Assembly (NCBI RefSeq): GCF_018069865.1
Contig: NZ_JAGQDG010000003.1
Location: 186,001-250,000, forward strand
Origin: Ideonella paludis
Lineage (GTDB): Bacteria; Pseudomonadota; Gammaproteobacteria; Burkholderiales; Burkholderiaceae_C
Direction of reading: 5' to 3'
Length of the DNA stretch: 64,000 nucleotides
The translations under genes were made by a program, and so were the position numbers. Position 1 is the first letter of the stretch; each line of letters begins with the position of its first letter. A model generated the notes under the pieces. That model was not told the DNA's origin and ran no database searches. It saw only the letters and a program-made list of their open reading frames with translations. Positions 1 through 64,000 of the stretch are shown one piece after another.

Positions 1-943
1 GCACCTGCACCAAGGCGTCCATCGCGTCGGCCCGCATGGCGCGGTTGGACAGCGTCTCGGCTGCCGCCTGCAGCGCTTTCAAAATCGGCACACCGGCACT
101 GGCCAACATGGCCAAGGTGCCGGCAAAGCGAGCGGCGTTGTAGCCCCGCGCTAAACGGCCAATCAGGGGCAGGGTCAACATGCCGGCATCAAAGCGCTGG
201 CGGAAGGCCTCGCGTTTGAGCGCCACGCTCAAGCCCACGCTGCCCAGGGTGAGCATCACCAGCACCAGCCAGCCATAGCTGCGCACAAACGCGCTCAACG
301 CCAGCATCGCCACTGTCAGGCCGGGCAGGGCACGTTTGCCGTTGCTGAATACGCTGGCCACCTGTGGCACGACATAGGTGACCAAGAACGTGACGATGAC
401 GATGGCGATCAAGGAGACGATGGCCGGATAAAGCATGGCGCCCATCAGCTTGGCCTTCAGGGCTTGGCGCTCTTCCAAGTCGTCGGCCAGGCGCTCCAAC
501 ACGGCGCCCAGGGCGCCGCTTTGCTCGCCCGCCGCCACCACCGCGCGGTAGACATCGTCAAACTCTTTGGGCGCTGTGGCCAGCGCGCGCGCAAACGGGC
601 TGCCGGCATTGACCTCGCTTTTGAGGTGCGCCACCAGCTCGCGCTGGCGCGGCTCCTCCGCCTCGTCAGCCAGCGCGGTCAGGGCACGCTCCAGCGGCAG
701 GCCTGAGCCCACCAAACCGGCCAACTGCCGCGTCCACACCGTCAGGCCCGAGGCGGAAAAGGCCCGGCGCTTGAACTGCATCTGCCCACTGCTGGCGTCG
801 GCCTGGGCCACGGGGGTGACTTCCAGGGGCACCAGCCCCAAGGCCCGCACTTGGGCGCGCGCGGCCTTGGCATGGTCGGCATCCACCAAGCCAGTCTTGG
901 ACTTGCCTGCAGCGTCTAGCGCGTCGTATTTGAAGGCGGGCAT
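1..943 (-). CDS. gspF: Type II secretion inner membrane platform protein GspF (partial)
   Basis: GspF is the polytopic inner-membrane platform protein of the type II secretion system; it couples the GspE ATPase to pseudopilus assembly. The reading frame starts MPAFKYDALDAAGKSKTGLV and runs off the left edge, so the C-terminus is missing. The N-terminal cytoplasmic GspF domain with the LTVWTRQLAGLVGSGLPLERAL segment is present, followed by a hydrophobic segment (LYPAIVSLIAIVIVTFLVTYVVP) and the start of the second GspF domain. Its ATG lies 6 nt after the stop of the DUF2164 gene, so it is the last seen gene of the gspGHIJKLMNDE operon. Paralogous pilC is at the other end of the window, but the operon context fixes this one as gspF. 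Confidence 0.93.
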   Translation of the reverse strand, partial: MPAFKYDALDAAGKSKTGLVDADHAKAARAQVRALGLVPLEVTPVAQADASSGQMQFKRRAFSASGLTVWTRQLAGLVGSGLPLERALTALADEAEEPRQRELVAHLKSEVNAGSPFARALATAPKEFDDVYRAVVAAGEQSGALGAVLERLADDLEERQALKAKLMGAMLYPAIVSLIAIVIVTFLVTYVVPQVASVFSNGKRALPGLTVAMLALSAFVRSYGWLVLVMLTLGSVGLSVALKREAFRQRFDAGMLTLPLIGRLARGYNAARFAGTLAMLASAGVPILKALQAAAETLSNRAMRADAMDALVQV

Positions 944-949
944 GGCAGC

Positions 950-1219
950 TTAGCGCTTGGCGGCGCGTTGCTGCGCTGCCCAGTAAGTGAACTCATCTTC
1001 GTGGACCTCGATGTCCAACTCGGCCACCCGCGCCTGCAGGCGCTCTTGGGCGTCGGCCACCCCTTGGTTGTAGATGGCGGGGCCAATCTCCTGCAAGAAA
1101 AAACCCAGCAAGCCGCCTGCGGCGACATTGCCGATGGGCTCGTCCATGTGCGCTTCAAAGTAGCGCTGGATCGATTCGATGGCCTGTTGCCGGGCCTGCT
1201 TGTGAAGCTCGATGGCCAT
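950..1219 (-). CDS. DUF2164 family small protein
   Basis: An 89-residue cytosolic protein of the uncharacterised DUF2164 family. Recognisable family features are the N-terminal basic helix (KQARQQAIESIQRYFEAHMDE), the central GLLGFFLQEIGPAIYNQGV segment and the acidic C-terminal HEDEFTYW. It has no signal peptide or membrane segment. It sits between gspE (stop 3 nt upstream of its ATG) and gspF (ATG 6 nt after its stop), so it is surely cotranscribed with the secretion genes. No role in secretion is established; the placement may be functional or accidental. Confidence 0.85.
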   Translation of the reverse strand: MAIELHKQARQQAIESIQRYFEAHMDEPIGNVAAGGLLGFFLQEIGPAIYNQGVADAQERLQARVAELDIEVHEDEFTYWAAQQRAAKR

Positions 1220-1222
1220 ACA

Positions 1223-2656
1223 TCACTCGCGGGTGACCCGCAGCACTTCTTCCAAGGAGGTGATGCCTTCGGCGACCAAGCGCTCGCCGTCAGCCCGCAT
1301 CGAGCGCAAACCGCCCCGCTCGGCAGCGGCGACGATCTCGGCGTCACTGGCGCGGCTGTGAATGAGGTTCTGCACTTCCTCCGTCACCGTCATCAGCTCA
1401 TAAACGCCGGTACGGCCTTTGTAGCCCGTATGGCTGCACTCGGGGCAGCCCACGGCATGCCAGCGCGGGCGGCCGTCCAGGTCTTCGCCCCGGCGCTTGC
1501 AGTGCTTGCAGAGCTTGCGCACCAAGCGCTGAGCCAGCACGCCCAGCAGCGAGCTGGAGAGCAAGAAGGGCTCCACACCCATGTCGATCAAGCGCGCGAC
1601 GGTGGAGGGCGCGTCATTGGTGTGCACCGTGGCCAACACCAAGTGGCCGGTCAGCGAGGCCTGGATGGCGATCTGCGCGGTCTCGCCGTCGCGGATTTCG
1701 CCAACCATGATCACGTCCGGGTCCTGGCGCAAAAAGGCGCGCAGGGCCTTGGCAAAAGTCAGGTCGATCTTGGCATTGACCTGGGTTTGGCTGATGCCCG
1801 GCAGCTCATATTCCACCGGGTCTTCCACCGTCAGCACATTGGTGGTGGAGGTATCCAGGCGGCCCAGCGACGCATAAAGCGTGGTGGTCTTGCCCGAGCC
1901 CGTCGGGCCGGTGACCAACACAATGCCGTGCGGCTGCTGCACCAGGCGGTCAAAGGCCTTGAGCACCTCGCCGTCCATGCCTAAGCCTTCCAGGGTGAAG
2001 CGGGACTCGCTCTTATCGAGCAAGCGCAGCACCGCCCGCTCGCCGTGGGCCGAAGGCAGGGTGGAGACCCGCACATCGATGGCGCGGCCCCCGATGCGCA
2101 GCGAGATACGGCCGTCTTGAGGCAGGCGCTTTTCAGAGATGTCCAGCTCGGCCATGATCTTCAGGCGGCTGATCAGCGCGGCATGCAGGGCACGGTTGGG
2201 CTGCACCACTTCGCGCAGCGTGCCGTCCACCCGAAAGCGCACGCTGGAGCTGCGCTCATAGGGCTCGATGTGAATGTCGCTGGCGCCGTCTTTGGCGGCT
2301 TGGGTCAGCAGCGCATTGAGCATGCGGATGATGGGCGCATCGTCCGCCGCTTCCAGCAGGTCTTCGACGGCCGGCAGCTCTTGCATCATGCGTGAGAGAT
2401 CGACCGCGCTCTCCACCTCGCCCACCACGGCGGCGGCACTGGCCTCACCGCCGGCATAGACGCGAGAGATGCGCTCGGTCAGCACCGCGCTGTCTTCGCT
2501 CTCAAAGCGGTCCACGGCATAGAGCCGCATGACCTCGCCCAGCGCGCTGCGCGGGGTGCTGTCGGTCAGGCGCAGCACCAGTTGCTGGCCGTCGTCTTCC
2601 AGCAGCAAGGTGTTGGCCTTGGCAAAGCCATAAGGCAAGGGGTGACGCGCTGCCAT
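1223..2656 (-). CDS. gspE: Type II secretion ATPase GspE
   Basis: Cytoplasmic hexameric ATPase that powers pseudopilus extension in type II secretion. The 477-residue protein has an N-terminal domain that would contact GspL, then the motor domain with Walker [11 protein letters not shown] at residues 250-259, an Asp box and a Walker B region, and the family tetracysteine zinc motif (CKHC near residue 385 and CPEC about 25 residues later). Length is typical. The gene follows gspD by 4 nt and precedes the DUF2164 gene. PilB, the related pilus ATPase, is at the far right of the window, so the two systems are separately encoded. Confidence 0.96.
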
Positions 2657-2660
2657 GGTC

Positions 2661-4859
2661 TCAGTTCGCTCCAGCGGGTGCGGGCGGCGTGACCTTGACC
2701 AGCGGGGTGGTGGTTTGGCCCGGCTGCAAGGCAGGCAACACGGGCGCCTCGTTGACCGGCACCAAGACGCTGGGCTCGGGCTGGCGGGCCTCTTGCATGG
2801 CGCGAATGGCGTCGTAGCGGTCGACGGTCAAGCGGTCGGCATCGGCCTGGTTGCGCAGCACCACCGGGCGCAGGAAGAGCAGTAGATTGCTCTTGACACG
2901 GTTGCGGGTTTCATTGCGGAAGAGATTGCCGATGATGGGAATGCTGCCCAGGCCCGGCACCTTGCCTTCGCTGTCGCCGTACTCGTCTTTGAGCAAACCG
3001 CCCAGCACCATGATCTGGCCGTTATCCACCACCACATTGGTTTCAATGGAGCTCTTGTCGGTGATTTGGCTGTTGGGCTGCAGCGAGGAGTTCTCTTGGA
3101 AGATGGTCATGCGCACCGTGCCGCCTTCGCCGATCTGGCTCTTGATGCGCAGGGTGATGCCCACGTCCTTGCGTTCAATCGTCTGGAAGGGGTTGACCGC
3201 GCCGTTGCCGGTGCCGGTGTTGGTGAAGGAGCCGGTGGTGAAGGGCACGTTTTGGCCGATCACGATCTTGGCTTCTTCGTTGTCCAGCGACACGAGGTTG
3301 GGCGTGGACAGGATGTTGGCGCCGGTATTGGTTTCCAGGAAGCGGGCCAAGGCGCCCAAGGTGTAGAAGTCGCCGATCTTCTTGAGCAAGCCGATGTTCA
3401 AACCTTGAGCTGGGCGATTGGCGCTGGAGAGCAAGGTGCCCACGCCGGTGCGGCCATTCGCGGCCACGGCCGAGAGGTCCAGAATATTGTTGCCCGAGTT
3501 GCCAAAGTTGGTGCCCAAGCCGGAGATGGTGCTGTCGCCCTTGTCGCCGAACAGGTTTTGCCACTGCACGCCAAACTCGGCCGCCTTGTTGGCATCCACC
3601 TTGACGATCAGCGACTCGACATAGACCTGAGCGCGGCGCGTGTCCAACTGCTCAATGACTTGGCGCAGTTGGCGATAGACCGGCTCCGGCGCCGAGATGA
3701 TCAGTGAATTGGTGGATGGGTCGGCCTGGATTTGCCCCCCGGTCGACGGCCCAGCCGACGGCGTGACCGGGCTGGTGGCTGCGGCGCTGAGGCCGGTCGA
3801 TTGGCCGGTGGTCGCACCTTGCGGCAGGCCGGTCTGCAGGCCTGGATTGGTGGCGCGGCTGGCCGCAGTGCCCAAGCCGCTGCTGCTGCTGGTGCCGCCG
3901 CTGCTCGCCCCTGCACCACCGCTCATGGCGGCGCGCAGCACTTCGGCCAGCTTCACGGCGTCTGCATTCTTGAGGTAGACCACCCAAATCTTGCCGGCGG
4001 GCCCGCCGCCTTCGGTGGGGCGGTCGAGCTTGTCAATCAGGGCCTTGATCTGGCCCATCTTGGCAGCATTGGCGGCCCGCACAATCAGCGAGTTGCTGCG
4101 CGACTCGATCAAGATCTGCGTGCCACCGGCGGCGCTGGGTGCGGCGCCGGGCACCACGATGCCACTGCCGCCTTCACTGAGGCGCTGCACCAGCGGGGCG
4201 ATGTCGGCCGCGACCGCATGCTTGAGGGGCACCACCTCCACGTCCGAGACGGCGGGCTGATCCAGCGCAGCAATGATCTTGGCCATGCGCTGCAGGTTGT
4301 CCGCATAGTCGGTGATGATCAGCGTGCTGTTGCCGGCGTTGGCGTTGATGGTGTTGTTGGCGCTGATCAAGGGGCGCAGCACCGGCACCAAGTTGTTGGG
4401 GTTCTCGTGGTTGAGCCTGAAGATCTGCGTCAGGATTTGGTCGCCTCGCGCTTGCGGCTGGCCGATCTGCACCGTGCCCGCTTGCAGCTTGGCTTCGGCC
4501 TCGGGCACCACTTTCAGCAGGCCAGCGTTTTCCACCACCGTGAAGCCCAGGCCCCGCAGGGCGGCCAGGTATTGGCGCCAGGCTTCAGCGGGGGGCACCG
4601 CCTTGTCGCTGGTCAGGTTGATCTGGCCGCGCACACGCGGGTCGACCAAGACCTGGCGGTCCAGCATGGTGCCCATGGCGCGCGAGACCATCTCAATTTC
4701 TGCGTTGGCAAAGTTCAGCGTCACCGGGGCACGGGCACGCGTGGCGGGCAGGGGCATGTCCTCGGCGGCTTGCAGGGTGGGGCTGACCAGCGGGAGCGCC
4801 AGACTGAACGCCACAGCACGGGCCACAGCAGACGATGAGAAGCGAGAGATGGAAGTCAT
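2661..4859 (-). CDS. gspD: Type II secretion outer membrane secretin GspD
   Basis: GspD forms the outer-membrane channel of the type II secretion system. The protein of about 732 residues has a Sec signal peptide ending near LQAAED, periplasmic N0 and N1-N3 domains (roughly residues 45-400), a Ser/Gly/Thr-rich loop in N3 typical of secretins (around residues 310-375), and the C-terminal secretin domain with [15 protein letters not shown]. An ATG at 4859 was chosen. A GTG at 4865, whose GTGA overlaps the gspN stop, is in frame and would add two residues. No lipobox is seen, so targeting probably depends on a pilotin or is autonomous. The proline-rich tail is variable in the family. Confidence 0.95.
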
Positions 4860-4861
4860 GA

Positions 4862-5671
4862 TCACCCGATCGAAAGTACCGAGGCAGCGCCGTTGCGCCG
4901 CCCGATGATATTCAGCAAATTATTCAAAGCGGCTTCTTGGCCGCTGCTGGCGCGTGCCTCGCCGCGCAAATGCAAGCCTTTGGCATCGACTTGGCCTTGT
5001 CCGCTGAGCTGCAGCGCGCCGTCCAAGGTCCGCAGGTTCACCAGCGTCGCACCACTGGGGTCGCCGGTCAGCGTCAGCTTGTAGCTGCCCAGCGGGTCGA
5101 GTGTGGAGAGACGCGACGAGGTTTGCAGCAGGTCCAACTCTAGGCGTCCACTCAGGGCAGCCCCTTGGCCTTTGCGCATCACGCTGGCGTCGTGGGCACT
5201 GAGGCGCAGGTGCCCGGCCGGGCGCAGGGTGTTCAGCGGCGCGCCCAAGCCTTCCAGCCAGCCCGCAGGCCATTGGCCAATCTCTTTGGAGGCGCCGGTT
5301 TGAATGCCCACGCGCCACTGGCCCCAGCCCGGTGACAGGGTTAATGAAACGTCGGGTGCCATGCAGCAAGCCTGAGCCAAGTCCAGCTTGAGGCCTTGGC
5401 CAGAGGCGCCCAAGCGCCACTCCAGGCGCGAGGGCAACACGGCGGCGTCGCGGCTGCCGGGGCCGCCGGTCAGCACCATCAAGGCGTGGCCATTCCAGAC
5501 CGTGCCTTGGGCGTCGGCCAGGAGCAGGCGGCCATTGCTGGCGCTCTGCACCGCCTGGGCCAACCACGCTGCCGGCGCAAACGCCACCGCGCCCAGCACG
5601 GCGCCCAGCAGCGCGCCACCCAGCGCCCAAAGGCTGGCACGCTGACGGCGGGGCGGGCTGTTGCGGGTCAT
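4862..5671 (-). CDS. gspN: Type II secretion protein GspN
   Basis: GspN is an inner-membrane-anchored accessory component found in many proteobacterial type II systems; its exact role is unsettled. The 269-residue protein starts MTRNSPPRRQRASLWALGG, with a basic N-terminus and one transmembrane anchor (about residues 15-36), and the rest is periplasmic beta-rich sequence. The start was chosen because its ATG overlaps the gspM stop by one nucleotide (TGATG); the open frame extends further upstream into gspM but would add a low-quality leader. The stop overlaps the start region of gspD. Confidence 0.88.
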   Translation of the reverse strand: MTRNSPPRRQRASLWALGGALLGAVLGAVAFAPAAWLAQAVQSASNGRLLLADAQGTVWNGHALMVLTGGPGSRDAAVLPSRLEWRLGASGQGLKLDLAQACCMAPDVSLTLSPGWGQWRVGIQTGASKEIGQWPAGWLEGLGAPLNTLRPAGHLRLSAHDASVMRKGQGAALSGRLELDLLQTSSRLSTLDPLGSYKLTLTGDPSGATLVNLRTLDGALQLSGQGQVDAKGLHLRGEARASSGQEAALNNLLNIIGRRNGAASVLSIG

Positions 5672-6162
5672 CACGGGGCCGTGGGCAGGGAGACGACAAC
5701 CTGGCCTTGCAGGCCGTTGCTGCCGCGTTGAAGCTGTGCGGAGATGGGCCGTGCGCGAGCGCCCGCGCGGACCTCGGCCAGCCAAGTGCGCCACTCGGTC
5801 GGTGATGCATCGATCAAGGTGAGCGTGGCGCGGTCGCCCACGATGGCCAGCTTGCCATGAGCGCCCAGGCGGTCGGTGGCGGCCTTGAGGGCTTCTTGGG
5901 CCTGGGCGGGGCTGATGGTGGGTTGACCTTTGAGGTCTTTGGCATCGCTGGCCAGGAGCTGCAGTTGCAGCAACTCACCCTCGACTTGGCGGGTCTTGGC
6001 GGGCAGGTCACGCCACACCGTCCAGACGGGCTTGAGCACCAAAAGCCACACCAACAACAAGCTCACGGCGGCAGCGGCCAGAAGCACCAGGTGGCGTTCG
6101 CGGTCGTTCAGCGCCTGCCATCGTTGGGCCAGGCCAGCGCTGTTGGAGGTGGACTCACTCAT
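5671..6162 (-). CDS. gspM: Type II secretion protein GspM
   Basis: GspM is a bitopic inner-membrane protein that pairs with GspL in the secretion platform. The 163-residue product has a short cytoplasmic tail containing DRERHLVLLAAAAVSLLLVWLLV (transmembrane helix about residues 20-45) and a periplasmic ferredoxin-like domain. Its ATG overlaps the gspL stop in an ATGA arrangement, which implies translational coupling. Sequence conservation in this family is low; identification leans on the membrane topology and on its place between gspL and gspN. Confidence 0.88.
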   Translation of the reverse strand: MSESTSNSAGLAQRWQALNDRERHLVLLAAAAVSLLLVWLLVLKPVWTVWRDLPAKTRQVEGELLQLQLLASDAKDLKGQPTISPAQAQEALKAATDRLGAHGKLAIVGDRATLTLIDASPTEWRTWLAEVRAGARARPISAQLQRGSNGLQGQVVVSLPTAP

Positions 6163-7625
6163 ATCGTTGCCTTGGGCTGGCCCGCACCATAGGGCGGCTG
6201 CTGTTCAGGTTGCACTTGCAGAGGCTCTGGCGCGGGCGGTGCGGCGCCGGGCGCGGGCCCGGTTGTCGGCGCCGGCAGTGGCCGCGCGCCTGGGACCGCG
6301 GCCGGTGGCGACAGTGGGCTGGGAGCGGCGACTGCTGCTGGTTTGGGCAAGGCCGGGGGGGCACCTGCCGCGGCGGGATTGGGCTTGAACTTGGCGGGGG
6401 TCAAGGTCAAGCGGCCCTGGGTGTCATCCACCTGGTAGCCCAGAGGCCGCAAGCGCTCGCGAAAGCCATCGACCTCTTGCGGTGTCCAGCCTGCGCTGAC
6501 GATGACCAGCTTGCCCGGCTCGAACATCAGGTTGTCCGCCGCACCGCGTGAGGGCGGCCATGCCGTGTCAGCGGCTTGCAGCAGCGGCTCCAGGTCGGCG
6601 TCACCCGGCCGGCCGGCCGCGCTGCGCATTTGCTCCACCTCACGCTGCATTTGCGCCAGGGGCTCGCGCACCGCACGGATCTGCGGGAAGGTCTTTTGGA
6701 CAATTTGCGTGCGGGCTGCGCTTTTCTGCGCCAAGGCTTTCTCCTGCTGCCAAGCCCACAGCCGCCCACCGACCAATTGCACGGCAACCAGGGCGATCAA
6801 GCCCCAGCGCACCCAGCGCCAGTTCTCGCCATGCCAAAACAGGCGCCAGCTCTCGGTGGCCATGCGGCTGCCGCGATGGCGGGCGGTCAGGTCGAATTGG
6901 CGCAGGTTCCAGTCGCTGCGCGCCGCGGCCAGCAGTTGCTGGTCGGCGGATTGGGTGGCCAGCGCATCACCGGCCCAGCGGGCGGCTTCTTCGGCGCCGT
7001 CGGGGCTGGCGGTCCAGGCCACGTTCTGATCCGCGGGCTGGCGGGCCAGCAGCAAGCGTACGGCCTCGCTGGCCAGCGGCAGGTGAAGCGCTCCGTCATC
7101 GTCGCGCCAGGCCAGCCAAGCTTGACCGGCTTGACCCGCCTCGGCACCACGGCGCCAGACATGGGCGGCGGGCGGGCCTTCCGGCGTCCAGGCCGGCACC
7201 ACGCGGTCCACACTCAGGCCGGTGGCTTCAATGGCATCGAGCTGGGCTTTGAGCCAGGGCTTGTTCAGCAAGGCCACCCAGCTGGGCTCGCCCGCCTTGA
7301 ACTGAGGCGAGAGGGCCACATGCAGGTCGTCCTCGTCATCGAGCACGGCTTCTTCCAGCATGCTGATGACGGCGGCCCGCAGCTTGCCGGCCGGGGCTTT
7401 GGGGGCGCTGAGGCGGTGCCAGGCGACGTCGCCAATCGGCACCACCGCCACCAGGGCGTCGGCTTTGGGCCAGTCGGCCACGGCCGCCAAGCCGCGCTGC
7501 AGCACCTGCTGACCATCAGCCGTCAAGACAAAGTGCAGGGCTGAATCGGCCCTGGGCAGGGGGACATCCGCCTGTGAAGCCTGGAGGCGGGGCTGTTCGG
7601 GCAGCAGGACGATCAGTGTGGACAT
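6159..7625 (-). CDS. gspL: Type II secretion protein GspL
   Basis: GspL recruits GspE to the inner membrane and contacts GspM. The protein of 488 residues begins MSTLIVLLPEQPRL; this start was preferred over an in-frame codon 27 nt upstream because it gives a normal family N-terminus. An actin-like cytoplasmic domain (about 1-240) is followed by a single transmembrane helix (WGLIALVAVQLVGGRLWAW) and a periplasmic domain. The C-terminal roughly 85 residues are Pro/Ala-rich (about 405-488), an extension that many GspL proteins lack. gspM overlaps its stop; 89 nt separate it from gspK. Confidence 0.92.
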   Translation of the reverse strand: MSTLIVLLPEQPRLQASQADVPLPRADSALHFVLTADGQQVLQRGLAAVADWPKADALVAVVPIGDVAWHRLSAPKAPAGKLRAAVISMLEEAVLDDEDDLHVALSPQFKAGEPSWVALLNKPWLKAQLDAIEATGLSVDRVVPAWTPEGPPAAHVWRRGAEAGQAGQAWLAWRDDDGALHLPLASEAVRLLLARQPADQNVAWTASPDGAEEAARWAGDALATQSADQQLLAAARSDWNLRQFDLTARHRGSRMATESWRLFWHGENWRWVRWGLIALVAVQLVGGRLWAWQQEKALAQKSAARTQIVQKTFPQIRAVREPLAQMQREVEQMRSAAGRPGDADLEPLLQAADTAWPPSRGAADNLMFEPGKLVIVSAGWTPQEVDGFRERLRPLGYQVDDTQGRLTLTPAKFKPNPAAAGAPPALPKPAAVAAPSPLSPPAAVPGARPLPAPTTGPAPGAAPPAPEPLQVQPEQQPPYGAGQPKATI

Positions 7626-7714
7626 GAGGATGACAGCAGGGCCGCAAGGCATGCGGCCGTCGGGAGACGCAGTATTGTGGCCTGTGCCTGAGGCGCCACG
7701 GCGCTGGGCGGGGC

Positions 7715-8677
7715 TTATTCTGGGGGGAGTCTTTCCCTACGAAGCACGATGACCTCCAAACCTCGGCGTTGTACCAAGCTGCGTTCCCGCAGCACGTATT
7801 GGTCGTAGCGCAGCTCGCCGTCGATCTCGAAATGGGTGGAGGCGATGCTGACCTGCTGGTTGAGCTTGATTTTCTCAGGCAGTTGTTTCTGTACCGCGTC
7901 TAGCGTGTCATAGCCTCCCGCAGGGCGGGCGCGCAGCAGCCGGTCGGCCATGCCGCGGTCCAAGCCCTCGATGGCCGCGACCAAGACTTCGGGGCTGGCG
8001 CTGTTGACATTCACTGGCGTGGCGGTGGGCAGCAAGACCACAAAGGGCGCCAGGCGCTTGATGGCTTCGGGGTCCAGCCCTAACCAAGACAGTTGCTCGA
8101 TGCGATGGGGCGGCAAGGGGGTGTCCGGCGAGGCCGCGGTGCCACTGTCTTGCTCCGTGTTGGCGCCATTCAGGCCTTGTGCCACTTTGACGGCCGTGTC
8201 ACCGGGCAGGCCCAGCGCATCGCAGAGGCGCTTGAAAGCCCGCAGTTGCGTGACGGCGGCGGCCTCATCGTCATTCACCAAATTGCGCAGGTTGAAGCGC
8301 CCTTGCGCATCGGTGATCTGGCCCGAGAGCAAGGCCTCGATCCCGCTGGAGTCGGCCACGTTGTTCTTGTCAGCCGCCAAAAAGTCGGACAGCTTCACAT
8401 CGCGCAGCGGGATGCCCCAGTTTTCATCAGGGCTGTCCACATTGGCTTTGCCGCCGCTGCCGCGCGAGTCCTCCCGCAGGATCAGGCGGGCCCAGTCGGT
8501 GGTGCCTTCAATCAGCCAACTGGCCTGGGAGCGGGCGCGCTCGGCACCTTCGACCTCGATGGCGCGCCACTGCTGCCAGACCATGCCGGCGGCCAGCGTC
8601 GTGACCAAGGTCACGATGAGCATGGCCATCAACAAGGCGGCGCCGCGTTGGCGGCGAGGGGCAGGGCGGTGCTTCAT
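7715..8677 (-). CDS. gspK: Type II secretion minor pseudopilin GspK
   Basis: GspK caps the pseudopilus tip with GspI and GspJ. The 320-residue size is typical and far larger than the other pseudopilins. The prepilin-like N-terminus (RRQRGAALLMAMLIVTLVTTLAAGM) has the Gly before the cleavage site and lacks the Glu at mature position 5, as expected for GspK. A large periplasmic alpha domain (SAM-like helix-hairpin-helix segments, e.g. NVNSASPEVLVAAIEGLD) follows. The ATG overlaps the gspJ stop by 4 nt. Processing would need the prepilin peptidase PilD encoded at 61.6-62.5 kb. Confidence 0.94.
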   Translation of the reverse strand: MKHRPAPRRQRGAALLMAMLIVTLVTTLAAGMVWQQWRAIEVEGAERARSQASWLIEGTTDWARLILREDSRGSGGKANVDSPDENWGIPLRDVKLSDFLAADKNNVADSSGIEALLSGQITDAQGRFNLRNLVNDDEAAAVTQLRAFKRLCDALGLPGDTAVKVAQGLNGANTEQDSGTAASPDTPLPPHRIEQLSWLGLDPEAIKRLAPFVVLLPTATPVNVNSASPEVLVAAIEGLDRGMADRLLRARPAGGYDTLDAVQKQLPEKIKLNQQVSIASTHFEIDGELRYDQYVLRERSLVQRRGLEVIVLRRERLPPE

Positions 8678-9339
8678 CCGGCGGGGCGAACTTGAATGTC
8701 GCGGGTGAGTGAGCCTTGCGGCACGGTCAGCAACAAGCGCACGCCGATGGGCAGGGTTTCGTCGTCACCGTCGTCGGCGTTCGGTGCAGAGGCGCCTGAG
8801 GCCGGCGGCTGCGGCGCGTTAGGGGCATTCACATTGCCGCTGGACTGCGCATTGCTCCAGTTGTTGTCGCCTTGCTGAAAGAAGTAGACCTGCCAGGCGC
8901 TGGCCTGAGGCAGCATCACCAAGGCGTCTTTCTGCACCGCTGTCCATTGCTGGCTGCGAATCCACCACTCTTGCAGCTCGCCCACTCGGCTCGACGGCGG
9001 CGAGGTCCAACGGTAGAGCTTTTGGTCTTGCAGCGTCCACATCACCAATTGCACGCCTTCGCCGTAGCGCCGCGTCATGCGCAGGGCCGCGCCGTCAAAC
9101 TTCAGGGCTGGCGCGGCGGGGCCAGGCTGCAGATGGGCCAAGTCTTGTTCCCACTGTGCCAGGACATTGCCCAGGCGCAGGCTGGCTTCTGAGTTGGCCT
9201 GGGCGCCATCGCGGGTGCGCACCAGCCCGTCTATGCCTTGCCAGGCCATGCCAGCCAGCACGGCCATGATGAACAGGGCCACCAACACCTCGACCAAGGT
9301 GAAGCCGCGCGGGGGCAGGGGCAGGTGGTGGCGGACCAT
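8674..9339 (-). CDS. gspJ: Type II secretion minor pseudopilin GspJ
   Basis: Minor pseudopilin of the tip complex. The 221-residue protein has a prepilin leader MVRHHLPLPPRG, then FTLVEVLVALFIMAVLAGMAW with the expected Glu at mature position 5. The periplasmic domain contains a Gly/Ala/Asn/Asp-rich insertion (about residues 165-190). The gene shares overlapping stop/start codons with gspI and gspK, in line with tight stoichiometric expression of the tip proteins. Confidence 0.94.
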   Translation of the reverse strand: MVRHHLPLPPRGFTLVEVLVALFIMAVLAGMAWQGIDGLVRTRDGAQANSEASLRLGNVLAQWEQDLAHLQPGPAAPALKFDGAALRMTRRYGEGVQLVMWTLQDQKLYRWTSPPSSRVGELQEWWIRSQQWTAVQKDALVMLPQASAWQVYFFQQGDNNWSNAQSSGNVNAPNAPQPPASGASAPNADDGDDETLPIGVRLLLTVPQGSLTRDIQVRPAG

Positions 9340-9713
9340 CAGTAACGCGGAATGATGGCTGATAGCCGCACCAAGGGCACGCCTTGGGCATCGGCCACGC
9401 CCGCATCGACGATGCGGAAGTTGGGGTTGAAACTCGGCCGCACCAGGACCTTGAGCTTGTATTCGCGACCGAGTTGGGGGCAGACGCTATTGCTTTCGCC
9501 CACATCGGGAAAGTAGCGGGTGAGCTTCAAGTTGACCAGGTGGTTTTCAGCACACCACTGGGCGGCCGTGACGTCGCTCAGGCGCTGCGAGTTGTCGAGC
9601 AGGGCGCCAGCCGCCCGGCCGCCCGCGGCCAGGGCAATCGCGACGATGGCCACGGCGACCAGCACCTCGACCAAGGAGAAGCCCAGGCTGAAGGGACGTC
9701 GGACGCGCTTCAT
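9339..9713 (-). CDS. gspI: Type II secretion minor pseudopilin GspI
   Basis: Minor pseudopilin that nucleates the pseudopilus tip. The 124-residue protein has a leader MKRVRRPFSLG and mature N-terminus FSLVEVLVAVAIVAIALAAGG with Glu5. The later WCAENHLVNLKL segment is a family hallmark. Start and stop overlap gspH and gspJ by 1-4 nt. Confidence 0.94.
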   Translation of the reverse strand: MKRVRRPFSLGFSLVEVLVAVAIVAIALAAGGRAAGALLDNSQRLSDVTAAQWCAENHLVNLKLTRYFPDVGESNSVCPQLGREYKLKVLVRPSFNPNFRIVDAGVADAQGVPLVRLSAIIPRY

Positions 9714-10210
9714 GGTTGCAGCAGCTTGCCGGGCTCCGGCTCCAGCACCACGGTGAAGGGCCCCATGCCGTCGGTGGCCAGCAGCAACTGGCGGTCTTCC
9801 AAGCGCAGCAGCACGCGCTGTGCGCCAATAAAGGGCTCGGGGCCGAGGCGCAACAGAGGCGCCCCCACCACCTGGCCTTGTGTGCGGGCGTCCAGCCAGT
9901 TCTTGGGCATCTGGGTTTTCTCAGACAGGCCGGTGAAGACAAAGCCGCTGGGCTGGTCGCCCTCAGCGGCGCGCGCTTGCCAACGCACTTCAGAGCCTTG
10001 GGTGCGAGAGTGAGCCCGTGCGCCTTCGAGCAGCGCGGCCAAGCGGGCCGCTTCCTCTTCGAGCTTGCTGGCGTTGCCGTCGCGCAAGGCCAGTGCCGCC
10101 ATGCTGGCCACCACCGCCAACATGGCGACCACCATCATCAGCTCCAACAAGGTGAAGCCGCGTTGGCGTGGTCGGTGTGGCCGGGCCAAGGGGACGCGGC
10201 TTATTGCCAA
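9710..10210 (-). CDS. gspH: Type II secretion minor pseudopilin GspH
   Basis: Minor pseudopilin joining the tip to the GspG shaft. The product of about 166 residues carries the leader RPRQRG followed by FTLLELMMVVAMLAVVASMAAL with Glu5. The only plausible start in frame is a TTG at 10210, which overlaps the gspG stop; a second TTG at 10189 would shorten the leader. The weak start may reflect translational coupling to gspG and a need for much less GspH than GspG. Confidence 0.9.
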   Translation of the reverse strand: MAISRVPLARPHRPRQRGFTLLELMMVVAMLAVVASMAALALRDGNASKLEEEAARLAALLEGARAHSRTQGSEVRWQARAAEGDQPSGFVFTGLSEKTQMPKNWLDARTQGQVVGAPLLRLGPEPFIGAQRVLLRLEDRQLLLATDGMGPFTVVLEPEPGKLLQP

Positions 10211-10644
10211 GAGCCGATGTCGGCGTCTTTGCCTTCACCGCCGGGCTGGCCGTCGGCGCCGTAGCTGAACACGTCGATCTCGGCATTCACGCCTGGGTTA
10301 GCAAATTGGTAAGGGCGGCCCCAAGGGTCGGTGGGCAGCTTTTCCACATAGGGCTTCCAGTTGCCGGGGATGGGGCCGGCGGTGGGCTTGGCCTTCAGCG
10401 CTTCCAGGCCTTGCTCGGCCGTGGGGTAGCGCTGGTTGTCCAGCTTGTAAAGCTTCAGCGCTTGCATCAAGTTGCCCACGTCGGTTTTGGCGGCGGTCAC
10501 ACGGGCGTCGTCGGCGCGGTCCAGCACATTCGGGACGATCAAGGCAGCCAGCACGCCAATGATGACCAGCACCACCATCAACTCAATCAAGGTGAAGCCG
10601 CGTTGCACGGCAAGGGCCAATCGGGTGGGGCGGAGGTCTCGCAT
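10201..10644 (-). CDS. gspG: Type II secretion major pseudopilin GspG
   Basis: GspG polymerises to form the pseudopilus shaft. The mature N-terminus FTLIELMVVLVIIGVLAALIVPNV is nearly invariant in the family. The periplasmic part contains the usual QGLEAL...PYVEKLPTDPWGRPYQF block and a C-terminal region for calcium binding (around SYGADGQPGGEGKDADIGSW). The start MRDLRPTRLALAVQRG at 10644 is preferred because it gives a normal leader; an in-frame codon at 10704 would leave only 9 nt to the divergent gspC start. First gene of the minus-strand gsp operon. No clear Shine-Dalgarno sequence is visible. Confidence 0.94.
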   Translation of the reverse strand: MRDLRPTRLALAVQRGFTLIELMVVLVIIGVLAALIVPNVLDRADDARVTAAKTDVGNLMQALKLYKLDNQRYPTAEQGLEALKAKPTAGPIPGNWKPYVEKLPTDPWGRPYQFANPGVNAEIDVFSYGADGQPGGEGKDADIGSWQ

Positions 10645-10713
10645 GATGTTTTGGGGGGGTAAAGAGGTGAGTTCTTGCAGTGCGCTGCGGGTGGCTTCCA
10701 TCATAATCGCCGC

Positions 10714-11331
10714 ATGGCTTCTAGATTATTAAGCTTCCTCGTCTGGGCACTGGCGATGGCGAGTGCTCTGTTCTGGGGGGTGAAACTCTTCGCGCAGGCG
10801 CCCGCGCTGCCCGATCAGGTTCAACTGCCCACGCGACCAGTCCTGCAGGTGGGCGATCTGGCGCGCCTGTTGGGAGCCTCTGACGACGAGGGCGACGGTG
10901 ACGCTGAGCCTGCGCCTGCAGGCAGTGAGCGCTTTGCCCTTCTGGGCGTGGTGGCACCCCGCGGTGCGGCCATGTCCTCTCAAGGTGTGGCCCTGATTGC
11001 CATTGATGGCCAGCCTGCCAAAGCTTTTAAGACGGGCTCTGTGGTGATCGACGACCTGACCTTGTTGGCCGTCGAGAAGCGTCTGGTTCGCTTGGGGCCC
11101 AAAGGGGGCCCGTCGTCCATGGAGTTAAGCCTGCCCGAGCCCGAGCAACTGGCCGCTGCAGGCGCTGGCGCTGTCAATATGCCGGCAGGCCGACCCATGG
11201 GCATGCCGGGTGGCTTCCCTGGCCAGCCTGGTGCTCAAGGCGTGCCTCGGCCTGGTTTGCCGCTGCAAGCCGGCCAGGTGCCGGGGCAGCCCCAGAACAA
11301 CGTCAATAACGACGACGAAGACGAAGAGTAA
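10714..11331 (+). CDS. gspC: Type II secretion protein GspC, short form
   Basis: GspC links the inner-membrane platform to the secretin GspD. The 205-residue product has one transmembrane helix (about residues 5-25, LSFLVWALAMASALFWGVKL), then the homology region with RFALLGVVAPRG...GVALIAIDGQPAKAFKTGSVV, which binds GspD in the family. The canonical C-terminal PDZ domain or coiled coil is absent; it is replaced by a Gly/Pro/Met-rich tail and an acidic end (NNDDEDEE). It is transcribed away from gspG across a 69-bp gap. The start was placed at the ATG just before the transmembrane segment. Confidence 0.88.
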   Translation: MASRLLSFLVWALAMASALFWGVKLFAQAPALPDQVQLPTRPVLQVGDLARLLGASDDEGDGDAEPAPAGSERFALLGVVAPRGAAMSSQGVALIAIDGQPAKAFKTGSVVIDDLTLLAVEKRLVRLGPKGGPSSMELSLPEPEQLAAAGAGAVNMPAGRPMGMPGGFPGQPGAQGVPRPGLPLQAGQVPGQPQNNVNNDDEDEE

Positions 11332-11352
11332 GCGTTCTGGGCACCCACGCTC

Positions 11353-12045
11353 CTAGGGGCAGCGCAAGGGCAGCTCCGGGGTGATCTCCCAGCCGTAAGG
11401 CCCGTCACGCAATTGCACTTGGCCTGCAGTGGCGCCGATGGGCGTGCACGGCGAGCCGCCACGCTGCCACTGCCAATCCATCCGCACCGCCCCACCATCG
11501 CCGCGCCAGCCCTTGAAGCTCAGGCGCACTCCGGCTGGGGGCTCATAGCGAAAGGCCTGGGTCCACCGTAAGGCGGTGCGCAGCCAAAGGGTCACGCTGC
11601 GGGGGGCCACGACCACCACCAAGCGCCCACCCGGTGCGGGCCAGGGCACATCGTCTGCGGCCATGGGGGGCTGGCCGCTTTCGGCCACCAGCAGCAGCGC
11701 TTGCGGTGCAGCAGGGCCGACCGTGCGCACCAATTGCAGGTCGGTGATGCCCAACTCACCCAGGTAGACATGCCGCAGCGCATGAGCGGGGTCACTCAAC
11801 GCATCGTCCAGCACCAGGGCTTTGCCGCGCCGATGCAGCAGGCTCAGACGCGGCCCTTGGCGGCTGACTTGGCCCTGCGGTGCACGTGCCAAGACCTGAG
11901 CTTCAACCAGCGCATGGCAGGCGTGGTCAGGCTTGGCCGGGCATTGCTTCAGCACCTCGGCCAAGTTCTCGGGGCTCAAGCTGCACGCTGCCTGAGCCCA
12001 GACCAAGCCCGTCAAGCCGCACAGCGCTCGCGCACACCAGAGCAT
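11353..12045 (-). CDS. Exported protein of unknown function
   Basis: A 230-residue protein with a probable Sec signal peptide (MLWCARALCGLTGLVWAQAAC) and no other hydrophobic segment. I do not recognise its family. It has several cysteines (positions near 20, 35, 43, 208 and 228) that could pair in the periplasm. It converges with gspC and lies downstream of the carboxypeptidase gene, from which a strong terminator separates it. Adjacency to the secretion locus suggests, but does not show, an accessory or substrate role. Confidence 0.65.
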   Translation of the reverse strand: MLWCARALCGLTGLVWAQAACSLSPENLAEVLKQCPAKPDHACHALVEAQVLARAPQGQVSRQGPRLSLLHRRGKALVLDDALSDPAHALRHVYLGELGITDLQLVRTVGPAAPQALLLVAESGQPPMAADDVPWPAPGGRLVVVVAPRSVTLWLRTALRWTQAFRYEPPAGVRLSFKGWRGDGGAVRMDWQWQRGGSPCTPIGATAGQVQLRDGPYGWEITPELPLRCP

Positions 12046-12059
12046 TCAGACTCCACCGG

Positions 12060-12094
12060 TAAAAAGGGCCGAACGATTCGCACCGTTCGGCCCC
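12060..12094 (-). terminator. Rho-independent terminator after the carboxypeptidase gene
   Basis: A perfect 10-bp stem (12066-12075 with 12084-12093, GGGCCGAACG / CGTTCGGCCC) with an 8-nt loop. Read on the minus strand it is followed by five T residues. It lies 41 nt past the carboxypeptidase stop and directly before the start of the next minus-strand gene. Confidence 0.85.
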
Positions 12095-12134
12095 ATTGTG
12101 GGTCAGAACGCCCGCGGGCGTTCAAGCCTTTGCC

Positions 12135-13889
12135 TTACTTGATGACCAAGAAGGAGGCGGTGATGGCGCCCCAGTTGCCTGCAGCATCCTTGCCGCGCAC
12201 AAACACCATGTGTTTGCCCTTGGCCAAGCCGGTGGTGTTGAGCGAGCCCGTGGCGATCTCGGTGCTGGCATTGAAGCTGCCGTCCTTGGCGGTCAAGGCC
12301 ACAGGGGTGGCGCCGGGCATCCAGGGCGGCGTGTCGATATAGGCTTCGGCCGCCGCAATGGCTTGGGTGGGCTCCGTGCCTTTGCGGGCGCTGTAGCGGG
12401 TGTCCACGGCCGTGGCGGTGACCGTCACGGGGGTGCCTGCCTTGACGCCCGTGGTCGCAGCCTTGTTGCTCAGTTTGAGCACGGTCACGTCCGGGCCGGC
12501 CGGGGTTTGATACGGCGTGCGCACCACCTTGGCGGCATACATCAGTGCCGGCAGGTTCTTGGGCTTGATGGTGCTTTCGTAGGTGGTGCAGCTCTGGAAG
12601 AAAGAAGTGCCCAACTCAAAGGTGAACGCCGCCACGCCCAACTCACCGTAGGAGACGCTGTCCGAGGTGCCGTCCGTGGCGTAGAGGCCAATCGACTGTT
12701 CAGGCAGATAGCCGTTGAAGAAGGCAAACTTGCGGCCCAGGGTTTGCAAGGCGATGCCATTGGGCGCCACCGTCTTGGTGTCACCCCAGGGCCACAGCAC
12801 CAACTCGCTGTAGCTGTGGATGTCCAAGTGAATGCCGCTGGTGTCGACGGGTGCGGCATCGGTCTTGGCGGGGCCACGGCGGTCGGGCCACAGGCTGCGC
12901 ACATAGCCTTCAATCGCTTGGGTTTCCGGCTCTGAGCCTGCCGATGGGCCACGATAGGTGTCAGCGCAGCCATTGCCACTGGAGCCCGAGCCGCCGGTGC
13001 TGTTCCAGCTGAAGGTGAAGTTGCGGTTGAGGTCTGCACCGCGGCTGTTGCTGGTGGCGCCGCAGTAGTTTTGATTGGTGTTCTTGCGCCAAGACAGGCC
13101 CGTCTCTGCCTTCTTGCGGCCGTCCGGGTTGGTGTGCAGCATCAGGTGCACTTCATGGTGGTCCAGGATCCAGGTCGCGTCAGCATTGCTGCCGTAGCCT
13201 TCGACCAGTTGGCGGGCAAAGGCCAGGGTCAGTGCGGCGGTGGTGTACTCGCGTGCATGGATCGCCGAGTTCACAAACAAGATGGGCTTGGCGGCGCCGT
13301 TCGGGCCCGTGGTGTTCTTGTTGGTGAGCTTGAGCACCTTGATGTCATAGCCGCCCAGGCCTTGGGTCTTCTGCCAGCTGTCGCCCACATCTTTCCACTC
13401 GGCCAAGCTGGGGTAGGTGGTGGTGAAGCCTTCAGCCGCTGCGAAAGTCTCTTCCACCGTTTCGTAGCAGGCGTAGCCCGGGATGGACTGAATGCTGACA
13501 TCGCCCGAGGCGGCACGGTTTGCTGCGGCCTTGCCCAGCAAGCTGGGGGTGCCTGCGGCCCGCAAGCGGCTCAAGAACTCATTACGCTTGGCGATGAAGG
13601 CGGCGTCGCGCTCAATGCGGAAGTTAAAGGCCTTGAGCTTGGCGATGTCCTCGGCATCCAACTGCATCACCAAGTAGCCAGCCTTCCAGTGCGACTCCAG
13701 CATCTGGTTGTGGAAGGTGATGGCGGCTTTGCGGCCGGTGGCCTCGTCGGGGAAATACACGCGGAAGATGTTGTCCGCTGCCATTTCTTGCGACATCAGA
13801 TGGTCAGTGTCACCGTGGGCCGAGGCCGCGGTGGGGCTCAGCGCAAAGAAAGCACTCAGCAGGGCGCTGAGCAGAACAGTTTTTTTCAT
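12135..13889 (-). CDS. Secreted M14 family zinc carboxypeptidase
   Basis: A 584-residue exported metallocarboxypeptidase that should cleave C-terminal residues from peptides outside the cytoplasm. A signal peptide ends near AASAHG. The M14 domain shows the zinc ligands HARE (His211, Glu214), the substrate-binding NPDGR and DLNRNF segments, the third ligand in LDIHSYSE and the catalytic Glu in FTFELG. A C-terminal beta-sandwich of about 110 residues (from TVLKLSNKAATTG) resembles bacterial Ig-like domains that follow proteases. The pre-domain (residues 25-135) may act as a propeptide. It lies next to the type II secretion operon and ends in its own terminator, so it is a candidate substrate. 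Confidence 0.9.
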   Translation of the reverse strand: MKKTVLLSALLSAFFALSPTAASAHGDTDHLMSQEMAADNIFRVYFPDEATGRKAAITFHNQMLESHWKAGYLVMQLDAEDIAKLKAFNFRIERDAAFIAKRNEFLSRLRAAGTPSLLGKAAANRAASGDVSIQSIPGYACYETVEETFAAAEGFTTTYPSLAEWKDVGDSWQKTQGLGGYDIKVLKLTNKNTTGPNGAAKPILFVNSAIHAREYTTAALTLAFARQLVEGYGSNADATWILDHHEVHLMLHTNPDGRKKAETGLSWRKNTNQNYCGATSNSRGADLNRNFTFSWNSTGGSGSSGNGCADTYRGPSAGSEPETQAIEGYVRSLWPDRRGPAKTDAAPVDTSGIHLDIHSYSELVLWPWGDTKTVAPNGIALQTLGRKFAFFNGYLPEQSIGLYATDGTSDSVSYGELGVAAFTFELGTSFFQSCTTYESTIKPKNLPALMYAAKVVRTPYQTPAGPDVTVLKLSNKAATTGVKAGTPVTVTATAVDTRYSARKGTEPTQAIAAAEAYIDTPPWMPGATPVALTAKDGSFNASTEIATGSLNTTGLAKGKHMVFVRGKDAAGNWGAITASFLVIK

Positions 13890-14041
13890 GGGTGTCTCCA
13901 GCAGGTCGGGACCGAGGCCCCGCCTTGTGGGCGGGGCGGCTTTGGGTGGCCTACCGTCAAGGGTAGGTGCCGCTCGATTATGTTGGCCGCCAAGCCCGCT
14001 GCTATATCCCTAAGGACACTGGCCCCCTAATCTGGCGAGGC

Positions 14042-15580
14042 TCAAGCCGTGAAAAGTGCCTTGAACTGCTCGCGCAGCAGGTTCTTTTGCACCTTGCCCA
14101 TGGTGTTGCGCGGTAGCTCGTCCAGCACAAACACCTTCTTGGGCACCTTGAAGTTCGCGATCTGGGACTTCAAGGCGGCCACGATGGCGGCGCTGTCCAA
14201 AGCGGCGCCAGGCTTGGCAATCAGCACGGCGATCACGGCTTCGCCAAAGTCGGGGTGGGGCACGCCGATGACGGCGCTCTCTGCGACACCGGCCATGTCA
14301 TTGATGAAGCCTTCGACCTCAGCCGGGTAGACGTTGTAGCCACCAGTGATGATCAGGTCTTTGCTGCGGCCGACGATGGTGACGTAGCCCTCAGCATCGA
14401 CGCGCCCCACATCGCCGGTTTTGAACCAGCCATCGGCGGTGAATTCTTCTTTGGTTTTCTCGGGCATGCGCCAGTAGCCGCCAAAGACATTCGGGCCCTT
14501 GACCTGGATGCCGCCGATCTCGCCCGCAGGCAAGGCTTGGCCGGCGTCATCTTGCACCCGCAGGCCCACGCCGGGCAGTGGGAAGCCCACCGTGCCGCCT
14601 TTGCGGGGGCCATCTTGCTCGCGGTAGGGGTTGGAGGTCAGCATCACGGTTTCGCTCATGCCATAGCGCTCCAAGATGGTGTGTCCGGTGCGCTGCTGCC
14701 AGGCTTGGAAGGTCTCGATCAACAAGGGGGCCGAGCCGCTGATGAAGAGCCGCATCTTGGCGCAGGCAGCCTTGTTCAAACCCTTCTCGCCCAACAAGCG
14801 CACGTAGAGCGTGGGCACGCCCATGAAGACGGTGGCTTCAGGCAAGCGGGCCAGCACGGCCTTGGGGTCGTACTTGGCAAACCAGATCATCTTGGCGCCG
14901 GCCAGCAAGGCGCCGTGCGAGGCCACAAACAGGCCATGCACATGGAAGATGGGCAGGGCATGGATCAGCACATCGTCAGCGCGCCAGCCCCAATAGTCTT
15001 TGAGCACTTGCGCGTTGGAGAGCAAATTGCGGTGACTCAGCATCGCACCCTTGCTGCGCCCCGTGGTGCCGCTGGTGTAGAGGATGGCCGCCAGGTCATC
15101 GGGCTGCTTCACGGCGGGTGTGTGGGTGTCTGCATGGAAGCTCGCGCGGTCCAGCAAGGTGCCGCCGCGCTGCTCATCCAGGGTGTAGACATGCTGGGTG
15201 CCGGCCTTGAAGGCCAGGCGGCTGATCCAGGTGAAGTTGTGCGGTGAGCACACCACCACGGCCGGCTCGGCGTTGCCAATGAAGTATTCGATTTCAGCCG
15301 CTTGATAGGCGGTGTTCAGAGGCAAGAACACATGGCCCGCCCGCAGCACGGCCAAGTACAGCACCAAGGCCTCGACGCTCTTCTCGGTTTGCACCGCAAT
15401 GCGGCTTCCCGCCGGCAGGCCCAAAGAGTCCAGCAGATTGGCCAGGCGTGCGGTGGCACGTTCCAGGTCGCCCCAGGTGTAGTAGAGCGGGGCGCCTGGG
15501 CCATCGCCGGTTTCAATGGCGGTGGCGTTCAGGTCTTCGGGAAAGGCAGCGCGCAGGGCGCAAAACAAGTTGGCATTCAT
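14042..15580 (-). CDS. matB: Malonyl-CoA synthetase (MatB-like acyl-CoA synthetase)
   Basis: An ANL-superfamily ligase of 512 residues that would make malonyl-CoA from malonate, CoA and ATP. The AMP-binding P-loop YTSGTTGRSKGAM is near residue 168, the ALPIFHVHGLFV segment follows, GYNVYPAEVE lies in the hinge, and the C-terminal catalytic Lys is in RNTMGKVQKN. The sequence resembles MatB more than acetate or long-chain ligases. The context fixes the substrate: malonyl-CoA decarboxylase and a GntR regulator are in the same operon. It is the last gene, 27 nt after the crotonase gene. Confidence 0.9.
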   Translation of the reverse strand: MNANLFCALRAAFPEDLNATAIETGDGPGAPLYYTWGDLERATARLANLLDSLGLPAGSRIAVQTEKSVEALVLYLAVLRAGHVFLPLNTAYQAAEIEYFIGNAEPAVVVCSPHNFTWISRLAFKAGTQHVYTLDEQRGGTLLDRASFHADTHTPAVKQPDDLAAILYTSGTTGRSKGAMLSHRNLLSNAQVLKDYWGWRADDVLIHALPIFHVHGLFVASHGALLAGAKMIWFAKYDPKAVLARLPEATVFMGVPTLYVRLLGEKGLNKAACAKMRLFISGSAPLLIETFQAWQQRTGHTILERYGMSETVMLTSNPYREQDGPRKGGTVGFPLPGVGLRVQDDAGQALPAGEIGGIQVKGPNVFGGYWRMPEKTKEEFTADGWFKTGDVGRVDAEGYVTIVGRSKDLIITGGYNVYPAEVEGFINDMAGVAESAVIGVPHPDFGEAVIAVLIAKPGAALDSAAIVAALKSQIANFKVPKKVFVLDELPRNTMGKVQKNLLREQFKALFTA

Positions 15581-15607
15581 CTCAGTTCAGCCTGCTTAAA
15601 TAGACAG

Positions 15608-16384
15608 TTAAAAGCGCGCTGGGCGCTTCTCGTTGAAAGCGGCCAAGCCCTCGCGGTGCTCTGCACTGGGGGCATAGGCAAAGTGGGGCTCGCGCTCGGC
15701 ACGGGTGCTGGGCTCGCCGCAGGCAAAGCGGCGCAAAGCCTGTTTGTTGAGCCGCATGGCTTGAGGCGAGAGGGCCGCGATGTGCCGGGCGCTGCGCAGG
15801 GCCTCGGCTGCCACGGCCTCATCAGCCACCACGCGGCTGACCAGCCCTTTGGCCAAAGCCTCGTCTGCGCCGAGCACGCGGGCTTCCAGCAGCAATTCGC
15901 GCAGCACGGTCGCACCCACCACGCGCGCCACGATCTCGATCTCGGCCGGCGCCATCGGAAAGCCCAGCTTGGCAATCGGCACGCCGAAGCGGCTGCTGCT
16001 GCCGCACAGGCGCAGGTCGCAGCAAGCGGCAATCTCCAGCCCCCCGCCCACGCACGCGCCGTCGATTTGGGCGATCAAGGGCACATCACAGGCGGCCAAG
16101 GCCCACAGGGCGGGCGCGACGATGTCCTCATGAAAGTGCGCCAGTGTGGTCGGCTCAAAGCGAAATTGAGGGAACTCCTCGATATCGCCTCCGGCCACAA
16201 ACGTGCCGCCCTCGCCGCAGACAATGACGACGCGGGTGTGCGCGTCTTGCTGCAGGTCTTGAGCGGCCTCGCGCAATTGCCGCCACATCTGCACATCCAG
16301 TGCGTTGAGCTTGCCCGGGTTGGACAAAGTCAGGCGGCGAATGCCTTGGGCATCCGTCGCGCTCAGGGTCACCGATCCAGCCAT
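15608..16384 (-). CDS. Crotonase-family protein of the malonate operon
   Basis: A 258-residue member of the enoyl-CoA hydratase/isomerase (crotonase) superfamily. The oxyanion-hole segments are visible (AGGDIEEF and IDGACVGGGLEIAA). In the third motif the usual PEI segment reads VPIAKLGF, so the first of the two hydratase glutamates is not where expected, while a Glu is present in the second position (RELLLEARVLGA). It may therefore not be a hydratase; an acyl-CoA decarboxylase or a thioesterase-like activity are alternatives. Start chosen at MAGSVTLSATDAQG, which leaves 14 nt to the Bug gene. The longer open frame upstream lies inside the Bug gene. Confidence 0.85.
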   Translation of the reverse strand: MAGSVTLSATDAQGIRRLTLSNPGKLNALDVQMWRQLREAAQDLQQDAHTRVVIVCGEGGTFVAGGDIEEFPQFRFEPTTLAHFHEDIVAPALWALAACDVPLIAQIDGACVGGGLEIAACCDLRLCGSSSRFGVPIAKLGFPMAPAEIEIVARVVGATVLRELLLEARVLGADEALAKGLVSRVVADEAVAAEALRSARHIAALSPQAMRLNKQALRRFACGEPSTRAEREPHFAYAPSAEHREGLAAFNEKRPARF

Positions 16385-16398
16385 GCGTGCTCCGTGGC

Positions 16399-17379
16399 TC
16401 AATCCAGCTTGGCGCCCGAGGCCTTGACCACGCTGGCCCAACGCTTGACTTCGCTGCTCACAAACTTGCCGAAGTCGTCGCCCCACAGGTTGGGCGTGCT
16501 GGTGCCCAGGCCTGTCCAGGTGTTTTTCAACTCGTCGGAGTTCAAGGCTTTCTTGAGCTCGGCCTGCATCTGCGCCACCACCTCCTTGGGCGTGCCCTTG
16601 GGTGCCCACAGGCCATACCAAGTGGCCACTTGGTAGGTGGGCACACCGCCTTCAGCGGCGGTGAGCACGTCCGGGAACCCAGGCGCGCGCTTGTCGCTGC
16701 CCACGGCCAGGGCCTTGATGCGGCCGTTCTTGATGTGGGTGGCCGAGGAGCCCAGGCCGTCGAACATCACATCGACTTGGCCGCCGATCAGGTCTTGCAG
16801 GGCGGGGCCCGCGCCGCGATAGGGGATGTGGGTGATGAAGGTTTGGGTTTGCAGCTTGAACAGTTCACCGGCCAAGTGGTGCGAGGTGCCGTTGCCGGCC
16901 GAGCCGTAGTTCAGCTTGCCCGGGTTCTTGCGCACATAGTCCAAAAAGCCCTTCAGGTCGGTCGCGGGCACGCGCTGTGGGTTGACCACAATCACTTGGG
17001 GCACGCTGGAGATCAGGCCCACCGGGATGAAGTCAGACTCAATGTTGTAGTCCAGCTTGGGGTACATCGACGGGGCAATCGCATGGTGCACGGCACCCAT
17101 GAAAAAGGTGTAGCCATCCGGAGCTGCTTTGGCCGCCAATGAGGCCCCCAGCGTGCCGCCCGCGCCGCCCTTGTTGTCGATGATCACCTGCTTGCCCATC
17201 TGCTTGCTGAGCACGGCGGTCAGCGGGCGCGCAAAGGCGTCCGTGCCGCCCCCGGCCGGGAAGGGCACGACAAAGGTCACGGGCTTGGTCGGCCAAGTTT
17301 GTGCCTGCGCCATGGCGGCCAGGCCCAGGCTGATGGCCGCAAGCAGCGCACGGCGGGTGAGGGCAAAGGTCTGGTTCAT
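16399..17379 (-). CDS. Bug family (TctC-like) periplasmic binding protein
   Basis: A 326-residue periplasmic solute receptor of the Bug/TctC family, typical of Burkholderiales. A signal peptide ends at MAQAQTWP. The core motifs PVTFVVPFPAGGGTDAFARPL and GGAGGTLGASLAAKAAPDGYT are classical, with the ligand pocket formed by the PAGG loop and by YGSAGNGTSHHLAGELF. No TctA or TctB membrane subunits are encoded nearby, which is common for orphan Bug proteins. Position between malonyl-CoA decarboxylase and the crotonase suggests that it binds malonate or a related dicarboxylate. Confidence 0.93.
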   Translation of the reverse strand: MNQTFALTRRALLAAISLGLAAMAQAQTWPTKPVTFVVPFPAGGGTDAFARPLTAVLSKQMGKQVIIDNKGGAGGTLGASLAAKAAPDGYTFFMGAVHHAIAPSMYPKLDYNIESDFIPVGLISSVPQVIVVNPQRVPATDLKGFLDYVRKNPGKLNYGSAGNGTSHHLAGELFKLQTQTFITHIPYRGAGPALQDLIGGQVDVMFDGLGSSATHIKNGRIKALAVGSDKRAPGFPDVLTAAEGGVPTYQVATWYGLWAPKGTPKEVVAQMQAELKKALNSDELKNTWTGLGTSTPNLWGDDFGKFVSSEVKRWASVVKASGAKLD

Positions 17380-17401
17380 GGTGTCTCCGGTATGGTTGTG
17401 G

Positions 17402-18733
17402 TTACAGCAAGCGGCTCACCGCACGGGCATGCGCCACCTCACCTTGGGTGAAGGCTTGATGGCGCGCTTCGATGTGCGCGAGGTCGTACAAATAGTTGAC
17501 CATCATCCCGGCCGCTTGTGCGCGGCCGCGGGCTGAGAGGTTTCCCTGGGGATTGATGCGTTCGAGCCGGGCGCCGTTGTCCAGATGAAAGCGCGCTACC
17601 GGGTCGCCGTGGGGCTGCGGGCTGACGTGCACCAAATAGTGGGCGCACAGTCGGTGCAATGCATCCTGCAGCTCCGCGGGCAGGGTGGGCAAGGTGTCCG
17701 CCTGCGTCAGTCTTGAAAGCTCTCCCGCACAGGCCTCGTGCACCTGCTGATGCGCGAGCCGCAATCGTTGGGCCACGGCTTTGCTCAGGGGCGCTAGGCT
17801 GTCGTCCAGCCGGCCCTGTTGCAGCCAGGCCATGAAGCCGGGAATGGGCGAGAGCGTGCAAAAGGTCTTCAGCTGGGGCAGCTCGCGTTGCAGCTCTTGC
17901 GCCACGCGCTTGATCAAGAAATTGCCCAGCGACACCCCGCGCAGGCCCGGCTGGCAGTTGCTGATGGAGTAGAAGGTGGCTACTTTGAACTGCGAAGGGG
18001 CCAGGGTCGGGCTGGCTTTGTCGATCAGGGGCGCGATGGCACCGGGCATCTCGGGCAGCAGGGCCACCTCCACAAAGATGAGGGGTTCGTCCGGCAGTTG
18101 GGGGTGAAAGAAGGCAAAGCAGCGGCGGTCGGGCTGCAGGCGGCGGCGCAGGTCGTCCCAGCCATCGATTTCGTGCACCGCCTCATGGCGGATCACTTGC
18201 TCCAAGAGTTGGGCTGGCGTGTTCCAGTCCACCCGCACCAGTTGCAAAAAGCCCGGGTTGAACCAACTCGACAGCAGGTGCAGCAGGTCGGCTTCCACGG
18301 CTTGCAGCTCGGGGTGCTTGGGCAGCAGCTTGAGCAGGCGTTGGCGCAGGCGCACGATGGCCGCCGTGCCGCCGGGCGCTTTGTTCAGGCGCCGCAGCAG
18401 CTCTTGGCGCGGGGGCTCAGCCGCTTCAGACAGAGCCATCAAGTTCGACGCTGTCGCACTGTGGGCATAGGCTTGGGCGCGCGTCAGCACCTCTGCGGGG
18501 TTGGGGTTGAAGTCCTCCGCCAGTGCTTTGAAGAAGGCCGGCGCCTGCTCGTCCGCCAAGCTGCTCAAGCGCTGCAACAAGCCTTGCGCCAGGGCGACAC
18601 CGTTGGCCACACCTTGCTCGGACAGCAGGCGGTGGCATTCGCGCACGAGGGCTGTGAGTGCACGGTCTTTGCCCCGGGCGATGGGGGGTTGCGGCGTCAA
18701 GCGCCTTGCCATACGGCTGAGTTCAGGCAGCAT
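17402..18733 (-). CDS. matA: Malonyl-CoA decarboxylase
   Basis: Converts malonyl-CoA to acetyl-CoA and CO2, the second step of malonate use. The 443-residue protein shows the N-terminal helical domain and the catalytic GNAT-like domain, with AFFHPQLPDEPLIFVEVAL, FYSISNCQPGLRGVSLGNFL and the C-terminal DPVARFHLDNGARLERINP, the last including residues conserved around the active site. Its start overlaps the 3' end of the regulator gene by 11 nt, which supports cotranscription. Confidence 0.94.
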   Translation of the reverse strand: MLPELSRMARRLTPQPPIARGKDRALTALVRECHRLLSEQGVANGVALAQGLLQRLSSLADEQAPAFFKALAEDFNPNPAEVLTRAQAYAHSATASNLMALSEAAEPPRQELLRRLNKAPGGTAAIVRLRQRLLKLLPKHPELQAVEADLLHLLSSWFNPGFLQLVRVDWNTPAQLLEQVIRHEAVHEIDGWDDLRRRLQPDRRCFAFFHPQLPDEPLIFVEVALLPEMPGAIAPLIDKASPTLAPSQFKVATFYSISNCQPGLRGVSLGNFLIKRVAQELQRELPQLKTFCTLSPIPGFMAWLQQGRLDDSLAPLSKAVAQRLRLAHQQVHEACAGELSRLTQADTLPTLPAELQDALHRLCAHYLVHVSPQPHGDPVARFHLDNGARLERINPQGNLSARGRAQAAGMMVNYLYDLAHIEARHQAFTQGEVAHARAVSRLL

Positions 18734-19409
18734 GAGGCGCGCCCTTTGCTTCCAAGCGTTGCAGGGCTTTCAGGGCCGCCCATTGGGCCATCAGGTGGTC
18801 GTGCATGGCGCGCTCGGCCCGCGGCGCATCGCCCTGCAAAATGGCATCCAGCAGGACGCGGTGTTCATTGATCGAGGCCTCCATGCGGCCGGGCAATGCC
18901 AACTGCCGGCCGCGCCACAGGCGCAGGAACTTGCGCAAGTCGCCACAGACGCGGTCTAACCAGCGGTTGGCCGCCAGGGCTTGCACCTGGCTGTGGAAGA
19001 CGTGATTGGCGGCGTAATAGCCTTCGCGGTCATTGGCGGCGGCGTGCTGCTCCAGCACTTGGTGCAGGCGCCTGAGTTCCGCCAGGTCGGCCGCAGTGGC
19101 GCGCTGTGTGGCCTCGTGAGCGCAGCGGCCTTCGAGCATGGCCATCACAGGAAAGAGCTGCTCGGCATCCGCATCACTCAGCTCCATCACCCGGCAGCCG
19201 CGCCGGGGCACCAGCTCAACCAGGCCCTCGGCGGCCAAGACCTTGAGCGCTTCGCGCAAAGGGGTGCGGCTGATTTGCCAGGCGCTGGCCAGGGCCAGCT
19301 CGTCAATCCAGGCACCGGGCTCTAGGTGGCGCTCGAACACCATGGCTCGCAGCCGGTCTGCCACGGAGTCGTGCAAAGAGGTGCCGCGCAGGGGAGAAGT
19401 CAGGGACAT
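18723..19409 (-). CDS. matR: GntR/FadR-type transcriptional regulator of the malonate operon
   Basis: A 228-residue GntR regulator: N-terminal winged helix (about residues 10-75, with ISRTPLREALKVLAAEGLVELVPRRG as recognition segment) and a C-terminal all-helical FCD effector domain with the metal-binding histidines (e.g. NHVFHSQV, INEHRVLLDA). It is the first gene of the operon with malonyl-CoA decarboxylase, the Bug protein, crotonase and malonyl-CoA synthetase, and thus matches MatR, a malonate-responsive regulator. A perfect 20-bp palindrome lies 11 bp upstream of its start and is the probable operator. Confidence 0.9.
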   Translation of the reverse strand: MSLTSPLRGTSLHDSVADRLRAMVFERHLEPGAWIDELALASAWQISRTPLREALKVLAAEGLVELVPRRGCRVMELSDADAEQLFPVMAMLEGRCAHEATQRATAADLAELRRLHQVLEQHAAANDREGYYAANHVFHSQVQALAANRWLDRVCGDLRKFLRLWRGRQLALPGRMEASINEHRVLLDAILQGDAPRAERAMHDHLMAQWAALKALQRLEAKGAPHAA

Positions 19410-19420
19410 GAGCAGAGAAT

Positions 19421-19440
19421 AATTCTGTAATTACAGAATT
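19421..19440. promoter_or_regulatory. Probable operator of the malonate regulator
   Basis: A perfect 20-bp palindrome (AATTCTGTAATTACAGAATT) 11 bp upstream of the regulator start. The core TGTAATTACA has the T-G-T...A-C-A form preferred by FadR-type GntR proteins. Its AT-rich sequence stands out in this GC-rich region. Binding here would block transcription of the operon and autoregulate the regulator. Confidence 0.75.
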
Positions 19441-19653
19441 ACAGCAGGGGTTTCCCTGAGCCGGGCAGGCGCCGCGCCGTCAAGTCTCCGAGCCCTCAAC
19501 CCCCTCTATGGATGCCCCGCCGCACACCCGCGGCGGTAGGGCCAAGCACGAAATCCAAGGGTTGACACCCCCCTAAGCGGGAATTGCGACAAATTGTGGA
19601 GTCGGCATAGCATCCGCCCATCACCACAAAAATGAGCCGGGGAGGCAGACCAC

Positions 19654-19893
19654 ATGGTGAATTTAACGACGGGCTTGCTGATCCTGTTTTGGTTGACGGT
19701 GATCACCACCTTGGCATGGATCTTCATCACCGCAGCGCGGTCGCTGCTGCAGCCTCAGCCCGTGTTGCTGCCGCTGGTGCGGCCTGCAGAGCCTGAGACA
19801 ATCGCGCCTGCTCCTGATACGGGAGCCAGTGGCCATGTGCGCTTACGCGGGGCATGGTCCCTGCAAACAGCCCATATTGAGGAGCGCGCATGA
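19654..19893 (+). CDS. Small single-pass membrane protein, unknown function
   Basis: A 79-residue protein with one strong transmembrane helix near the N-terminus (GLLILFWLTVITTLAWIFIT) and a hydrophilic, proline-rich C-terminal tail. A Shine-Dalgarno-like GGGGAGG lies 8 nt upstream of the ATG, which supports it as a real gene. Its stop overlaps the start of the YiaA-family gene in an ATGA arrangement, so the two are likely translated together. I do not recognise a family. Confidence 0.6.
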   Translation: MVNLTTGLLILFWLTVITTLAWIFITAARSLLQPQPVLLPLVRPAEPETIAPAPDTGASGHVRLRGAWSLQTAHIEERA

Positions 19894-20320
19894 AACCTAC
19901 CTTGTCTCGACCCACGACCGCTTTTGTCGGTGCCTCATGGGCCGCTTTATTGATTGGCGCCGTGGTTTATCTGATGGGCCTCTGGAATGCCGATGCCATG
20001 CAGCTCAATGAAAAGGGCTACTACTTCACCCTGCTGATGTTTGGCCTGTTTGCGGCGGTCTCACTGCAAAAGTCCGTGCGTGATCGCTTGGAAGGCATCC
20101 CTGTCACCAGCATGTACTTCAGCCTGTGCTGGGTCGCGCTGATCATGGCCGTCAGCTTGCTCACCGTTGGCCTGTGGAACGCCCCTTGGCCAGCAGCGAA
20201 AAAGGCTTCTACGCCATGTCCTTCCTGCTGAGCCTGTTCGGGGCTGTCGCCGTCCAGAAGAACGTGCGCGACTTGGCCTTGTTTAAAGAGCCGCTCGAGT
20301 CCGCTGCGGCCGAGGCTTGA
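19890..20320 (+). pseudogene. yiaA: YiaA-family inner membrane protein, apparently frameshifted
   Basis: Two tandem YiaA/YiaB modules, each with transmembrane helices and the signature GLWN...EKGYYF...LQKSVRD. The first module and the start of the second are read in one frame, which stops at 20231 (113 residues). From about 20182 the -1 frame continues with the expected [19 protein letters not shown] and VQKNVRD to a stop at 20320. One extra C in the run at 20182-20185 would restore a normal YiaA of about 143 residues. It may be a real mutation, a sequencing error in a C run, or, less likely, recoding. Confidence 0.8.
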
Positions 20321-20335
20321 GGGACTGAAGACGGC

Positions 20336-20360
20336 CGAGTGTACGGATTTCGTACACTCG
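20336..20360. promoter_or_regulatory. Perfect hairpin/palindrome at the start of the sigma-54 activator gene
   Basis: Arms of 10 bp (CGAGTGTACG, 20336-20345, and CGTACACTCG, 20351-20360) around the loop GATTT. It lies 16 nt after the YiaA-frame stop and ends 4 nt before the ATG at 20365, where a ribosome binding site would be expected. No T-run follows, so it is not a standard terminator. It could be a binding site for the activator itself or an RNA structure that limits translation. Confidence 0.6.
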
Positions 20361-20364
20361 CACC

Positions 20365-21870
20365 ATGCCGCTCAAACCCTCTGCCGCCGCGCTGCTGCGC
20401 GATGCCGATGAAGTCCTGAAGCTTGCTGCCCGCAGCATGTTCGACACCTTTGCCCAGGCCGCCCTGGGCATGTTGGTGGTCGACAAGCGGCATCGCATCG
20501 TCTGGATCAGCGAAGGCTACAAACGCTTTTTGCCCGCGCTGGGCTTTGAGCATGAAGACGAGTTTGTGGGCAAGCCCGTCGAAGAGGTGGTGCCCAACAC
20601 CCTGATGGTGCAGGTGCTGGAAACCGGCCAGCCCATGTTGGTGGATTTGCTGACCAACCGAGCCGGCACCTTCTTGGTCAGCCGCCTGCCGCTGCGCGAT
20701 GACAGCGGCCAAGTGATTGGCGCGGTGGGTCTGGTGTTTGCCAACCATGGCGAGCACCACGAAACCACGCTGCAGCCCTTGATGCTGAAGTTCAGCCAAT
20801 TGCAGCAAGACCTGGAGGACGCCCAGCGCCTTTTGGCGGCCGAGCAGGTCAAGAACCGCCGCCCCAAATACACGATCGCCAGCTTCATTGGCACAAGCCC
20901 GGCGGTGATGGAGGTCAAGCGCACCGCGCGCCGGGCCGCCAGCAGCGACGCCACGGTCTTGCTCTTGGGTGAAACCGGCACCGGCAAAGAGCTGATGGCC
21001 CAGGCCATTCATGCGGCCAGCGGTCGGGCCAGCAAGCCCTTTGTGGGCATCAACATCGCCGCCATCCCTGACAGCTTGTTGGAGGCCGAGTTCTTTGGTG
21101 TGGCGCCCGGGGCCTACACCGGCGCCGACCGCAAGGGGCGCAGCGGCAAGTTCAAGTTGGCCGATGGCGGCACCTTGTTCTTGGATGAGATTGGCGACAT
21201 GCCCATGGCGGTGCAGGCCAAGCTCTTGCGCGTGCTGCAAGAGCAAGAGGTCGAGCCGCTGGGTAGCAACCGGGTCGAGCGCATCAATGTGCGCGTCATC
21301 GCTGCCACCAGCCGCGACCTGCCGGCCATGGTGGCAGCGGGCCAGTTCCGGGCTGACCTCTTCTATCGCTTGAATGTGCTGCCCTTGCGCCTGCCGCCCT
21401 TGCGCGAAAGGGTGGCTGATCTCGACGCCTTGGCCGAACACTTGCTGGATGACATTGCCCGCCGCAGCCACATGCCGCACAAGAGCTTGAGCGCCGAGGC
21501 TCTGGCCGCCTTGGCGCAGCACGCTTGGCCCGGCAATGCGCGAGAGCTGCGCAATGTGCTGGAGCAGGCTGCGCTGATGTCCGACGGCATGACCCTGAAT
21601 GTCGGTGACCTGCAGCAGGCGCTGCCCGGACTTCAGCCAGGCCCCATCAGCACAGCCCCGCAGCACCAGGCTGCTGCGTTGATGCTGCCGGCGGAGGTTG
21701 GGCACAAGACCTTGCCTGCAGCAGTGGCCGAGTTGGAGGCGGCCTATATCGCCCAGGCCTTGGCGCAGACCGGCGGCAATAAGCAGGCGGCTGCCAAGCT
21801 GCTGGGCATTGCCCGCGCCACTCTGTACGAAAAGATGGCGAGCAAACCTGGCTGGCAGCCAAATGTCTGA
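20365..21870 (+). CDS. Sigma-54-dependent transcriptional activator with PAS domain
   Basis: A 501-residue enhancer-binding protein. Residues about 25-130 form a PAS sensor domain (AALGMLVVDKRHRIVWIS). A short linker coiled coil (LKFSQLQQDLEDAQRLLA) leads to the AAA+ domain with Walker A GETGTGKE (202-209), the sigma-54 contact loop GAYTGA (249-254; a Tyr variant of GAFTGA) and Walker B LFLDEIGD (271-278). A Fis-type helix-turn-helix (GGNKQAAAKLLGIARATLYEKM) ends the protein. There is no receiver domain, so it should answer to a ligand bound by the PAS domain. The ABC operon downstream has a -24/-12 promoter, so this is its likely activator. Confidence 0.93.
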   Translation: MPLKPSAAALLRDADEVLKLAARSMFDTFAQAALGMLVVDKRHRIVWISEGYKRFLPALGFEHEDEFVGKPVEEVVPNTLMVQVLETGQPMLVDLLTNRAGTFLVSRLPLRDDSGQVIGAVGLVFANHGEHHETTLQPLMLKFSQLQQDLEDAQRLLAAEQVKNRRPKYTIASFIGTSPAVMEVKRTARRAASSDATVLLLGETGTGKELMAQAIHAASGRASKPFVGINIAAIPDSLLEAEFFGVAPGAYTGADRKGRSGKFKLADGGTLFLDEIGDMPMAVQAKLLRVLQEQEVEPLGSNRVERINVRVIAATSRDLPAMVAAGQFRADLFYRLNVLPLRLPPLRERVADLDALAEHLLDDIARRSHMPHKSLSAEALAALAQHAWPGNARELRNVLEQAALMSDGMTLNVGDLQQALPGLQPGPISTAPQHQAAALMLPAEVGHKTLPAAVAELEAAYIAQALAQTGGNKQAAAKLLGIARATLYEKMASKPGWQPNV

Positions 21871-21902
21871 TGATCAGACGATCAGTGTCTGACTATTAGT
21901 CA
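21865..21902. promoter_or_regulatory. Candidate upstream activator sites of the sigma-54 promoter
   Basis: Two adjacent inverted repeats: GTCTGA-TGA-TCAGAC (21865-21879, overlapping the regulator stop) and TGACTA-T-TAGTCA (21890-21902). They lie 130-170 bp upstream of the -24/-12 promoter, the usual distance for enhancer sites of sigma-54 activators. Their sequence differs from the palindrome in front of the activator gene, so it is not certain that the same protein binds both. Confidence 0.45.
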
Positions 21903-22032
21903 CTTCGGGCGGCGTGGACCGAGTGGCTGCGTCGCGCGCCCGCAGGGTCGCCCCCATAAAGCGGGTCAAAACGTCCAGATTGAGCCCCTGGAGCCCCCAA
22001 AAGCCCGTGTTTACCCGAGGCTGTGGCCGAGA

Positions 22033-22048
22033 TGGCATGGGCGTTGCA
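22033..22048 (+). promoter_or_regulatory. Sigma-54 (-24/-12) promoter of the ABC transporter operon
   Basis: TGGCATGGGCGTTGCA matches the -24/-12 consensus TGGCAC-N5-TTGCA with the required 10 nt between GG and GC; only the C at the end of the first element differs. It lies 36 bp before the ATG of the binding-protein gene and downstream of a sigma-54 activator gene. A good ribosome binding site (GAGGAG) precedes that ATG. Confidence 0.8.
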
Positions 22049-22083
22049 AGTGGGACTCCACCCCTATCGAGGAGACCTCGCTC

Positions 22084-23334
22084 ATGACCCGTGTTGCACC
22101 CACTGCGTTGGCGGTTCGCCGCGCCCCTCAGCGCCGCACTTTGCTGGCGGCTGCCTCCTTGTTGGCCGTGAGTGCGGCAGCCTTGAGCCTGCTTCCGCGC
22201 ACCGCGCAGGCGGCCGATGGCGAGATCCGCATCGCCCACATCCACAGCAAGACCGGCCCCTTGGAAGCCTATGGCAAGCAGACCGCGCTGGGCTTCAAGA
22301 TGGGCTTGGAGTACGCCACGGGCGGCACCATGATGGTGGCGGGCAAGAAGCTGGTGGTCATTGAGAAGGATGACCAAGGCAAGCCGGACCTGGGCAAGAA
22401 CCTGCTGGCGGCCGCCTACTCCGATGACAAGGCTGACTTGGCCGTCGGCCCCACTTCCTCGGGCGTGGCCCTGGCCATGCTGCCGGTGGCCGAAGAGTAC
22501 AAAAAGATCTTGTTGGTGGAGCCGGCCGTGGCCGACTCCATCACCGGCGAGAAGTGGAACAAGTACATCTTCCGCACTGGCCGCAACAGCAGCCAAGACG
22601 CCATCTCCAATGCCGTGGCGTTGGACAAAGCCGGTGTGACCATCGCCACCTTGGCGCAGGACTACGCCTTTGGGCGCGACGGCGTGAAGGCCTTCAAGGA
22701 AGCCGTCAAGACCGCCAAGATCGTCCATGAAGAATACCTGCCGACCACCACGACCGACTTCACCGCCGGCGCCCAGCGCCTGATCGACGCGCTCAAGGAC
22801 AAGCCCGGCCGCAAGGTGATCTGGGTGATCTGGGCGGGCGGTGGTGGCAACCCTTTCAAGATCGCTGATCTCGATTTGAAGCGTTACGGCATCGAGATTG
22901 CCACGGGCGGCAACATCCTGCCGGCGATGGCGTCCTACAAGCAGTTCCCCGGCATGGAAGGGGCGACCTACTACTACTTCGGCATCCCCAAGAACCCGGT
23001 GAATGAATGGCTGGTGGCCAACCACTACAAGCAGTTCAAGCAACCCCCCGATTTCTTCACGGCCGGTGGCATGACGGCCGCCATTGCCGTGGTCGAGGCG
23101 CTGAAGAAAACCCAGGGCGACACCACGACCAACAAGCTCATCAGCACCATGGAGGGCATGGGCTTTGAGACGCCCAAGGGCAAGATGACCTTCCGCAAAG
23201 AAGACCACCAAGCCCTGCAAAGCATGTACCACTTCAAGATCAAGGTGGACCCGGCGTTTGCGTGGGGCGTGCCGGAGCTGGTGCGCGAGATCAAGCCCGA
23301 AGAAATGAACGTGCCCATCCGCAACAAACGTTGA
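22084..23334 (+). CDS. Liv-type ABC transporter substrate-binding protein
   Basis: A 416-residue periplasmic receptor of the branched-chain amino acid (LivK) family. A long basic signal sequence runs to RTAQAADGE, with RRTLLAAASLLAVSAAALSLL as hydrophobic core. The mature part begins EIRIAHIHSKTGPLEAYGKQ, has the central GPTSSGVALAMLPVAEEYKKI and LAQDYAFGRDGVKAFKEAV. Family members bind branched-chain amino acids, amides, urea or aromatic acids, so the ligand cannot be read from sequence. First gene of an operon with both ATPases, both permeases and a 3-hydroxybutyrate oligomer hydrolase; the substrate may be 3-hydroxybutyrate or its oligomers (inference). Confidence 0.92.
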   Translation: MTRVAPTALAVRRAPQRRTLLAAASLLAVSAAALSLLPRTAQAADGEIRIAHIHSKTGPLEAYGKQTALGFKMGLEYATGGTMMVAGKKLVVIEKDDQGKPDLGKNLLAAAYSDDKADLAVGPTSSGVALAMLPVAEEYKKILLVEPAVADSITGEKWNKYIFRTGRNSSQDAISNAVALDKAGVTIATLAQDYAFGRDGVKAFKEAVKTAKIVHEEYLPTTTTDFTAGAQRLIDALKDKPGRKVIWVIWAGGGGNPFKIADLDLKRYGIEIATGGNILPAMASYKQFPGMEGATYYYFGIPKNPVNEWLVANHYKQFKQPPDFFTAGGMTAAIAVVEALKKTQGDTTTNKLISTMEGMGFETPKGKMTFRKEDHQALQSMYHFKIKVDPAFAWGVPELVREIKPEEMNVPIRNKR

Positions 23335-23337
23335 TGT

Positions 23338-24105
23338 TTGAACGTGCTTGAAACCCGCGACCTCACCATCCGCTTTGGCGGCCATGTGGCGGTGGACCAT
23401 GTCTCCTGCGCTTTTGCGCCAGGCAGCTTGACCGCCATCGTCGGCCCCAATGGCGCGGGCAAGACGACCTATTTCAACCTGATCTCGGGCCAACTGCCGG
23501 CCAGCGAAGGGGAGGTGTGGCTGGATGGCATGAACATCACGGCCTTGCCTGCGCCCTTGCGCACGCGCCGGGGGCTGGGCCGGGCCTTTCAGCTCACCCA
23601 GCTCTTTCCTTCGCTCAGCGTGCAAGAAAACGTGCGCCTGGCGGTGCAGGCCCGTGCGGGCGGCGGCCTGAATGCCTGGGCGATTTGGTCTGACCGTCAA
23701 GACTGGCTGGAAGAGGCGCGCAGCATATTGCAGACCGTGCGCCTGCTGGAGAAGCGCGACATGCCGGCGGCCAGCCTGCCGCACGGCGACCAGCGCAAAT
23801 TGGAAGTGGCCGTGCTGATGGCCCTGGACCCCAAGGTTTACATGTTCGACGAACCCACGGCGGGCATGAGCGTGGATGAGGTGCCAGTGATCCTGGACCT
23901 CATCCGCGCACTCAAAGCGCGGCGCGACCGCTGCATCCTGCTGGTCGAGCACAAGATGGACGTGGTGCGCGAGCTGGCCGACCGCATCATCGTGCTGCAC
24001 AACGGCGCCTTGGTGGCCGATGGCGAGCCCGCCACCGTCATCGCATCGGACGTGGTGCAGCAGGCCTATCTGGGCACTGCCCCCGTGAGCGCGGAGGCCG
24101 CATGA
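23338..24105 (+). CDS. Liv-type ABC transporter ATP-binding protein (LivG-like)
   Basis: A 255-residue ATPase. Walker A GPNGAGKTT is near residue 37, the Q-loop TQLFPSLSVQENV near 90, the signature region is a degenerate SLPHGDQRKLEVAVLM, and Walker B MFDEPTAGM near residue 170. The LSGGQ motif is replaced by LPHGDQ, as in many LivG proteins. The start is a TTG at 23338 (GTG at 23344 is an alternative), 3 nt after the binding-protein stop. The stop overlaps the next ATPase gene in ATGA. Confidence 0.92.
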   Translation: MNVLETRDLTIRFGGHVAVDHVSCAFAPGSLTAIVGPNGAGKTTYFNLISGQLPASEGEVWLDGMNITALPAPLRTRRGLGRAFQLTQLFPSLSVQENVRLAVQARAGGGLNAWAIWSDRQDWLEEARSILQTVRLLEKRDMPAASLPHGDQRKLEVAVLMALDPKVYMFDEPTAGMSVDEVPVILDLIRALKARRDRCILLVEHKMDVVRELADRIIVLHNGALVADGEPATVIASDVVQQAYLGTAPVSAEAA

Positions 24106-24854
24106 GCGCAGCGCCACTGCTCAGCCTCAAGGGCGTGCACACCCACATCGGGGCCTATCACATCCTGCATGGCGTGGACCTGGAGGTGCCCGAGGGCGAG
24201 GTCACCATGCTGCTGGGGCGCAATGGGGCGGGCAAGTCCACCACCTTGCGCACCGTCATGGGCTTGTGGGCGGCCTCACAAGGCCGCGTGCAGTTCAAAG
24301 GCCAAGCCATCGGCGGCCCGGGCGGCCAGCGCACGACGCCCGAGATTGCGCAGGAGGGCATCGCCTATGTGCCCGAGAGCATGGGCATTTTTGCGGACCT
24401 CAGCGTGCAAGAGAACATGCTGCTGGCGGCCCGCGAGGCCCGCCGCGCAGCCGACCTGGACGCCGCCCGCCTGGACTGGATCTTCAGCCTCTTTCCGGCG
24501 CTGCATAAGTTCTGGCTCTACCCGGCGGGCAAGCTCAGCGGGGGCCAAAAGCAAATGCTGGCGGTGGCCCGCGCCATCATCGAGCCGCGCGCCTTGATCT
24601 TGATCGACGAGCCCAGCAAAGGCCTGGCCCCGGCCATCATCCACAACCTCATCGCTGCTTTGCAAGAGCTCAAGCGCCAGCGCACCACGCTGCTGTTGGT
24701 GGAGCAGAACTTCTCGATGGCCCAAGCCCTGGGTGACAGCGTGGCCGTGATGGACAACGGCCGCGTGGTCCACAGCGGCCGCATGGCCGACCTGGCCGCC
24801 GATCAAGCCTTGCAGCAACGCCTGCTGGGCTTGTCTTTGGGAGCACACCAATGA
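24102..24854 (+). CDS. Liv-type ABC transporter ATP-binding protein (LivF-like)
   Basis: A 250-residue ATPase, second of the heterodimer. Walker A GRNGAGKSTT near residue 39, signature LSGGQKQMLAVARA near 145, Walker B LILIDEPSKGLAP near 165 and the switch His in LLLVEQNF are all intact. Length and the AYHILHGVDLEVPEGEV start are typical for LivF. It overlaps both neighbours by 4 nt. Confidence 0.93.
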   Translation: MSAAPLLSLKGVHTHIGAYHILHGVDLEVPEGEVTMLLGRNGAGKSTTLRTVMGLWAASQGRVQFKGQAIGGPGGQRTTPEIAQEGIAYVPESMGIFADLSVQENMLLAAREARRAADLDAARLDWIFSLFPALHKFWLYPAGKLSGGQKQMLAVARAIIEPRALILIDEPSKGLAPAIIHNLIAALQELKRQRTTLLLVEQNFSMAQALGDSVAVMDNGRVVHSGRMADLAADQALQQRLLGLSLGAHQ

Positions 24855-25882
24855 GCGTCGCCAAACCTCTGGCTGTGCCGCCTGGTGCGGGGGCGGCCAT
24901 TCCCAAAGCCCAGTTCGACTGGCGCCCGGTGCTTCTGCTCTTGGCCGTCGCCTTGGCCGGCGTGCCCCTGGTGGGCTCGGGCAGCACCTGGCTGACGTTG
25001 ACCGTGGCCGGCCTGGCCATGGGCCTGATCATCTTCATCATCGCCTCGGGCCTGACCCTGGTGTTTGGCTTGATGGACGTGCTGAACTTTGGCCATGGCG
25101 TGTTCATTGCCATGGGCGCCTTTGTGGCCACCAGTGTGATGGCGGGCATGGCGGATTGGACGGCCAGTGCCTCGCTGATGCACAACCTGGTGGCAGTGTT
25201 CTGCGCCATGCTGGCCGCGATGAGCGTGGCCGGTGCGCTGGGCTGGGCCTTTGAGCGCGTCATCGTGCGGCCGGTCTATGGCCAGCACCTCAAGCAAATC
25301 CTCATCACCATGGGCGGCATGATCGTCGGTGAGGAGGTCATCAAGATGATCTGGGGCCCGCAGCAGATCCCGCTGCCCTTGCCCGAGGCGCTGCGCGGTG
25401 CGCTGCTGTGGGGCGATGCCGCCATCGAGAAGTACCGCCTCTTGGCGGTGGTGATCGGCCTGGGGGTGTTTGCCGCGCTGGCCTACACGCTCAACCGCAC
25501 CAAGGTCGGCTTGCTGATCCGCGCAGGCGTGCAAGACCGCGAGATGGTGGAGTCCCTGGGCTACCGCATTCGCCGCTTGTTTGTGGGCGTGTTTGTGGCC
25601 GGTTCTGCCCTGGCAGGCCTGGGCGGCGTGATGTGGGGGCTCTACCAGCAAAACGTGCACCCGCAGATCGGCGCCCAGGTCAACACCCTCATCTTCATCG
25701 TCATCATCATCGGCGGCCTGGGCTCCACCTTGGGCTGCTTCATGGGCGCGCTGCTGGTGGGCCTGATGGCCAACTACGCGGGCTTTGCCTTCCCTAAGCT
25801 GGCGCTGTTCTCCAACATTGTCTTGATGGTGGCGGTGCTCTTGTGGCGCCCGCAAGGGCTGTACCCGGTGTCTCAGCGATGA
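24851..25882 (+). CDS. Liv-type ABC transporter permease (LivH-like)
   Basis: A 343-residue polytopic inner-membrane permease of the LivH class. The hallmark GLTLVFGLMDVLNFGHGVFIAMGAF lies near residues 65-90, and the cytoplasmic coupling segment is VQDREMVESLGYRIRRLF. About eight hydrophobic segments can be seen. The start ATGA overlaps the LivF-like stop and the stop overlaps the next permease start. The first 25 residues are hydrophilic and longer than in E. coli LivH. Confidence 0.93.
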   Translation: MSVAKPLAVPPGAGAAIPKAQFDWRPVLLLLAVALAGVPLVGSGSTWLTLTVAGLAMGLIIFIIASGLTLVFGLMDVLNFGHGVFIAMGAFVATSVMAGMADWTASASLMHNLVAVFCAMLAAMSVAGALGWAFERVIVRPVYGQHLKQILITMGGMIVGEEVIKMIWGPQQIPLPLPEALRGALLWGDAAIEKYRLLAVVIGLGVFAALAYTLNRTKVGLLIRAGVQDREMVESLGYRIRRLFVGVFVAGSALAGLGGVMWGLYQQNVHPQIGAQVNTLIFIVIIIGGLGSTLGCFMGALLVGLMANYAGFAFPKLALFSNIVLMVAVLLWRPQGLYPVSQR

Positions 25883-26982
25883 ACGGGCTCCACAGACTCC
25901 TCTCCAAAGACCTGCCACGCAGCCGCTGGCTGACGGCAGCGATGCTGGTGGTCTTGCTGGGCTTGGCGCTGGAGCCCTTTGTGTTCAGCGGGGCCAAAGC
26001 CTTGGGCGTGGCGGCCAAGATGCTGGTCTTCATCTTGCTAGTGGCCAGCTACGACCTGCTCTTGGGCTACACCGGCATCGTCAGCTTTGCCCACACCATG
26101 TTTTTTGGCATCGGCGCCTACGGCGTGGCCATCAGTGCCACCCGTTTGGGCGGCGAAGACGGTGTCGGCTTTGGCGCGGTGCTCATCGGCTTGGGCGCTG
26201 CCTTGTGCGTGTCGGCGCTGTTGAGCTTGGTCATTGGCCTGTTCAGCCTGCGCGTCAAAGCCATCTTCTACGCCATGATCACGCTGGCCGTGGCCTCGGC
26301 GTTTCAGACCCTGGCCTCGCAGCTCAGCGACTTCACCGGCGGGGAGGACGGCCTGAGCTTCAAGGTGCCGCCGTGGCTCTCGCCTTCGTACGAGCCATTC
26401 GATACACCGTTTTTAGGCTTGATGATCGACGGCAAGATCATCAGCTACTACCTGCTCTTCAGCGTGGTGCTGCTGGCTGTGCTGGCCTTGCTGCGCATCG
26501 TCAACTCGCCCTTTGGCCGTGTGCTGCAGGCCATCCGCGAGAACGATTTCCGGGCAGAGGCCCTGGGCTATCGCACGGTGGTCTATCGCACACTCTCCAA
26601 CATGATCTCGGCGGCCGGTGCCACGGTGGCCGGGGCCTTGCTGGCGCTGTGGTTGCGCTACACCGGGCCCGACACGACCTTGTCCTTCGAGATCATGCTG
26701 GACATTTTGCTGATCGTCGTGATTGGCGGCATGGGCACGATTTATGGCGCGGTCATCGGCTCGGTGCTGTTTGTGCTGGCCCAAAACTATCTGCAAGACC
26801 TGCTCAAGCTGGCCGGTGGCGAAGACGGCGTGCTGGCCCAAGTGCCGCTGCTGGGCACGCTCTTCTCCCCAGACCGTTGGCTGCTGTGGCTGGGCGTGTT
26901 GTTTGTGCTCGCGGTCTACCACTTCCCCTCCGGGGTGGTGGGGCGCTTGAGGGCGGCCGTCTCGCGCGCATCTGAGTCCTGA
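25879..26982 (+). CDS. Liv-type ABC transporter permease (LivM-like)
   Basis: A 367-residue polytopic permease, partner of the LivH-like protein. The DLLLGYTGIVSFAHTMFFGIGAYGVA segment and the coupling motif ENDFRAEALGYRT are diagnostic for LivM. Start at 25879 was chosen for the ATGA overlap with the previous stop; the open frame extends 36 nt further upstream. It ends about 50 nt before the hydrolase gene, with no terminator between, so the transporter and the hydrolase are probably one transcript. Confidence 0.93.
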   Translation: MNGLHRLLSKDLPRSRWLTAAMLVVLLGLALEPFVFSGAKALGVAAKMLVFILLVASYDLLLGYTGIVSFAHTMFFGIGAYGVAISATRLGGEDGVGFGAVLIGLGAALCVSALLSLVIGLFSLRVKAIFYAMITLAVASAFQTLASQLSDFTGGEDGLSFKVPPWLSPSYEPFDTPFLGLMIDGKIISYYLLFSVVLLAVLALLRIVNSPFGRVLQAIRENDFRAEALGYRTVVYRTLSNMISAAGATVAGALLALWLRYTGPDTTLSFEIMLDILLIVVIGGMGTIYGAVIGSVLFVLAQNYLQDLLKLAGGEDGVLAQVPLLGTLFSPDRWLLWLGVLFVLAVYHFPSGVVGRLRAAVSRASES

Positions 26983-27033
26983 ACGTAGTCCCGAGGCGCC
27001 GGGGTCATGGCGCCGCACAACGAGGAGACCGTG

Positions 27034-29184
27034 ATGATGATGACGATTCGACAGCTCGGCCCGGTGGCCGCCGCCGCGGCATTGGCCGTCACTTTGCCGG
27101 TGCTGGCCGCCAGCACGCCCGCCACCCCTTGGCGCGGCCCGATTGCTGTGGCGAGCTATGACGGTGTGAGCAACGACCTGCTCACCGCCGGACTGGGCAA
27201 AACCGGCTTGATGGGCGCAGCCCCGGCCTATGCCAACCCGCTGGCCCCTACGGCTGCAGAGCTGCGCCGCAATGCCATCTACACCAACTACCGTGCGCTG
27301 GTGGACATCAGCGCATTGGGCGGCATGGGCGTGCTCTACGGCCCCAATATCGACGCGCAAGGCGCCGACACCTTGGGTGAGGGCAAGATTGCCGGCACCG
27401 AGTACATCGTCTGGGCAGACGATGGCACCGGCGCCCAGAACGTCACGCTGATGGTGCAGGTGCCCACCAGCTTCAACCCGGCCCGGCCCTGCATCATCAC
27501 TGGCACTTCGTCGGGCTCGCGCGGCATTTATGGTGCCATCGCGACCTCCGGCGAATGGGGCTTGAAGCGCGGCTGTGCCGTGGCCTACACCGACAAAGGC
27601 AGCGGTAACGGCTTTCATGACCTGATGACAGACACCGTCACCGCCCGCGATGGCAGCTTGCTGAACGCCGCCACCGCTGGTACCGAGGCGCAGTTCAAAG
27701 CGGCGGTCAGCGCCGAGGACTTGGCCGCCTTCAATGCGGCCACGCCCCACCGCGTGGCCTACAAGCACGCGCACTCGCAGCAGTTGCCCGACAAGGATTG
27801 GGGCCGCAACACCCTGGACGCCGTGCGCTTTGCCCTGCATGTGCTCAACACCTATCACACGCCCGCAGCCTTGCCGAACGCAGGCGCCAAGGCCAAAGGA
27901 GCGAGCAAGCCCTTCTACCGCGCCAACAACACCGTGGTGATCGCGTCCAGCGTGTCCAACGGCGGTGGGGCAGCGCTCTCGGCGCTGGAGCAAGACACCG
28001 AGCGGCTGATCGACGGCGTGGCGGTCAGCGAGCCCAATGCCCAGCCCTATCGCACGCCAGAGCTGCGCATTCAGCAAGGCGAGCAGCTCGTGCCCAAGCA
28101 CAGCCGTCTGTTGCTCGACTACTTCACGCATGCCAATGTGTACCAGGCCTGCGCCGTGTTGTCGCCGCAAGCCGGCATTGGCCTGAGCCCCTTGTTCTGG
28201 CCTGCCGCTTACACGGCCAGTGCCGAGGCCCGCTGCAACGCCCTGGCCGCCAAGGGCTTGATCCAGGGCGAGACCTTGACCGACAAGGCCGACGCCGCCC
28301 TGGCCCAGATGCGGGCCTACGGCTGGCAGGCCGAGAGCGACTTCTTGCAGGCCTCGCACTTCCGCTTTGCCACCAATGCGATCGCGGTGACCTACACCAA
28401 CGCCTATGGCCGCTTCAGCGTGACCGACAGCGTGTGTGGCTACAGCTTTGCCAACACCGATGTCACCGGCGCCGTGGTGCCACAGTTGGCCGTGGTGCAG
28501 GCGGGCCTGTTTGCCAGCGGCAATGGCGTGCCGCCGACCAGTGGCGTCAATGTAGTGTGGAATTCCTCTGTGGGCGGCGCCAAGCTCGACTTTTTGGCCG
28601 CCTCGCCCAGCAGTGGCACGGCCGACTTCGCGCTGGACGGCGCGCTGTGCCTGCGCAGCCTGGTGACGGGCCGCGACCCGGTCACCCGCCAGCCCTTGAC
28701 GGGCCTGCTCAAGACCCAAAGCGACCGGGTGCGGGCAGGCTTGTCTGAGGTGCGTCAAACGGCGAAATTGAGGGGGCGCCCAGTCATGATCGTGGCGGGG
28801 CGCAATGACGCGCTGCTGCCCGTCAACCACACGGCCCGCGCCTACTATGGCCGCCACCTGCTCAAAGACGGCCAGCCCAGCCAAGCCAGCTATGTGGAGG
28901 TGACGAACGCCCAGCATTTCGACAGCTTCATCTCCTTCGGGCCGCTGCTGGGCTATGACACCCGCTATGTGCCCTTGCATGTGTACTTCAACCGTGCGCT
29001 GGACGCCGTCTGGGCCCGGCTGACCGAGGGCACACCCCTGCCCCCCAGCCAAGTGGTGCGCACCACGCCGCGCGCCAGCAGCGTCACGCCCTTGGGAGCA
29101 GCCAACGTGCCGGCCATCGCCAGCAGCCCCGCAGTGGCCGACCAGATTGTGCTGACGGGCACCACCCTGCGCATTCCCGACTGA
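27034..29184 (+). CDS. Secreted D-3-hydroxybutyrate oligomer hydrolase
   Basis: A 716-residue member of the 3HB-oligomer hydrolase family (PF10605), which cleaves water-soluble oligomers of 3-hydroxybutyrate released by PHB depolymerase. The family motifs ASYDGVSNDLLTAGLGKTGL, SRGIYGAIATSGEWGLKRG and YKHAHSQQ are clear. The family lacks a standard GxSxG; Ser308 in the SVSNGGG segment is the probable nucleophile (inference). A signal peptide (MMMTIRQLGPVAAAAALAVTLPVLAAS) predicts export. Of the stacked start codons, ATG at 27034 was chosen because GAGGAG lies 6 nt upstream. Location behind a full ABC importer suggests hydrolysis outside the cytoplasm and uptake of the product. Confidence 0.9.
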   Translation: MMMTIRQLGPVAAAAALAVTLPVLAASTPATPWRGPIAVASYDGVSNDLLTAGLGKTGLMGAAPAYANPLAPTAAELRRNAIYTNYRALVDISALGGMGVLYGPNIDAQGADTLGEGKIAGTEYIVWADDGTGAQNVTLMVQVPTSFNPARPCIITGTSSGSRGIYGAIATSGEWGLKRGCAVAYTDKGSGNGFHDLMTDTVTARDGSLLNAATAGTEAQFKAAVSAEDLAAFNAATPHRVAYKHAHSQQLPDKDWGRNTLDAVRFALHVLNTYHTPAALPNAGAKAKGASKPFYRANNTVVIASSVSNGGGAALSALEQDTERLIDGVAVSEPNAQPYRTPELRIQQGEQLVPKHSRLLLDYFTHANVYQACAVLSPQAGIGLSPLFWPAAYTASAEARCNALAAKGLIQGETLTDKADAALAQMRAYGWQAESDFLQASHFRFATNAIAVTYTNAYGRFSVTDSVCGYSFANTDVTGAVVPQLAVVQAGLFASGNGVPPTSGVNVVWNSSVGGAKLDFLAASPSSGTADFALDGALCLRSLVTGRDPVTRQPLTGLLKTQSDRVRAGLSEVRQTAKLRGRPVMIVAGRNDALLPVNHTARAYYGRHLLKDGQPSQASYVEVTNAQHFDSFISFGPLLGYDTRYVPLHVYFNRALDAVWARLTEGTPLPPSQVVRTTPRASSVTPLGAANVPAIASSPAVADQIVLTGTTLRIPD

Positions 29185-29200
29185 GCGAGCCCGCACCGCC

Positions 29201-30043
29201 ATGAGCACCACCCCCACCTCTCGTTATGTGCGCTGCCTGGATCGCGAGATCCATGTCACCGAATGGGGCGCCCAGCACCGGGAGGTGGTAGTGGCCTGGC
29301 ACGGCCTGGCCCGCACCGGGCGGGACATGGACGACATTGCCGCCCACTTGAGCCAGTGGTACAGGGTGATCTGCCCCGACACCCTGGGCCGGGGCTTGAG
29401 CCAATGGAGCCCGGCGCCCGAGCGCGAGTACTGCCTGGCCTTTTATGTCCAACTGGCCGAGAGCCTGCTGGACCAATGGGGCATTGCCCAGTGCCGCTGG
29501 CTGGGCACCTCCATGGGCGGCGCCATTGGCCTGCACGCGGCGGCCGGGCGGCTCCAGGGTCGCATCAGCCATTTGGTGCTGAACGACATAGGCCCGCAGT
29601 TGGCCACAGCCGCCGTCGAGCGCATTCGCAGCTATGCCGGCAACCCGGCGTCCTTTGCCACGGTCAGCGAGCTAGAGCAGTACTTCCGCACCATCTACCA
29701 ACCCTACGGCGCATTGACCGACGCGCAATGGCGCCGCCTGACCGAAACCAGCGTGCGCCGCCTGCCCGACGGCCGGGTGACTCCGCACTACGACCCGGCC
29801 ATGGTGCAGCAGTTCTTCCACCACCCGCAGGACTACGACCAGTGGCCGGCCTGGGACCGCTTGAGCATCCCCGTGCTGTGCCTGCGCGGCGAACACTCGG
29901 ACCTGCTGGAGCCTGACGTCGCGCAGGCGATGACCCAGCGCGGCCCCCGCGCCCAGCTCATCACCGTGCCCGGCTGCGGCCATGCGCCGGCGCTGAATGT
30001 GGCGCAGCACTTCGAGTGGGTGAGTGGGTTTTTGGCGGGGTGA
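29201..30043 (+). CDS. Alpha/beta hydrolase
   Basis: A 280-residue cytoplasmic alpha/beta hydrolase with no signal peptide. The oxyanion region VAWHGLARTGRDMDD, nucleophile elbow GTSMGG (Ser104), acid in GEHSDLL and catalytic His in GCGHAP form a complete triad. Its start is 16 nt after the hydrolase stop, so it is the last gene of the operon. A role in cleaving imported ester dimers to 3-hydroxybutyrate is attractive but inferred; other ester substrates are possible. Confidence 0.88.
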   Translation: MSTTPTSRYVRCLDREIHVTEWGAQHREVVVAWHGLARTGRDMDDIAAHLSQWYRVICPDTLGRGLSQWSPAPEREYCLAFYVQLAESLLDQWGIAQCRWLGTSMGGAIGLHAAAGRLQGRISHLVLNDIGPQLATAAVERIRSYAGNPASFATVSELEQYFRTIYQPYGALTDAQWRRLTETSVRRLPDGRVTPHYDPAMVQQFFHHPQDYDQWPAWDRLSIPVLCLRGEHSDLLEPDVAQAMTQRGPRAQLITVPGCGHAPALNVAQHFEWVSGFLAG

Positions 30044-30193
30044 GGTGGGCTGGCGAGTTGACGCAATGCTCGGAGGAGCCCACTGTCGATTAGGTTGCCG
30101 CGCTTAGCTGTTCCTCCTAAATTGCGGCCTCCATTCAGGCGGCGCTGGTTTGATCAAGGTGCTGCTCACCCCTTCACCAAGCCATAAAGCGCC

Positions 30194-30592
30194 ATGACGT
30201 CTGTCTCTGTCGCTCGCCTCTACCTGCTCGCTTCGGCCTTAGGCCTGGTGCCCATCGCTTTGTCCTATGGGCTTGCACCTGCGGAAGTCCTCCCTCGGGT
30301 CTTGGATCTCTCCGTGGGAAGCAGAGATTTGACGCACATCTTCCGAGCCATCATGGGGCTTTACTTTGCCTTTGTGGCGATGTGGCTCGTGGGCGCGTGG
30401 AAGCCGCGCTGGATTCGCACGGCCATCCTGCTGGAAGTTCTCTTCATGGGAGGGTTGGCGGCGGGTCGAGCCCTGAGTTTTCTCATGGACGGCGTGCCCA
30501 GCCCCATGCTCACGTTCTACTTCGCGGCCGAGGCGGTGTCCGCAGTGATCGGTCTTGTCTTGCTTCGACGTTTGCCAGCCACGGTGTCCTGA
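30194..30592 (+). CDS. DUF4345 family membrane protein
   Basis: A 132-residue protein with four predicted transmembrane helices, of the DUF4345 family (typical segment HIFRAIMGLYFAFVAMWL). Function unknown. The 150 nt upstream hold no gene and no convincing promoter. It is followed by the P-loop kinase gene on the same strand after 87 nt, with no clear terminator between. Confidence 0.8.
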   Translation: MTSVSVARLYLLASALGLVPIALSYGLAPAEVLPRVLDLSVGSRDLTHIFRAIMGLYFAFVAMWLVGAWKPRWIRTAILLEVLFMGGLAAGRALSFLMDGVPSPMLTFYFAAEAVSAVIGLVLLRRLPATVS

Positions 30593-30679
30593 GCCGCCCT
30601 TCGTCCTGCCTGCGTCAATTGGGCCGTCCGCATTGAAGCGAGCGTAGGTGGGTGGGACATGGGCGGGCAGAATCGGCCC

Positions 30680-31264
30680 ATGCAGATTCTGATCACCGGC
30701 GCTTCTGGCAGCGGCACCAGCACTTTGGGTGCCGCACTCGCTGAGGCTCTGCAGGGTCGTCACGTGGACGGTGACGACTGCTATTGGCTGCCTACCACGC
30801 CGCCTTTCTTGAGCAAGCGCCCCGCGCATGAACGTGCCGAGATGGTGTGCCGTGCCTTGCAAGCCCCCGGCCCCATCGTGATGAGCGGATCGGTGGTGGG
30901 TTGGGGCCACGACATTGAAGACGCCTTCGATCTGATCGTCTTTTTAACCCTGCCCACCGCACTGCGCGTCGAGCGCTTGCGCCAGCGCGAGATCGAACGC
31001 TTTGGCCACGCTGACCCGGCTTTTCTGGCCTGGGCCGCTCAGTATGAGCAAGGCCCACCTGAGGGCCGCAGCTTGGCCAAGCACTTGGCTTGGTTGGCGC
31101 AGCGCAGCTGCCCCGTGCTGCATTTGGATGGGGATTTGTCAGTGGCGCAGCGGCTGTCGAACGTGCTTCAATGGCTGAATTCGCGCACTCAGCCACAAGG
31201 CTCGCAGCAGTTGCGTATTGATCTGCCCGCCACACTTGATGACTCACATCCTTCCGCTCGGTGA
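30680..31264 (+). CDS. Uncharacterised P-loop kinase-like protein
   Basis: A small cytosolic protein of 194 residues with Walker A GASGSGTST (residues 7-15) and the adenylate-kinase-like segment VDGDDCYWLPTTPPFLSKRP, which marks a widespread but uncharacterised kinase family. A LID-like region (RVERLRQREIERFGH) follows. It presumably phosphorylates a small molecule. Start at 30680 was chosen to place the P-loop at the N-terminus. Its 3' end overlaps the next gene by 26 nt, so the two are probably coupled. Confidence 0.78.
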   Translation: MQILITGASGSGTSTLGAALAEALQGRHVDGDDCYWLPTTPPFLSKRPAHERAEMVCRALQAPGPIVMSGSVVGWGHDIEDAFDLIVFLTLPTALRVERLRQREIERFGHADPAFLAWAAQYEQGPPEGRSLAKHLAWLAQRSCPVLHLDGDLSVAQRLSNVLQWLNSRTQPQGSQQLRIDLPATLDDSHPSAR

Positions 31265-32528
31265 CGTCCTCGCCCTCGATGCCGAGGGCACCCTCATCAA
31301 CCCTTGCCGCCGCGACCTGATTGCGCCACCGTGGTCCGCTGCTGTAGAGGCCATCGTCGAGGCCTATTGCGCCCATTTCGGCACCCGCTTGCACAGCGTT
31401 TATCTGCGCGGCTCAGTGGCCAAGGGTGGGGCCATTGAAGGCGTGGCCGACATCGATAGCTTTGCGGTGCTGCACTCTGAGCCTGGAGACTCTGACGAGG
31501 CATGGGTCGCTGCGCTGCAGGCGCGCATGAGCAAAGAGTTCTCTTTTCATACAGGGCTGGAGGTGAGCCTGGTGTCCCATCGCACGGTGCGCGAGGACCC
31601 GAAGGCCAAGGTCTGGCCCTTCTTGATCAAGACCCAATCTTTGTGTCTTTGGGGAGAGGACTTGGCCCCCAGCCTGCCCGGCTATCGGCCCGGGCCAGCA
31701 CTGGCTGCGCATGCGCACCAGTTGCAGGCGGACCTTCAGGCCTTTCAAGCTGAATGTCCAGAAGGTGACACGGCCGAGATGGCCCAAGACATCCGCGAGT
31801 GGTGCCAATGGATCATGAAGCGCGTGGTGCGCAGCGGCTTTGAGCTGACGATGGCGCGGGAGCGCACTTACACCCGCGATCTCTATCCTTGCTATACGGC
31901 CTTTGCATGCCATTACCCTGAGCGAGCGCCGCAGATGCGACAGGCGCTGCAATGGGCGATTGCGCCCGCGGACACGAAGCAGCCCCTAGAGCAGTTCTTG
32001 GAGGATTTCGGGGGCTGGTTGGTGAGCGAGGTGGCCGCAGTGTTCCGTCGCCCCGAGGGGCCGTGCCACATCCGCCCAGGTACGCCGCTGGACGCGCCTC
32101 AAGTGTCTACCCTGGTGTGCAGTCTGACAGACGCGATGTTGGTGGATCCGCAAAGCGAGGAGACACAGGCCTTTTATGCGTGCATGCAGCCCCATTCGTT
32201 TGCGTTAACCATGGCCAAGCCAGATCGCTTTTTTCTCGTGGCCGAGCGCGACGAGCGCGTGGTGGGCATGATCATGGTGAAGGACCTGAGCTATGTGGGT
32301 CAGTTCTTCGTGGCTGCCGATGTGCAGGGCCAAGGCATAGGCTCGGCGCTCTGGGCCGCTGCGTTGTCACGTGTGCAGTGCGAACGTGGCGCCACGGAGT
32401 TCACCGTCTATGCCAGCATCGCGGCGGAGCCGGTGTATCGGCGATTCGGGTTCCTTCCGACAGGTCCAGCCACGGTGCAGGGCGGCTTTCACTGCGTGCC
32501 GATGTGCCGGGTGGCAGGCGTGGACTGA
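31239..32528 (+). CDS. Nucleotidyltransferase-GNAT acetyltransferase fusion protein
   Basis: A 429-residue two-domain protein. The N-terminal half (about 1-270) is a nucleotidyltransferase of the pol-beta fold, with the motif GSVAKGGAIEGVADIDSFAV: Gly-Ser followed by an Asp-x-Asp metal site. The C-terminal part (about 280-429) is a GNAT acetyltransferase with VVGMIMVKDLSYVGQFFV and the acetyl-CoA loop QGQGIGSALW. It has no signal peptide. Its start lies inside the end of the kinase gene. A start 21 nt upstream is possible. The architecture recalls bifunctional aminoglycoside-modifying enzymes, but the substrate is unknown. Confidence 0.82.
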   Translation: MTHILPLGDVLALDAEGTLINPCRRDLIAPPWSAAVEAIVEAYCAHFGTRLHSVYLRGSVAKGGAIEGVADIDSFAVLHSEPGDSDEAWVAALQARMSKEFSFHTGLEVSLVSHRTVREDPKAKVWPFLIKTQSLCLWGEDLAPSLPGYRPGPALAAHAHQLQADLQAFQAECPEGDTAEMAQDIREWCQWIMKRVVRSGFELTMARERTYTRDLYPCYTAFACHYPERAPQMRQALQWAIAPADTKQPLEQFLEDFGGWLVSEVAAVFRRPEGPCHIRPGTPLDAPQVSTLVCSLTDAMLVDPQSEETQAFYACMQPHSFALTMAKPDRFFLVAERDERVVGMIMVKDLSYVGQFFVAADVQGQGIGSALWAAALSRVQCERGATEFTVYASIAAEPVYRRFGFLPTGPATVQGGFHCVPMCRVAGVD

Positions 32529-32532
32529 ACGA

Positions 32533-32573
32533 AGCGTGCCTCGCGCCGCTGCTGCGACGCCACGCGGCACGCT
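32533..32573 (+). terminator. Possible weak terminator after the nucleotidyltransferase-GNAT gene
   Basis: An 8-bp stem (AGCGTGCC, 32533-32540; GGCACGCT, 32566-32573) with a long, GC-rich inner part and a poor T-run (GCTTTGTCTT). It sits between two convergent genes, where a terminator is expected, but the loop is long. Confidence 0.35.
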
Positions 32574-32584
32574 GCTTTGTCTTC

Positions 32585-34138
32585 TTAGAGTTCGTCCACC
32601 TGCCCCCGCAACCACGCTGCCCGCTCTGAAATCGCCGCCCGCTCCTGGGGCTCAAATTTCTCCAACTGCCGCAGCACCATGCTCAAGCGCGGGTTGTGGG
32701 CAAACCGCTCGCGGTGCCGCTCAAAGAAATCCCAGTAGAGGGCATTGAAGGGGCAGGCTAGATCGCCGGTGCGGGCTTGGCGTTGGTAGGCGCAGCCTTG
32801 GCAGTAGTCGCTCATGCGGTGGATGTAGGCGGCGCTGGCCACATAGGGCTTGGTGGCCAGCAGGCCGCCATCGGCAAACTGGCTCATGCCCACGGTGTTG
32901 GGCAGCTCCACCCATTCAAAGGCGTCGATATAGACGCCCAAATACCACTGGTGCACGGCGGCAGGGTGGATGCCGGCCAGCAGGCAGAAGTTGCCGATGA
33001 CCATCAGGCGCTGGATGTGGTGGGCATAGGCCGTCTCTAGCGATTGGACTATGGCGGTGCGCAGGCAGCGCATCTGGGTCTGGCCCGTCCAGAACCAGGC
33101 GGGCAGCGGCGCGTGATGACCCAGCGCGTTGCGCTGTTCATAGCCCGGCATGTGGGCCCAGTAAATGCCGCGCACATACTCGCGCCAGCCCAGCACTTGG
33201 CGGATGAAGCCTTCGGTGGCGGCCAGGGGCGCAGCGCCGGACCGGTACGCAGCCTCTGCAGCTTGCACCACTTCGCGCGGGTTCAGCATTTTGGTGTTGA
33301 GCGCGAAGGACAGCAGGGAGTGAAACAGCCGGGGGCTCTGGCTGCTCATGGCGTCTTCATAGTCGCCGAAGTGGGGCAGGGTGTGGGTGACGAAGGCCTG
33401 CAGTTGGGCCAGGGCCTCGGCGCGGTTCAGCGGCCAGCGCAGGCTTTCAGCCTGGGGCTCGCCAAAGGTGGCCACACCGGCCTGCACCACGGTCTGCCAG
33501 AGCGCCGAATGGTCGTGGCTGGGGCGGCTGTCGGCGGGCGGTGCGGGGTGGCCCGGCCAGGGCTTGCGGTTCTCGGGGTCAAAGTTCCAGCGGCCGCCTT
33601 CGGGCTGGCCTTGGGCATCCAGCAGCACGCCGTGCTGCTGGCGCATGCGCCGATAAAAGGCTTCCATCAGCCAGCGCTGGCGGCCCTTGAACTGGGTGGC
33701 TAGATCCTCACGCTCGGTGTAGAAATGCGCGCTGCTGACCATGCTGCAGGCATGGGGCTGGGCGGCGCACCAGTGCTTGAGCTGCGCATCCAGCCGCCAC
33801 TCATCCGGCGCTTGGTACTCAAAGCAACTTGCCGAGTAGGCCTGCATCAGCGCGGCCAAGTTGTCGGGCAGCGTCTGGCGGTTGCTGGGGTCGTCCAGGG
33901 CCACATAGCGCACGCGGTGGCCCGCCTCGCGCAAGTGCCGCGCAAAGTCGCGCATGGCCGCCAGAATGGCCAGCACTTTCTGGGCATGGTGGCGCACATA
34001 GTCGGTTTCTTGCCGCACCTCCATCAAGACATAGACCACCTCGTCGTCGACCTGCTCAAACCAGGGGTGCAGGGGGTTGAGCTGGTCGCCCAGCACCAAG
34101 CGCAGGGTGTGGGCCGGCGTGGGGCGGCGCGGGCTCAT
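32585..34138 (-). CDS. Iron-sulfur cryptochrome/photolyase (prokaryotic 6-4 photolyase type)
   Basis: A 517-residue flavoprotein of the FeS-BCP group (PhrB/CryB), which repairs (6-4) photoproducts or acts as a photoreceptor. The N-terminal alpha/beta domain (LRLVLGDQLNPLHPW) holds the antenna; the C-terminal domain binds FAD and a 4Fe-4S cluster. Cys358, Cys446, Cys449 and Cys462 have the same spacing as the cluster ligands of Agrobacterium PhrB, so the cluster should be intact. The gene overlaps the upstream DUF2256 gene by 4 nt, a pairing often seen for this photolyase type. Confidence 0.93.
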   Translation of the reverse strand: MSPRRPTPAHTLRLVLGDQLNPLHPWFEQVDDEVVYVLMEVRQETDYVRHHAQKVLAILAAMRDFARHLREAGHRVRYVALDDPSNRQTLPDNLAALMQAYSASCFEYQAPDEWRLDAQLKHWCAAQPHACSMVSSAHFYTEREDLATQFKGRQRWLMEAFYRRMRQQHGVLLDAQGQPEGGRWNFDPENRKPWPGHPAPPADSRPSHDHSALWQTVVQAGVATFGEPQAESLRWPLNRAEALAQLQAFVTHTLPHFGDYEDAMSSQSPRLFHSLLSFALNTKMLNPREVVQAAEAAYRSGAAPLAATEGFIRQVLGWREYVRGIYWAHMPGYEQRNALGHHAPLPAWFWTGQTQMRCLRTAIVQSLETAYAHHIQRLMVIGNFCLLAGIHPAAVHQWYLGVYIDAFEWVELPNTVGMSQFADGGLLATKPYVASAAYIHRMSDYCQGCAYQRQARTGDLACPFNALYWDFFERHRERFAHNPRLSMVLRQLEKFEPQERAAISERAAWLRGQVDEL

Positions 34139-34299
34139 GGCTGCGGGCCTGGGGTGGATGAGCCGCGAGCGCGGCGGCAGCGCTCAGAGCAGTACTTCAC
34201 CTCGGTCCAGACTTTGGCCCATTTTTTGCGCCACACCATGGGCAGGCCGCAGTGGGCGCAGGGCTTCTGGGGCAGGTCGGCCTTGTGCTTCATGCGCAT
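34135..34299 (-). CDS. DUF2256 small zinc-ribbon-like protein
   Basis: A 54-residue protein, MRMKHKADLPQKPCAHCGLP onward, with a CxxC (CAHC) and a CxxxC (CSERC) pair that should bind one zinc. The WRKKWAKVW segment is the DUF2256 hallmark. It often sits beside or fused to cryptochrome/photolyase genes; function unknown. ATGA overlap with the photolyase gene and only 2 nt to the second photolyase gene indicate a tight operon. Confidence 0.88.
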   Translation of the reverse strand: MRMKHKADLPQKPCAHCGLPMVWRKKWAKVWTEVKYCSERCRRARGSSTPGPQP

Positions 34300-34301
34300 G
34301 G

Positions 34302-35963
34302 TCAAAAGTCCAAGGTTTGTTGCACGGCTTCAGGGGCCGAAGAGCGCCTGCGACGTGTGCCGGGCGCTGCATCCAGCCGGTCCCGCAGCGGGCCGCGCGA
34401 GCCGTGCTTGTCGACGATGGCCGCACGTGCGGCGCGCACCTCGGGCTGGGCGCGCAGCGTATGCACGCGGGCCTTGGCCTCGCGGGTGGCCGTGCTCAAG
34501 TCCACCAGAGGCACGGGGATGTCCACTCCCACCTGCACGCCGCAATGGGCTTGCACACTGGCGGGCATGCGCCAGGGCTCCAGCAGCCAGGTGTCGGGCA
34601 CGCGGCGCAGGGCCGGCAGCCAGCGGCGCACAAAGTGGCCGTGGGGGTCGTGGTCTTGGGCTTGCTTGAGGGGGTTGTAGACCCGCGTGGTGTTGATGCC
34701 GGTGGTGCCGGCCTGCATTTGCATCTGGCTCCAGTGGATGCCGGGCTCGTAGTCCAAAAACTCACGCGCCAGCCACAGGCCCACCGGCCGCCAATGCAGC
34801 CACAAGGCATAGCTGGCCACCGAGACCAACATCGCCCGCATCCGAAAATTGAGCCAGCCGGTGTGGTGCAGCATGGCCACGCAGGCATCCACCAGCGGCC
34901 AGCCGGTGCGGCCATTCATCAGGGCTTGCAGGCGGACGGGGTCGGCCACCTCATCGCGCAGGCCGTCGTAGCCACGGTGCAGATTGCGCCACTCCAGCTC
35001 GGGCTCAGACTCTAGCTTCTGGATGAAGTGACAGTGCCAGTGCAAGCGGCTCATAAAAGCCTGTAAGCCGCGCTGCTGGCGCTGGCCACTGGTGGAGCTG
35101 AGCTGGGCCATGCGCCGCTGGGTGGCTTGCACCACTTCGCGCAGGCCCAGGCATCCCCAGGCCAGATAGGGCGAGAGTCGGGAGCAGGCGCTGGGGGCTG
35201 AGAGCGGCGAGGAGATGCCGCCCCGGTAGTCGCCGCAGCGCTCGGCCAAGAAGTCGGTCAACACCTGCAGCCCGGCCCGCCGCCCACCGAGCTGCCGGGC
35301 GGGCGGCTGGTGCGACCCCAGGCCCAGATCGGTGGGGCTGGGCCAAGGCCCGCCTGCCCAGGGCATCGTCTGCCTGTGGAGGCCGATCTCTGGGAGTGCT
35401 GTCAGACCTCTCAGGCTGCTGTCCTGAGAGACCGTCAGCCCTCTCAGGCTGCTGTCCTGAGAGACCGTCAGCCCTCTCAGGCTGCCGGGGGCCGGCGCGG
35501 GCAAGGTCGCCTGCCCCATGTGTTGCTGCCAGCGGGTGGCCCAGTGATCGCGGTTTTTCAGGCGTCGCACCACGCCATGCTGGGCAAACTCGTGCCACGC
35601 CACGCTGCGGCTGCGGCACCACTGGCCCACGGCCCGGTCGCGGGCATAGCTGGTGGCATTGCCGGTCTCCTCGTGGGAGAACAGGGCCTCAAACGGCTGG
35701 GCCGACCACAGCGCTTCCAAGACCTCCACCATCTCGCCCACGGCCAGGTGCAGGGGCACGCCGGCGCGCTGCAGTTGACGCTGCAGGTCGGCCACGCATT
35801 CTTGCCAGAAGGCATAGTGCTGCAAAGAAGCGTCCTCCTGGGCCCAGAGCGTCGGCTCCACCACCACCAGGGCCAAGAGCGGGCCGCGCGCGGCGGCCTG
35901 CATCAGCGGGGCATGGTCATGCACCCGCAGGTCGCGTTTGAACCAGACGACGCTGGTGCTCAT
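34302..35963 (-). CDS. Deoxyribodipyrimidine photolyase/cryptochrome family protein
   Basis: A 553-residue photolyase-family flavoprotein. It starts MSTSVVWFKRDLRVHDHAPL, the classical N-terminus of the antenna domain; the open frame extends upstream into the SDR gene but without family sequence. The FAD-binding domain has GRTGWPLVDACVAMLHHTGWLNFRMRAMLVS and GIHWSQMQMQAGTTG. In the linker between the domains (about residues 158-186) an 11-residue unit (SLRGLTVSQDS) is repeated, caused by a 33-bp palindromic tandem repeat in the DNA. Most likely repairs cyclobutane dimers; the exact class is uncertain. Confidence 0.9.
   Translation of the reverse strand: MSTSVVWFKRDLRVHDHAPLMQAAARGPLLALVVVEPTLWAQEDASLQHYAFWQECVADLQRQLQRAGVPLHLAVGEMVEVLEALWSAQPFEALFSHEETGNATSYARDRAVGQWCRSRSVAWHEFAQHGVVRRLKNRDHWATRWQQHMGQATLPAPAPGSLRGLTVSQDSSLRGLTVSQDSSLRGLTALPEIGLHRQTMPWAGGPWPSPTDLGLGSHQPPARQLGGRRAGLQVLTDFLAERCGDYRGGISSPLSAPSACSRLSPYLAWGCLGLREVVQATQRRMAQLSSTSGQRQQRGLQAFMSRLHWHCHFIQKLESEPELEWRNLHRGYDGLRDEVADPVRLQALMNGRTGWPLVDACVAMLHHTGWLNFRMRAMLVSVASYALWLHWRPVGLWLAREFLDYEPGIHWSQMQMQAGTTGINTTRVYNPLKQAQDHDPHGHFVRRWLPALRRVPDTWLLEPWRMPASVQAHCGVQVGVDIPVPLVDLSTATREAKARVHTLRAQPEVRAARAAIVDKHGSRGPLRDRLDAAPGTRRRRSSAPEAVQQTLDF
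35408..35481. repeat. 33-bp palindromic tandem repeat inside the photolyase gene
   Basis: Two complete 33-bp units starting at 35408 and 35441, plus the first arm of a third at 35474. Each complete unit contains an inverted repeat: CTCTCAGG, a 7-nt loop (CTGCTGT), and CCTGAGAG. Unit length is a multiple of three, so the reading frame stays open and adds 11 residues per copy in the interdomain linker. The copies are identical, which suggests recent expansion. Confidence 0.85.
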
Positions 35964-35976
35964 GGCATGGCGCGCT

Positions 35977-36690
35977 CTACCAGGGCAAGGCCTGGCCGTC
36001 ATAGGCGAAGAAGCCGCCCGACTGCTCAGGCCGCAGGCCATCCAACACTCGCAGCATGTCGGCCACCGCATGCTCGGCAGGGCGGCCGATTTCTGCGCCG
36101 TTGAACGGGGCCGAGAGGGCCGAGGTGACGGTGCCGGGGTGCAGGGCCACCAGCACGGCCTGGGGCTGGCTGCGCGCCACTTCAATGGCCGCCGTCTTGA
36201 CCAGCATATTGAGCCCGGCCTTGGAGGCGCGATAGCTGTACCAGCCGCCCAGGCGGTTATCGCCTATGCTGCCCACCTTGGCCGAGAGGAAGGCCATCAC
36301 CGCCCGTTCGCGACACAGCAGCGGCACAAAGTGCGCCAACACCAAGGCGGGGCCGATGGTGTTGATGCGAAAGACCTCGCTCATCTGCGTGGTGTTGAGC
36401 TGGGCCAGGCGCTTCTCTGGCCCGCCGCTGGCCGTGTGCAAGACGCCAGCCGCATGCACGATCACCTGAAACGGCCCCAAGGCTTTGAGCTGCTGGGCGG
36501 CCTGGGCCACGCTGGCGTCGTCCACCAAGTCCAGTGCGGGTGTGGAGTGCCGATGCAGCCCGATCACCTGCGCACAGCGCGGGTCGGCCCGCAGCGCCTC
36601 GACAAAAGCGTTGCCGATGGCGCCGCTGGCCCCAATGACGAGAGCACGATAACCCTCAGGCAGTGAGGGCAGCACGGAGAAGTCGCTCAC
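35977..36690 (-). CDS. Short-chain dehydrogenase/reductase
   Basis: A Rossmann-fold oxidoreductase of about 237 residues. The cofactor loop ALVIGASGAIGNAF, the HAAGVLH segment, the active-site YSYRASKAG (Tyr-x3-Lys) and LHPGTVTSAL are all present. The GTG at 36690, after AAGG, was chosen because it clears the lipocalin stop; an ATG at 36729 would add 13 residues and overlap that gene. SDRs of this type recur in proteobacterial photolyase/lipocalin clusters induced by light or singlet oxygen. Substrate unknown. Confidence 0.85.
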   Translation of the reverse strand: MSDFSVLPSLPEGYRALVIGASGAIGNAFVEALRADPRCAQVIGLHRHSTPALDLVDDASVAQAAQQLKALGPFQVIVHAAGVLHTASGGPEKRLAQLNTTQMSEVFRINTIGPALVLAHFVPLLCRERAVMAFLSAKVGSIGDNRLGGWYSYRASKAGLNMLVKTAAIEVARSQPQAVLVALHPGTVTSALSAPFNGAEIGRPAEHAVADMLRVLDGLRPEQSGGFFAYDGQALPW

Positions 36691-36703
36691 GGTGGGTTCG
36701 CCT

Positions 36704-37255
36704 TCAAGGCTTGGGGTCTTGGCGCTCATGGCTGACCCAAATCAGGGCCTCGGGTGCAATGCCTAGCGCCTGGATGCGTGCCGTCAGCGCTTGCCGCAAC
36801 TCGGGGCTCAAGGTGCGCTCGCGGGTCAAGATCCAGGCATAGCTGCGGTCGGGGCCCACCACGATGGACCAGCGGTAGTCGGCGTCCAAAGCCGCCACGT
36901 GGTAGCCGCCGTAGAAGGGGCCGAAGAAGGAGACCTTGAGCGAGCCGGTGCTGGGGGCGCCGGTGAACAGCGCCCGGCCCTCGGCCTCGCGCCAAGCCCC
37001 CTTGGCGGTGTCGAAGCCCCGGTTCAGCACACGCACGCTGCCGTCCGGCAGCAGGGTGTAGGTGGCGCTCACGTCCGTCATGCCGCGCTCAAAGCGGTGG
37101 TCCAGCCGCGCGGCTTCAAACCAACGGCCTTGGTAGCGCGCCACGTCAAACGGTGTGACGGCCACGATGCCCTCGGGCGGGGTGGTGGCGGCGCAGCCAG
37201 CCAGGCCCACTGCAAGGGTCGCGAGGAGGGCGCGTCTCAGCGGCATGTGGTGCAT
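36704..37255 (-). CDS. blc: Outer membrane lipoprotein of the bacterial lipocalin (Blc) family
   Basis: A lipocalin of about 183 residues, with a lipoprotein signal peptide ending in the lipobox LAGC. The Blc signature YQGRWFEAARLDHRFERG is followed by the strand motifs up to WILTRERTLS. Family members bind fatty acids and lysophospholipids and may help after membrane damage. Start codons at 37255 and 37246 are both possible. It is the first gene of the photolyase operon; no canonical promoter was found in the gap to uvrA. Confidence 0.92.
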   Translation of the reverse strand: MHHMPLRRALLATLAVGLAGCAATTPPEGIVAVTPFDVARYQGRWFEAARLDHRFERGMTDVSATYTLLPDGSVRVLNRGFDTAKGAWREAEGRALFTGAPSTGSLKVSFFGPFYGGYHVAALDADYRWSIVVGPDRSYAWILTRERTLSPELRQALTARIQALGIAPEALIWVSHERQDPKP

Positions 37256-37404
37256 ATTGAACTCATTAGTCACAAAATAAACCACATAGTATCAGTGCTT
37301 GGCAAGTGCTGCAGAGTGCAGGGCCGGGGATTGCGCCGAAGCCCGCCCGCGCGAGGGCTGGATCGTGTCAACATAGCGGGTTCCACTCCGCCAAAACCCC
37401 TGCT

Positions 37405-40400
37405 ATGTCCTCTGGCCTGATCCGTATCCGTGGTGCTCGTCAGCACAACTTGAAGAACCTGGACCTGGACATCCGCACGGGGGAGATGACCGTGGTCACC
37501 GGGCCCAGCGGCTCGGGCAAGTCCAGCCTGGTGTTCGACACCCTGTATGCCGAAGGCCAGCGCCGCTATGTCGAGACCTTCTCGGCCTATGCCCGGCAGT
37601 TTTTGGACCGCATGGACCGCCCTGCGGTGGACCGCGTGGACGGCGTGCCCCCGGCGATTGCGATTGACCAGACCAACCCGGTGCGCACCAGCCGCTCCAC
37701 CGTGGGCACGATGACGGAGTTGAACGACCACCTCAAGCTCCTCTTCGCCCGGGCCGCTCAACTCTTTGACCAAGACACCGCGCTGCCCGTGCGGCATGAC
37801 ACGCCTGAGACCATTTATGCCGACTTGCAGGCACGGGCGCTCATAGCCAACGACCCACGCTTGATCTTCACCTTTGCGGTGGAGCTGCCCGCCAACACCA
37901 CGGCTGAGCAACTGGAGCAGTGGCTGCAGGCCAGCGGCTTTGCGCGGGTGCAGGCGGAACGCGTCGTCGGCGATAAGAAAGTCCTTGATGTGGTGGCGGA
38001 CCGCTTCCGCCTCGGCAACGCTGAGCGGGTGCGGGTGATGGAGGCCATTGAGCTGGCGCTGAAGCGCGGCCAGGGCCGGCTCACCGTCTATGCCCTCGGT
38101 GAGGGCGATGCCACCGATTTCTGGCGTTATTCCACCGGCCTGCATTGCCCCGAGAGCGACCGCCGTTACGGCGAGCCGCAACCTGCGCTGTTCAGCTTCA
38201 ACTCGGCCTATGGCGCCTGCGAGACCTGCCGTGGCTTTGGCCGGGTGATTGGCGTGGACTTTGGCCTGGTGATCCCCGATGAGCGCAAGACTTTGCGCAA
38301 CGGTGCTATCAAGCCGCTGCAAACCCCGGCGTGGAAGGAATGCCAGGACGACCTGGTGAAGTACGCGGGCGAGGCCGGCATCCCGCGCGACACGCCCTGG
38401 GCCCAGCTCACGGCCGCGCAGCGCGAGTGGGTGCTGGAAGGCTCACCGAACTGGACGGGCAATTGGAACAAGCAGTGGTATGGCGTGCGCCGCTTCTTCG
38501 AGTACCTGGAGAGCAAGGCCTACAAAATGCACATCCGGGTGCTGCTGTCCAAGTACCGCAGCTACACCCCTTGCGGCACCTGCGGCGGGGCACGCCTCAA
38601 GCTCGAAGCCCTGCTGTGGCGCTTGGGCTCTAAAGCCAATGCGGATGCCGTGCTGCCGCCCGAGCAGCGCAAGCTGCCGCTGGGTGCCGCCTGGAGCGCG
38701 GAGCAATTGCAGGCACTGCCAGGCTTGAACCTGCACGACCTGATGCTGCTGCCCATCAGCCGCCTGCGCCGCTTTTTTGATGAATTGACCCTACCGGACG
38801 TCCTGCGCGACGAGGCCCTGAAGTTGTTGTTAGAAGAGGTGCGCACCCGCATCAAGTACCTTTGCGATGTGGGCCTGGGCTATCTGACGCTGGACCGCCA
38901 AAGCCGCACGCTCAGCGGCGGCGAGGTGCAGCGCATCAACCTGACCACGGCGCTGGGCACCTCGCTGGTCAACACCTTGTTTGTGCTGGACGAGCCCAGC
39001 ATTGGCCTGCACCCGCGTGACATGAACCGCATCGTGCAGGCCATGCACCGCCTGCGCGACGCCGGCAACACCCTGGTGGTGGTGGAGCATGACCCTGCCG
39101 TGATGCTGGCCGGCGACCGCCTGATCGACATGGGCCCCGGCCCCGGCGAGAAAGGCGGCCAGATCGTGTTTGACGGCGGCCCCGAAGCCGCCCGCGATGC
39201 CGACACACTGACCGGCGCCTACTTGGGCGCGCGCAAGGTGGTGGGCCTGGGTTTCAAGCGCTTTGTCGATGAGGCCACGCCCAAGCTGATCTTGCAAGGC
39301 GCACGCCAGAACAACTTGCGCAACCTGACCGTGGCCTTCCCGCTGCAGCGGCTGACGGTGGTGACGGGCGTCTCCGGCTCGGGCAAGAGCACCTTGGTGC
39401 AAGACGTGCTGGTGCCGGCGCTGTTCCGCCACTTTGGCCATGCCACGGAGACGCCGGGCACCTTTGACCAACTGCTGGGCGCCGACCATCTGGCCGACGC
39501 GGTGTTTGTGGACCAAAGCCCCATCGGCAAAACGGCCCGGTCCAACCCCGCCAGCTATGTGGGCGCGTTTGACGAGATCCGCAAGCTCTTTGCCGTGGCC
39601 CCGCTGGCACAAGAGCGCAACTACACCGCGGGCATGTTCAGCTTCAATGCGGGCGATGGCCGCTGCCCCACCTGCGGCGGCTCGGGCTTTGAGCATGTGG
39701 AGATGCAGTTCCTCTCTGACGTCTACCTGCGCTGCCCCGATTGCGATGGGCGCCGCTACCGGGCGGAGTTGCTGGAGGTCAAGATCGAGCGTGGTGACAA
39801 GAGTTTGTCCATCGCCGATGTGCTGGACCTGACCGTGTCCGAAGCCGTCAAAGCCTTTGCGGGCGACCGCGAGGTGCTGCGCACCTTGCAGCCGATTGTG
39901 GACGTGGGCCTGGACTATGTGCGGCTGGGCCAGCCTGTGCCCACGCTGTCCGGTGGCGAAGCCCAACGCCTGAAGCTGGCCGGCTTCTTGGCCGAGGCGG
40001 CCGCCTCGCCGCGCCAGGCCGTGGCCAAAAAGGGCGTGCTCTATGTGTTTGACGAGCCCACCACCGGCCTGCACTTTGACGACATCGCCAAGCTGATGCG
40101 CGCCCTGCGCAAGCTTTTGGAAGCCGGCCACTCGCTGCTGGTGATTGAGCACAACCTGGATGTGATCCGCGCAGCCGATTGGCTGATCGACCTGGGGCCG
40201 GAGGGCGGCGATGAGGGCGGCGCGCTGGTGGCCGAGGGCACGCCCGAGGCGATGCGCGAGCACCCCACCTCGCACACCGGCCGGGCGCTGCGCGAATACG
40301 ATGGCGCACTTCGGGCGGCTGAGAAAACCGCCGACGGCGCCTACCTGGGCGCTGTGGTGCGCGAGCGGGCGGTGGCCGACGACGCCATCCGCATCGTCAA

Positions 40401-43056
40401 CGCCCGCGAGCACAACCTCAAAGCGCTGAATGTGGACATTCCGCGCGGCCAGTTCACGGTGGTCACCGGGGTGTCGGGCTCGGGTAAATCAACCTTGGCT
40501 TTTGACATCTTGTTCAACGAGGGCCAGCGCCGCTACTTGGAGAGCTTGAACGCCTACGCTCGCTCCATCGTGCAGCCGGCCGGCCGGCCCGAGGTGGACG
40601 CCGTCTGGGGCATTCCGCCCACGGTGGCGATTGAGCAGCGCCTCTCCCGCGGGGGCCGCAAGAGCACGGTGGCCACCACCACCGAGGTTTGGCATTTCCT
40701 GCGCCTGTTGTGGGTCAAGCTGGGCCTGCAGCATTGCGTGCATGACGGCGCGCCCGTGCGCCCGCAGTCGGTGGAGAGCATTGCGGCGCAGATCCTGCGC
40801 GACCACAGAGGCCAGCACATTGGCTTGCTCGCACCGCTGGTGGTGAACCGCAAGGGCCTCTATACCGACCTGGCCAAATGGGCCAAGGGCAAGGGCTACA
40901 CGCATTTGCGAGTGGATGGCGAGTTCACCCCCGTGGCGCCGTGGCCCAAGTTGGACCGCTTCAAAGAACACACGCTGGAGCTGCCGGTGGGCGACCTGCA
41001 AGTGCGACCCGAGAACGAAGCCGAGCTGCGCCACTTGCTGGCGCTGGCGCTGGATGTGGGCAAGGGCGTGATGCACCTGCTCTCGCCCTTGGACGGCTTG
41101 GCCGGTAAGTTGGCCGCAGGCGCCAGCACCGTAGGCTTGGGCGAGGTCAAGGTCTTCTCCACCAAGCGGGCCTGCCCGCAGTGCGGCACCAGCTACCCCG
41201 AGCTGGACCCGCGCATGTTCAGCTACAACTCCAAGCATGGCTGGTGCGGCACCTGCGTGGGCACCGGCTTGGCGCTGACGCGCGAGCAGCGCAAAGCCTT
41301 TGACGACAGCGTGCGCGACGACGACAACAAGGGCCGGGAGCAGAGCTTTGCCGCCGAGGAGCCCGAGGTCGAAGGCATTGCCGGCGAGCCCTGCCCCGAC
41401 TGCCACGGCGCCCGCCTGAACCCCGCCGCGCGCGGCGTGAGCTTCAACGGCAAAGGCATCCACGAGGTGGCGGCCTGGTCGGTGCAAGAGGCCCGTGCTT
41501 GGGTGGCTTCGCTGCACCTAGAGGGCCGTGATGCAGGCATTGCCCGCGACGTGATCACCGAGATTCAAGGGCGCCTGGAGTTCCTCGAGGAAGTGGGCTT
41601 GAGCTATCTGACGCTGGACCGCGCCGCGCCCACTTTGTCGGGCGGCGAGGCCCAGCGCATCCGTCTGGCCGCTCAGTTGGGCAGCAATTTGCAGGGCGTG
41701 TGCTACGTGCTGGACGAGCCCACCATTGGCCTGCATGCACGCGACAACACCATCTTGCTCAAGGCCTTGCAACGCCTGAGCGACCAGGGCAACACCTTGG
41801 TGGTGGTGGAGCATGACGAAGACACCATCCGCCGGGCGGACCACCTGATCGACATTGGCCCCGGTGCCGGCCGGCGCGGTGGTGAGGTGGTGGCGCAGGG
41901 CAGCCCGGCCGAGGTGGCTGCCAACCCGGCCTCGCTGACGGGCCGCTTTTTGCAGCATCCGCTCAAGCACCCCTTGCACGCGCGCCGTGAGGTGAGCGCT
42001 GAGACCCCTGCCCTGCAACTGCGCGGTGCCCATCTGCACAACCTGCAGCAGGTGAATGTGGACGTGCCGCTGCAGCGCTTGGTGGCGGTGACGGGGGTGT
42101 CGGGCTCGGGCAAGTCCACCTTGGCACGCGACGTGCTGCTGGCCAATGTGGCCGCGCTGGTGGCCGCCAAAGGGCGCAAGCCCGATGAGAGCGCAGCGGG
42201 CTCGGTGCTGCTGAGCGGCTGCCAAGCCTTGAGCGGCTGGGGCACGGTGGACCGCGTGCTGGAAGTGGACCAAACGCCGATTGGCAAAACCCCGCGCTCC
42301 TGCCCCGCCACCTACATCGGCTTTTGGGACACCATTCGCAAGCTCTTCACCGAGACCTTAGAGGCCAAGGCCCGGGGCTACACCGCGGCGCGCTTCTCCT
42401 TCAACACCGGGCAAGGCCGCTGCCCGGCCTGCGAGGGCCAAGGCATGCGCACCATCGAGATGAGCTTTTTGCCCGATGTGAAGGTGCCTTGCGATGTCTG
42501 CCACGGCCAGCGCTTCAATGCCGAGACCCTGGCTGTCACCTGGCGCGGCAAAAGCATTGGCGATGTGCTGAGCATGGAGGTGGACGAAGCAGTGGACTTC
42601 TTCGCCTCCATGCCCACCATTGCCCACCCGCTTCAATTGCTGAAAGACGTGGGCCTGGGTTATCTGACCCTGGGCCAGCCCAGCCCCACGCTGAGCGGCG
42701 GAGAGGCTCAACGCATCAAATTAGTGACCGAGTTGAGCAAGGTGAGGGATGACGTGACGAGGCGCGGCCAAAAGGCACCGCATACGCTCTATGTGCTGGA
42801 CGAACCCACCGTGGGCCTGCACATGGCCGATGTGGAGCGCCTGATCCATGTGCTGCACCGCTTGGTGGATGGCGGCCACAGCGTGGTGGTGATCGAGCAC
42901 GACTTGGACGTCATCGCCGAGGCCGACTGGGTGCTGGACCTGGGGCCGGAAGGCGGCACCGGCGGTGGCCGGGTGGTCTGCGCCGGCACGCCGGAGACCT
43001 TGGTCAAACTGGGCACGCACACGGGCGTGGCCATCCAGCCCGTGCTGGCCCGCTGA
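37405..43056 (+). CDS. uvrA: Double-length UvrA excinuclease subunit
   Basis: A 1883-residue protein, twice the usual UvrA length of about 940. It is made of two UvrA-like halves joined head to tail. Four Walker A motifs are seen near residues 31, 655, 1023 and 1565, and four LSGGE signatures near 502, 848, 1410 and 1762, each followed by DEP. Zinc-finger cysteines occur in both halves (near 753 and 1672, e.g. CPACEG...CDVC). UvrA recognises DNA lesions and loads UvrB. Such long forms exist in several proteobacteria beside a normal uvrA; whether this organism has another copy is not visible here. Start at [19 protein letters not shown]. No ribosome binding site is obvious. Confidence 0.92.
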
Positions 43057-43070
43057 AAGGACAACAAGAC

Positions 43071-43616
43071 ATGGACATTGAACGTTATCTGCGTGACCAC
43101 ATCCGCACCGTGCCGGACTGGCCGGAGCCCGGCATCCAGTTCCGCGACATCACGCCGCTGCTGCAAGACCCCAAGGTCTTTCGGGTGCTGATCGACAGCT
43201 TTGTGCACCGCTATATGGACCCGGCCCTGCGCCCCACGGTGGTGGCCGGGCTCGATGCCCGAGGCTTCATCATCGGTTCCGTGCTGGCCTATGAACTGGC
43301 CCTGGGCTTTGTGCCCATCCGCAAAAAAGGCAAGTTGCCCTTCACCACCGTGGAAGAAACCTACGAGCTGGAATACGGCAGCGCCACGGTGGAGCTGCAC
43401 ACCGACGCCGTCAAACCCGGCGACCGCGTGCTGCTGATCGACGACCTCATCGCCACCGGCGGCACCATGATGGCCGGCAAAAAGCTGCTGGAAAAGCTGG
43501 GCGCCACCGTCACCGAAGGCGCCGCCATCGTCGACCTGCCCGAACTGGGCGGCTCAGCCCGGCTCAAAGCCGCCGGGCTGCCGCTGTTCACGCTGCTGGA
43601 CTTTGCGGGGCATTGA
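43071..43616 (+). CDS. apt: Adenine phosphoribosyltransferase
   Basis: Salvages adenine to AMP using PRPP. The 181-residue protein has the normal length and the start [26 protein letters not shown]. The flexible loop with RKKGKLPF and the PRPP-binding motif [13 protein letters not shown] (about residues 121-133) are intact. It follows uvrA by 14 nt with AAAGGA as ribosome binding site, so it may be cotranscribed with it. Confidence 0.96.
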
Positions 43617-43634
43617 GCGGCTTTGCGGATTCCG

Positions 43635-46600
43635 TCAGGCCGCCAGCCATACAGCGTCCTCGACGCCCCGCCAGAGATGAACTCTGTCGGCAGCCGAAAA
43701 GCTCAGTAGCTCCTGCGAGCTTTGGCTTTGCGTGGCGCCGGTGTCAAGCTGGGTTGAGGTGTCTGCCTGGCCAAATAGGCTCGTGTCTTGAAGAAGGTCA
43801 TTCAAGGCCAAAGGCTCGACGATCGAGATGCTGACGGCCTTGGAGCGAGCGGACTCGTTGCCCGCGAGGTCGAAATAGCTGATGGCCACCTCGTGCTGTC
43901 CCAAGCTCAGTTCCTGATTCGGTTTGACAGTGCGTCCATCAACGCTCAATTGGGAGGCGACCGGCCCGCCATCAATCCACAGAGCCACAAAGTGGTCTGC
44001 CGGCGGCGATGCAAAGACAAACTCTGGCTGTTTGATGCTGGTGATGCCATCGTCAGACCGGACGCCGTCGTCGTCGATGGCACGAAGTGCAGGCGCGCTA
44101 ACGGGAGCATCAGGTCGGGTGATGTCAATCAGGATCCGCAGGCTCTCCGAGGCCTCTGACAAAGCCCCTGAAGTACTACGGTATCTCACGGCCACGTCGT
44201 GCCAGCCTTCTTGCAATGGGTCGCGAGAAGAAATGTAACTGTCATAGCCTGTGCGGGTGATGGTGGATTCGACTCGCTTGCCGTCAATCAGAAGCTCCGC
44301 AACAGTATCGGGCGAATAAGTGACCTTGAATTCGGGCCACATTTCGTTCGTGATGTCGTCGCTCCAGAAGGTTCTTTCACTGCTTCCGTCTGCGGTGTGG
44401 GCAATCCAAGACTGAGGCCCTCGGTCATCAGAAGCAGTCAGATCTGGTTTCAATGGCGGTAAATCAGGCACCCGTGTGTCGATCGTGACATCCAGGTCGC
44501 CCCGGGCCTTCGGACCGTTGTTGCCTGCCGCATCACTGACGTAGAAATTGAAGGTATGCCGTCCATCGTTGAGTGGGTTCACTGGGGTCAGAGTCCCCTT
44601 TTGCTTGTCCCACAGTGATGCCACGGCCACGCCATCCACCAACAACTGCGCTGACGCATAGTCCCTGGTGTGACCCCAGCCGTTGACGATCAATTCAGGA
44701 TGGAACATTGCGGGCGCGTTGATGCACGTCAGGTTGTCACCCTGATAGCCCAGGTCCGAAGCCGCGTCCAAACGCAGTGGATCAAGGGGGAACTGAACGG
44801 GGTCCTTGGTGTCGATGGTCAGTCGCTGGGAGTAAATCATGGGCATGAAATCATTGCCACTCACGGCACCGACCATGATTTGGTGCTCACCGTCTGACAA
44901 CGGGTTGCTTGCTTGGATCAGACCCGAGGCAGCGTCCCATTGGCTGGCCACAACTTGACCATCGACCATCAAGCTTAGACTGTAGCCTTGGGGCAGTTCC
45001 GGGTGTCCGACAAAGAAGCGAGGTGTACTCACTCGGGTCAGACCGTCGATGTTGCTGATTCCTGAGTCATCGCGATCCAAGAGGTCTAGTCGATCAGGGA
45101 GCCAAGACGCCACGACACCGACCACCGTTGAGCCGGACAGTGTTGATTCCACGCCGTGTTGATTGACCCGAGTCCAAGCGACTTGGTGATCTTGGCAGGC
45201 TTGGTTGGGCAGATTGGAGCCAAATGCTTGGTCCATCTGCACCTGACCCGTCGCGGCGTCGTAGCTGGAGGCCACCAGCTTGCCGTCAACATAGAGGCGG
45301 GCGGTTTCATCGGGCCCTAAGCGACCGATGTCGAACACCGGTCGAGCACTTTGGCCAATGATCAACACGCTGCCCTGGCCGCCATCGTCGAACTCGGGCA
45401 GAAGCGTTGGTGACTGGGTGGGTGGTTCGGCGACAGCATCAATGTAGAGGGTGAGGGTAGGCGAAATGATGACAGGAGCCCCTACCAAATCACGTGGATA
45501 GCCATAGGCAATCTGGCACTCCCCCTCAGGCAGAGGTTGGTCTACCTGGAGAATGCGCTGACTCCTGTCTACCCATGAGAAACCCACCGGCACTCCGTTG
45601 ACGATCAGAGCTAGACCATCCTGAATTGCGGCATCCGCAGGCAGTTGGAGCTTTGGACGCTGGTTGGCAGTTATGCCGTCTTGGTCGGACGAGCCGGTGT
45701 CGCTTATTGCGAGAAGGGCAATAGGATTTGCAGGGCGAGGGTCAATGATGACTTGGCACCAAGCTTCACTAGTCCCACCGCGTAGATCCGTAACGGTGTA
45801 GTTGAATCCGGTGATTGTTCGCTCTACCGTTGTCGTGGGAGCGTAGTAGTCGACCCACAAGCCGTTGAATCCGGCAATGGAAGATCCATTGATTGCCGTT
45901 CCGATTGACGGCCTGCTCACATCCGCAATAACGAAACGATCCTCGTTGACATCGCTATCGTTCTGTAGGACATAGGCTCTTACCGTTTGCCCTGTGTAGA
46001 CGTGAAGCACATCATCTTGGACTGTCGGCGCGGTGTTGGTTGAATCGACGATGCGGATATACACCCTAGCCGAAGCACTGCCACCTTTGCTGTCGCTGAC
46101 GGTGTAGCTGAAGCTGGTTTCGTTGCTGAAAAAAAACGGGCTGGGCGCTGTGAATTGAATCCGTCCGTCGTCCAGTTGGGTGAGATCTCCACTGCCTGAC
46201 ACGCTGCCCAATTCCAGTTTCAGAGGATCACCGTCCGGGTCCATGTCGTTGGCCAGAAGCTGGTCCACCGTTCCGGTGACTGTCGTCCCCGCTTCAATGG
46301 TGATCCACTCATCTTGCACTACCGGCGCTGAGTTGACGGGCGCAGTCACATTGATGATCAGCTTGCCTTCCGTGCGCAGGCCTTGGGCGTTTTCGACGGT
46401 GTAGCGGATGACTTCTTGGCCGACGAAATCCTTGGCGGCCACGTAGGTCAACTGACCTGAAGTGTCGCGGGTCAAGGCGCCATGTTGGGCCTCGCCGATG
46501 CTCACGATCTTGAGGGGGCCATCTAGGGGGTCGACGTCGTTGGCCAGCAAATCGTTCTCGTGGCCGGACACCGGTGTGCCTGCCACCACTGAGACTAGCT

Positions 46601-46913
46601 CGTCCTGAACGACCGGAGCATCGGCTGCGGCAACAATGGTCAAGTGGACCGTGCCCTGGCTCAATTGGCCTCGCTCATCTCGGACGAGGTAGGTGAATTC
46701 GTCGGTGCCGGTGTAGCCTGGCGCTGGGGTGTAGATGAGGATGCCGGCGGGGTCTTGGCTCAAGGTGCCATGAGTGGTTGACCCGATTTGAACTACCTCC
46801 AGCAGACCACCTTCTGGGTCGACGTCATTGGCCAGCAACATGGCCAAGGTGCCGAAGACGGTGGTTCCGGTGATGACGGTCACGTACTCGTCGTTGACAC
46901 GTGGGACGACCAT
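43635..46913 (-). CDS. Large Ig-like repeat protein
   Basis: A 1092-residue protein made almost wholly of beta-sandwich repeats. Residues about 1-375 hold four copies of a cadherin-like unit (VxDExVxVxxGTxVxG...LLANDxDPxxG...YTVxDxxG). The rest holds five to six copies of another Ig-like unit, with DDxGxxxDGIT...VDGxxVAS and LxDGxHxIxxxxxDxAGN features as in large adhesins. No Sec signal peptide, LPXTG or RTX calcium repeats are seen; the C-terminus (SAADRVHLWRGVEDAVWLAA) may be an unrecognised export signal. GC content is visibly lower than in neighbours, suggesting transfer. The ATG at 46913 follows AGGAG by 8 nt; an ATG at 46934 is also possible. Confidence 0.85.
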   Translation of the reverse strand: MVVPRVNDEYVTVITGTTVFGTLAMLLANDVDPEGGLLEVVQIGSTTHGTLSQDPAGILIYTPAPGYTGTDEFTYLVRDERGQLSQGTVHLTIVAAADAPVVQDELVSVVAGTPVSGHENDLLANDVDPLDGPLKIVSIGEAQHGALTRDTSGQLTYVAAKDFVGQEVIRYTVENAQGLRTEGKLIINVTAPVNSAPVVQDEWITIEAGTTVTGTVDQLLANDMDPDGDPLKLELGSVSGSGDLTQLDDGRIQFTAPSPFFFSNETSFSYTVSDSKGGSASARVYIRIVDSTNTAPTVQDDVLHVYTGQTVRAYVLQNDSDVNEDRFVIADVSRPSIGTAINGSSIAGFNGLWVDYYAPTTTVERTITGFNYTVTDLRGGTSEAWCQVIIDPRPANPIALLAISDTGSSDQDGITANQRPKLQLPADAAIQDGLALIVNGVPVGFSWVDRSQRILQVDQPLPEGECQIAYGYPRDLVGAPVIISPTLTLYIDAVAEPPTQSPTLLPEFDDGGQGSVLIIGQSARPVFDIGRLGPDETARLYVDGKLVASSYDAATGQVQMDQAFGSNLPNQACQDHQVAWTRVNQHGVESTLSGSTVVGVVASWLPDRLDLLDRDDSGISNIDGLTRVSTPRFFVGHPELPQGYSLSLMVDGQVVASQWDAASGLIQASNPLSDGEHQIMVGAVSGNDFMPMIYSQRLTIDTKDPVQFPLDPLRLDAASDLGYQGDNLTCINAPAMFHPELIVNGWGHTRDYASAQLLVDGVAVASLWDKQKGTLTPVNPLNDGRHTFNFYVSDAAGNNGPKARGDLDVTIDTRVPDLPPLKPDLTASDDRGPQSWIAHTADGSSERTFWSDDITNEMWPEFKVTYSPDTVAELLIDGKRVESTITRTGYDSYISSRDPLQEGWHDVAVRYRSTSGALSEASESLRILIDITRPDAPVSAPALRAIDDDGVRSDDGITSIKQPEFVFASPPADHFVALWIDGGPVASQLSVDGRTVKPNQELSLGQHEVAISYFDLAGNESARSKAVSISIVEPLALNDLLQDTSLFGQADTSTQLDTGATQSQSSQELLSFSAADRVHLWRGVEDAVWLAA

Positions 46914-46917
46914 GGTT

Positions 46918-46980
46918 CTCTCTCCTGAGTTCATTGTTTTGATCACCTTTTTGAGGTGCAAGAACTCTATCAGGAGAGAG
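46918..46980 (-). promoter_or_regulatory. Structured 5' leader that hides the ribosome binding site of the Ig-repeat gene
   Basis: On the minus strand CTCTCTCCTG (46971-46980) pairs with CAGGAGAGAG (46918-46927), which contains the Shine-Dalgarno AGGAG. AGTTC/GAACT (46962-46966 with 46928-46932) extends the stem past a 4-nt bulge. An inner hairpin CACCT-CAAAA-AGGTG (46944-46958) covers the AAGGTGA that would serve the alternative ATG at 46934. Both possible ribosome binding sites are thus base-paired. No T-run follows, so it is not a terminator. Confidence 0.6.
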
Positions 46981-47045
46981 TGGCTATCCAAATGTCAAGA
47001 AGGTGGCATCCCCTCAATGAAGTCGAACGAATGGCTCAAGTTCAT

Positions 47046-47642
47046 TCAGCGACTCCGTTGCCGCTTCAGCCGCCACCCCAGCAGCACCGCCACCAGTGCG
47101 GCATACACCGCCACCTCAGCAAAGTCGTTTTTGCCGGCGCGCATCCAGAAGAAGTGCAGCAGGCCCAAGAGGATGATGGCGTAGCTGAGTTGGTGCAGGC
47201 GTTGCCAAGCGCGGCCGCCCAGGGCCTTCATGGCGGAGTTGAAGGAGGTGGCGGCCAGGGGCAGCAGCATCAACCAAGCCAAGGTGCCGACCAGGATGAA
47301 GGGGCGTTTGACCACGTCTTGCCACAGTGCGGCGAGGCTCAGCCCTTGGTCCAGCCAGGCATAGGCCAGCCAGTGCAGGGTGGCGTAGAGGAAGGCGGCC
47401 ACGCCCACATTGCGCCGAAAGCGCGCCAGGGCATGCCAGCCGGTCCAGTGGCGCACCGGGGTGATGGCCAGGGTCAGCACCAAGAGGCGCAAGGTCCAGT
47501 CGCCCAGGGCACGGATCAGGGCCTCGGCGGGGTTGGCACCCAAGGTGTTTTGAAAGGCGCCCCAGACCAAGCTGGCCAGGGGGGCGCTGAGCGCGAGCCA
47601 CAGCACGGGCTTGGCCAAGGGGTGGAGCAGGAGCTTGTTCAT
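47046..47642 (-). CDS. msrQ: Heme-binding membrane subunit MsrQ of methionine sulfoxide reductase
   Basis: MsrQ passes electrons from the respiratory chain to the periplasmic reductase MsrP. The 198-residue protein has about six transmembrane helices, with conserved heme-ligand histidines in RHWTGWHALARFRRNVG, LHWLAY and RLHQLSY. Start at MNKLLLHPLAKPV was chosen; the longer frame reads through the 3' flank of msrP. It lies 82 nt after msrP, forming the msrPQ pair that repairs oxidised methionine in envelope proteins. Confidence 0.94.
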   Translation of the reverse strand: MNKLLLHPLAKPVLWLALSAPLASLVWGAFQNTLGANPAEALIRALGDWTLRLLVLTLAITPVRHWTGWHALARFRRNVGVAAFLYATLHWLAYAWLDQGLSLAALWQDVVKRPFILVGTLAWLMLLPLAATSFNSAMKALGGRAWQRLHQLSYAIILLGLLHFFWMRAGKNDFAEVAVYAALVAVLLGWRLKRQRSR

Positions 47643-47724
47643 GGAAGGGAGCGCCGCACCGCGGCGGGGGGCTGCGGGTGCAGCCCCAGAGGGCGGCACC
47701 TGCAAGGACCTCGGGCTGGACATG

Positions 47725-48717
47725 TCAGTAGAACTTCTTCAAATCCATGCCGGCATAAAGCTGGCCGACTTGGGGCTCGTAGCCGTTGAACATCAGGGTC
47801 GGGCGCTTCTTGGCGAACAGGCCGTCTTCGCCAATGCGGCGCTCTGAGGCTTGGCTCCAGCGCGGGTGGTCCACGGCCGGGTTGACGTTGGAGAAGAAGC
47901 CGTACTCTTGGGCCGCGGCGCGCTCCCAACTGCTGACGGGTTGCTTCTCCACCAGGCGGATCTTGACGATGGACTTGGCGCTCTTGAAGCCGTATTTCCA
48001 AGGCACCACCAAGCGCACCGGGGCGCCGTTTTGGTTGGGCAGCACTTCGCCGTACAGGCCAAAGGCCAGCAAGGTCAGGGGATGCAGGGCTTCATCGAGG
48101 CGCAGGCCTTCGGTGTAGGGCCAGTCCAATACGCTGGAGCGGATGCCGGGCATCTGGGCTTTATCGGCCAAGGTGAAGAACTGCACGTACTTGGCATTGC
48201 CGGTGGGCTCGACCTTCTTCATCAGCTCGGCCAGTGACCAGCCCACCCAAGGAATGACCATGGACCAGCCTTCGACGCAGCGCATGCGGTAGATGCGCTC
48301 TTCCATGGGCGCCAGCTTGAGCAGGGCGTCGAGGTCAAAGGTTTGAGGGCGTTTGCATTCGCCTTCGACCGTCACCGACCAAGGGCGAGGCTTGAGCGTG
48401 TGGGCATTGCGGGCCGGGTCGGCTTTGTCGGTGCCGAACTCGTAGAAATTGTTGTAGCTGGTCACATCGCCATAGGCGGTGGGTTTGTCCATCACCTGGG
48501 CACCGGCCACAGCACTGCGGGTGGCGGGCAAGCGCGCCAACTTGCCGGGGGCGGCGACTTGGGCATGGGCCTCGCGTGCGGCCCAGCCTGCCAAGGCGGT
48601 GCCAGCCGCACCCAGGGCCAGGTGCTGTAGCCAATCCCGGCGGCCATGGTAGACCTCGGGCGGCGTGATCTCAGAGCTTTGGGGGTGGTTGAAGCGGTGC
48701 GATTTCAGCAAGTGCAT
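47725..48717 (-). CDS. msrP: Periplasmic methionine sulfoxide reductase MsrP (molybdopterin subunit)
   Basis: Reduces protein-bound methionine sulfoxide in the periplasm. The protein of 330 residues has a Tat signal peptide ([20 protein letters not shown]) needed for export of the folded molybdoenzyme. The sulfite-oxidase fold shows the molybdenum ligand Cys147 in [11 protein letters not shown] and the [14 protein letters not shown] region. It forms an operon with msrQ downstream. Start at [10 protein letters not shown]. Confidence 0.95.
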
Positions 48718-48860
48718 GGCAAGGTCCGGTGGAGGCAAAGGTGCTGAGCGTGCGGCAGCAAGCGCTCTATCGACTCAGCGTAACAGTGAGTCGATCCATC
48801 CGGCAAAACCTTACGCGGTTTCGGGCCTTAGCGCCCTTTGGGCGTGCGAGCAGGCGAGGC

Positions 48861-49208
48861 TTACTCGCTGTGGCTTGAGGGGAAGGTGGGGTCGAAATCA
48901 CCGAACAGGCTGAGGGCCTGGCTGCCCCGGCGCTCGCGGAAGCTCTTGCGGGAGAACAGCTTGGCTTGCGCCTCGGAGGGCAGGTCGGTGATGTTGATCA
49001 GGTGCTTGGCAATCAGCGTGTCGATCACGTCTTCCAGCACCCGCACAAAGCCGGCATCGAGCTTGGCGAACTCTTCGGCTTCGTCGTCGATGCCCAGGAA
49101 AGCGCGGACTTCAGGCGCGCTGTCCGGCAGAAACTCGGCCGAGGGCGCAGGGGCATCTCGGTGCAGGCTGGCGATGGCGCCACTGGAGTCACGGCTGATG
49201 TAGGGCAT
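48861..49208 (-). CDS. Conserved hypothetical protein
   Basis: A 115-residue soluble acidic protein starting MPYISRDSSGAIASLHRD. No signal peptide or membrane segment. The segment LDAGFVRVLEDVIDTLIAKHLINITDLP suggests a helical core. I recognise it only as a small protein seen in Burkholderiales, sometimes mislabelled as a tryptophan synthase subunit, which its size and sequence do not support. It lies downstream of the ccsB terminator. Confidence 0.65.
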   Translation of the reverse strand: MPYISRDSSGAIASLHRDAPAPSAEFLPDSAPEVRAFLGIDDEAEEFAKLDAGFVRVLEDVIDTLIAKHLINITDLPSEAQAKLFSRKSFRERRGSQALSLFGDFDPTFPSSHSE

Positions 49209-49248
49209 GGCCTGACTGTAGAGCCAAAGTGCAAGGCTGAAAAGCAAA

Positions 49249-49276
49249 ACAGCCCAGCAGGGGCTGGGCTGTTTTT
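49249..49276 (-). terminator. Terminator after ccsB (possibly bidirectional)
   Basis: A perfect 10-bp stem (ACAGCCCAGC, 49249-49258; GCTGGGCTGT, 49263-49272) with a 4-nt loop. On the minus strand it is followed by TTTTGCTTTT, on the plus strand by TTTTT. It lies 20-50 nt after the ccsB stop. Confidence 0.8.
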
Positions 49277-49296
49277 CGGTTTGAGGTGGGGGCGCC

Positions 49297-50649
49297 TCAG
49301 AGCTCGCCGTAGGAATGCAAGCCGGAGAGGAACATATTCACACCCAGGAAGGCAAAGGTGGTGATCACCAAGCCACCCAGGGACCACCAGGCCGAGGCCA
49401 CGCCGCGCAGGCCCTTCATCAGGCGCATGTGCAGCCAGGCGGCGTAGTTGAGCCACACGATCAGGGCCCAGGTTTCTTTGGGGTCCCAGCTCCAGTAGCC
49501 GCCCCAGGCTTCGGCGGCCCAGAAGGCGCCCAGCACGGTAGCGATGGTGAAGAAGGCAAAGCCCACCGCGATGGCGCGATACATCAGGTCGTCCATCAGC
49601 TCCAAGGAGGGCGAGCGAGCGTTAATGGGGCCGCGCAGTGCAATCATCACGCCAAACATGACGATCAGGCCTCCCAGCAGCCGGGCGGTCTTAACGACTG
49701 CCGTCTGCATGCCAGCGTCTGGGTTGCCCAGCAGCCAGTAGGCGCCCAAGGCCAGCAAGATGCTGCCTGGCACATAGACCAAGCCGGCCAAGAGCGCATT
49801 GCGGCTGGCGCTCTTGAGCACATAGGCCAAGCCCACCATGGCGGCCACCGCAAACGTGCCATAGCCCACGAAGTTGGCGGGCACGTGGATCTTCATCCAC
49901 CAGCTTTGCAGCGCCGGCACCAAAGGCTGGATCTCCTGGGCGCCGCGGCTGACCGTGTACCACAGCAAAAAGGACACGGCGGCGCTGATGATGAGCATCA
50001 CAAAGGCGCCCAGGCTGCGCTGCTGGTAGCGCTGCTCGTAGTAGAGGTAGAACAGGGTGGTCATCCAGCAAAACATCACGAAGACTTCGTAGAGGTTGCT
50101 GACGGGGATGTGGCCAATGTCGGGCGCAATCTGGTGGCTTTCAAACCAGCGCACAAAGGTGCCGATCAGGGCCATCACGACGGCGCCCCAGGCCAGCCCA
50201 GAACCGATGCGCAGCGCTGCACCATCGGCCTTGGGGCCGGAGCGCGCGAAGCCGATCCAGTATGAGATCGTGCTCATGTAGAACAGCACGCCCATCCAGA
50301 GAATCGCACTCTGGCTGGAGAGCATGTACTTCAGAAGGAAGACGTTTTCCGCCGCGGCCAGGTCGGCGCCAAAGCTGTCGGTCTGGCGCACGTAGAGGTT
50401 GATCGCCAACAAGCTGCAGGCACCGACCACCACCGTCAGCCAACGCAGAGGCTTCCAGAACCAGCCCAAGGCAATCAGGCTGGGGACGGCGCAGGCCAGG
50501 ATGCCCAGCTCATAGCCGTCCATGGCCTTGCCGTAGCGGCTGAAGGTGTAGCCGGCGCCGCCGATGATCAGCAGCGCAAACAAGGCCTCGGACAGGCCGA
50601 TGCGAGCCCAGGGGCTGGGCCGCCCCAAGGTCATGGTGGTGGTGGTCAT
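49297..50649 (-). CDS. ccsB: System II cytochrome c biogenesis protein CcsB (ResC/CcsA-type)
   Basis: A 450-residue polytopic membrane protein that handles heme for covalent attachment to periplasmic cytochromes c. The tryptophan-rich heme motif WGGYWSWDPKETWAL is intact near residue 375, and conserved histidines are seen in IHVPANFVGYG and in WLHMRLMKG. Its start overlaps the resB stop by 4 nt; the two form the system II synthetase. Naming of this subunit differs between authors (CcsA or CcsB). Confidence 0.94.
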   Translation of the reverse strand: MTTTTMTLGRPSPWARIGLSEALFALLIIGGAGYTFSRYGKAMDGYELGILACAVPSLIALGWFWKPLRWLTVVVGACSLLAINLYVRQTDSFGADLAAAENVFLLKYMLSSQSAILWMGVLFYMSTISYWIGFARSGPKADGAALRIGSGLAWGAVVMALIGTFVRWFESHQIAPDIGHIPVSNLYEVFVMFCWMTTLFYLYYEQRYQQRSLGAFVMLIISAAVSFLLWYTVSRGAQEIQPLVPALQSWWMKIHVPANFVGYGTFAVAAMVGLAYVLKSASRNALLAGLVYVPGSILLALGAYWLLGNPDAGMQTAVVKTARLLGGLIVMFGVMIALRGPINARSPSLELMDDLMYRAIAVGFAFFTIATVLGAFWAAEAWGGYWSWDPKETWALIVWLNYAAWLHMRLMKGLRGVASAWWSLGGLVITTFAFLGVNMFLSGLHSYGEL

Positions 50650-52781
50650 ACAGCGTCTCCGTGTGCAGCTTGGGTCTTCAGACCGGGGGCCAAAATCTCT
50701 TGGCGCAGGGCCTCAAATTCAGCATCAGCGTCCAGGGTGCGTCGCGGTGTGGACAGCGCGGTCAGCACATGGGTGGCTTTGTCAGGGGTGTCGGTGAGCC
50801 AGATCCACAAACGGCGCTCACGCACATACAGCATCATGATGACGCCGACGATCAACAAGATGGCGCCCAAATAGACCAAGGTCTTGCCGGGCGCGCGGGC
50901 CACTTGGAAGACGCTGGCCTGGACCTGCTCGAAATTGTCGAGCTGCAGAATCATGGGCGCGGGGTAGAAGAAGCTGTCCGAGATGGACATCACCGCCTGG
51001 GTCATGAAGCGGGAGGTGTCATCGTTGGCTTCCAGCGGCTTCAGGCCGTCGCGCTCGCGCGCGGCTTGGTTCAGCTCGAACAGCGAGCTGTTCAGGATGC
51101 GTAGCAGCACCTCCGAGAACTTGGAGCGCTCGGCCTCGGGCACAGTGGCTTCAATGTATTGGCTCAAGGCGGCCAGGCCGCCGGGCGCGTCTTTCTTGAC
51201 AGAGGCGTCTTGCCCTGCGAACAAGGCCAAGGCGCGTCGCGAGCTCTGGCGCAGTTGCTCGCCCATTTGCGGGTTGTTGGGCGGCGTCGCAATGGCCGCG
51301 AAGCGCTGTGCGGCTTTGTCGCGCAGGGTCGGGTCCATCAAGGCCTGGCGTAGGCGTACCCAGCCCGCGATGTCGCCTTGCTCGTCCACCGGAATGCGCA
51401 GGTAGCGGAAGGCTTCATTCACGTTGTCGCGCACGCCAAAAAGATAGAGGCGCTGGCCATCCAGTTCGACCGGCACCATGTAGTTATGGAACTCGCGGCG
51501 CTGGCCGGCGCTGTCCACCAATTTGTAGGTGACGGCTGGGCCCACATTGCGCAGGCTCTTGTTGCGGTCACCCTTGGCCCCCGAGCCCAGGTGCTTGTTC
51601 AGGCTGGCGGTAAGGTCGACCTTGCGCACATCAGTCGCGTCGCCAGCGGACCCTGTGGCACTCATGTTCTCCACATTGATCACTTTGAGACCGGTGAGCT
51701 CCAGGCCCAGGGTTTCGGACCCTTTGCTGAGCTGGGTGCTCTCACCGACGCGCAGTTCCAGCGCCAAGGGTTCGGTGTTGCCGTTCAGGGGCAGGCCCTT
51801 GAGCTTGACCAGAGAGCCGCCGTCGTCAAAGCTGCTTTGGTAGATGGCAATGCCGCGGTGATGGGTGGGCTCGTTGACCTTGATGGTGGCGGGGGTGCTG
51901 GCGCCCGTGTCGCGGTCGTGAATGATCACATCGCTGGCAAACAGCTTGGGCATGCCGGTGTCGTAATACTCGACCTTGAACTTCTTCAGCTCAACGTCAA
52001 AGGGCAGGTCTTGCAGCACCGAGCCGTCAGGGGTGGACAGCACCGCGATGCCGGCGCGCGAGCCCTCGGACACAAACAGATTGCCACGGAAGGTGGGGTT
52101 GTTTTCAGAGAGGCGGTGCTGATCGGGCACATCGCGGATCATGCCGCCGCCCTCAAACACCGTTTTGCCCTGCCACCACATCTGGGCTTGGACGATCAGG
52201 TTGCCGTCCAACAGGCCGCCGAGACAAATCAACACAATGGCCGAGTGCGCGGCGAGGTAGCCCAGCTTGTTGGCGCTGCCTTTGCGAGCCGCCACCATGG
52301 TGCCGGTGTCACGGACCTGGGCCTTGGCTTGCCAGCCCCGAGCCGCCAAAACGCCTGTCAAATGGGCCAGAGTGCCAGCACGGTCGAGTGGCAGGGTGCC
52401 CTCAGCGCGGTGGTGGAAGGCGCGCAGGGATTGCTCGCGAACATGCTCTTTGAAGCTGCGCAGATCGGCCAGGATTTTCGGCGTATTGCGGATGATGCAC
52501 AGCGTGGTGGAGATGACCAAAAAAGCCAGGATCACCAAGAACCAGGTGGCGCTGTAGACCGTGTAGAGGTCGAACTTGGCGAACACCTCGGCCCAGAAGG
52601 GCCCGAACTGGTTGACGTAGTTGTTGTAGGGCTCGTTTTGGCGCACCACGGTGCCAATGACCGAGGCAATGCAGATCACGCACAGCAGCGAGATGGCAAA
52701 GCGCATCGAGGCCAGCAGTTCCAGCACATCGCGGCCGAGGCGGGATTCTGGGTGGGGCGGGGTCGATGTCGCAGTCGTCAT
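50646..52781 (-). CDS. resB: System II cytochrome c biogenesis protein ResB
   Basis: A protein of 711 residues, partner of CcsB. It has three N-terminal transmembrane helices (e.g. ISLLCVICIASVIGTVV, WFLVILAFLVISTTLCII), a large periplasmic domain and a last helix near the C-terminus (LVYLGAILLIVGVIMMLYV), typical of ResB. The RNTPKILADLRSFKEHV segment is a family marker. Start at MTTATSTPPHPESRLG; the longer frame is unsupported. It lies downstream of a cytochrome c4 gene, a likely client. Confidence 0.94.
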   Translation of the reverse strand: MTTATSTPPHPESRLGRDVLELLASMRFAISLLCVICIASVIGTVVRQNEPYNNYVNQFGPFWAEVFAKFDLYTVYSATWFLVILAFLVISTTLCIIRNTPKILADLRSFKEHVREQSLRAFHHRAEGTLPLDRAGTLAHLTGVLAARGWQAKAQVRDTGTMVAARKGSANKLGYLAAHSAIVLICLGGLLDGNLIVQAQMWWQGKTVFEGGGMIRDVPDQHRLSENNPTFRGNLFVSEGSRAGIAVLSTPDGSVLQDLPFDVELKKFKVEYYDTGMPKLFASDVIIHDRDTGASTPATIKVNEPTHHRGIAIYQSSFDDGGSLVKLKGLPLNGNTEPLALELRVGESTQLSKGSETLGLELTGLKVINVENMSATGSAGDATDVRKVDLTASLNKHLGSGAKGDRNKSLRNVGPAVTYKLVDSAGQRREFHNYMVPVELDGQRLYLFGVRDNVNEAFRYLRIPVDEQGDIAGWVRLRQALMDPTLRDKAAQRFAAIATPPNNPQMGEQLRQSSRRALALFAGQDASVKKDAPGGLAALSQYIEATVPEAERSKFSEVLLRILNSSLFELNQAARERDGLKPLEANDDTSRFMTQAVMSISDSFFYPAPMILQLDNFEQVQASVFQVARAPGKTLVYLGAILLIVGVIMMLYVRERRLWIWLTDTPDKATHVLTALSTPRRTLDADAEFEALRQEILAPGLKTQAAHGDAV

Positions 52782-52815
52782 GGCGCGGATTATCCGGGCC
52801 AAGTGGCCCAACATG

Positions 52816-52841
52816 AAAAAGGGCCGGTCAATGACCAGCCC
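52816..52841 (-). terminator. Terminator after the cytochrome c4 gene
   Basis: Inverted repeat GGGCCGGTCA / TGACCAGCCC (52821-52830 and 52832-52841, one mismatch), followed on the minus strand by five T residues. It lies about 60 nt past the cytochrome stop and 35 nt before the resB start. Confidence 0.7.
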
Positions 52842-52901
52842 TTCAAGGTGTGTTAAGCCCGGCTTCAGCCCTGTGCGGGGGCCGCGGGCGGGGCGCTGGG
52901 G

Positions 52902-53555
52902 TCAGCGCAGGCCGGCGATGTAGTCGGAGACGGCCTTGATTTCTTTGTCGCTCATCTTGGCGGCGATGGCGGTCATTTGCACGCTGTTATTGCGCGTGCC
53001 CTGACGGAAGGCCACCATTTGCGCTTCCACGTAGTCGCCGTGCTGGCCGCTGAGGCGGGGGTACTGGGCCGGAATGCCAGCGCCATTGGGGCTGTGGCAG
53101 CCCGCGCAGGCCGGCACTTGCTTGGCGGCGATGCCGGCGCGGTAGATCTTTTCGCCCAACAAGACGGTGTCCTTGTTCTTGGCCGCACCGGGCTTGGCGG
53201 TCTTGCTGGCATAGAAGGCGGCGACGTTTTTCATGTCGGCTTCTGTCAGCGGGGCGACCATGCCACTCATCACGGGGTTGGCGCGCTTGCCCGACTTGAA
53301 CTCCAGCAATTGCTTGGTCAGGTAGTCCGCATGCTGGCCAGCCAGGATCGGGTTGGCGGGGCTGCCGCGCGAGCCATCGGCCGTGTGGCAGGCGGCACAC
53401 ACTTGGGTCGAAATCTCTTGGCCACGGGCCAGATCTGGCTTGGCGGGCGCTTTGGCGTCAGCCGCGAAGGCCTGGGAAAGAGTCAGGCTGGCGAGCAAAG
53501 CGACGGTGCTTGCGCCGATCAGGAAGCGGGGTGCGCGGGTGGCAGGAGACGTCAT
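52902..53555 (-). CDS. Diheme cytochrome c4
   Basis: A 217-residue periplasmic electron carrier. A signal peptide ends at AFAADAK. Two tandem class I cytochrome domains carry CAACH (near residue 53) and CAGCH (near 152), with distal methionines in NPVMSGMV and SVQMTAIAAKM. Cytochromes c4 feed electrons to terminal oxidases in this group. Its heme would be attached by the ResB-CcsB system encoded downstream. Confidence 0.93.
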   Translation of the reverse strand: MTSPATRAPRFLIGASTVALLASLTLSQAFAADAKAPAKPDLARGQEISTQVCAACHTADGSRGSPANPILAGQHADYLTKQLLEFKSGKRANPVMSGMVAPLTEADMKNVAAFYASKTAKPGAAKNKDTVLLGEKIYRAGIAAKQVPACAGCHSPNGAGIPAQYPRLSGQHGDYVEAQMVAFRQGTRNNSVQMTAIAAKMSDKEIKAVSDYIAGLR

Positions 53556-53670
53556 CTCGAAGGGCCTTCAGCGTAGGTTGATGCGTGAAACAGCGCGGGT
53601 TGGGTGGGGCCATCTGCAAATAGACGGACGGCCCTGCATTTCGCTTAACCGACAGATTTTACAATGCTCC

Positions 53671-54399
53671 ATGGCCGAATCTTCTCGCAATGCTGCTGCC
53701 GTGTCGCAAGACGCCCGCACAGCCCTCGCTTGGGCGCACAACGCCCGCTTCCTCACCACGGCCAGCAAGCTGGACCAACTCCCCCAGGGCGACCTGGTGG
53801 AGATCGCCTTTGTGGGCCGCAGCAACGCCGGTAAATCCACCGCCATCAATGCTTTGGCGCAGCGTCGGCAATTGGCGTTTGCCTCCAAGACGCCCGGGCG
53901 CACCCAGCACATCAACCTGTTTGCCTTGGGGCCTAAAGACGAGCCCGATGCCTATTTGGCGGACTTGCCGGGCTACGGCTATGCCACGGTGGAGCGCAAT
54001 GCCAAGCTGCGGTGGCAGCAGGTGATGGCCGACTACTTGCTGATCCGCCGCAATCTGGGGGGCGTGGTGTTGCTGGTGGACAGCCGTTTGGGCTTCACAC
54101 CGCTGGACCGCCAGTTGCTGGAGTTTGTGGCGCCGCGCGTGGCCAATGGCGAGGTCAAGCTGCTGGTGGCACTGACCAAGGCCGACAAGCTCAACCGCAA
54201 GGAGCAGCAGGCGTCTTTGGACGCGGCTTCAGCGGTCTTGGGCGAGCTGACCACCGAGGCGGCGGACGTGAGCATGCTGTTGTTCTCGGCCCCCAAGCGC
54301 ATTGGCTTGGACGATATGGCCACCACGCTGTACGACTGGACGCACCCGCCAGCCGCGGCCCCCGAGGCGCCCGCGTCGGACCCCGTGTCCCCGACTTGA
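53671..54399 (+). CDS. engB: Ribosome biogenesis GTPase EngB (YihA/YsxC)
   Basis: A 242-residue GTPase needed for assembly of the large ribosomal subunit. G1 GRSNAGKST (residues 49-57), G2 TPGRTQHIN, G3 DLPGYGYA and G4 TKADKL are all present. The N-terminus (about 40 residues) and the Ala/Pro-rich C-terminal tail are longer than in E. coli. Start at 53671 fits the family; the long upstream frame is the antisense of the cytochrome gene. It is divergent from cytochrome c4 across a 115-nt gap. Confidence 0.95.
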   Translation: MAESSRNAAAVSQDARTALAWAHNARFLTTASKLDQLPQGDLVEIAFVGRSNAGKSTAINALAQRRQLAFASKTPGRTQHINLFALGPKDEPDAYLADLPGYGYATVERNAKLRWQQVMADYLLIRRNLGGVVLLVDSRLGFTPLDRQLLEFVAPRVANGEVKLLVALTKADKLNRKEQQASLDAASAVLGELTTEAADVSMLLFSAPKRIGLDDMATTLYDWTHPPAAAPEAPASDPVSPT

Positions 54400-54470
54400 C
54401 ATCAGGCGGCCAGTGGGGCGGCTGATACTTCGGCGGCGCCAATGCGCGTGGTGAACAGGAGGAGCTTGGC

Positions 54471-55352
54471 ATGATCCGCACCCAGCCTGTGGCATTGCCC
54501 CATGGCATCACGCTGAGCTGCCATCAGGCGGGCGCAGCAGGCCTGCCCCGCGTGCTGCTTTTGCATGGCTTCCCAGAGGCTGGTTTCATCTGGCAGCCCG
54601 TTCAGCAGCGTTTGGCGGGCCGAGCTCAGACCTGGGCGCCGAACTTGCGGGGCTTTGCCGACGCCAGCGCGCCGCCCGAGGTGGCGGCCTATCGCCCGCG
54701 GGCTTTGGTGGCTGATGTGGTGGCACTGATCGAGGCCATGGGCGCGCCCTTGGACCTGCTGGTGGCCCATGACTGGGGTGGCGCTTTGGCCTGGAACCTG
54801 GCAGCGCAGCGGCCCGACCTGTTGAAGCGTCTCCTGATCATCAATTCGCCGCATCCGGGTGTCTTCTTGCAGGCCCTGAAGCACGACCCGCAGCAGCAAG
54901 CCGCCAGCGCCTATATGAACCGGCTGTGTGAGCCGGGCATGGCCGCTCGTCTGGCCGCCGATGACTATCGGGGCTTGTGGGATTTCTTCGAAGGCATGAG
55001 CCCTTCTTGCAGCGATTGGCTCACCCCTGCGCTGCGCCAGCAGTACCGGGCGGTGTGGGCGCAGAGCCTGGAGACTTCGCTGAACTGGTATCGCGCCTCG
55101 CCCTTGAGGCCGCCTTTATCGGAGCACGATGCGATCTGGAAGGTCGAGTTGCCTGACGAAGCCGTCACGGTGCGTTGCCCCACGCGTGTGGTCTGGGGCG
55201 AGGCCGATGCAGCCTTGCCGGTCGGCCTGCTGCAAGGCCTGGAGCGCTTTGTGCCGCAACTCTCCCTGCGCCGAGTGCCAGGTGCGAGTCACTGGGTCAT
55301 TCATGAGCAGCCCGAGTTGATCGTGGCGGAGATCGCTGCCCTTCTCGACTGA
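54471..55352 (+). CDS. Epoxide hydrolase-like alpha/beta hydrolase
   Basis: A 293-residue cytosolic enzyme. The nucleophile elbow is HDWGG with Asp101, which is typical of epoxide hydrolases and haloalkane dehalogenases rather than esterases. The oxyanion loop LLHGFPEAGFIWQP, the cap domain with NWYRASPLRPP, and the base His in GASHWVIHEQPE fit the epoxide hydrolase group. Natural substrate unknown. A GGAGGAG ribosome binding site precedes the ATG. Confidence 0.88.
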   Translation: MIRTQPVALPHGITLSCHQAGAAGLPRVLLLHGFPEAGFIWQPVQQRLAGRAQTWAPNLRGFADASAPPEVAAYRPRALVADVVALIEAMGAPLDLLVAHDWGGALAWNLAAQRPDLLKRLLIINSPHPGVFLQALKHDPQQQAASAYMNRLCEPGMAARLAADDYRGLWDFFEGMSPSCSDWLTPALRQQYRAVWAQSLETSLNWYRASPLRPPLSEHDAIWKVELPDEAVTVRCPTRVVWGEADAALPVGLLQGLERFVPQLSLRRVPGASHWVIHEQPELIVAEIAALLD

Positions 55353-55363
55353 GCGGGCTGAGC

Positions 55364-57610
55364 TCAGGGACGGCCGATGAACAAGGCGAGCCCTGGCTCG
55401 CCGTCAGGCGCCCAAGTCAGGCCCAGGTACATGGGGCCGATGCCGGTGTCTGCCCCCAGGTAGAAACTGCCGCCGCCACGCAGGCCGGAGAGCTTCATGT
55501 CACGCCGGCTGGCCCAGGCTTGGCCCAACTCGGCCGAAGCACCGACGAACAAAGCCCGGGCAAAGATGGGCGGTTGGGCCACGCGCATGTACCAACCCAG
55601 GCGGCCCAGCAGCAGCGCATTGCCCGCCACCTGGCCGGGCCGATAGCCTGAGAGCTGTTGGAAGCCGCCCAAGGTGTAGGGGCCGACCAAGTTGTCGGAT
55701 TGCGCATCCGCCGCCTTGACGACGCCATGCAGGTTGAGCGTGTGGGCGCCACGCGTCCAAGCCAGCGTGGCTTGGCCTTCTAGCCGGGCCATCCGGCTGC
55801 TTTGCTCGGTGGTGCGGCGGCCCAACACGGCTTCGCCTTCCAGCCGATAGCCGCTCTGCGGAAAATTGGCGAAGTCGAGTTGGTCAACCACGGCGCGCAG
55901 CCGCAGGCCAGCTTCTCGCCAATTGTCACTTTTGGCTTGACCATTGAAATTGGCGCCCAGCAGCAGGGGGCTGTTGTGTCCGCCTTGCAGCAGCAGGCCC
56001 AGGCGGAACTCGCCGAAGCTGCCCCAGGGCTGGCCCAGGTCCAGGCCCACGCGCCCGCTGCTGCGGCGCCACTCACTGGACTCGATGCCTTGGGCATCAA
56101 ACAAGGTTTGCAAGCGCCGCTCGCCCAAGACATGCCCTGCCACAAACCAATCATTGGTGGTGCCCATGGTGCGGGTCAGCGGGTGGTAGATCTCGCTGAA
56201 GAGTTGTGGCGTCTCGCCGATCTGCACGCGGTTGCGCCACTCGGTGCCGTTGGCGGTGAGCCAGTGACGGTTGTGGCTCAATTTGATGTTGAAGGCGCTG
56301 CGGCCGCTGAAGTCGGTGGACAAGTCCAGGCCGACCCGCAGGTAGTTGGGCCCCCAGTGCTTGTCTTCCATGTCCAGCACCAGGCCATGGCCATCTTGGG
56401 TGTGCGCCAAGTGGTAGTCCACGCGCACGTAGTCGCCCGTGGCAGCCAGGGCTCGGACATCACGGGCGGCCGCAGCGGGGTCAAACAACTCGCCGGGGCG
56501 GGACTGCATTTGGTTGGCGAAGCGCGCCGGGTTGGTCAGCTCGGTGCCTTCAAAGGCGACGAAGTCCAGGACCACAGGCGGAGGCTCGGGGACTTTGCGC
56601 GCCTGACGCCATTGCGCGTACTGTGCGGCAGGGTGCCCCAGAGCAGCCAGCCGAGCTTGGTGAGCTTGTGCGCCTTGCTCGCCCACGGCAATGAAGTCCT
56701 TGGTGCGGTCGAAATCGGCCGCGGTCAATCGGCCCAGGGCTGGTGCGATCAAAAGGTCCTGCGGGCCCAAGCTTGCCAGGCTGCGTTTGACGTTTTGCTC
56801 GGTCAGGATGTTGACCATTTGCGCGGTCAGCCCGATGACGGAATTCAAAGTCTCGCGGCCTGACAGGGGGGTGCCGATGTTGACGGCAATGACCACATCC
56901 ACGCCCATCGCACGCACCACATCGACAGGCAGGTTGTTGACCAAGCCCCCATCGCCCAAAACGCGTCCGTCGACCTCGATGGGCGGGAACACGCCCGGCA
57001 CACTCATGCTGGAGCGCATGGCGGTGGCGAGGTCCCCCTTGTCGAGGATCACGGTGTCGCCCGTTTCCATGTCGGTGGCCACGGCCCGGTAGCGGATGGG
57101 CAATTGGTCAAAACTTTGCACATCGCGAACGGGCAAGGTGTAGCGCCGCAGCAGAGTTTCCAGGCCACGGCTGGAGACGGTGCCCTGGGGGGCTCGAAAT
57201 TCGCCGTCGCGAAAGCCCAGCTCTACGGCCGTGGCGATCTCGAAGTCTTCTTCTTTGCGGCGCTGTGATAACTGCTGCCGGCTGACGCGGGGGGCGAACA
57301 GCAGGTTCCAGTTCACCCAGAGCAACTCGCGCTCGATCTCCTCGGCCGTCATGCCGCTGGCGTAGAGCCCGCCGACGATGGCGCCCATGGAGGTGCCGGC
57401 AATGGCGTCGATGACGATGCCTTGGCGCTCCAAGGCTTTGAGCACGCCGATGTGGGCAAAGCCTCGGGCGCCGCCGCCGGACAGGACCAAGCCGATGCGT
57501 GGCCGGGTATGGGCTTGGGGCGTGGCGGCCACGTCAGCCGCATAGAGCGGGGGCAGGGCCAGCACCAAGCCGGCTAACAGAGAAATCAGTCTCGTGAGCA
57601 TGCGCTGCAT
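55364..57610 (-). CDS. PlpD-type patatin phospholipase with outer membrane barrel (type Vd autotransporter)
   Basis: A protein of 748 residues with a signal peptide (LTRLISLLAGLVLALPPLYAAD). The patatin domain (about 35-330) has the oxyanion loop GGGARG (45-50), the nucleophile GTSMG (Ser74) and the dyad Asp in LGDGGLVNN. A POTRA-like segment (LDFVAFEGTELTN...DYVRVDYHL) and a C-terminal BamA-like 16-strand barrel follow. This layout is that of PlpD, where the lipase is displayed at or released from the cell surface. It converges with the epoxide hydrolase gene; the groEL terminator lies just upstream of its start. Confidence 0.9.
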   Translation of the reverse strand: MQRMLTRLISLLAGLVLALPPLYAADVAATPQAHTRPRIGLVLSGGGARGFAHIGVLKALERQGIVIDAIAGTSMGAIVGGLYASGMTAEEIERELLWVNWNLLFAPRVSRQQLSQRRKEEDFEIATAVELGFRDGEFRAPQGTVSSRGLETLLRRYTLPVRDVQSFDQLPIRYRAVATDMETGDTVILDKGDLATAMRSSMSVPGVFPPIEVDGRVLGDGGLVNNLPVDVVRAMGVDVVIAVNIGTPLSGRETLNSVIGLTAQMVNILTEQNVKRSLASLGPQDLLIAPALGRLTAADFDRTKDFIAVGEQGAQAHQARLAALGHPAAQYAQWRQARKVPEPPPVVLDFVAFEGTELTNPARFANQMQSRPGELFDPAAAARDVRALAATGDYVRVDYHLAHTQDGHGLVLDMEDKHWGPNYLRVGLDLSTDFSGRSAFNIKLSHNRHWLTANGTEWRNRVQIGETPQLFSEIYHPLTRTMGTTNDWFVAGHVLGERRLQTLFDAQGIESSEWRRSSGRVGLDLGQPWGSFGEFRLGLLLQGGHNSPLLLGANFNGQAKSDNWREAGLRLRAVVDQLDFANFPQSGYRLEGEAVLGRRTTEQSSRMARLEGQATLAWTRGAHTLNLHGVVKAADAQSDNLVGPYTLGGFQQLSGYRPGQVAGNALLLGRLGWYMRVAQPPIFARALFVGASAELGQAWASRRDMKLSGLRGGGSFYLGADTGIGPMYLGLTWAPDGEPGLALFIGRP

Positions 57611-57627
57611 TGTCCCAGGCGGAGACG

Positions 57628-57654
57628 AAAAAAAGCCACCCGAAGGTGGCTTTT
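57628..57654 (-). terminator. Terminator of the groES-groEL operon
   Basis: On the minus strand AAAAGCCACC-TTCG-GGTGGCTTTTTTT: a strong stem with a UUCG tetraloop and a seven-T run, about 35 nt after the groEL stop. Confidence 0.9.
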
Positions 57655-57686
57655 GGCTGTTGGCTGTGAAGCCTGGGCCGGAGCAA

Positions 57687-59354
<1,668 letters not shown>

Positions 59355-59437
59355 TCAAAGTGAAGTTTGCTGTTGTCTCGGGCGGGGTCGTCAGCGGTGC
59401 TGACTCAGCCTTTGACGAAAGGTCGTCGCAGGGCGAC

Positions 59438-59728
59438 TTACTTTTCCACCACAGCAAACAGGTCGTCTTCCTTCATGACCAGCAGCTCTTCGCCGTCGAC
59501 CTTGACGGTCTGGCCAGAGTACTTGCCGAACAGCACGCGGTCACCGACCTTGATGTTCAGGGCCACGAAATCGCCCTTGTCGTTGCGCTTGCCGGGGCCC
59601 ACAGCCAGGACTTCGCCCTGGTCAGGCTTCTCTGCGGCGTTGTCGGGGATGACGATGCCGGAAGCGGTCTTGGTTTCTTGTTCCAGGCGCTTGACGATCA
59701 CGCGATCATGCAACGGACGAAGTTTCAT
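59438..59728 (-). CDS. groES: Co-chaperonin GroES
   Basis: The 96-residue lid of the GroEL chamber. It starts [18 protein letters not shown] and has the mobile loop [14 protein letters not shown] and the C-terminal [19 protein letters not shown]. First gene of the operon, with a CIRCE operator and promoter upstream. Confidence 0.99.
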
Positions 59729-59827
59729 TGCGTCTCCTAAGACGGATAAGGGTCAGACATAAAGGGCGAGCCTGCGGTCGCACGCCACCCTTTCACCTCG
59801 AGTGTCACCACCTTGGCGGCGGTGACG

Positions 59828-59870
59828 AATGCTTGTTAGCACTCCACTCAATCGAGTGCTAACAAGCATT
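59828..59870 (-). promoter_or_regulatory. CIRCE operator for the HrcA repressor
   Basis: TTAGCACTC-N9-GAGTGCTAA at 59836-59862 is a perfect CIRCE element. The repeat extends further, giving arms of 17 bp (AATGCTTGTTAGCACTC and its complement, 59828-59844 and 59854-59870) around a 9-nt centre. It lies about 100 bp upstream of groES and touches the -10 box. Confidence 0.95.
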
Positions 59871-59896
59871 ATAGGGTCGGCGTGGCGGGTTTCAAG
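59868..59896 (-). promoter_or_regulatory. groES-groEL promoter with heat-shock sigma features
   Basis: On the minus strand CTTGAAA (-35, 59890-59896) and CCCTATAAT (-10 TATAAT at 59868-59873) are separated by 16 nt. TTGAAA/TATAAT is a good sigma-70 promoter, while CTTGAAA and the CCC before the -10 also resemble the sigma-32 consensus. The CIRCE repeat begins inside the -10 region. Confidence 0.65.
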
Positions 59897-59942
59897 AGGG
59901 GCCAAGTCGGCCGGCTCGTTAAGGGGCAACCAGAGTGGTTAC

Positions 59943-60149
59943 TTACTCTTCGTCTTGCGCCGCAGTGGGTGCAGCATTGACGCGGTAGTGCTCACTGGCC
60001 CAGGCGCCAAAGTCGTGGCCTTGGCAGCGGGCGCTGCAAAACGGCCGGTAGGGGTTTTGGGCCGAGTACCACGTAGCCTCGCCGCAGCCGGGGCAGGCCA
60101 CTTCGATGGCTTTGGTCAGGGCGGGCGCGGGCGTGGGGGCAGTCATCAT
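59943..60149 (-). CDS. yacG: DNA gyrase inhibitor YacG
   Basis: A small zinc protein of 68 residues. The zinc ligands are CPGC and CSARC; the segment RPFCSARCQGHDFGAWASEHYRV is characteristic. E. coli YacG binds GyrB and inhibits gyrase. ATGs at 60149 and 60146 are equivalent choices; the longer open frame overlaps zapD. Genes pilB-pilC-pilD-coaE-zapD-yacG in this order are common in beta- and gammaproteobacteria. Confidence 0.93.
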   Translation of the reverse strand: MMTAPTPAPALTKAIEVACPGCGEATWYSAQNPYRPFCSARCQGHDFGAWASEHYRVNAAPTAAQDEE

Positions 60150-60171
60150 CGAGGCGGCATCCAGGGCGCTG

Positions 60172-60927
60172 TCAGGCGCAGAGTGCCAAGTCCAGGGCGG
60201 TTTCTTCGGTGGCGGGGCGCAAGCGGCCGTCGGCATCGGGGCGCATCAGCCGCACGGAGACCATCAGGCGATGGCCGGTGATCTCAGGCACCAAGCCGCA
60301 ATTCGGGTCGATGCGAACGCGCAAGAGCTGGTAGGTTTTGCCTTGGGGCAGGCTTTGTTGATACTGACCGCCTTTGGCCACCACACGGTGGGGCACGCCG
60401 GCATCGCGCAGCAGGCGCAGCAGCAACTGCAAGGCTTGAGCCAAAGGCACCAGCGAGGCAATCCACTTGCCCAGGTCGGCACGCCGGGCCGCGGCTGGGT
60501 GCTGCTGCCAAGCAAAGTAGGCGGGCAAGTCAAACTCACAGGTGCCTGCCGGAATGCTGATGCGGCTGCGGATGCTCATCAGCCATTCGTTGGTGGTCAG
60601 GGCTTGCCCCGCCTTGCCGGAAACTTGGTTGAGCGCGCCGTGCGTCTGGTCGATGCGGTCAATGACTTCATCCAGGGCTTTCTCAGACACGCCCGGATGG
60701 CCGCGATAGCTCTGCAACTGGTTGCGGTGGCGTTCCAGCTCTTTGAGCACGTCGGACTTCAGGTCCGCCCGCGAGGCCACATCCATGATCTCGAACAGCG
60801 TGACCAGGGCAAAGTGGTGATCGACCGCATCCTCCCGGGCCACCAGCATCTCCAGGCGCCCGAACAGGTGTTCGAGCCGCAGCATGGTGCGGATGCCTTC
60901 GTTGAACGGGTATTCGTAGAGAACCAA
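60172..60927 (-). CDS. zapD: Cell division protein ZapD
   Basis: ZapD crosslinks FtsZ filaments at the division ring. The product of about 251 residues shows LYEYPFNEGIRTMLRLEHLF at its N-terminus, the FEIMDVASRADLKSDVLKELER helix and the STANEWLMSIRSR-like segment TTNEWLMSIRSRISIPAGTC. No ATG is in the expected place; the TTG at 60927 gives the usual family start (MVLYEYPFNE). An ATG far upstream lies inside coaE and is unlikely. Confidence 0.9.
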   Translation of the reverse strand: MVLYEYPFNEGIRTMLRLEHLFGRLEMLVAREDAVDHHFALVTLFEIMDVASRADLKSDVLKELERHRNQLQSYRGHPGVSEKALDEVIDRIDQTHGALNQVSGKAGQALTTNEWLMSIRSRISIPAGTCEFDLPAYFAWQQHPAAARRADLGKWIASLVPLAQALQLLLRLLRDAGVPHRVVAKGGQYQQSLPQGKTYQLLRVRIDPNCGLVPEITGHRLMVSVRLMRPDADGRLRPATEETALDLALCA

Positions 60928-60982
60928 GATGATGTCCAGACCCAAGTGCGGTGACCGTGGATTGTTCCACAGCGCGGAGGTT

Positions 60983-61600
60983 TCAATCGGCTGAATCAGG
61001 GGGATGCCAACGATCCCACACAGCGTCAACCTCTTGCGCCAGGGTTGACAGGCTGATGCCGTCGTTAAGGATGACCGCATCGGCCACGGCAGCGCGTTCT
61101 TGGCGGCTGGCTTGCTTGGCGATCACCCGCAGCGTCTCGGCCTCGGCCCAGCCGCTGCGGGCCATCACGCGGCGCACCTGCTCTTCAGTGCTGCAATCCA
61201 CCACCAAGACCTTGTCCACTCGCCTCAGCCAGTGGCCGGATTCGACCAAGAGGGGCACATCAAACACCACGGTTTGGCCCGCCCGCGCCGACTCAGCTTG
61301 AGATTGCGCTTGCGACTGGATGAGAGGGTGCAAGATGGCTTCGAGCTGCTTGAGGGCCACTGGGTTGCCAAACACCCGCTCGCGCATTTTCGCGCGGTCC
61401 AGCGCGCCATCGGCGCCGATCGCGTCTGCCCCGAAGGCTTGAGCGATGGCCGGGAGTGCCGCACCGCCTGGGGCGGTCAGGCTGCGGGCGATGGCGTCGG
61501 TGTCCACCACCAGCGCACCGCGGGCGGCCAGCAGCGCAGCAACGGTGCTTTTGCCACTGCCGATGCCACCCGTCAGGCCTATGCGCAGGGCTGCCGGCAT
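60983..61600 (-). CDS. coaE: Dephospho-CoA kinase
   Basis: Last enzyme of coenzyme A synthesis; phosphorylates dephospho-CoA. The 205-residue protein has the P-loop GLTGGIGSGKST (residues 8-19), the DTDAIAR acid motif near residue 33 and the substrate-binding VFDVPLLVESG near 113. It lies 7 nt after pilD, in the usual order. Confidence 0.96.
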   Translation of the reverse strand: MPAALRIGLTGGIGSGKSTVAALLAARGALVVDTDAIARSLTAPGGAALPAIAQAFGADAIGADGALDRAKMRERVFGNPVALKQLEAILHPLIQSQAQSQAESARAGQTVVFDVPLLVESGHWLRRVDKVLVVDCSTEEQVRRVMARSGWAEAETLRVIAKQASRQERAAVADAVILNDGISLSTLAQEVDAVWDRWHPPDSAD

Positions 61601-61607
61601 CTGGGCG

Positions 61608-62546
61608 TCAAATGTTGATGAGGCTCATCACGGCCTGATGACCCATCAAGATCACGACCATGCCACCGCCTGCCAAGTAGGGGCCGAAGGGGATGGGAAC
61701 TTCCCGGTTATGACCCTTGGCCACAATCAAAAAGATGCCAATCGCCGCACCCACCACCGAGGACATCAGGATGATGGGCAGCAAGGCTTGCCAGCCCAAC
61801 AGGGCCCCTAAGCCGGCCAAGAGCTTGAAGTCGCCTTCGGCCATGCCCACTTGGCCTTTGATCAGGCCGTAGACGGTGGAGACCGACCACAGCGACAAAT
61901 AGCCAAACACGGCGCCCAGCGCTGCATCGGGCAAAGACACACGGGTCCAACCCAGCCAGGCAGCGATCACGCCCAATGCAATCAGGGGCAAGGTGAGGTT
62001 GTCGGGCAGCAGCGTGGTGTCCAGGTCAATGAAGGCGGCTGCCACCATCACGGCGGTGGCGGTGCAATACACCAGGGTGGCCGCGCTGGCACCAAAGCGC
62101 CAAGCCACGGCGGCAAACAACAGGCCGGTGAGCAGCTCAATGAGCGGGTAGCGCACCGAAATGGGGGCTTTGCATTCCGAGCAGCGGCCCTTCAACAGCA
62201 GCCAACTGATGAGCGGAATGTTCTCGTGCCACGCGATCTGGTGCCCACAATGCGGGCAGCGCGAACGCGGCTTGGACAGGCCCAGGGGCGGTAGCTGAGC
62301 CAGCTCTGCGGCCAAGCGCTGGCCTTGTCCCGCAGCGTCCCCCAGACGCTTCATAGATGCATCGCCCAGCACGCGGCCCAGCGTCTTGCGGTCTTGCAGG
62401 AACTCGCCAATGTCGCCCAGCCAGCCACGCTCCAGCATCAGGGGCATGCGGTGGATGACGACATTCAAGAAGCTGCCAATCAACAGGCCCAGCACCAGCA
62501 GTGGCACGGGGGCGATCAGCCACTGCAGGGCGGTCAAGTCGAACAT
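61608..62546 (-). CDS. pilD: Prepilin peptidase PilD
   Basis: An inner-membrane aspartyl protease that cleaves and N-methylates type IV prepilins and type II pseudopilins; it would serve both the pil genes here and the gsp genes at the left. The 312-residue protein has the N-terminal GSFLNVVIHRMP segment, two zinc-binding CxxC pairs (CPHC and CSEC), and the catalytic aspartates in FIDLDTTLLPD and in the GxGD-like MAEGDFKLLAG. The canonical Gly before the second Asp is intact (EGD). About seven more transmembrane helices follow the N-terminal one. Confidence 0.96.
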   Translation of the reverse strand: MFDLTALQWLIAPVPLLVLGLLIGSFLNVVIHRMPLMLERGWLGDIGEFLQDRKTLGRVLGDASMKRLGDAAGQGQRLAAELAQLPPLGLSKPRSRCPHCGHQIAWHENIPLISWLLLKGRCSECKAPISVRYPLIELLTGLLFAAVAWRFGASAATLVYCTATAVMVAAAFIDLDTTLLPDNLTLPLIALGVIAAWLGWTRVSLPDAALGAVFGYLSLWSVSTVYGLIKGQVGMAEGDFKLLAGLGALLGWQALLPIILMSSVVGAAIGIFLIVAKGHNREVPIPFGPYLAGGGMVVILMGHQAVMSLINI

Positions 62547-62552
62547 CGCTGC

Positions 62553-63773
62553 TTAAACCACTTGGCCGAGCTTGAAGATGGGCAGGTACATCGCGACCAC
62601 GATGCCACCAATGATGGTGCCCAGGAACACGATGATGATGGGCTCCATCAAGCTGGACAGGCCCTTGACGATCTCGTCGACCTCTTCCTCGTAGAACTCG
62701 GCAGCGCGGCCCAGCATATCGTCCAAGGCGCCGGATTCTTCGCCAATGCCGGCCATCTGCAGCACCATGCTCGGGAACACGCCCGCTGCGTTCATGGACA
62801 GCGTCAGACCGCCACCGGCTGCCACATCACGTTGGATTTGCTCGGTGGCTTTGGCATACACCACATTGCCGGATGTGCCGCCCACTGAATCCAGGGCTTC
62901 GACCAAGGGAACGCCGGCCGCAAACATGGTGGACAGGGTGCGGGTCCAGCGGGCGATCACCGACTTGCGCACCAAGTCGCCAAAGATGGGCATGTTCAGC
63001 ATGAAGCGGTCCATCACCAACTGCATGTGCTCTGAGCGGCGCCAGGTTTGGACGAACATATAACCGCCGCCGCCCAGCACCAGCAGCATGGCCCACCAGT
63101 AGTTGACGAAGAACTTGCTCATGGCGATGACCATGAGGGTGGGCGTGGGCAATTGCGCGCCGAAGCTGCTGAATACGCTCTCGAACGCCGGCACCACAAA
63201 CAGCATGATCACGACCACGACGATGAAAGCCACCACCAACACGGCCGTGGGGTACATCAGCGCGGACTTGACCTTTTGCTTGATGGCCAAAGTCTTTTCT
63301 TGATAGATGGCCAGGCGGCTCAACAACTCTTCCAAGATGCCGCCTGCCTCACCGGCCTCGACCAAGTTGCAGTAGAGCGTGTCGAAGTACTTGGGATGGC
63401 GCCTGAAGGCCGCAGACAAACTGGTGCCGGTTTCGACTTCCGAGCGAATCTCCGTCAGCAAGCGCGTCATCCGGGGGTTGGCGCTGCCGCGGGCCACGAT
63501 GTCAAAAGCCTGCAGCAGGGGCACGCCGGCCTTCATCATGGTGGCCAACTGGCGGGTAAAGATGGCGATGTCTTTGGCGCTGATGGAGCGCCCACCCGAG
63601 GTGCGGCGCTTGCGAATCTTAGTGACCAGCACGCCTTGCCGGCGCAAGCTGGCCGTGACGGCCGCTTCACCGCCGGCACGCTGCTCGCCCCGCACAATCT
63701 TGCCGTTGCGGTCCTTACCTTCCCACTCAAAGATGTAGTCTTTGATGCCTTTAACCGCTGTTGCTGTTGCCAT
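62553..63773 (-). CDS. pilC: Type IV pilus inner membrane platform protein PilC
   Basis: PilC is the platform of the type IV pilus machine. The product of about 406 residues has two GspF domains (FTRQLATMMKAGVPLLQAF and WTRTLSTMFAAGVPLVEAL) and three transmembrane segments. Start at MATATAVKGIKDY, preceded by GGAGG; a GTG 21 nt upstream is possible. It lies between pilB and pilD, which separates it from the type II paralogue gspF. Confidence 0.96.
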   Translation of the reverse strand: MATATAVKGIKDYIFEWEGKDRNGKIVRGEQRAGGEAAVTASLRRQGVLVTKIRKRRTSGGRSISAKDIAIFTRQLATMMKAGVPLLQAFDIVARGSANPRMTRLLTEIRSEVETGTSLSAAFRRHPKYFDTLYCNLVEAGEAGGILEELLSRLAIYQEKTLAIKQKVKSALMYPTAVLVVAFIVVVVIMLFVVPAFESVFSSFGAQLPTPTLMVIAMSKFFVNYWWAMLLVLGGGGYMFVQTWRRSEHMQLVMDRFMLNMPIFGDLVRKSVIARWTRTLSTMFAAGVPLVEALDSVGGTSGNVVYAKATEQIQRDVAAGGGLTLSMNAAGVFPSMVLQMAGIGEESGALDDMLGRAAEFYEEEVDEIVKGLSSLMEPIIIVFLGTIIGGIVVAMYLPIFKLGQVV

Positions 63774-63829
63774 TGAGCCTCCAAGCGCTCCCACGGTGAT
63801 TTAACTGACTCGCAGCTGTGCTGCGGATC

Positions 63830-64000
63830 TCATTCATTGGTGGCAGAGATCACTTCTTCCAGGGTGGTTGCCCCGAGCGCGACCTTCACCAAACCAGATT
63901 GCCGCAGATCGCGAACGCCTTCCCGCTGAGCTTGGGCTGCGATTTCAGCCACGGTGCCCTGCGTGATGATCAGGCGTTCTATCTCATCCGATATCGGCAT
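63830..64000 (-). CDS. pilB: Type IV pilus assembly ATPase PilB (C-terminal end only)
   Basis: Only the last 56 codons are in the window; the N-terminus lies beyond the right edge. The reading frame gives MPISDEIERLIITQGTVAEI, then VRDLRQSGLVKVALGATTLEEVIS and a stop, the usual end of PilB. It precedes pilC by 56 nt. PilB powers pilus extension. Confidence 0.9.
   Translation of the reverse strand: MPISDEIERLIITQGTVAEIAAQAQREGVRDLRQSGLVKVALGATTLEEVISATNE

What the first reader, a model, noticed from the sequence alone, without database searches (positions are those of the whole stretch)
30680..32528. Nucleotidyltransferase-acetyltransferase fusion overlapping a small P-loop kinase gene
One protein carries a pol-beta nucleotidyltransferase with a GS...DxD site and a GNAT domain with QGQGIG; its start lies within the end of a kinase gene. 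Nucleotidylation, acetylation and phosphorylation are the three ways in which aminoglycosides are modified, and bifunctional enzymes of this kind are known there. The fusion might be a drug-modifying or small-molecule-modifying unit not yet described. The two domains may instead have unrelated targets.
Basis: partly seen in the sequence, partly recalled or inferred. Interest (0 to 1): 0.6.

Follow-up and report, generated by a model that had tools for sequence, protein, structure and literature searches.

The report
Adenylyltransferase–acetyltransferase fusion beside a kinase
A bacterium carries one gene that joins two small-molecule-tagging enzymes next to a kinase gene, and a related bacterium joins the same three parts differently, which hints that they work together on some unknown compound.

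Summary
At 31239-32528 (+) one intact 429-aa ORF joins a pol-beta nucleotidyltransferase (NTase; G58-S59, D71, D73, E108) to a GNAT domain (Q363GQGIG). It overlaps by 26 bp the end of a PRK06217-type P-loop kinase gene (30680-31264). There the NTase is alone and the kinase carries the GNAT (68%, 74% and 63% identity). All three parts are under purifying selection. Each fusion was seen only once in what was searched. The NTase family is widespread but sparse and otherwise stand-alone; one relative sits in a Pantoea NRPS/PKS cluster beside an exporter. Its active site lines up with AadA (D47, D49, E87), and its C-terminal helices resemble those of aminoglycoside NTases and HEPN proteins, but the model is poor. 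It fails the sequence tests for known ANT and AAC families. Best reading: an acquired bifunctional small-molecule-modifying enzyme, adenylylating and acetylating, in one cassette with a kinase; substrate unknown, not shown to be an aminoglycoside. The kind is known (ANT(3'')-Ii/AAC(6')-IId); the domains and the partner swap are new. Moderate interest.

The parts
30680..31264 (+). small P-loop kinase gene (PRK06217/AAA_18 type), 194 aa from ATG 30680
   Evidence: NF004861 205.3 bits, cut-off 203; PF13238 E 1.3e-7; 74% identical to the kinase half of L005:7503-8537
31239..32528 (+). NTase-GNAT fusion gene, 429 aa, ATG 31239
   Evidence: single open frame; Pfam and alignments
31239..32051 (+). 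NTase part, residues 1-271: palm with G58 S59, D71, D73, E108, then helical C-terminal part (about 150-270)
   Evidence: ends where the stand-alone L005 NTase ends
32055..32525 (+). GNAT part, residues 273-429, acetyl-CoA motif QGQGIG at 363-368
   Evidence: PF13673 E 1.3e-26; alignment A4
31239..31264 (+). 26-bp overlap of the kinase 3' end with the NTase-GNAT 5' end
   Evidence: sequence
32028..32042 (+). possible internal Shine-Dalgarno (GAGGTG) and GTG start at 32040 for a free 162-aa GNAT; sequence only, no evidence of use
   Evidence: not seen in the L005 NTase end
30194..30592 (+). DUF4345 gene just upstream; shares the low GC3 of the cassette
   Evidence: PF14248 E 1.7e-21; GC3 0.73 against a window mean of 0.81

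Best explanation
An acquired accessory cassette whose fusion protein modifies a small molecule in two ways. The N-terminal NTase transfers AMP from ATP to a hydroxyl (two metal-binding aspartates D71/D73, base E108, substrate held between the palm and the helical C-terminal part, as in AadA). The C-terminal GNAT moves acetyl from acetyl-CoA to an amino group. The neighbouring kinase, translated from overlapping DNA, most likely acts on the same or a related compound. Shown: domains, conserved catalytic residues, purifying selection, and re-partnering of the same three parts in a related species. Inferred: the activities, a common substrate, and a detoxification or self-protection role. The compound is unknown.
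For: NTase catalytic residues align with AadA D47/D49/E87 (E87 is the base, passages of PMC6065190). In profile searches AadA was the best PDB match of A1 (E 0.0015); with the larger A5 it was third, after two minimal NTases (E 0.0036). The helical part matches ANT(6)-Ib, ANT(4'), LinB and AadA C-terminal parts among HEPN folds. Swap: kinase + NTase-GNAT here, NTase + kinase-GNAT in L005. A further P-loop protein (AAA_28) is fused to this GNAT type in G005. A close NTase relative lies in a Pantoea NRPS/PKS cluster beside an MFS exporter. dN/dS 0.16-0.21. Low GC3 of 0.71-0.75 fits acquisition.
Against: No membership in any ANT or AAC family by sequence. The NTase-GNAT fusion appears once only: 0 of 24 plasmid records cover 80% of it, and 0 of 12 other NTase matches in 299 genomes have a frame long enough. 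None of 14 other NTase loci (L075-L088) has a kinase of this family or a detected GNAT in the flank held. The fold model is poor (pLDDT 52). In L005 the NTase and the kinase-GNAT gene are 704 bp apart, with a divergent ORF between.
Confidence: 0.45

Rival explanations
1. Chance fusions without shared function: a GNAT gene in a hot spot of accessory genes lost its start and was read on from whichever gene happened to lie upstream, the NTase here and the kinase in Ideonella MAG2. The domains have unrelated targets.
For: Low GC3 accessory region; the parts are not linked elsewhere: GNAT near 3 of 22 other kinase loci and 0 of 14 other NTase loci scanned; each fusion was seen once.
Against: Two different in-frame fusions of the same GNAT to the other two members, kept under purifying selection in both species, and a third P-loop-GNAT fusion in another genus.
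Confidence: 0.3
2. True aminoglycoside (aminocyclitol) resistance enzyme, ANT(3'')(9)-like plus AAC-like, as in ANT(3'')-Ii/AAC(6')-IId.
For: Same domain order as the known bifunctional enzyme (PMC6017855); D47/D49/E87 equivalents present; AadA and AAD(9) among the top matches.
Against: Far below the ANT cut-offs, no AadA_C, no AAC model; hhalign with AadA1 covers only 43 columns at 52% probability.
Confidence: 0.12
3. Toxin-antitoxin-like unit: an MNT-type adenylyltransferase joined to a HEPN-type domain, with the GNAT as a further regulator.
For: Helical part tops the list with HEPN toxins (Z 10.9, rmsd 2.7, 115 aligned); the MntA model matches 4 of 6 family members, best E 1.6e-5.
Against: No R-x4-6-H motif (recalled HEPN RNase motif) in the C-terminal part of the window or L005 protein; both parts in one chain, as in ANTs; Z below 13 for helical bundles may mean only a common arrangement (note).
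Confidence: 0.05
4. Modifier of a macromolecule (protein or tRNA AMPylation/acetylation) rather than of a small molecule.
For: GNAT weakly nearest to a RimI model; NTase also weakly like CCA and cyclase models. All weak.
Against: All these scores are far below cut-offs; accessory, sparse distribution (NTase in 2 of 16 genomes of the genus).
Confidence: 0.08

Closest known systems
ANT(3'')-Ii/AAC(6')-IId of Serratia marcescens (bifunctional aminoglycoside enzyme)
   Same: NTase and acetyltransferase in one chain, NTase named first; a fusion of two genes (the reference title given in PMC6017855 calls it a novel gene fusion).
   Different: Neither half of the present protein belongs by sequence to the ANT or AAC families tested; no antibiotic known; a kinase gene is attached.
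AadA, ANT(3'')(9), and AAD(9) spectinomycin adenylyltransferase
   Same: GS...DxD and general base Glu in the same alignment columns; NTase palm plus helical C-terminal part.
   Different: About 43 alignable columns with AadA1; no AadA_C match.
PRK06217 (NF004861) P-loop kinase family
   Same: Kinase passes the curated cut-off.
   Different: NCBIfam gives no function ('hypothetical protein'); relatives examined are not fused to a GNAT, except in L005.
MNT-HEPN (type VII) toxin-antitoxin
   Same: NTase palm and a HEPN-like helical part.
   Different: One chain, no R-x4-6-H motif, GNAT attached.

Membership tests
Aminoglycoside nucleotidyltransferase ANT(3'')/ANT(9) (AadA type) | GS...DxD and catalytic Glu (AadA D47, D49, E87) | tested here: met
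   window G58 S59 D71 D73 E108 in the same columns; role of E87 from PMC6065190
Aminoglycoside nucleotidyltransferase ANT(3'')/ANT(9) (AadA type) | score over the curated NCBIfam cut-off | tested here: not met
   NF012212 ANT(9) 10.7 bits against 340
Aminoglycoside nucleotidyltransferase ANT(3'')/ANT(9) (AadA type) | AadA_C domain (PF13427) | tested here: not met
   no match up to E 1 in 6 of 6 family members; the genome search with this model rang nowhere and shows nothing
Aminoglycoside nucleotidyltransferase ANT(3'')/ANT(9) (AadA type) | adenylylation of streptomycin or spectinomycin | not testable with these tools
   needs an assay
Aminoglycoside acetyltransferase AAC | match to an AAC family model | tested here: not met
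   no AAC model among NCBIfam matches up to E 1 for the whole protein or up to 1e-3 for 6 of 6 GNATs
GNAT superfamily | GNAT fold model and Q/R-x-x-G-x-G/A motif (motif recalled) | tested here: met
   PF13673 E 1.3e-26; QGQGIG 363-368
PRK06217 kinase (NF004861) | score over the curated cut-off of 203 bits | tested here: met
   205.3 bits
MNT-HEPN toxin-antitoxin | HEPN R-x4-6-H RNase motif (recalled) | tested here: not met
   regex finds none in window or L005 C-terminal parts
MNT-HEPN toxin-antitoxin | HEPN fold of the helical part | tested here: inconclusive
   Z 10.9, rmsd 2.7, 115 aligned, but a poor model and a helical bundle

The most novel reading that the evidence does not exclude
A three-activity small-molecule modification module (adenylylation, acetylation, phosphorylation) whose acetyltransferase is an exchangeable C-terminal partner: fused to the NTase here, to the PRK06217 kinase in Ideonella sp. 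MAG2, and, in a related GNAT, to an AAA_28 P-loop protein in another genus. The swap would be a natural 'Rosetta stone' saying that NTase, kinase and GNAT act on one unknown compound, and would place the functionless PRK06217 family in natural-product or antibiotic modification.
Probability: 0.25. Interest if true: 0.6.

Novelty: new variant of a known kind. Interest (0 to 1): 0.38.

Why it matters
If the three domains share a substrate, it would give a first functional lead for the PRK06217 kinases and for a sparse NTase family spread over several phyla, and perhaps a new antibiotic- or metabolite-modifying enzyme in environmental bacteria. If not, it is a clean example of neutral re-fusion of neighbouring accessory genes.

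Tried and rejected
1. Remnant idea: the kinase tail (residues 167-194...RIDLPATLDDSHPSAR) looks by eye like a GNAT N-terminus, which would mean that the kinase was once fused to a GNAT here too. Rejected: alignment scores were reached by 847 of 1000 (own GNAT) and 735 of 1000 (L005 GNAT) shuffles, the GNAT profile gave no hit, and the DNA test gave 932 and 797 of 1000. So which arrangement is older is undecided.

2. General linkage of the three families: not supported. A GNAT was found near the kinase in 3 of 22 other kinase loci scanned (L044, L047, L067; flanks about 9 kb for 6 loci and 1.5 kb for 16; one further kinase locus, L073, was not scanned; the L044 and L047 GNATs were themselves in the profile, so those two hits are partly circular; a GNAT-like ORF 8 kb away in L046 was not counted) and near 0 of 14 other NTase loci (L075-L088). 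L089 was listed but was not in the scanned file; its record annotates a GNAT 18 kb from the NTase.

3. IMG/VR: scan with the NTase alignment, 2 loci; with the GNAT alone, none. Phage records: none. PADLOC: only weak hits. tRNAs: none in the window. Promoters and terminators: no more than in shuffles. The AadA_C genome search rang nowhere, also not in the controls, and says nothing.

4. Structure: AlphaFold of the fusion is poor (pLDDT 52.1), so its Foldseek list (best AAD(9), E 0.005) is only a hint; the pdb_via list covers essentially residues 148-274, and families missing from it are not excluded. Kinase model pLDDT 69.9, nearest uridine and adenylate kinases: P-loop kinase fold, no substrate implied.

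5. Papers: two full-text searches for NTase-GNAT-kinase fusions gave 0 papers and 2 not on the matter (listings only). That is not proof of absence from print.

Full report
What is there. On the + strand a P-loop kinase gene (30680-31264, 194 aa) overlaps by 26 bp a 429-aa gene (31239-32528) that joins a nucleotidyltransferase (residues 1-271) to a GNAT domain (273-429). The GNAT is strong (PF13673, E 1.3e-26), the NTase weak on its own (PF01909, E 0.034, below the cut-off) but clear as a family: 6 of 6 aligned members match PF01909, and G58, S59 and D73 are invariant in 17 of 17 aligned relatives. The kinase passes NCBIfam NF004861 (205.3 against 203 bits), a family without known function. 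No start codon lies at the GNAT boundary itself; the nearest in-frame one upstream is a GTG at 32040 with GAGGTG in front, which could give a free GNAT. That is sequence only, and the L005 NTase end does not show it.

The partner swap. The only close relative in the genome collection is Ideonella sp. MAG2 (L005). At the same chromosomal place, downstream of a 3HB-oligomer hydrolase gene (84% DNA identity), it has a stand-alone NTase (282 aa, 68% identical) and, 704 bp on with a divergent ORF between, one gene that joins the kinase (74%) to the GNAT (63%). So the GNAT is fused to the NTase in one species and to the kinase in the other. The NTase ends at the same residue in both. Both sets are under purifying selection: dN/dS 0.212/1.28 for the kinase, 0.229/1.44 for the NTase, 0.339/1.58 for the GNAT (dS near saturation). 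A kinase-tail remnant of an older fusion was tested and not supported, so the older arrangement is undecided.

How widespread. NTase: 2 of 16 genomes of the genus (own and G673, whose contig 1 has the length of the L005 contig); 2 of 299 in the family and 2 of 369 in the class with the single sequence, own included; 10 of 299 in the phylum with a profile. All 12 other matches have frames of 259-316 aa, too short for a GNAT. In plasmids 24 records matched and none covered 80% of the fusion. Kinase: 17 of 398 genomes; none of the 17 other matches has a frame over 300 aa, so no kinase-GNAT fusion; none among 6 further ones in the family sample, nor in 13 plasmid records (none covering 80%). GNAT type: 13 other matches in the family sample, one of which (G005, L053) is fused to an AAA_28 P-loop domain (E 9.6e-32); in the class sample 6 others, none fused as read from their ORFs.

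What the NTase is like. It aligns with AadA1 (taken from plasmid R46) so that D71, D73 and E108 meet D47, D49 and E87; E87 is the catalytic base of AadA (PMC6065190, abstract and passages). The Glu is kept in the four nearest members (window, L005, L087, L007), is Asp in several others, and is lost in L008 and in L081, L082 and L084-L086, so farther relatives may act otherwise. A profile of 6 members finds AadA first in the PDB (E 0.0015); of 17 members, minimal NTases first and AadA third. hhalign with AadA1 covers only 43 columns, probability 52%. The fold model is poor overall (pLDDT 52.1), better in the helices 150-270. That part resembles HEPN proteins (Z 10.9, rmsd 2.7, 115 aligned) and the C-terminal parts of ANT(6)-Ib (Z 9.1), ANT(4') (8.8) and LinB (8.7), and AadA 5luh over residues 28-271 at Z 7.2 with rmsd 8.4; for helical bundles these Z values may mean only a common arrangement. 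There is no R-x4-6-H motif.

Context. DUF4345, kinase and NTase-GNAT genes have GC3 0.71-0.75 against a mean of 0.81 (sd 0.05, 44 ORFs chosen by script) in the window, which fits an acquired cassette of about 2.4 kb between 3HB-oligomer hydrolase/alpha-beta hydrolase genes and photolyase-type genes. A 35%-identical NTase in Pantoea stewartii lies in an NRPS/PKS cluster between a carboxymuconolactone decarboxylase-family gene and an MFS transporter, with a penicillin acylase and a LysE-family translocator. The L087 relative follows a JmjC/cupin protein.

Judgement. The fusion recalls the known bifunctional ANT(3'')-Ii/AAC(6')-IId (passages of PMC6017855), but neither half belongs to the ANT or AAC families by the tests made. 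I read it as a small-molecule-modifying fusion in an acquired accessory cassette (0.45), with chance fusion of accessory neighbours as the main rival (0.3). The substrate is unknown. The new point is the partner swap, seen in two genomes only.

Noticed in passing
window 37306-43056 (+): A 1916-aa UvrA-like protein with two UvrA_inter stretches and several ATPase motifs, apparently a tandem-duplicated UvrA.
   Followed up: partly
window 43635-46991 (-): 1118-aa protein of cadherin-like and bacterial Ig repeats, with low GC3 (0.66), probably a surface or secreted protein.
   Followed up: partly
window 32585-36116 (-): A photolyase-related (DPRP) gene next to a DNA photolyase gene.
   Followed up: partly
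L053:7778-8764: AAA_28 P-loop domain fused to the same GNAT type in another genus of the family.
   Followed up: partly
L007 / L089 (NZ_CP046586.1): Pantoea stewartii plasmid NRPS/PKS cluster with NTase, MFS, penicillin acylase and a MupA-type monooxygenase; the NTase may be a self-protection or tailoring enzyme.
   Followed up: partly
window 32028-32042 (+): GAGGTG six bases before an in-frame GTG at the NTase-GNAT junction, a possible internal start for a free GNAT.
   Followed up: partly

What the first reader, a model, noticed from the sequence alone, without database searches (positions are those of the whole stretch)
46918..46980. Nested hairpins that bury both possible ribosome binding sites of the Ig-repeat gene
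A 15-bp bulged stem covers AGGAG for the ATG at 46913, and an inner hairpin covers AAGGTGA for the in-frame ATG at 46934. This is what an RNA thermometer, a small-RNA target or a ligand-responsive switch would look like, and could keep a costly large surface protein off until needed.
Basis: partly seen in the sequence, partly recalled or inferred. Interest (0 to 1): 0.6.

Follow-up and report, generated by a model that had tools for sequence, protein, structure and literature searches.

The report
Hairpin hiding an adhesin-like gene's start
A strong RNA hairpin really does cover the translation start of an adhesin-like gene, but it is too stable to be a convincing temperature sensor and occurs only here; it most likely keeps read-through messages from the neighbouring genes silent, or is a chance sequence.

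Summary
The hairpin is real. On the minus strand, 46980-46918 forms a 15-bp stem (9+6 bp, 4-nt bulge) that holds the AGGAG of the ATG at 46913; an inner 5-bp hairpin holds AGGTG before the in-frame ATG at 46934. Only 2 of 20,000 local shuffles contain such a repeat, and in 464 kb of this genome it is the only one lying over a gene start. It is single-copy, absent from the paralogues' leaders, and the gene has no detectable orthologue, so covariation cannot be tested. A thermometer is unlikely: the SD is fully paired, the stem is about -26 kcal/mol, and predicted SD exposure stays at or below 0.004 from 10 to 65 C. An sRNA or ligand switch has no evidence for or against. The model does show dependence on transcript start: long transcripts from msrPQ bury the start codon region (22-27 kcal/mol to open), while transcripts beginning inside the 5' arm free it (about 7), and the best promoter-like match would start there, though that match is not significant. 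This is the layout of phage T4 gene e. I favour read-through silencing (about 0.4), with a non-functional inverted repeat as main rival. Interest is low.

The parts
43635..46913 (-). Gene for a 1092-aa repetitive adhesin-like protein (start ATG 46913; alternative in-frame ATG 46934 gives 1099 aa)
   Evidence: Pfam Big_9, Cadherin_4/5, Big_13; NCBIfam tandem-95 repeat and a weak BapA/Bap/LapF adhesin match below cut-off
46911..46913 (-). Favoured start codon ATG
   Evidence: AGGAG 8 nt upstream; the C11 paralogue and its G004 relative have a similar AGGA...ACCATG. Inferred.
46918..46926 (-). 3' arm of the lower stem, AGGAGAGAG, containing SD AGGAG (46926-46922)
46927..46932 (-). 3' arm of the upper stem, GAACTC
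46932..46934 (-). Alternative in-frame start ATG, at the top of the upper stem
46941..46948 (-). AGGTGATC, 8-nt complement of the 16S rRNA 3' end, possible SD for ATG 46934; first five bases in the inner hairpin
46944..46958 (-). Inner 5-bp hairpin CACCT-CAAAA-AGGTG
46962..46967 (-). 5' arm of the upper stem, GAGTTC
46968..46971 (-). 4-nt bulge GATA (an alternative register shifts the bulge)
46972..46980 (-). 5' arm of the lower stem, CTCTCTCCT, the strand that sequesters AGGAG
46969..46998 (-). Promoter-like match TTGACA (46998-46993), 18 nt, CCTGAT (46974-46969), predicted start about 46962; tentative, weak -10
   Evidence: 14% of shuffles score as well
46995..47045 (-). 16-codon ORF MNLSHSFDFIEGMPPS directly after the msrQ stop, with GGAG 8 nt upstream; coding status unknown
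47046..47723 (-). msrQ, upstream gene and likely source of read-through
   Evidence: NCBIfam MsrQ; no terminator-like site between it and the adhesin-like gene on this strand
47725..48738 (-). msrP
   Evidence: NCBIfam MsrP

Best explanation
The inverted repeat is an RNA element that makes translation of the adhesin-like gene depend on where its mRNA begins. Transcripts that enter from msrPQ, or from any start at or upstream of 46980, carry both arms, fold the AGGAG into a 15-bp stem and are translated poorly. A transcript that begins inside the 5' arm, from a promoter there or by RNA cleavage, lacks that arm and exposes the SD, so the gene is made only from its own start. Shown by computation: the stem, the buried SD, and the sharp change with transcript start. 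Inferred: that read-through occurs, that a promoter or cleavage site lies in the arm, and that this is the element's function.
For: Cost of opening the ATG 46913 region is 22-27 kcal/mol for starts from 47723 to 46980, 11.5 at 46970 and 7.4 at 46962, and SD exposure rises from 0.002 to 0.77; gene starts in this window average 15.6, sd 5.5, in a similar though not identical calculation. The best promoter-like match in the leader has a consensus -35 TTGACA and would start at about 46962, the end of the 5' arm. There is no terminator-like site between msrQ and the gene on this strand, so read-through is plausible. Chance of the repeat in this leader is 2/20,000. The same layout is established for T4 gene e: long transcripts fold over the SD, and late promoters lying in the 5' strand of the stem give translatable mRNA (PMC3014915).
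Against: The promoter match has a poor -10 and is not significant (14% of shuffles score as well). No transcript data. No orthologue of the gene was found, so neither stem nor promoter can be tested for conservation. The paralogues' leaders have no such stem.
Confidence: 0.4

Rival explanations
1. The repeat has no evolved function: a chance or historical inverted repeat in an AT-rich leader of a recently gained gene, which merely lowers translation or is never transcribed because transcription starts downstream.
For: Single copy, absent from paralogues' leaders and from downstream of msrQ in 14 genus relatives. At 2/20,000 per leader, some thousands of leaders would give an expected count of order 0.1-1. 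Fold energy is not unusual for the genome, and other gene starts in the window reach 24-28 kcal/mol opening cost.
Against: Exact placement over the better SD; the only such repeat at a gene start among 391 roughly called genes.
Confidence: 0.33
2. A conditional switch: an sRNA, protein or ligand opens the hairpin of a long leader and turns translation on.
For: Strong sequestration that would need an opener; sRNA opening of a buried transposase RBS is reported for ISPpu9 of Pseudomonas putida (PMC8450116).
Against: No Rfam match, no relatives to compare, no candidate sRNA.
Confidence: 0.17
3. An RNA thermometer.
For: SD is sequestered in a hairpin near the start codon.
Against: Perfect SD pairing, about -26 kcal/mol at 37 C, predicted SD exposure at most 0.004 from 10 to 65 C. 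A perfectly paired ibpA variant did not melt even at 50 C (PMC3669281). Caveat: the model does not show melting of the real ibpA thermometer.
Confidence: 0.04
4. A DNA-level element: the inverted repeat is a protein-binding site at the promoter, and its folding as RNA is incidental.
For: Symmetric arms around an AT-rich spacer, overlapping a promoter-like match.
Against: Arms of 15 bp split by a bulge and about 29 bp apart are unusual for an operator (general knowledge); no second copy in the genome.
Confidence: 0.06

Closest known systems
Phage T4 gene e (lysozyme) and I-TevI leaders (PMC3014915)
   Same: SD held in an RNA stem on long upstream transcripts; promoter-like site in the strand encoding the 5' arm, so that a short transcript frees the SD.
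   Different: In T4 the promoters, transcript ends and 100-fold effect are measured and the layout recurs in related phages; here the promoter is a weak match, nothing is measured, and the gene is a bacterial adhesin-like gene.
Insertion-sequence protection from outside transcripts (IS10, IS50; from general knowledge, not read here)
   Same: Stem forms only on read-through mRNA and hides the translation start.
   Different: No transposase or mobile element was identified at this site.
ROSE-like ibpA RNA thermometers (PMC3669281)
   Same: Hairpin over the SD just before the start codon.
   Different: Thermometers pair the SD imperfectly with non-canonical pairs; this one is fully paired and far more stable.
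ISPpu9 tnp leader opened by Asr9 sRNA (PMC8450116)
   Same: Strong leader structure blocks the RBS.
   Different: No sRNA is known here.

Membership tests
RBS-sequestering hairpin (general kind) | SD paired in a stable structure overlapping the initiation region | tested here: met
   (prediction only)
RBS-sequestering hairpin (general kind) | Conservation or compensatory changes among relatives | not testable with these tools
   no orthologue found; leader DNA has only 22-33-base borderline matches in 300 family genomes
T4 gene e-type read-through control | Stem lost when the transcript starts in the 5' arm | tested here: met
   by folding only
T4 gene e-type read-through control | Promoter within the region encoding the 5' arm | tested here: inconclusive
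   TTGACA-18-CCTGAT, start about 46962; 14% of shuffles score as well
T4 gene e-type read-through control | Upstream transcripts reach the gene | tested here: inconclusive
   co-directional msrPQ with no terminator-like site between; no RNA data
RNA thermometer | Marginal stability, SD released within the growth range | tested here: not met
   exposure at most 0.004 from 10 to 65 C; the model is insensitive for ROSE elements
RNA thermometer | Match to a known thermometer family | tested here: not met
   no Rfam match at gathering; relaxed search gives only chance-level hits
Riboswitch or sRNA target | Known aptamer or a pairing sRNA | tested here: inconclusive
   no Rfam family; no sRNA search was done

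The most novel reading that the evidence does not exclude
A chromosomal bacterial adhesin-like gene uses the T4 gene e trick: its own promoter lies inside the stem that silences read-through mRNA from the msrPQ methionine-sulfoxide repair genes, so transcription of msrPQ does not switch on the surface protein.
Probability: 0.15. Interest if true: 0.45.

Novelty: new member of a known kind. Interest (0 to 1): 0.22.

Why it matters
If true, it would be a bacterial chromosomal example of insulation at the level of translation, where a co-directional neighbour can be transcribed through a costly surface-protein gene without making the protein. The case is simple to test with transcript-end mapping and a reporter.

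Tried and rejected
Repeat family or mobile-element scar: no second copy of the leader, of the full arm-spacer-arm pattern, or of the 3' arm with fewer than 2 mismatches in the genome. Intrinsic terminator of msrQ: no T-run follows on the minus strand. Known RNA family: none. Covariation: no orthologues in 149-249 relatives or in the genome collection, where matches are Ig-repeat cross-hits. Shared leader among paralogues: the C11 gene and a G004 gene share a leader with each other, but without this stem. Thermometer: model and literature speak against it, with an imperfect positive control. ROSE family in relatives: none found, but the control search also found none, so this says nothing; Lambda_thermo absent in this genome. 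The default inverted-repeat finder missed the bulged repeat.

Full report
Observation. The leader on the minus strand reads ...TTGACATTTGGATAGCCACTCTCTCCTGATAGAGTTCTTGCACCTCAAAAAGGTGATCAAAACAATGAACTCAGGAGAGAGAACCATGG. CTCTCTCCT and GAGTTC, separated by a GATA bulge, pair with GAACTC and AGGAGAGAG to give 15 bp spanning 46980-46918, and CACCT-CAAAA-AGGTG forms an inner hairpin.

Chance. The fold has z about -4.3 to -4.8 and ranks in the top 0.4% of 66-nt windows by z-score, though not by energy. A 9+6-bp bulged repeat arises in 2 of 20,000 dinucleotide shuffles of the 145-nt leader; whole-window shuffles contain one in 5 of 60 cases. In 464 kb of this genome (window plus 20 stretches) only three exist, and this is the only one over a gene start. 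So it is locally unlikely by chance, but one such case somewhere in a genome of this size would not be surprising.

Gene and setting. The gene encodes about 1100 residues of bacterial Ig and cadherin-like repeats. It follows msrP and msrQ on the same strand with a 111-132-nt AT-rich gap and no terminator-like site on that strand. It converges with apt. No orthologue was found: relatives match only through the repeats, the C-terminal 105 residues have only weak partial matches in this genome and one genus relative, and the stretch after msrQ in 14 genus relatives holds no recognisable counterpart of the hairpin or the gene. The closest relative by MsrQ (87% identity) has unrelated DNA after msrQ. 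The leader is single-copy.

Which start. AGGAG sits 8 nt before ATG 46913; AGGTGATC, complementary over 8 nt to the 16S 3' end, sits 6 nt before ATG 46934. G+C at third positions is 0.57 over the seven codons in question against 0.66 for the gene, which is too little to decide. The paralogue start context favours 46913. On a long transcript both starts are expensive to open (27 and 23 kcal/mol).

Thermometer. Predicted SD exposure is 0.001 at 10 C and 0.004 at 65 C. As a control, the E. coli K-12 ibpA leader gives 0.22-0.27 between 20 and 50 C: the model does not reproduce the known melting of that thermometer, so it cannot exclude temperature effects by itself, but it places this SD about a hundred times deeper. 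In P. putida ibpA, perfect SD pairing gave a structure incapable of melting (PMC3669281). A thermometer is unlikely.

Transcript start as the switch. Folding transcripts with different 5' ends shows a sharp change: 22-27 kcal/mol to open the ATG 46913 region when the start is at 46980 or upstream, 13.2 at 46975, 11.5 at 46970, 7.4 at 46962. Called gene starts in the window average 15.6. The best promoter-like match, TTGACA-18-CCTGAT, would start at about 46962, and the next distinct ones at 46957 and 46926, all inside the hairpin. The match is not significant: 14% of shuffles score as well. The layout is that of T4 gene e, where long transcripts fold over the SD and late promoters in the 5' strand of the stem yield translated mRNA (PMC3014915). 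I therefore prefer read-through silencing at 0.4, against a functionless repeat at 0.33 and an sRNA, protein or ligand switch at 0.17.

Verdict. RBS-hiding hairpins are a known kind. Without relatives or transcript data the case is modest, and I score it low.

Noticed in passing
46995-47045 (minus strand): A 16-codon ORF (MNLSHSFDFIEGMPPS) starts at the base after the msrQ stop codon, with GGAG 8 nt upstream, and ends about 15 nt before the hairpin.
   Followed up: partly
59828-59870: A long perfect inverted repeat (about 17 bp per arm) in an intergenic region, without a T-run on either strand; among the strongest folds of the window.
   Followed up: no
L102 around 1488 (G000 contig 11 near 959988) and L107 around 1824 (G004 contig 2 near 131824): Two related Ig-repeat genes share a conserved leader of about 90 nt (TAGAATCAAGTTGTAACTTTTGCAAGTGAGCCGGC...GACAGGAAGCACCATG), possibly a regulatory element.
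   Followed up: no
37306-43056 (plus strand): A 1916-aa UvrA-like ORF that looks like a tandem duplication of UvrA in one protein; judged from the translation only.
   Followed up: no
G000 contigs 1, 11, 16, 19, 20, 22 (L101-L106): At least six further large Ig/cadherin-repeat open frames in this genome, about 1100-2800 residues each.
   Followed up: partly
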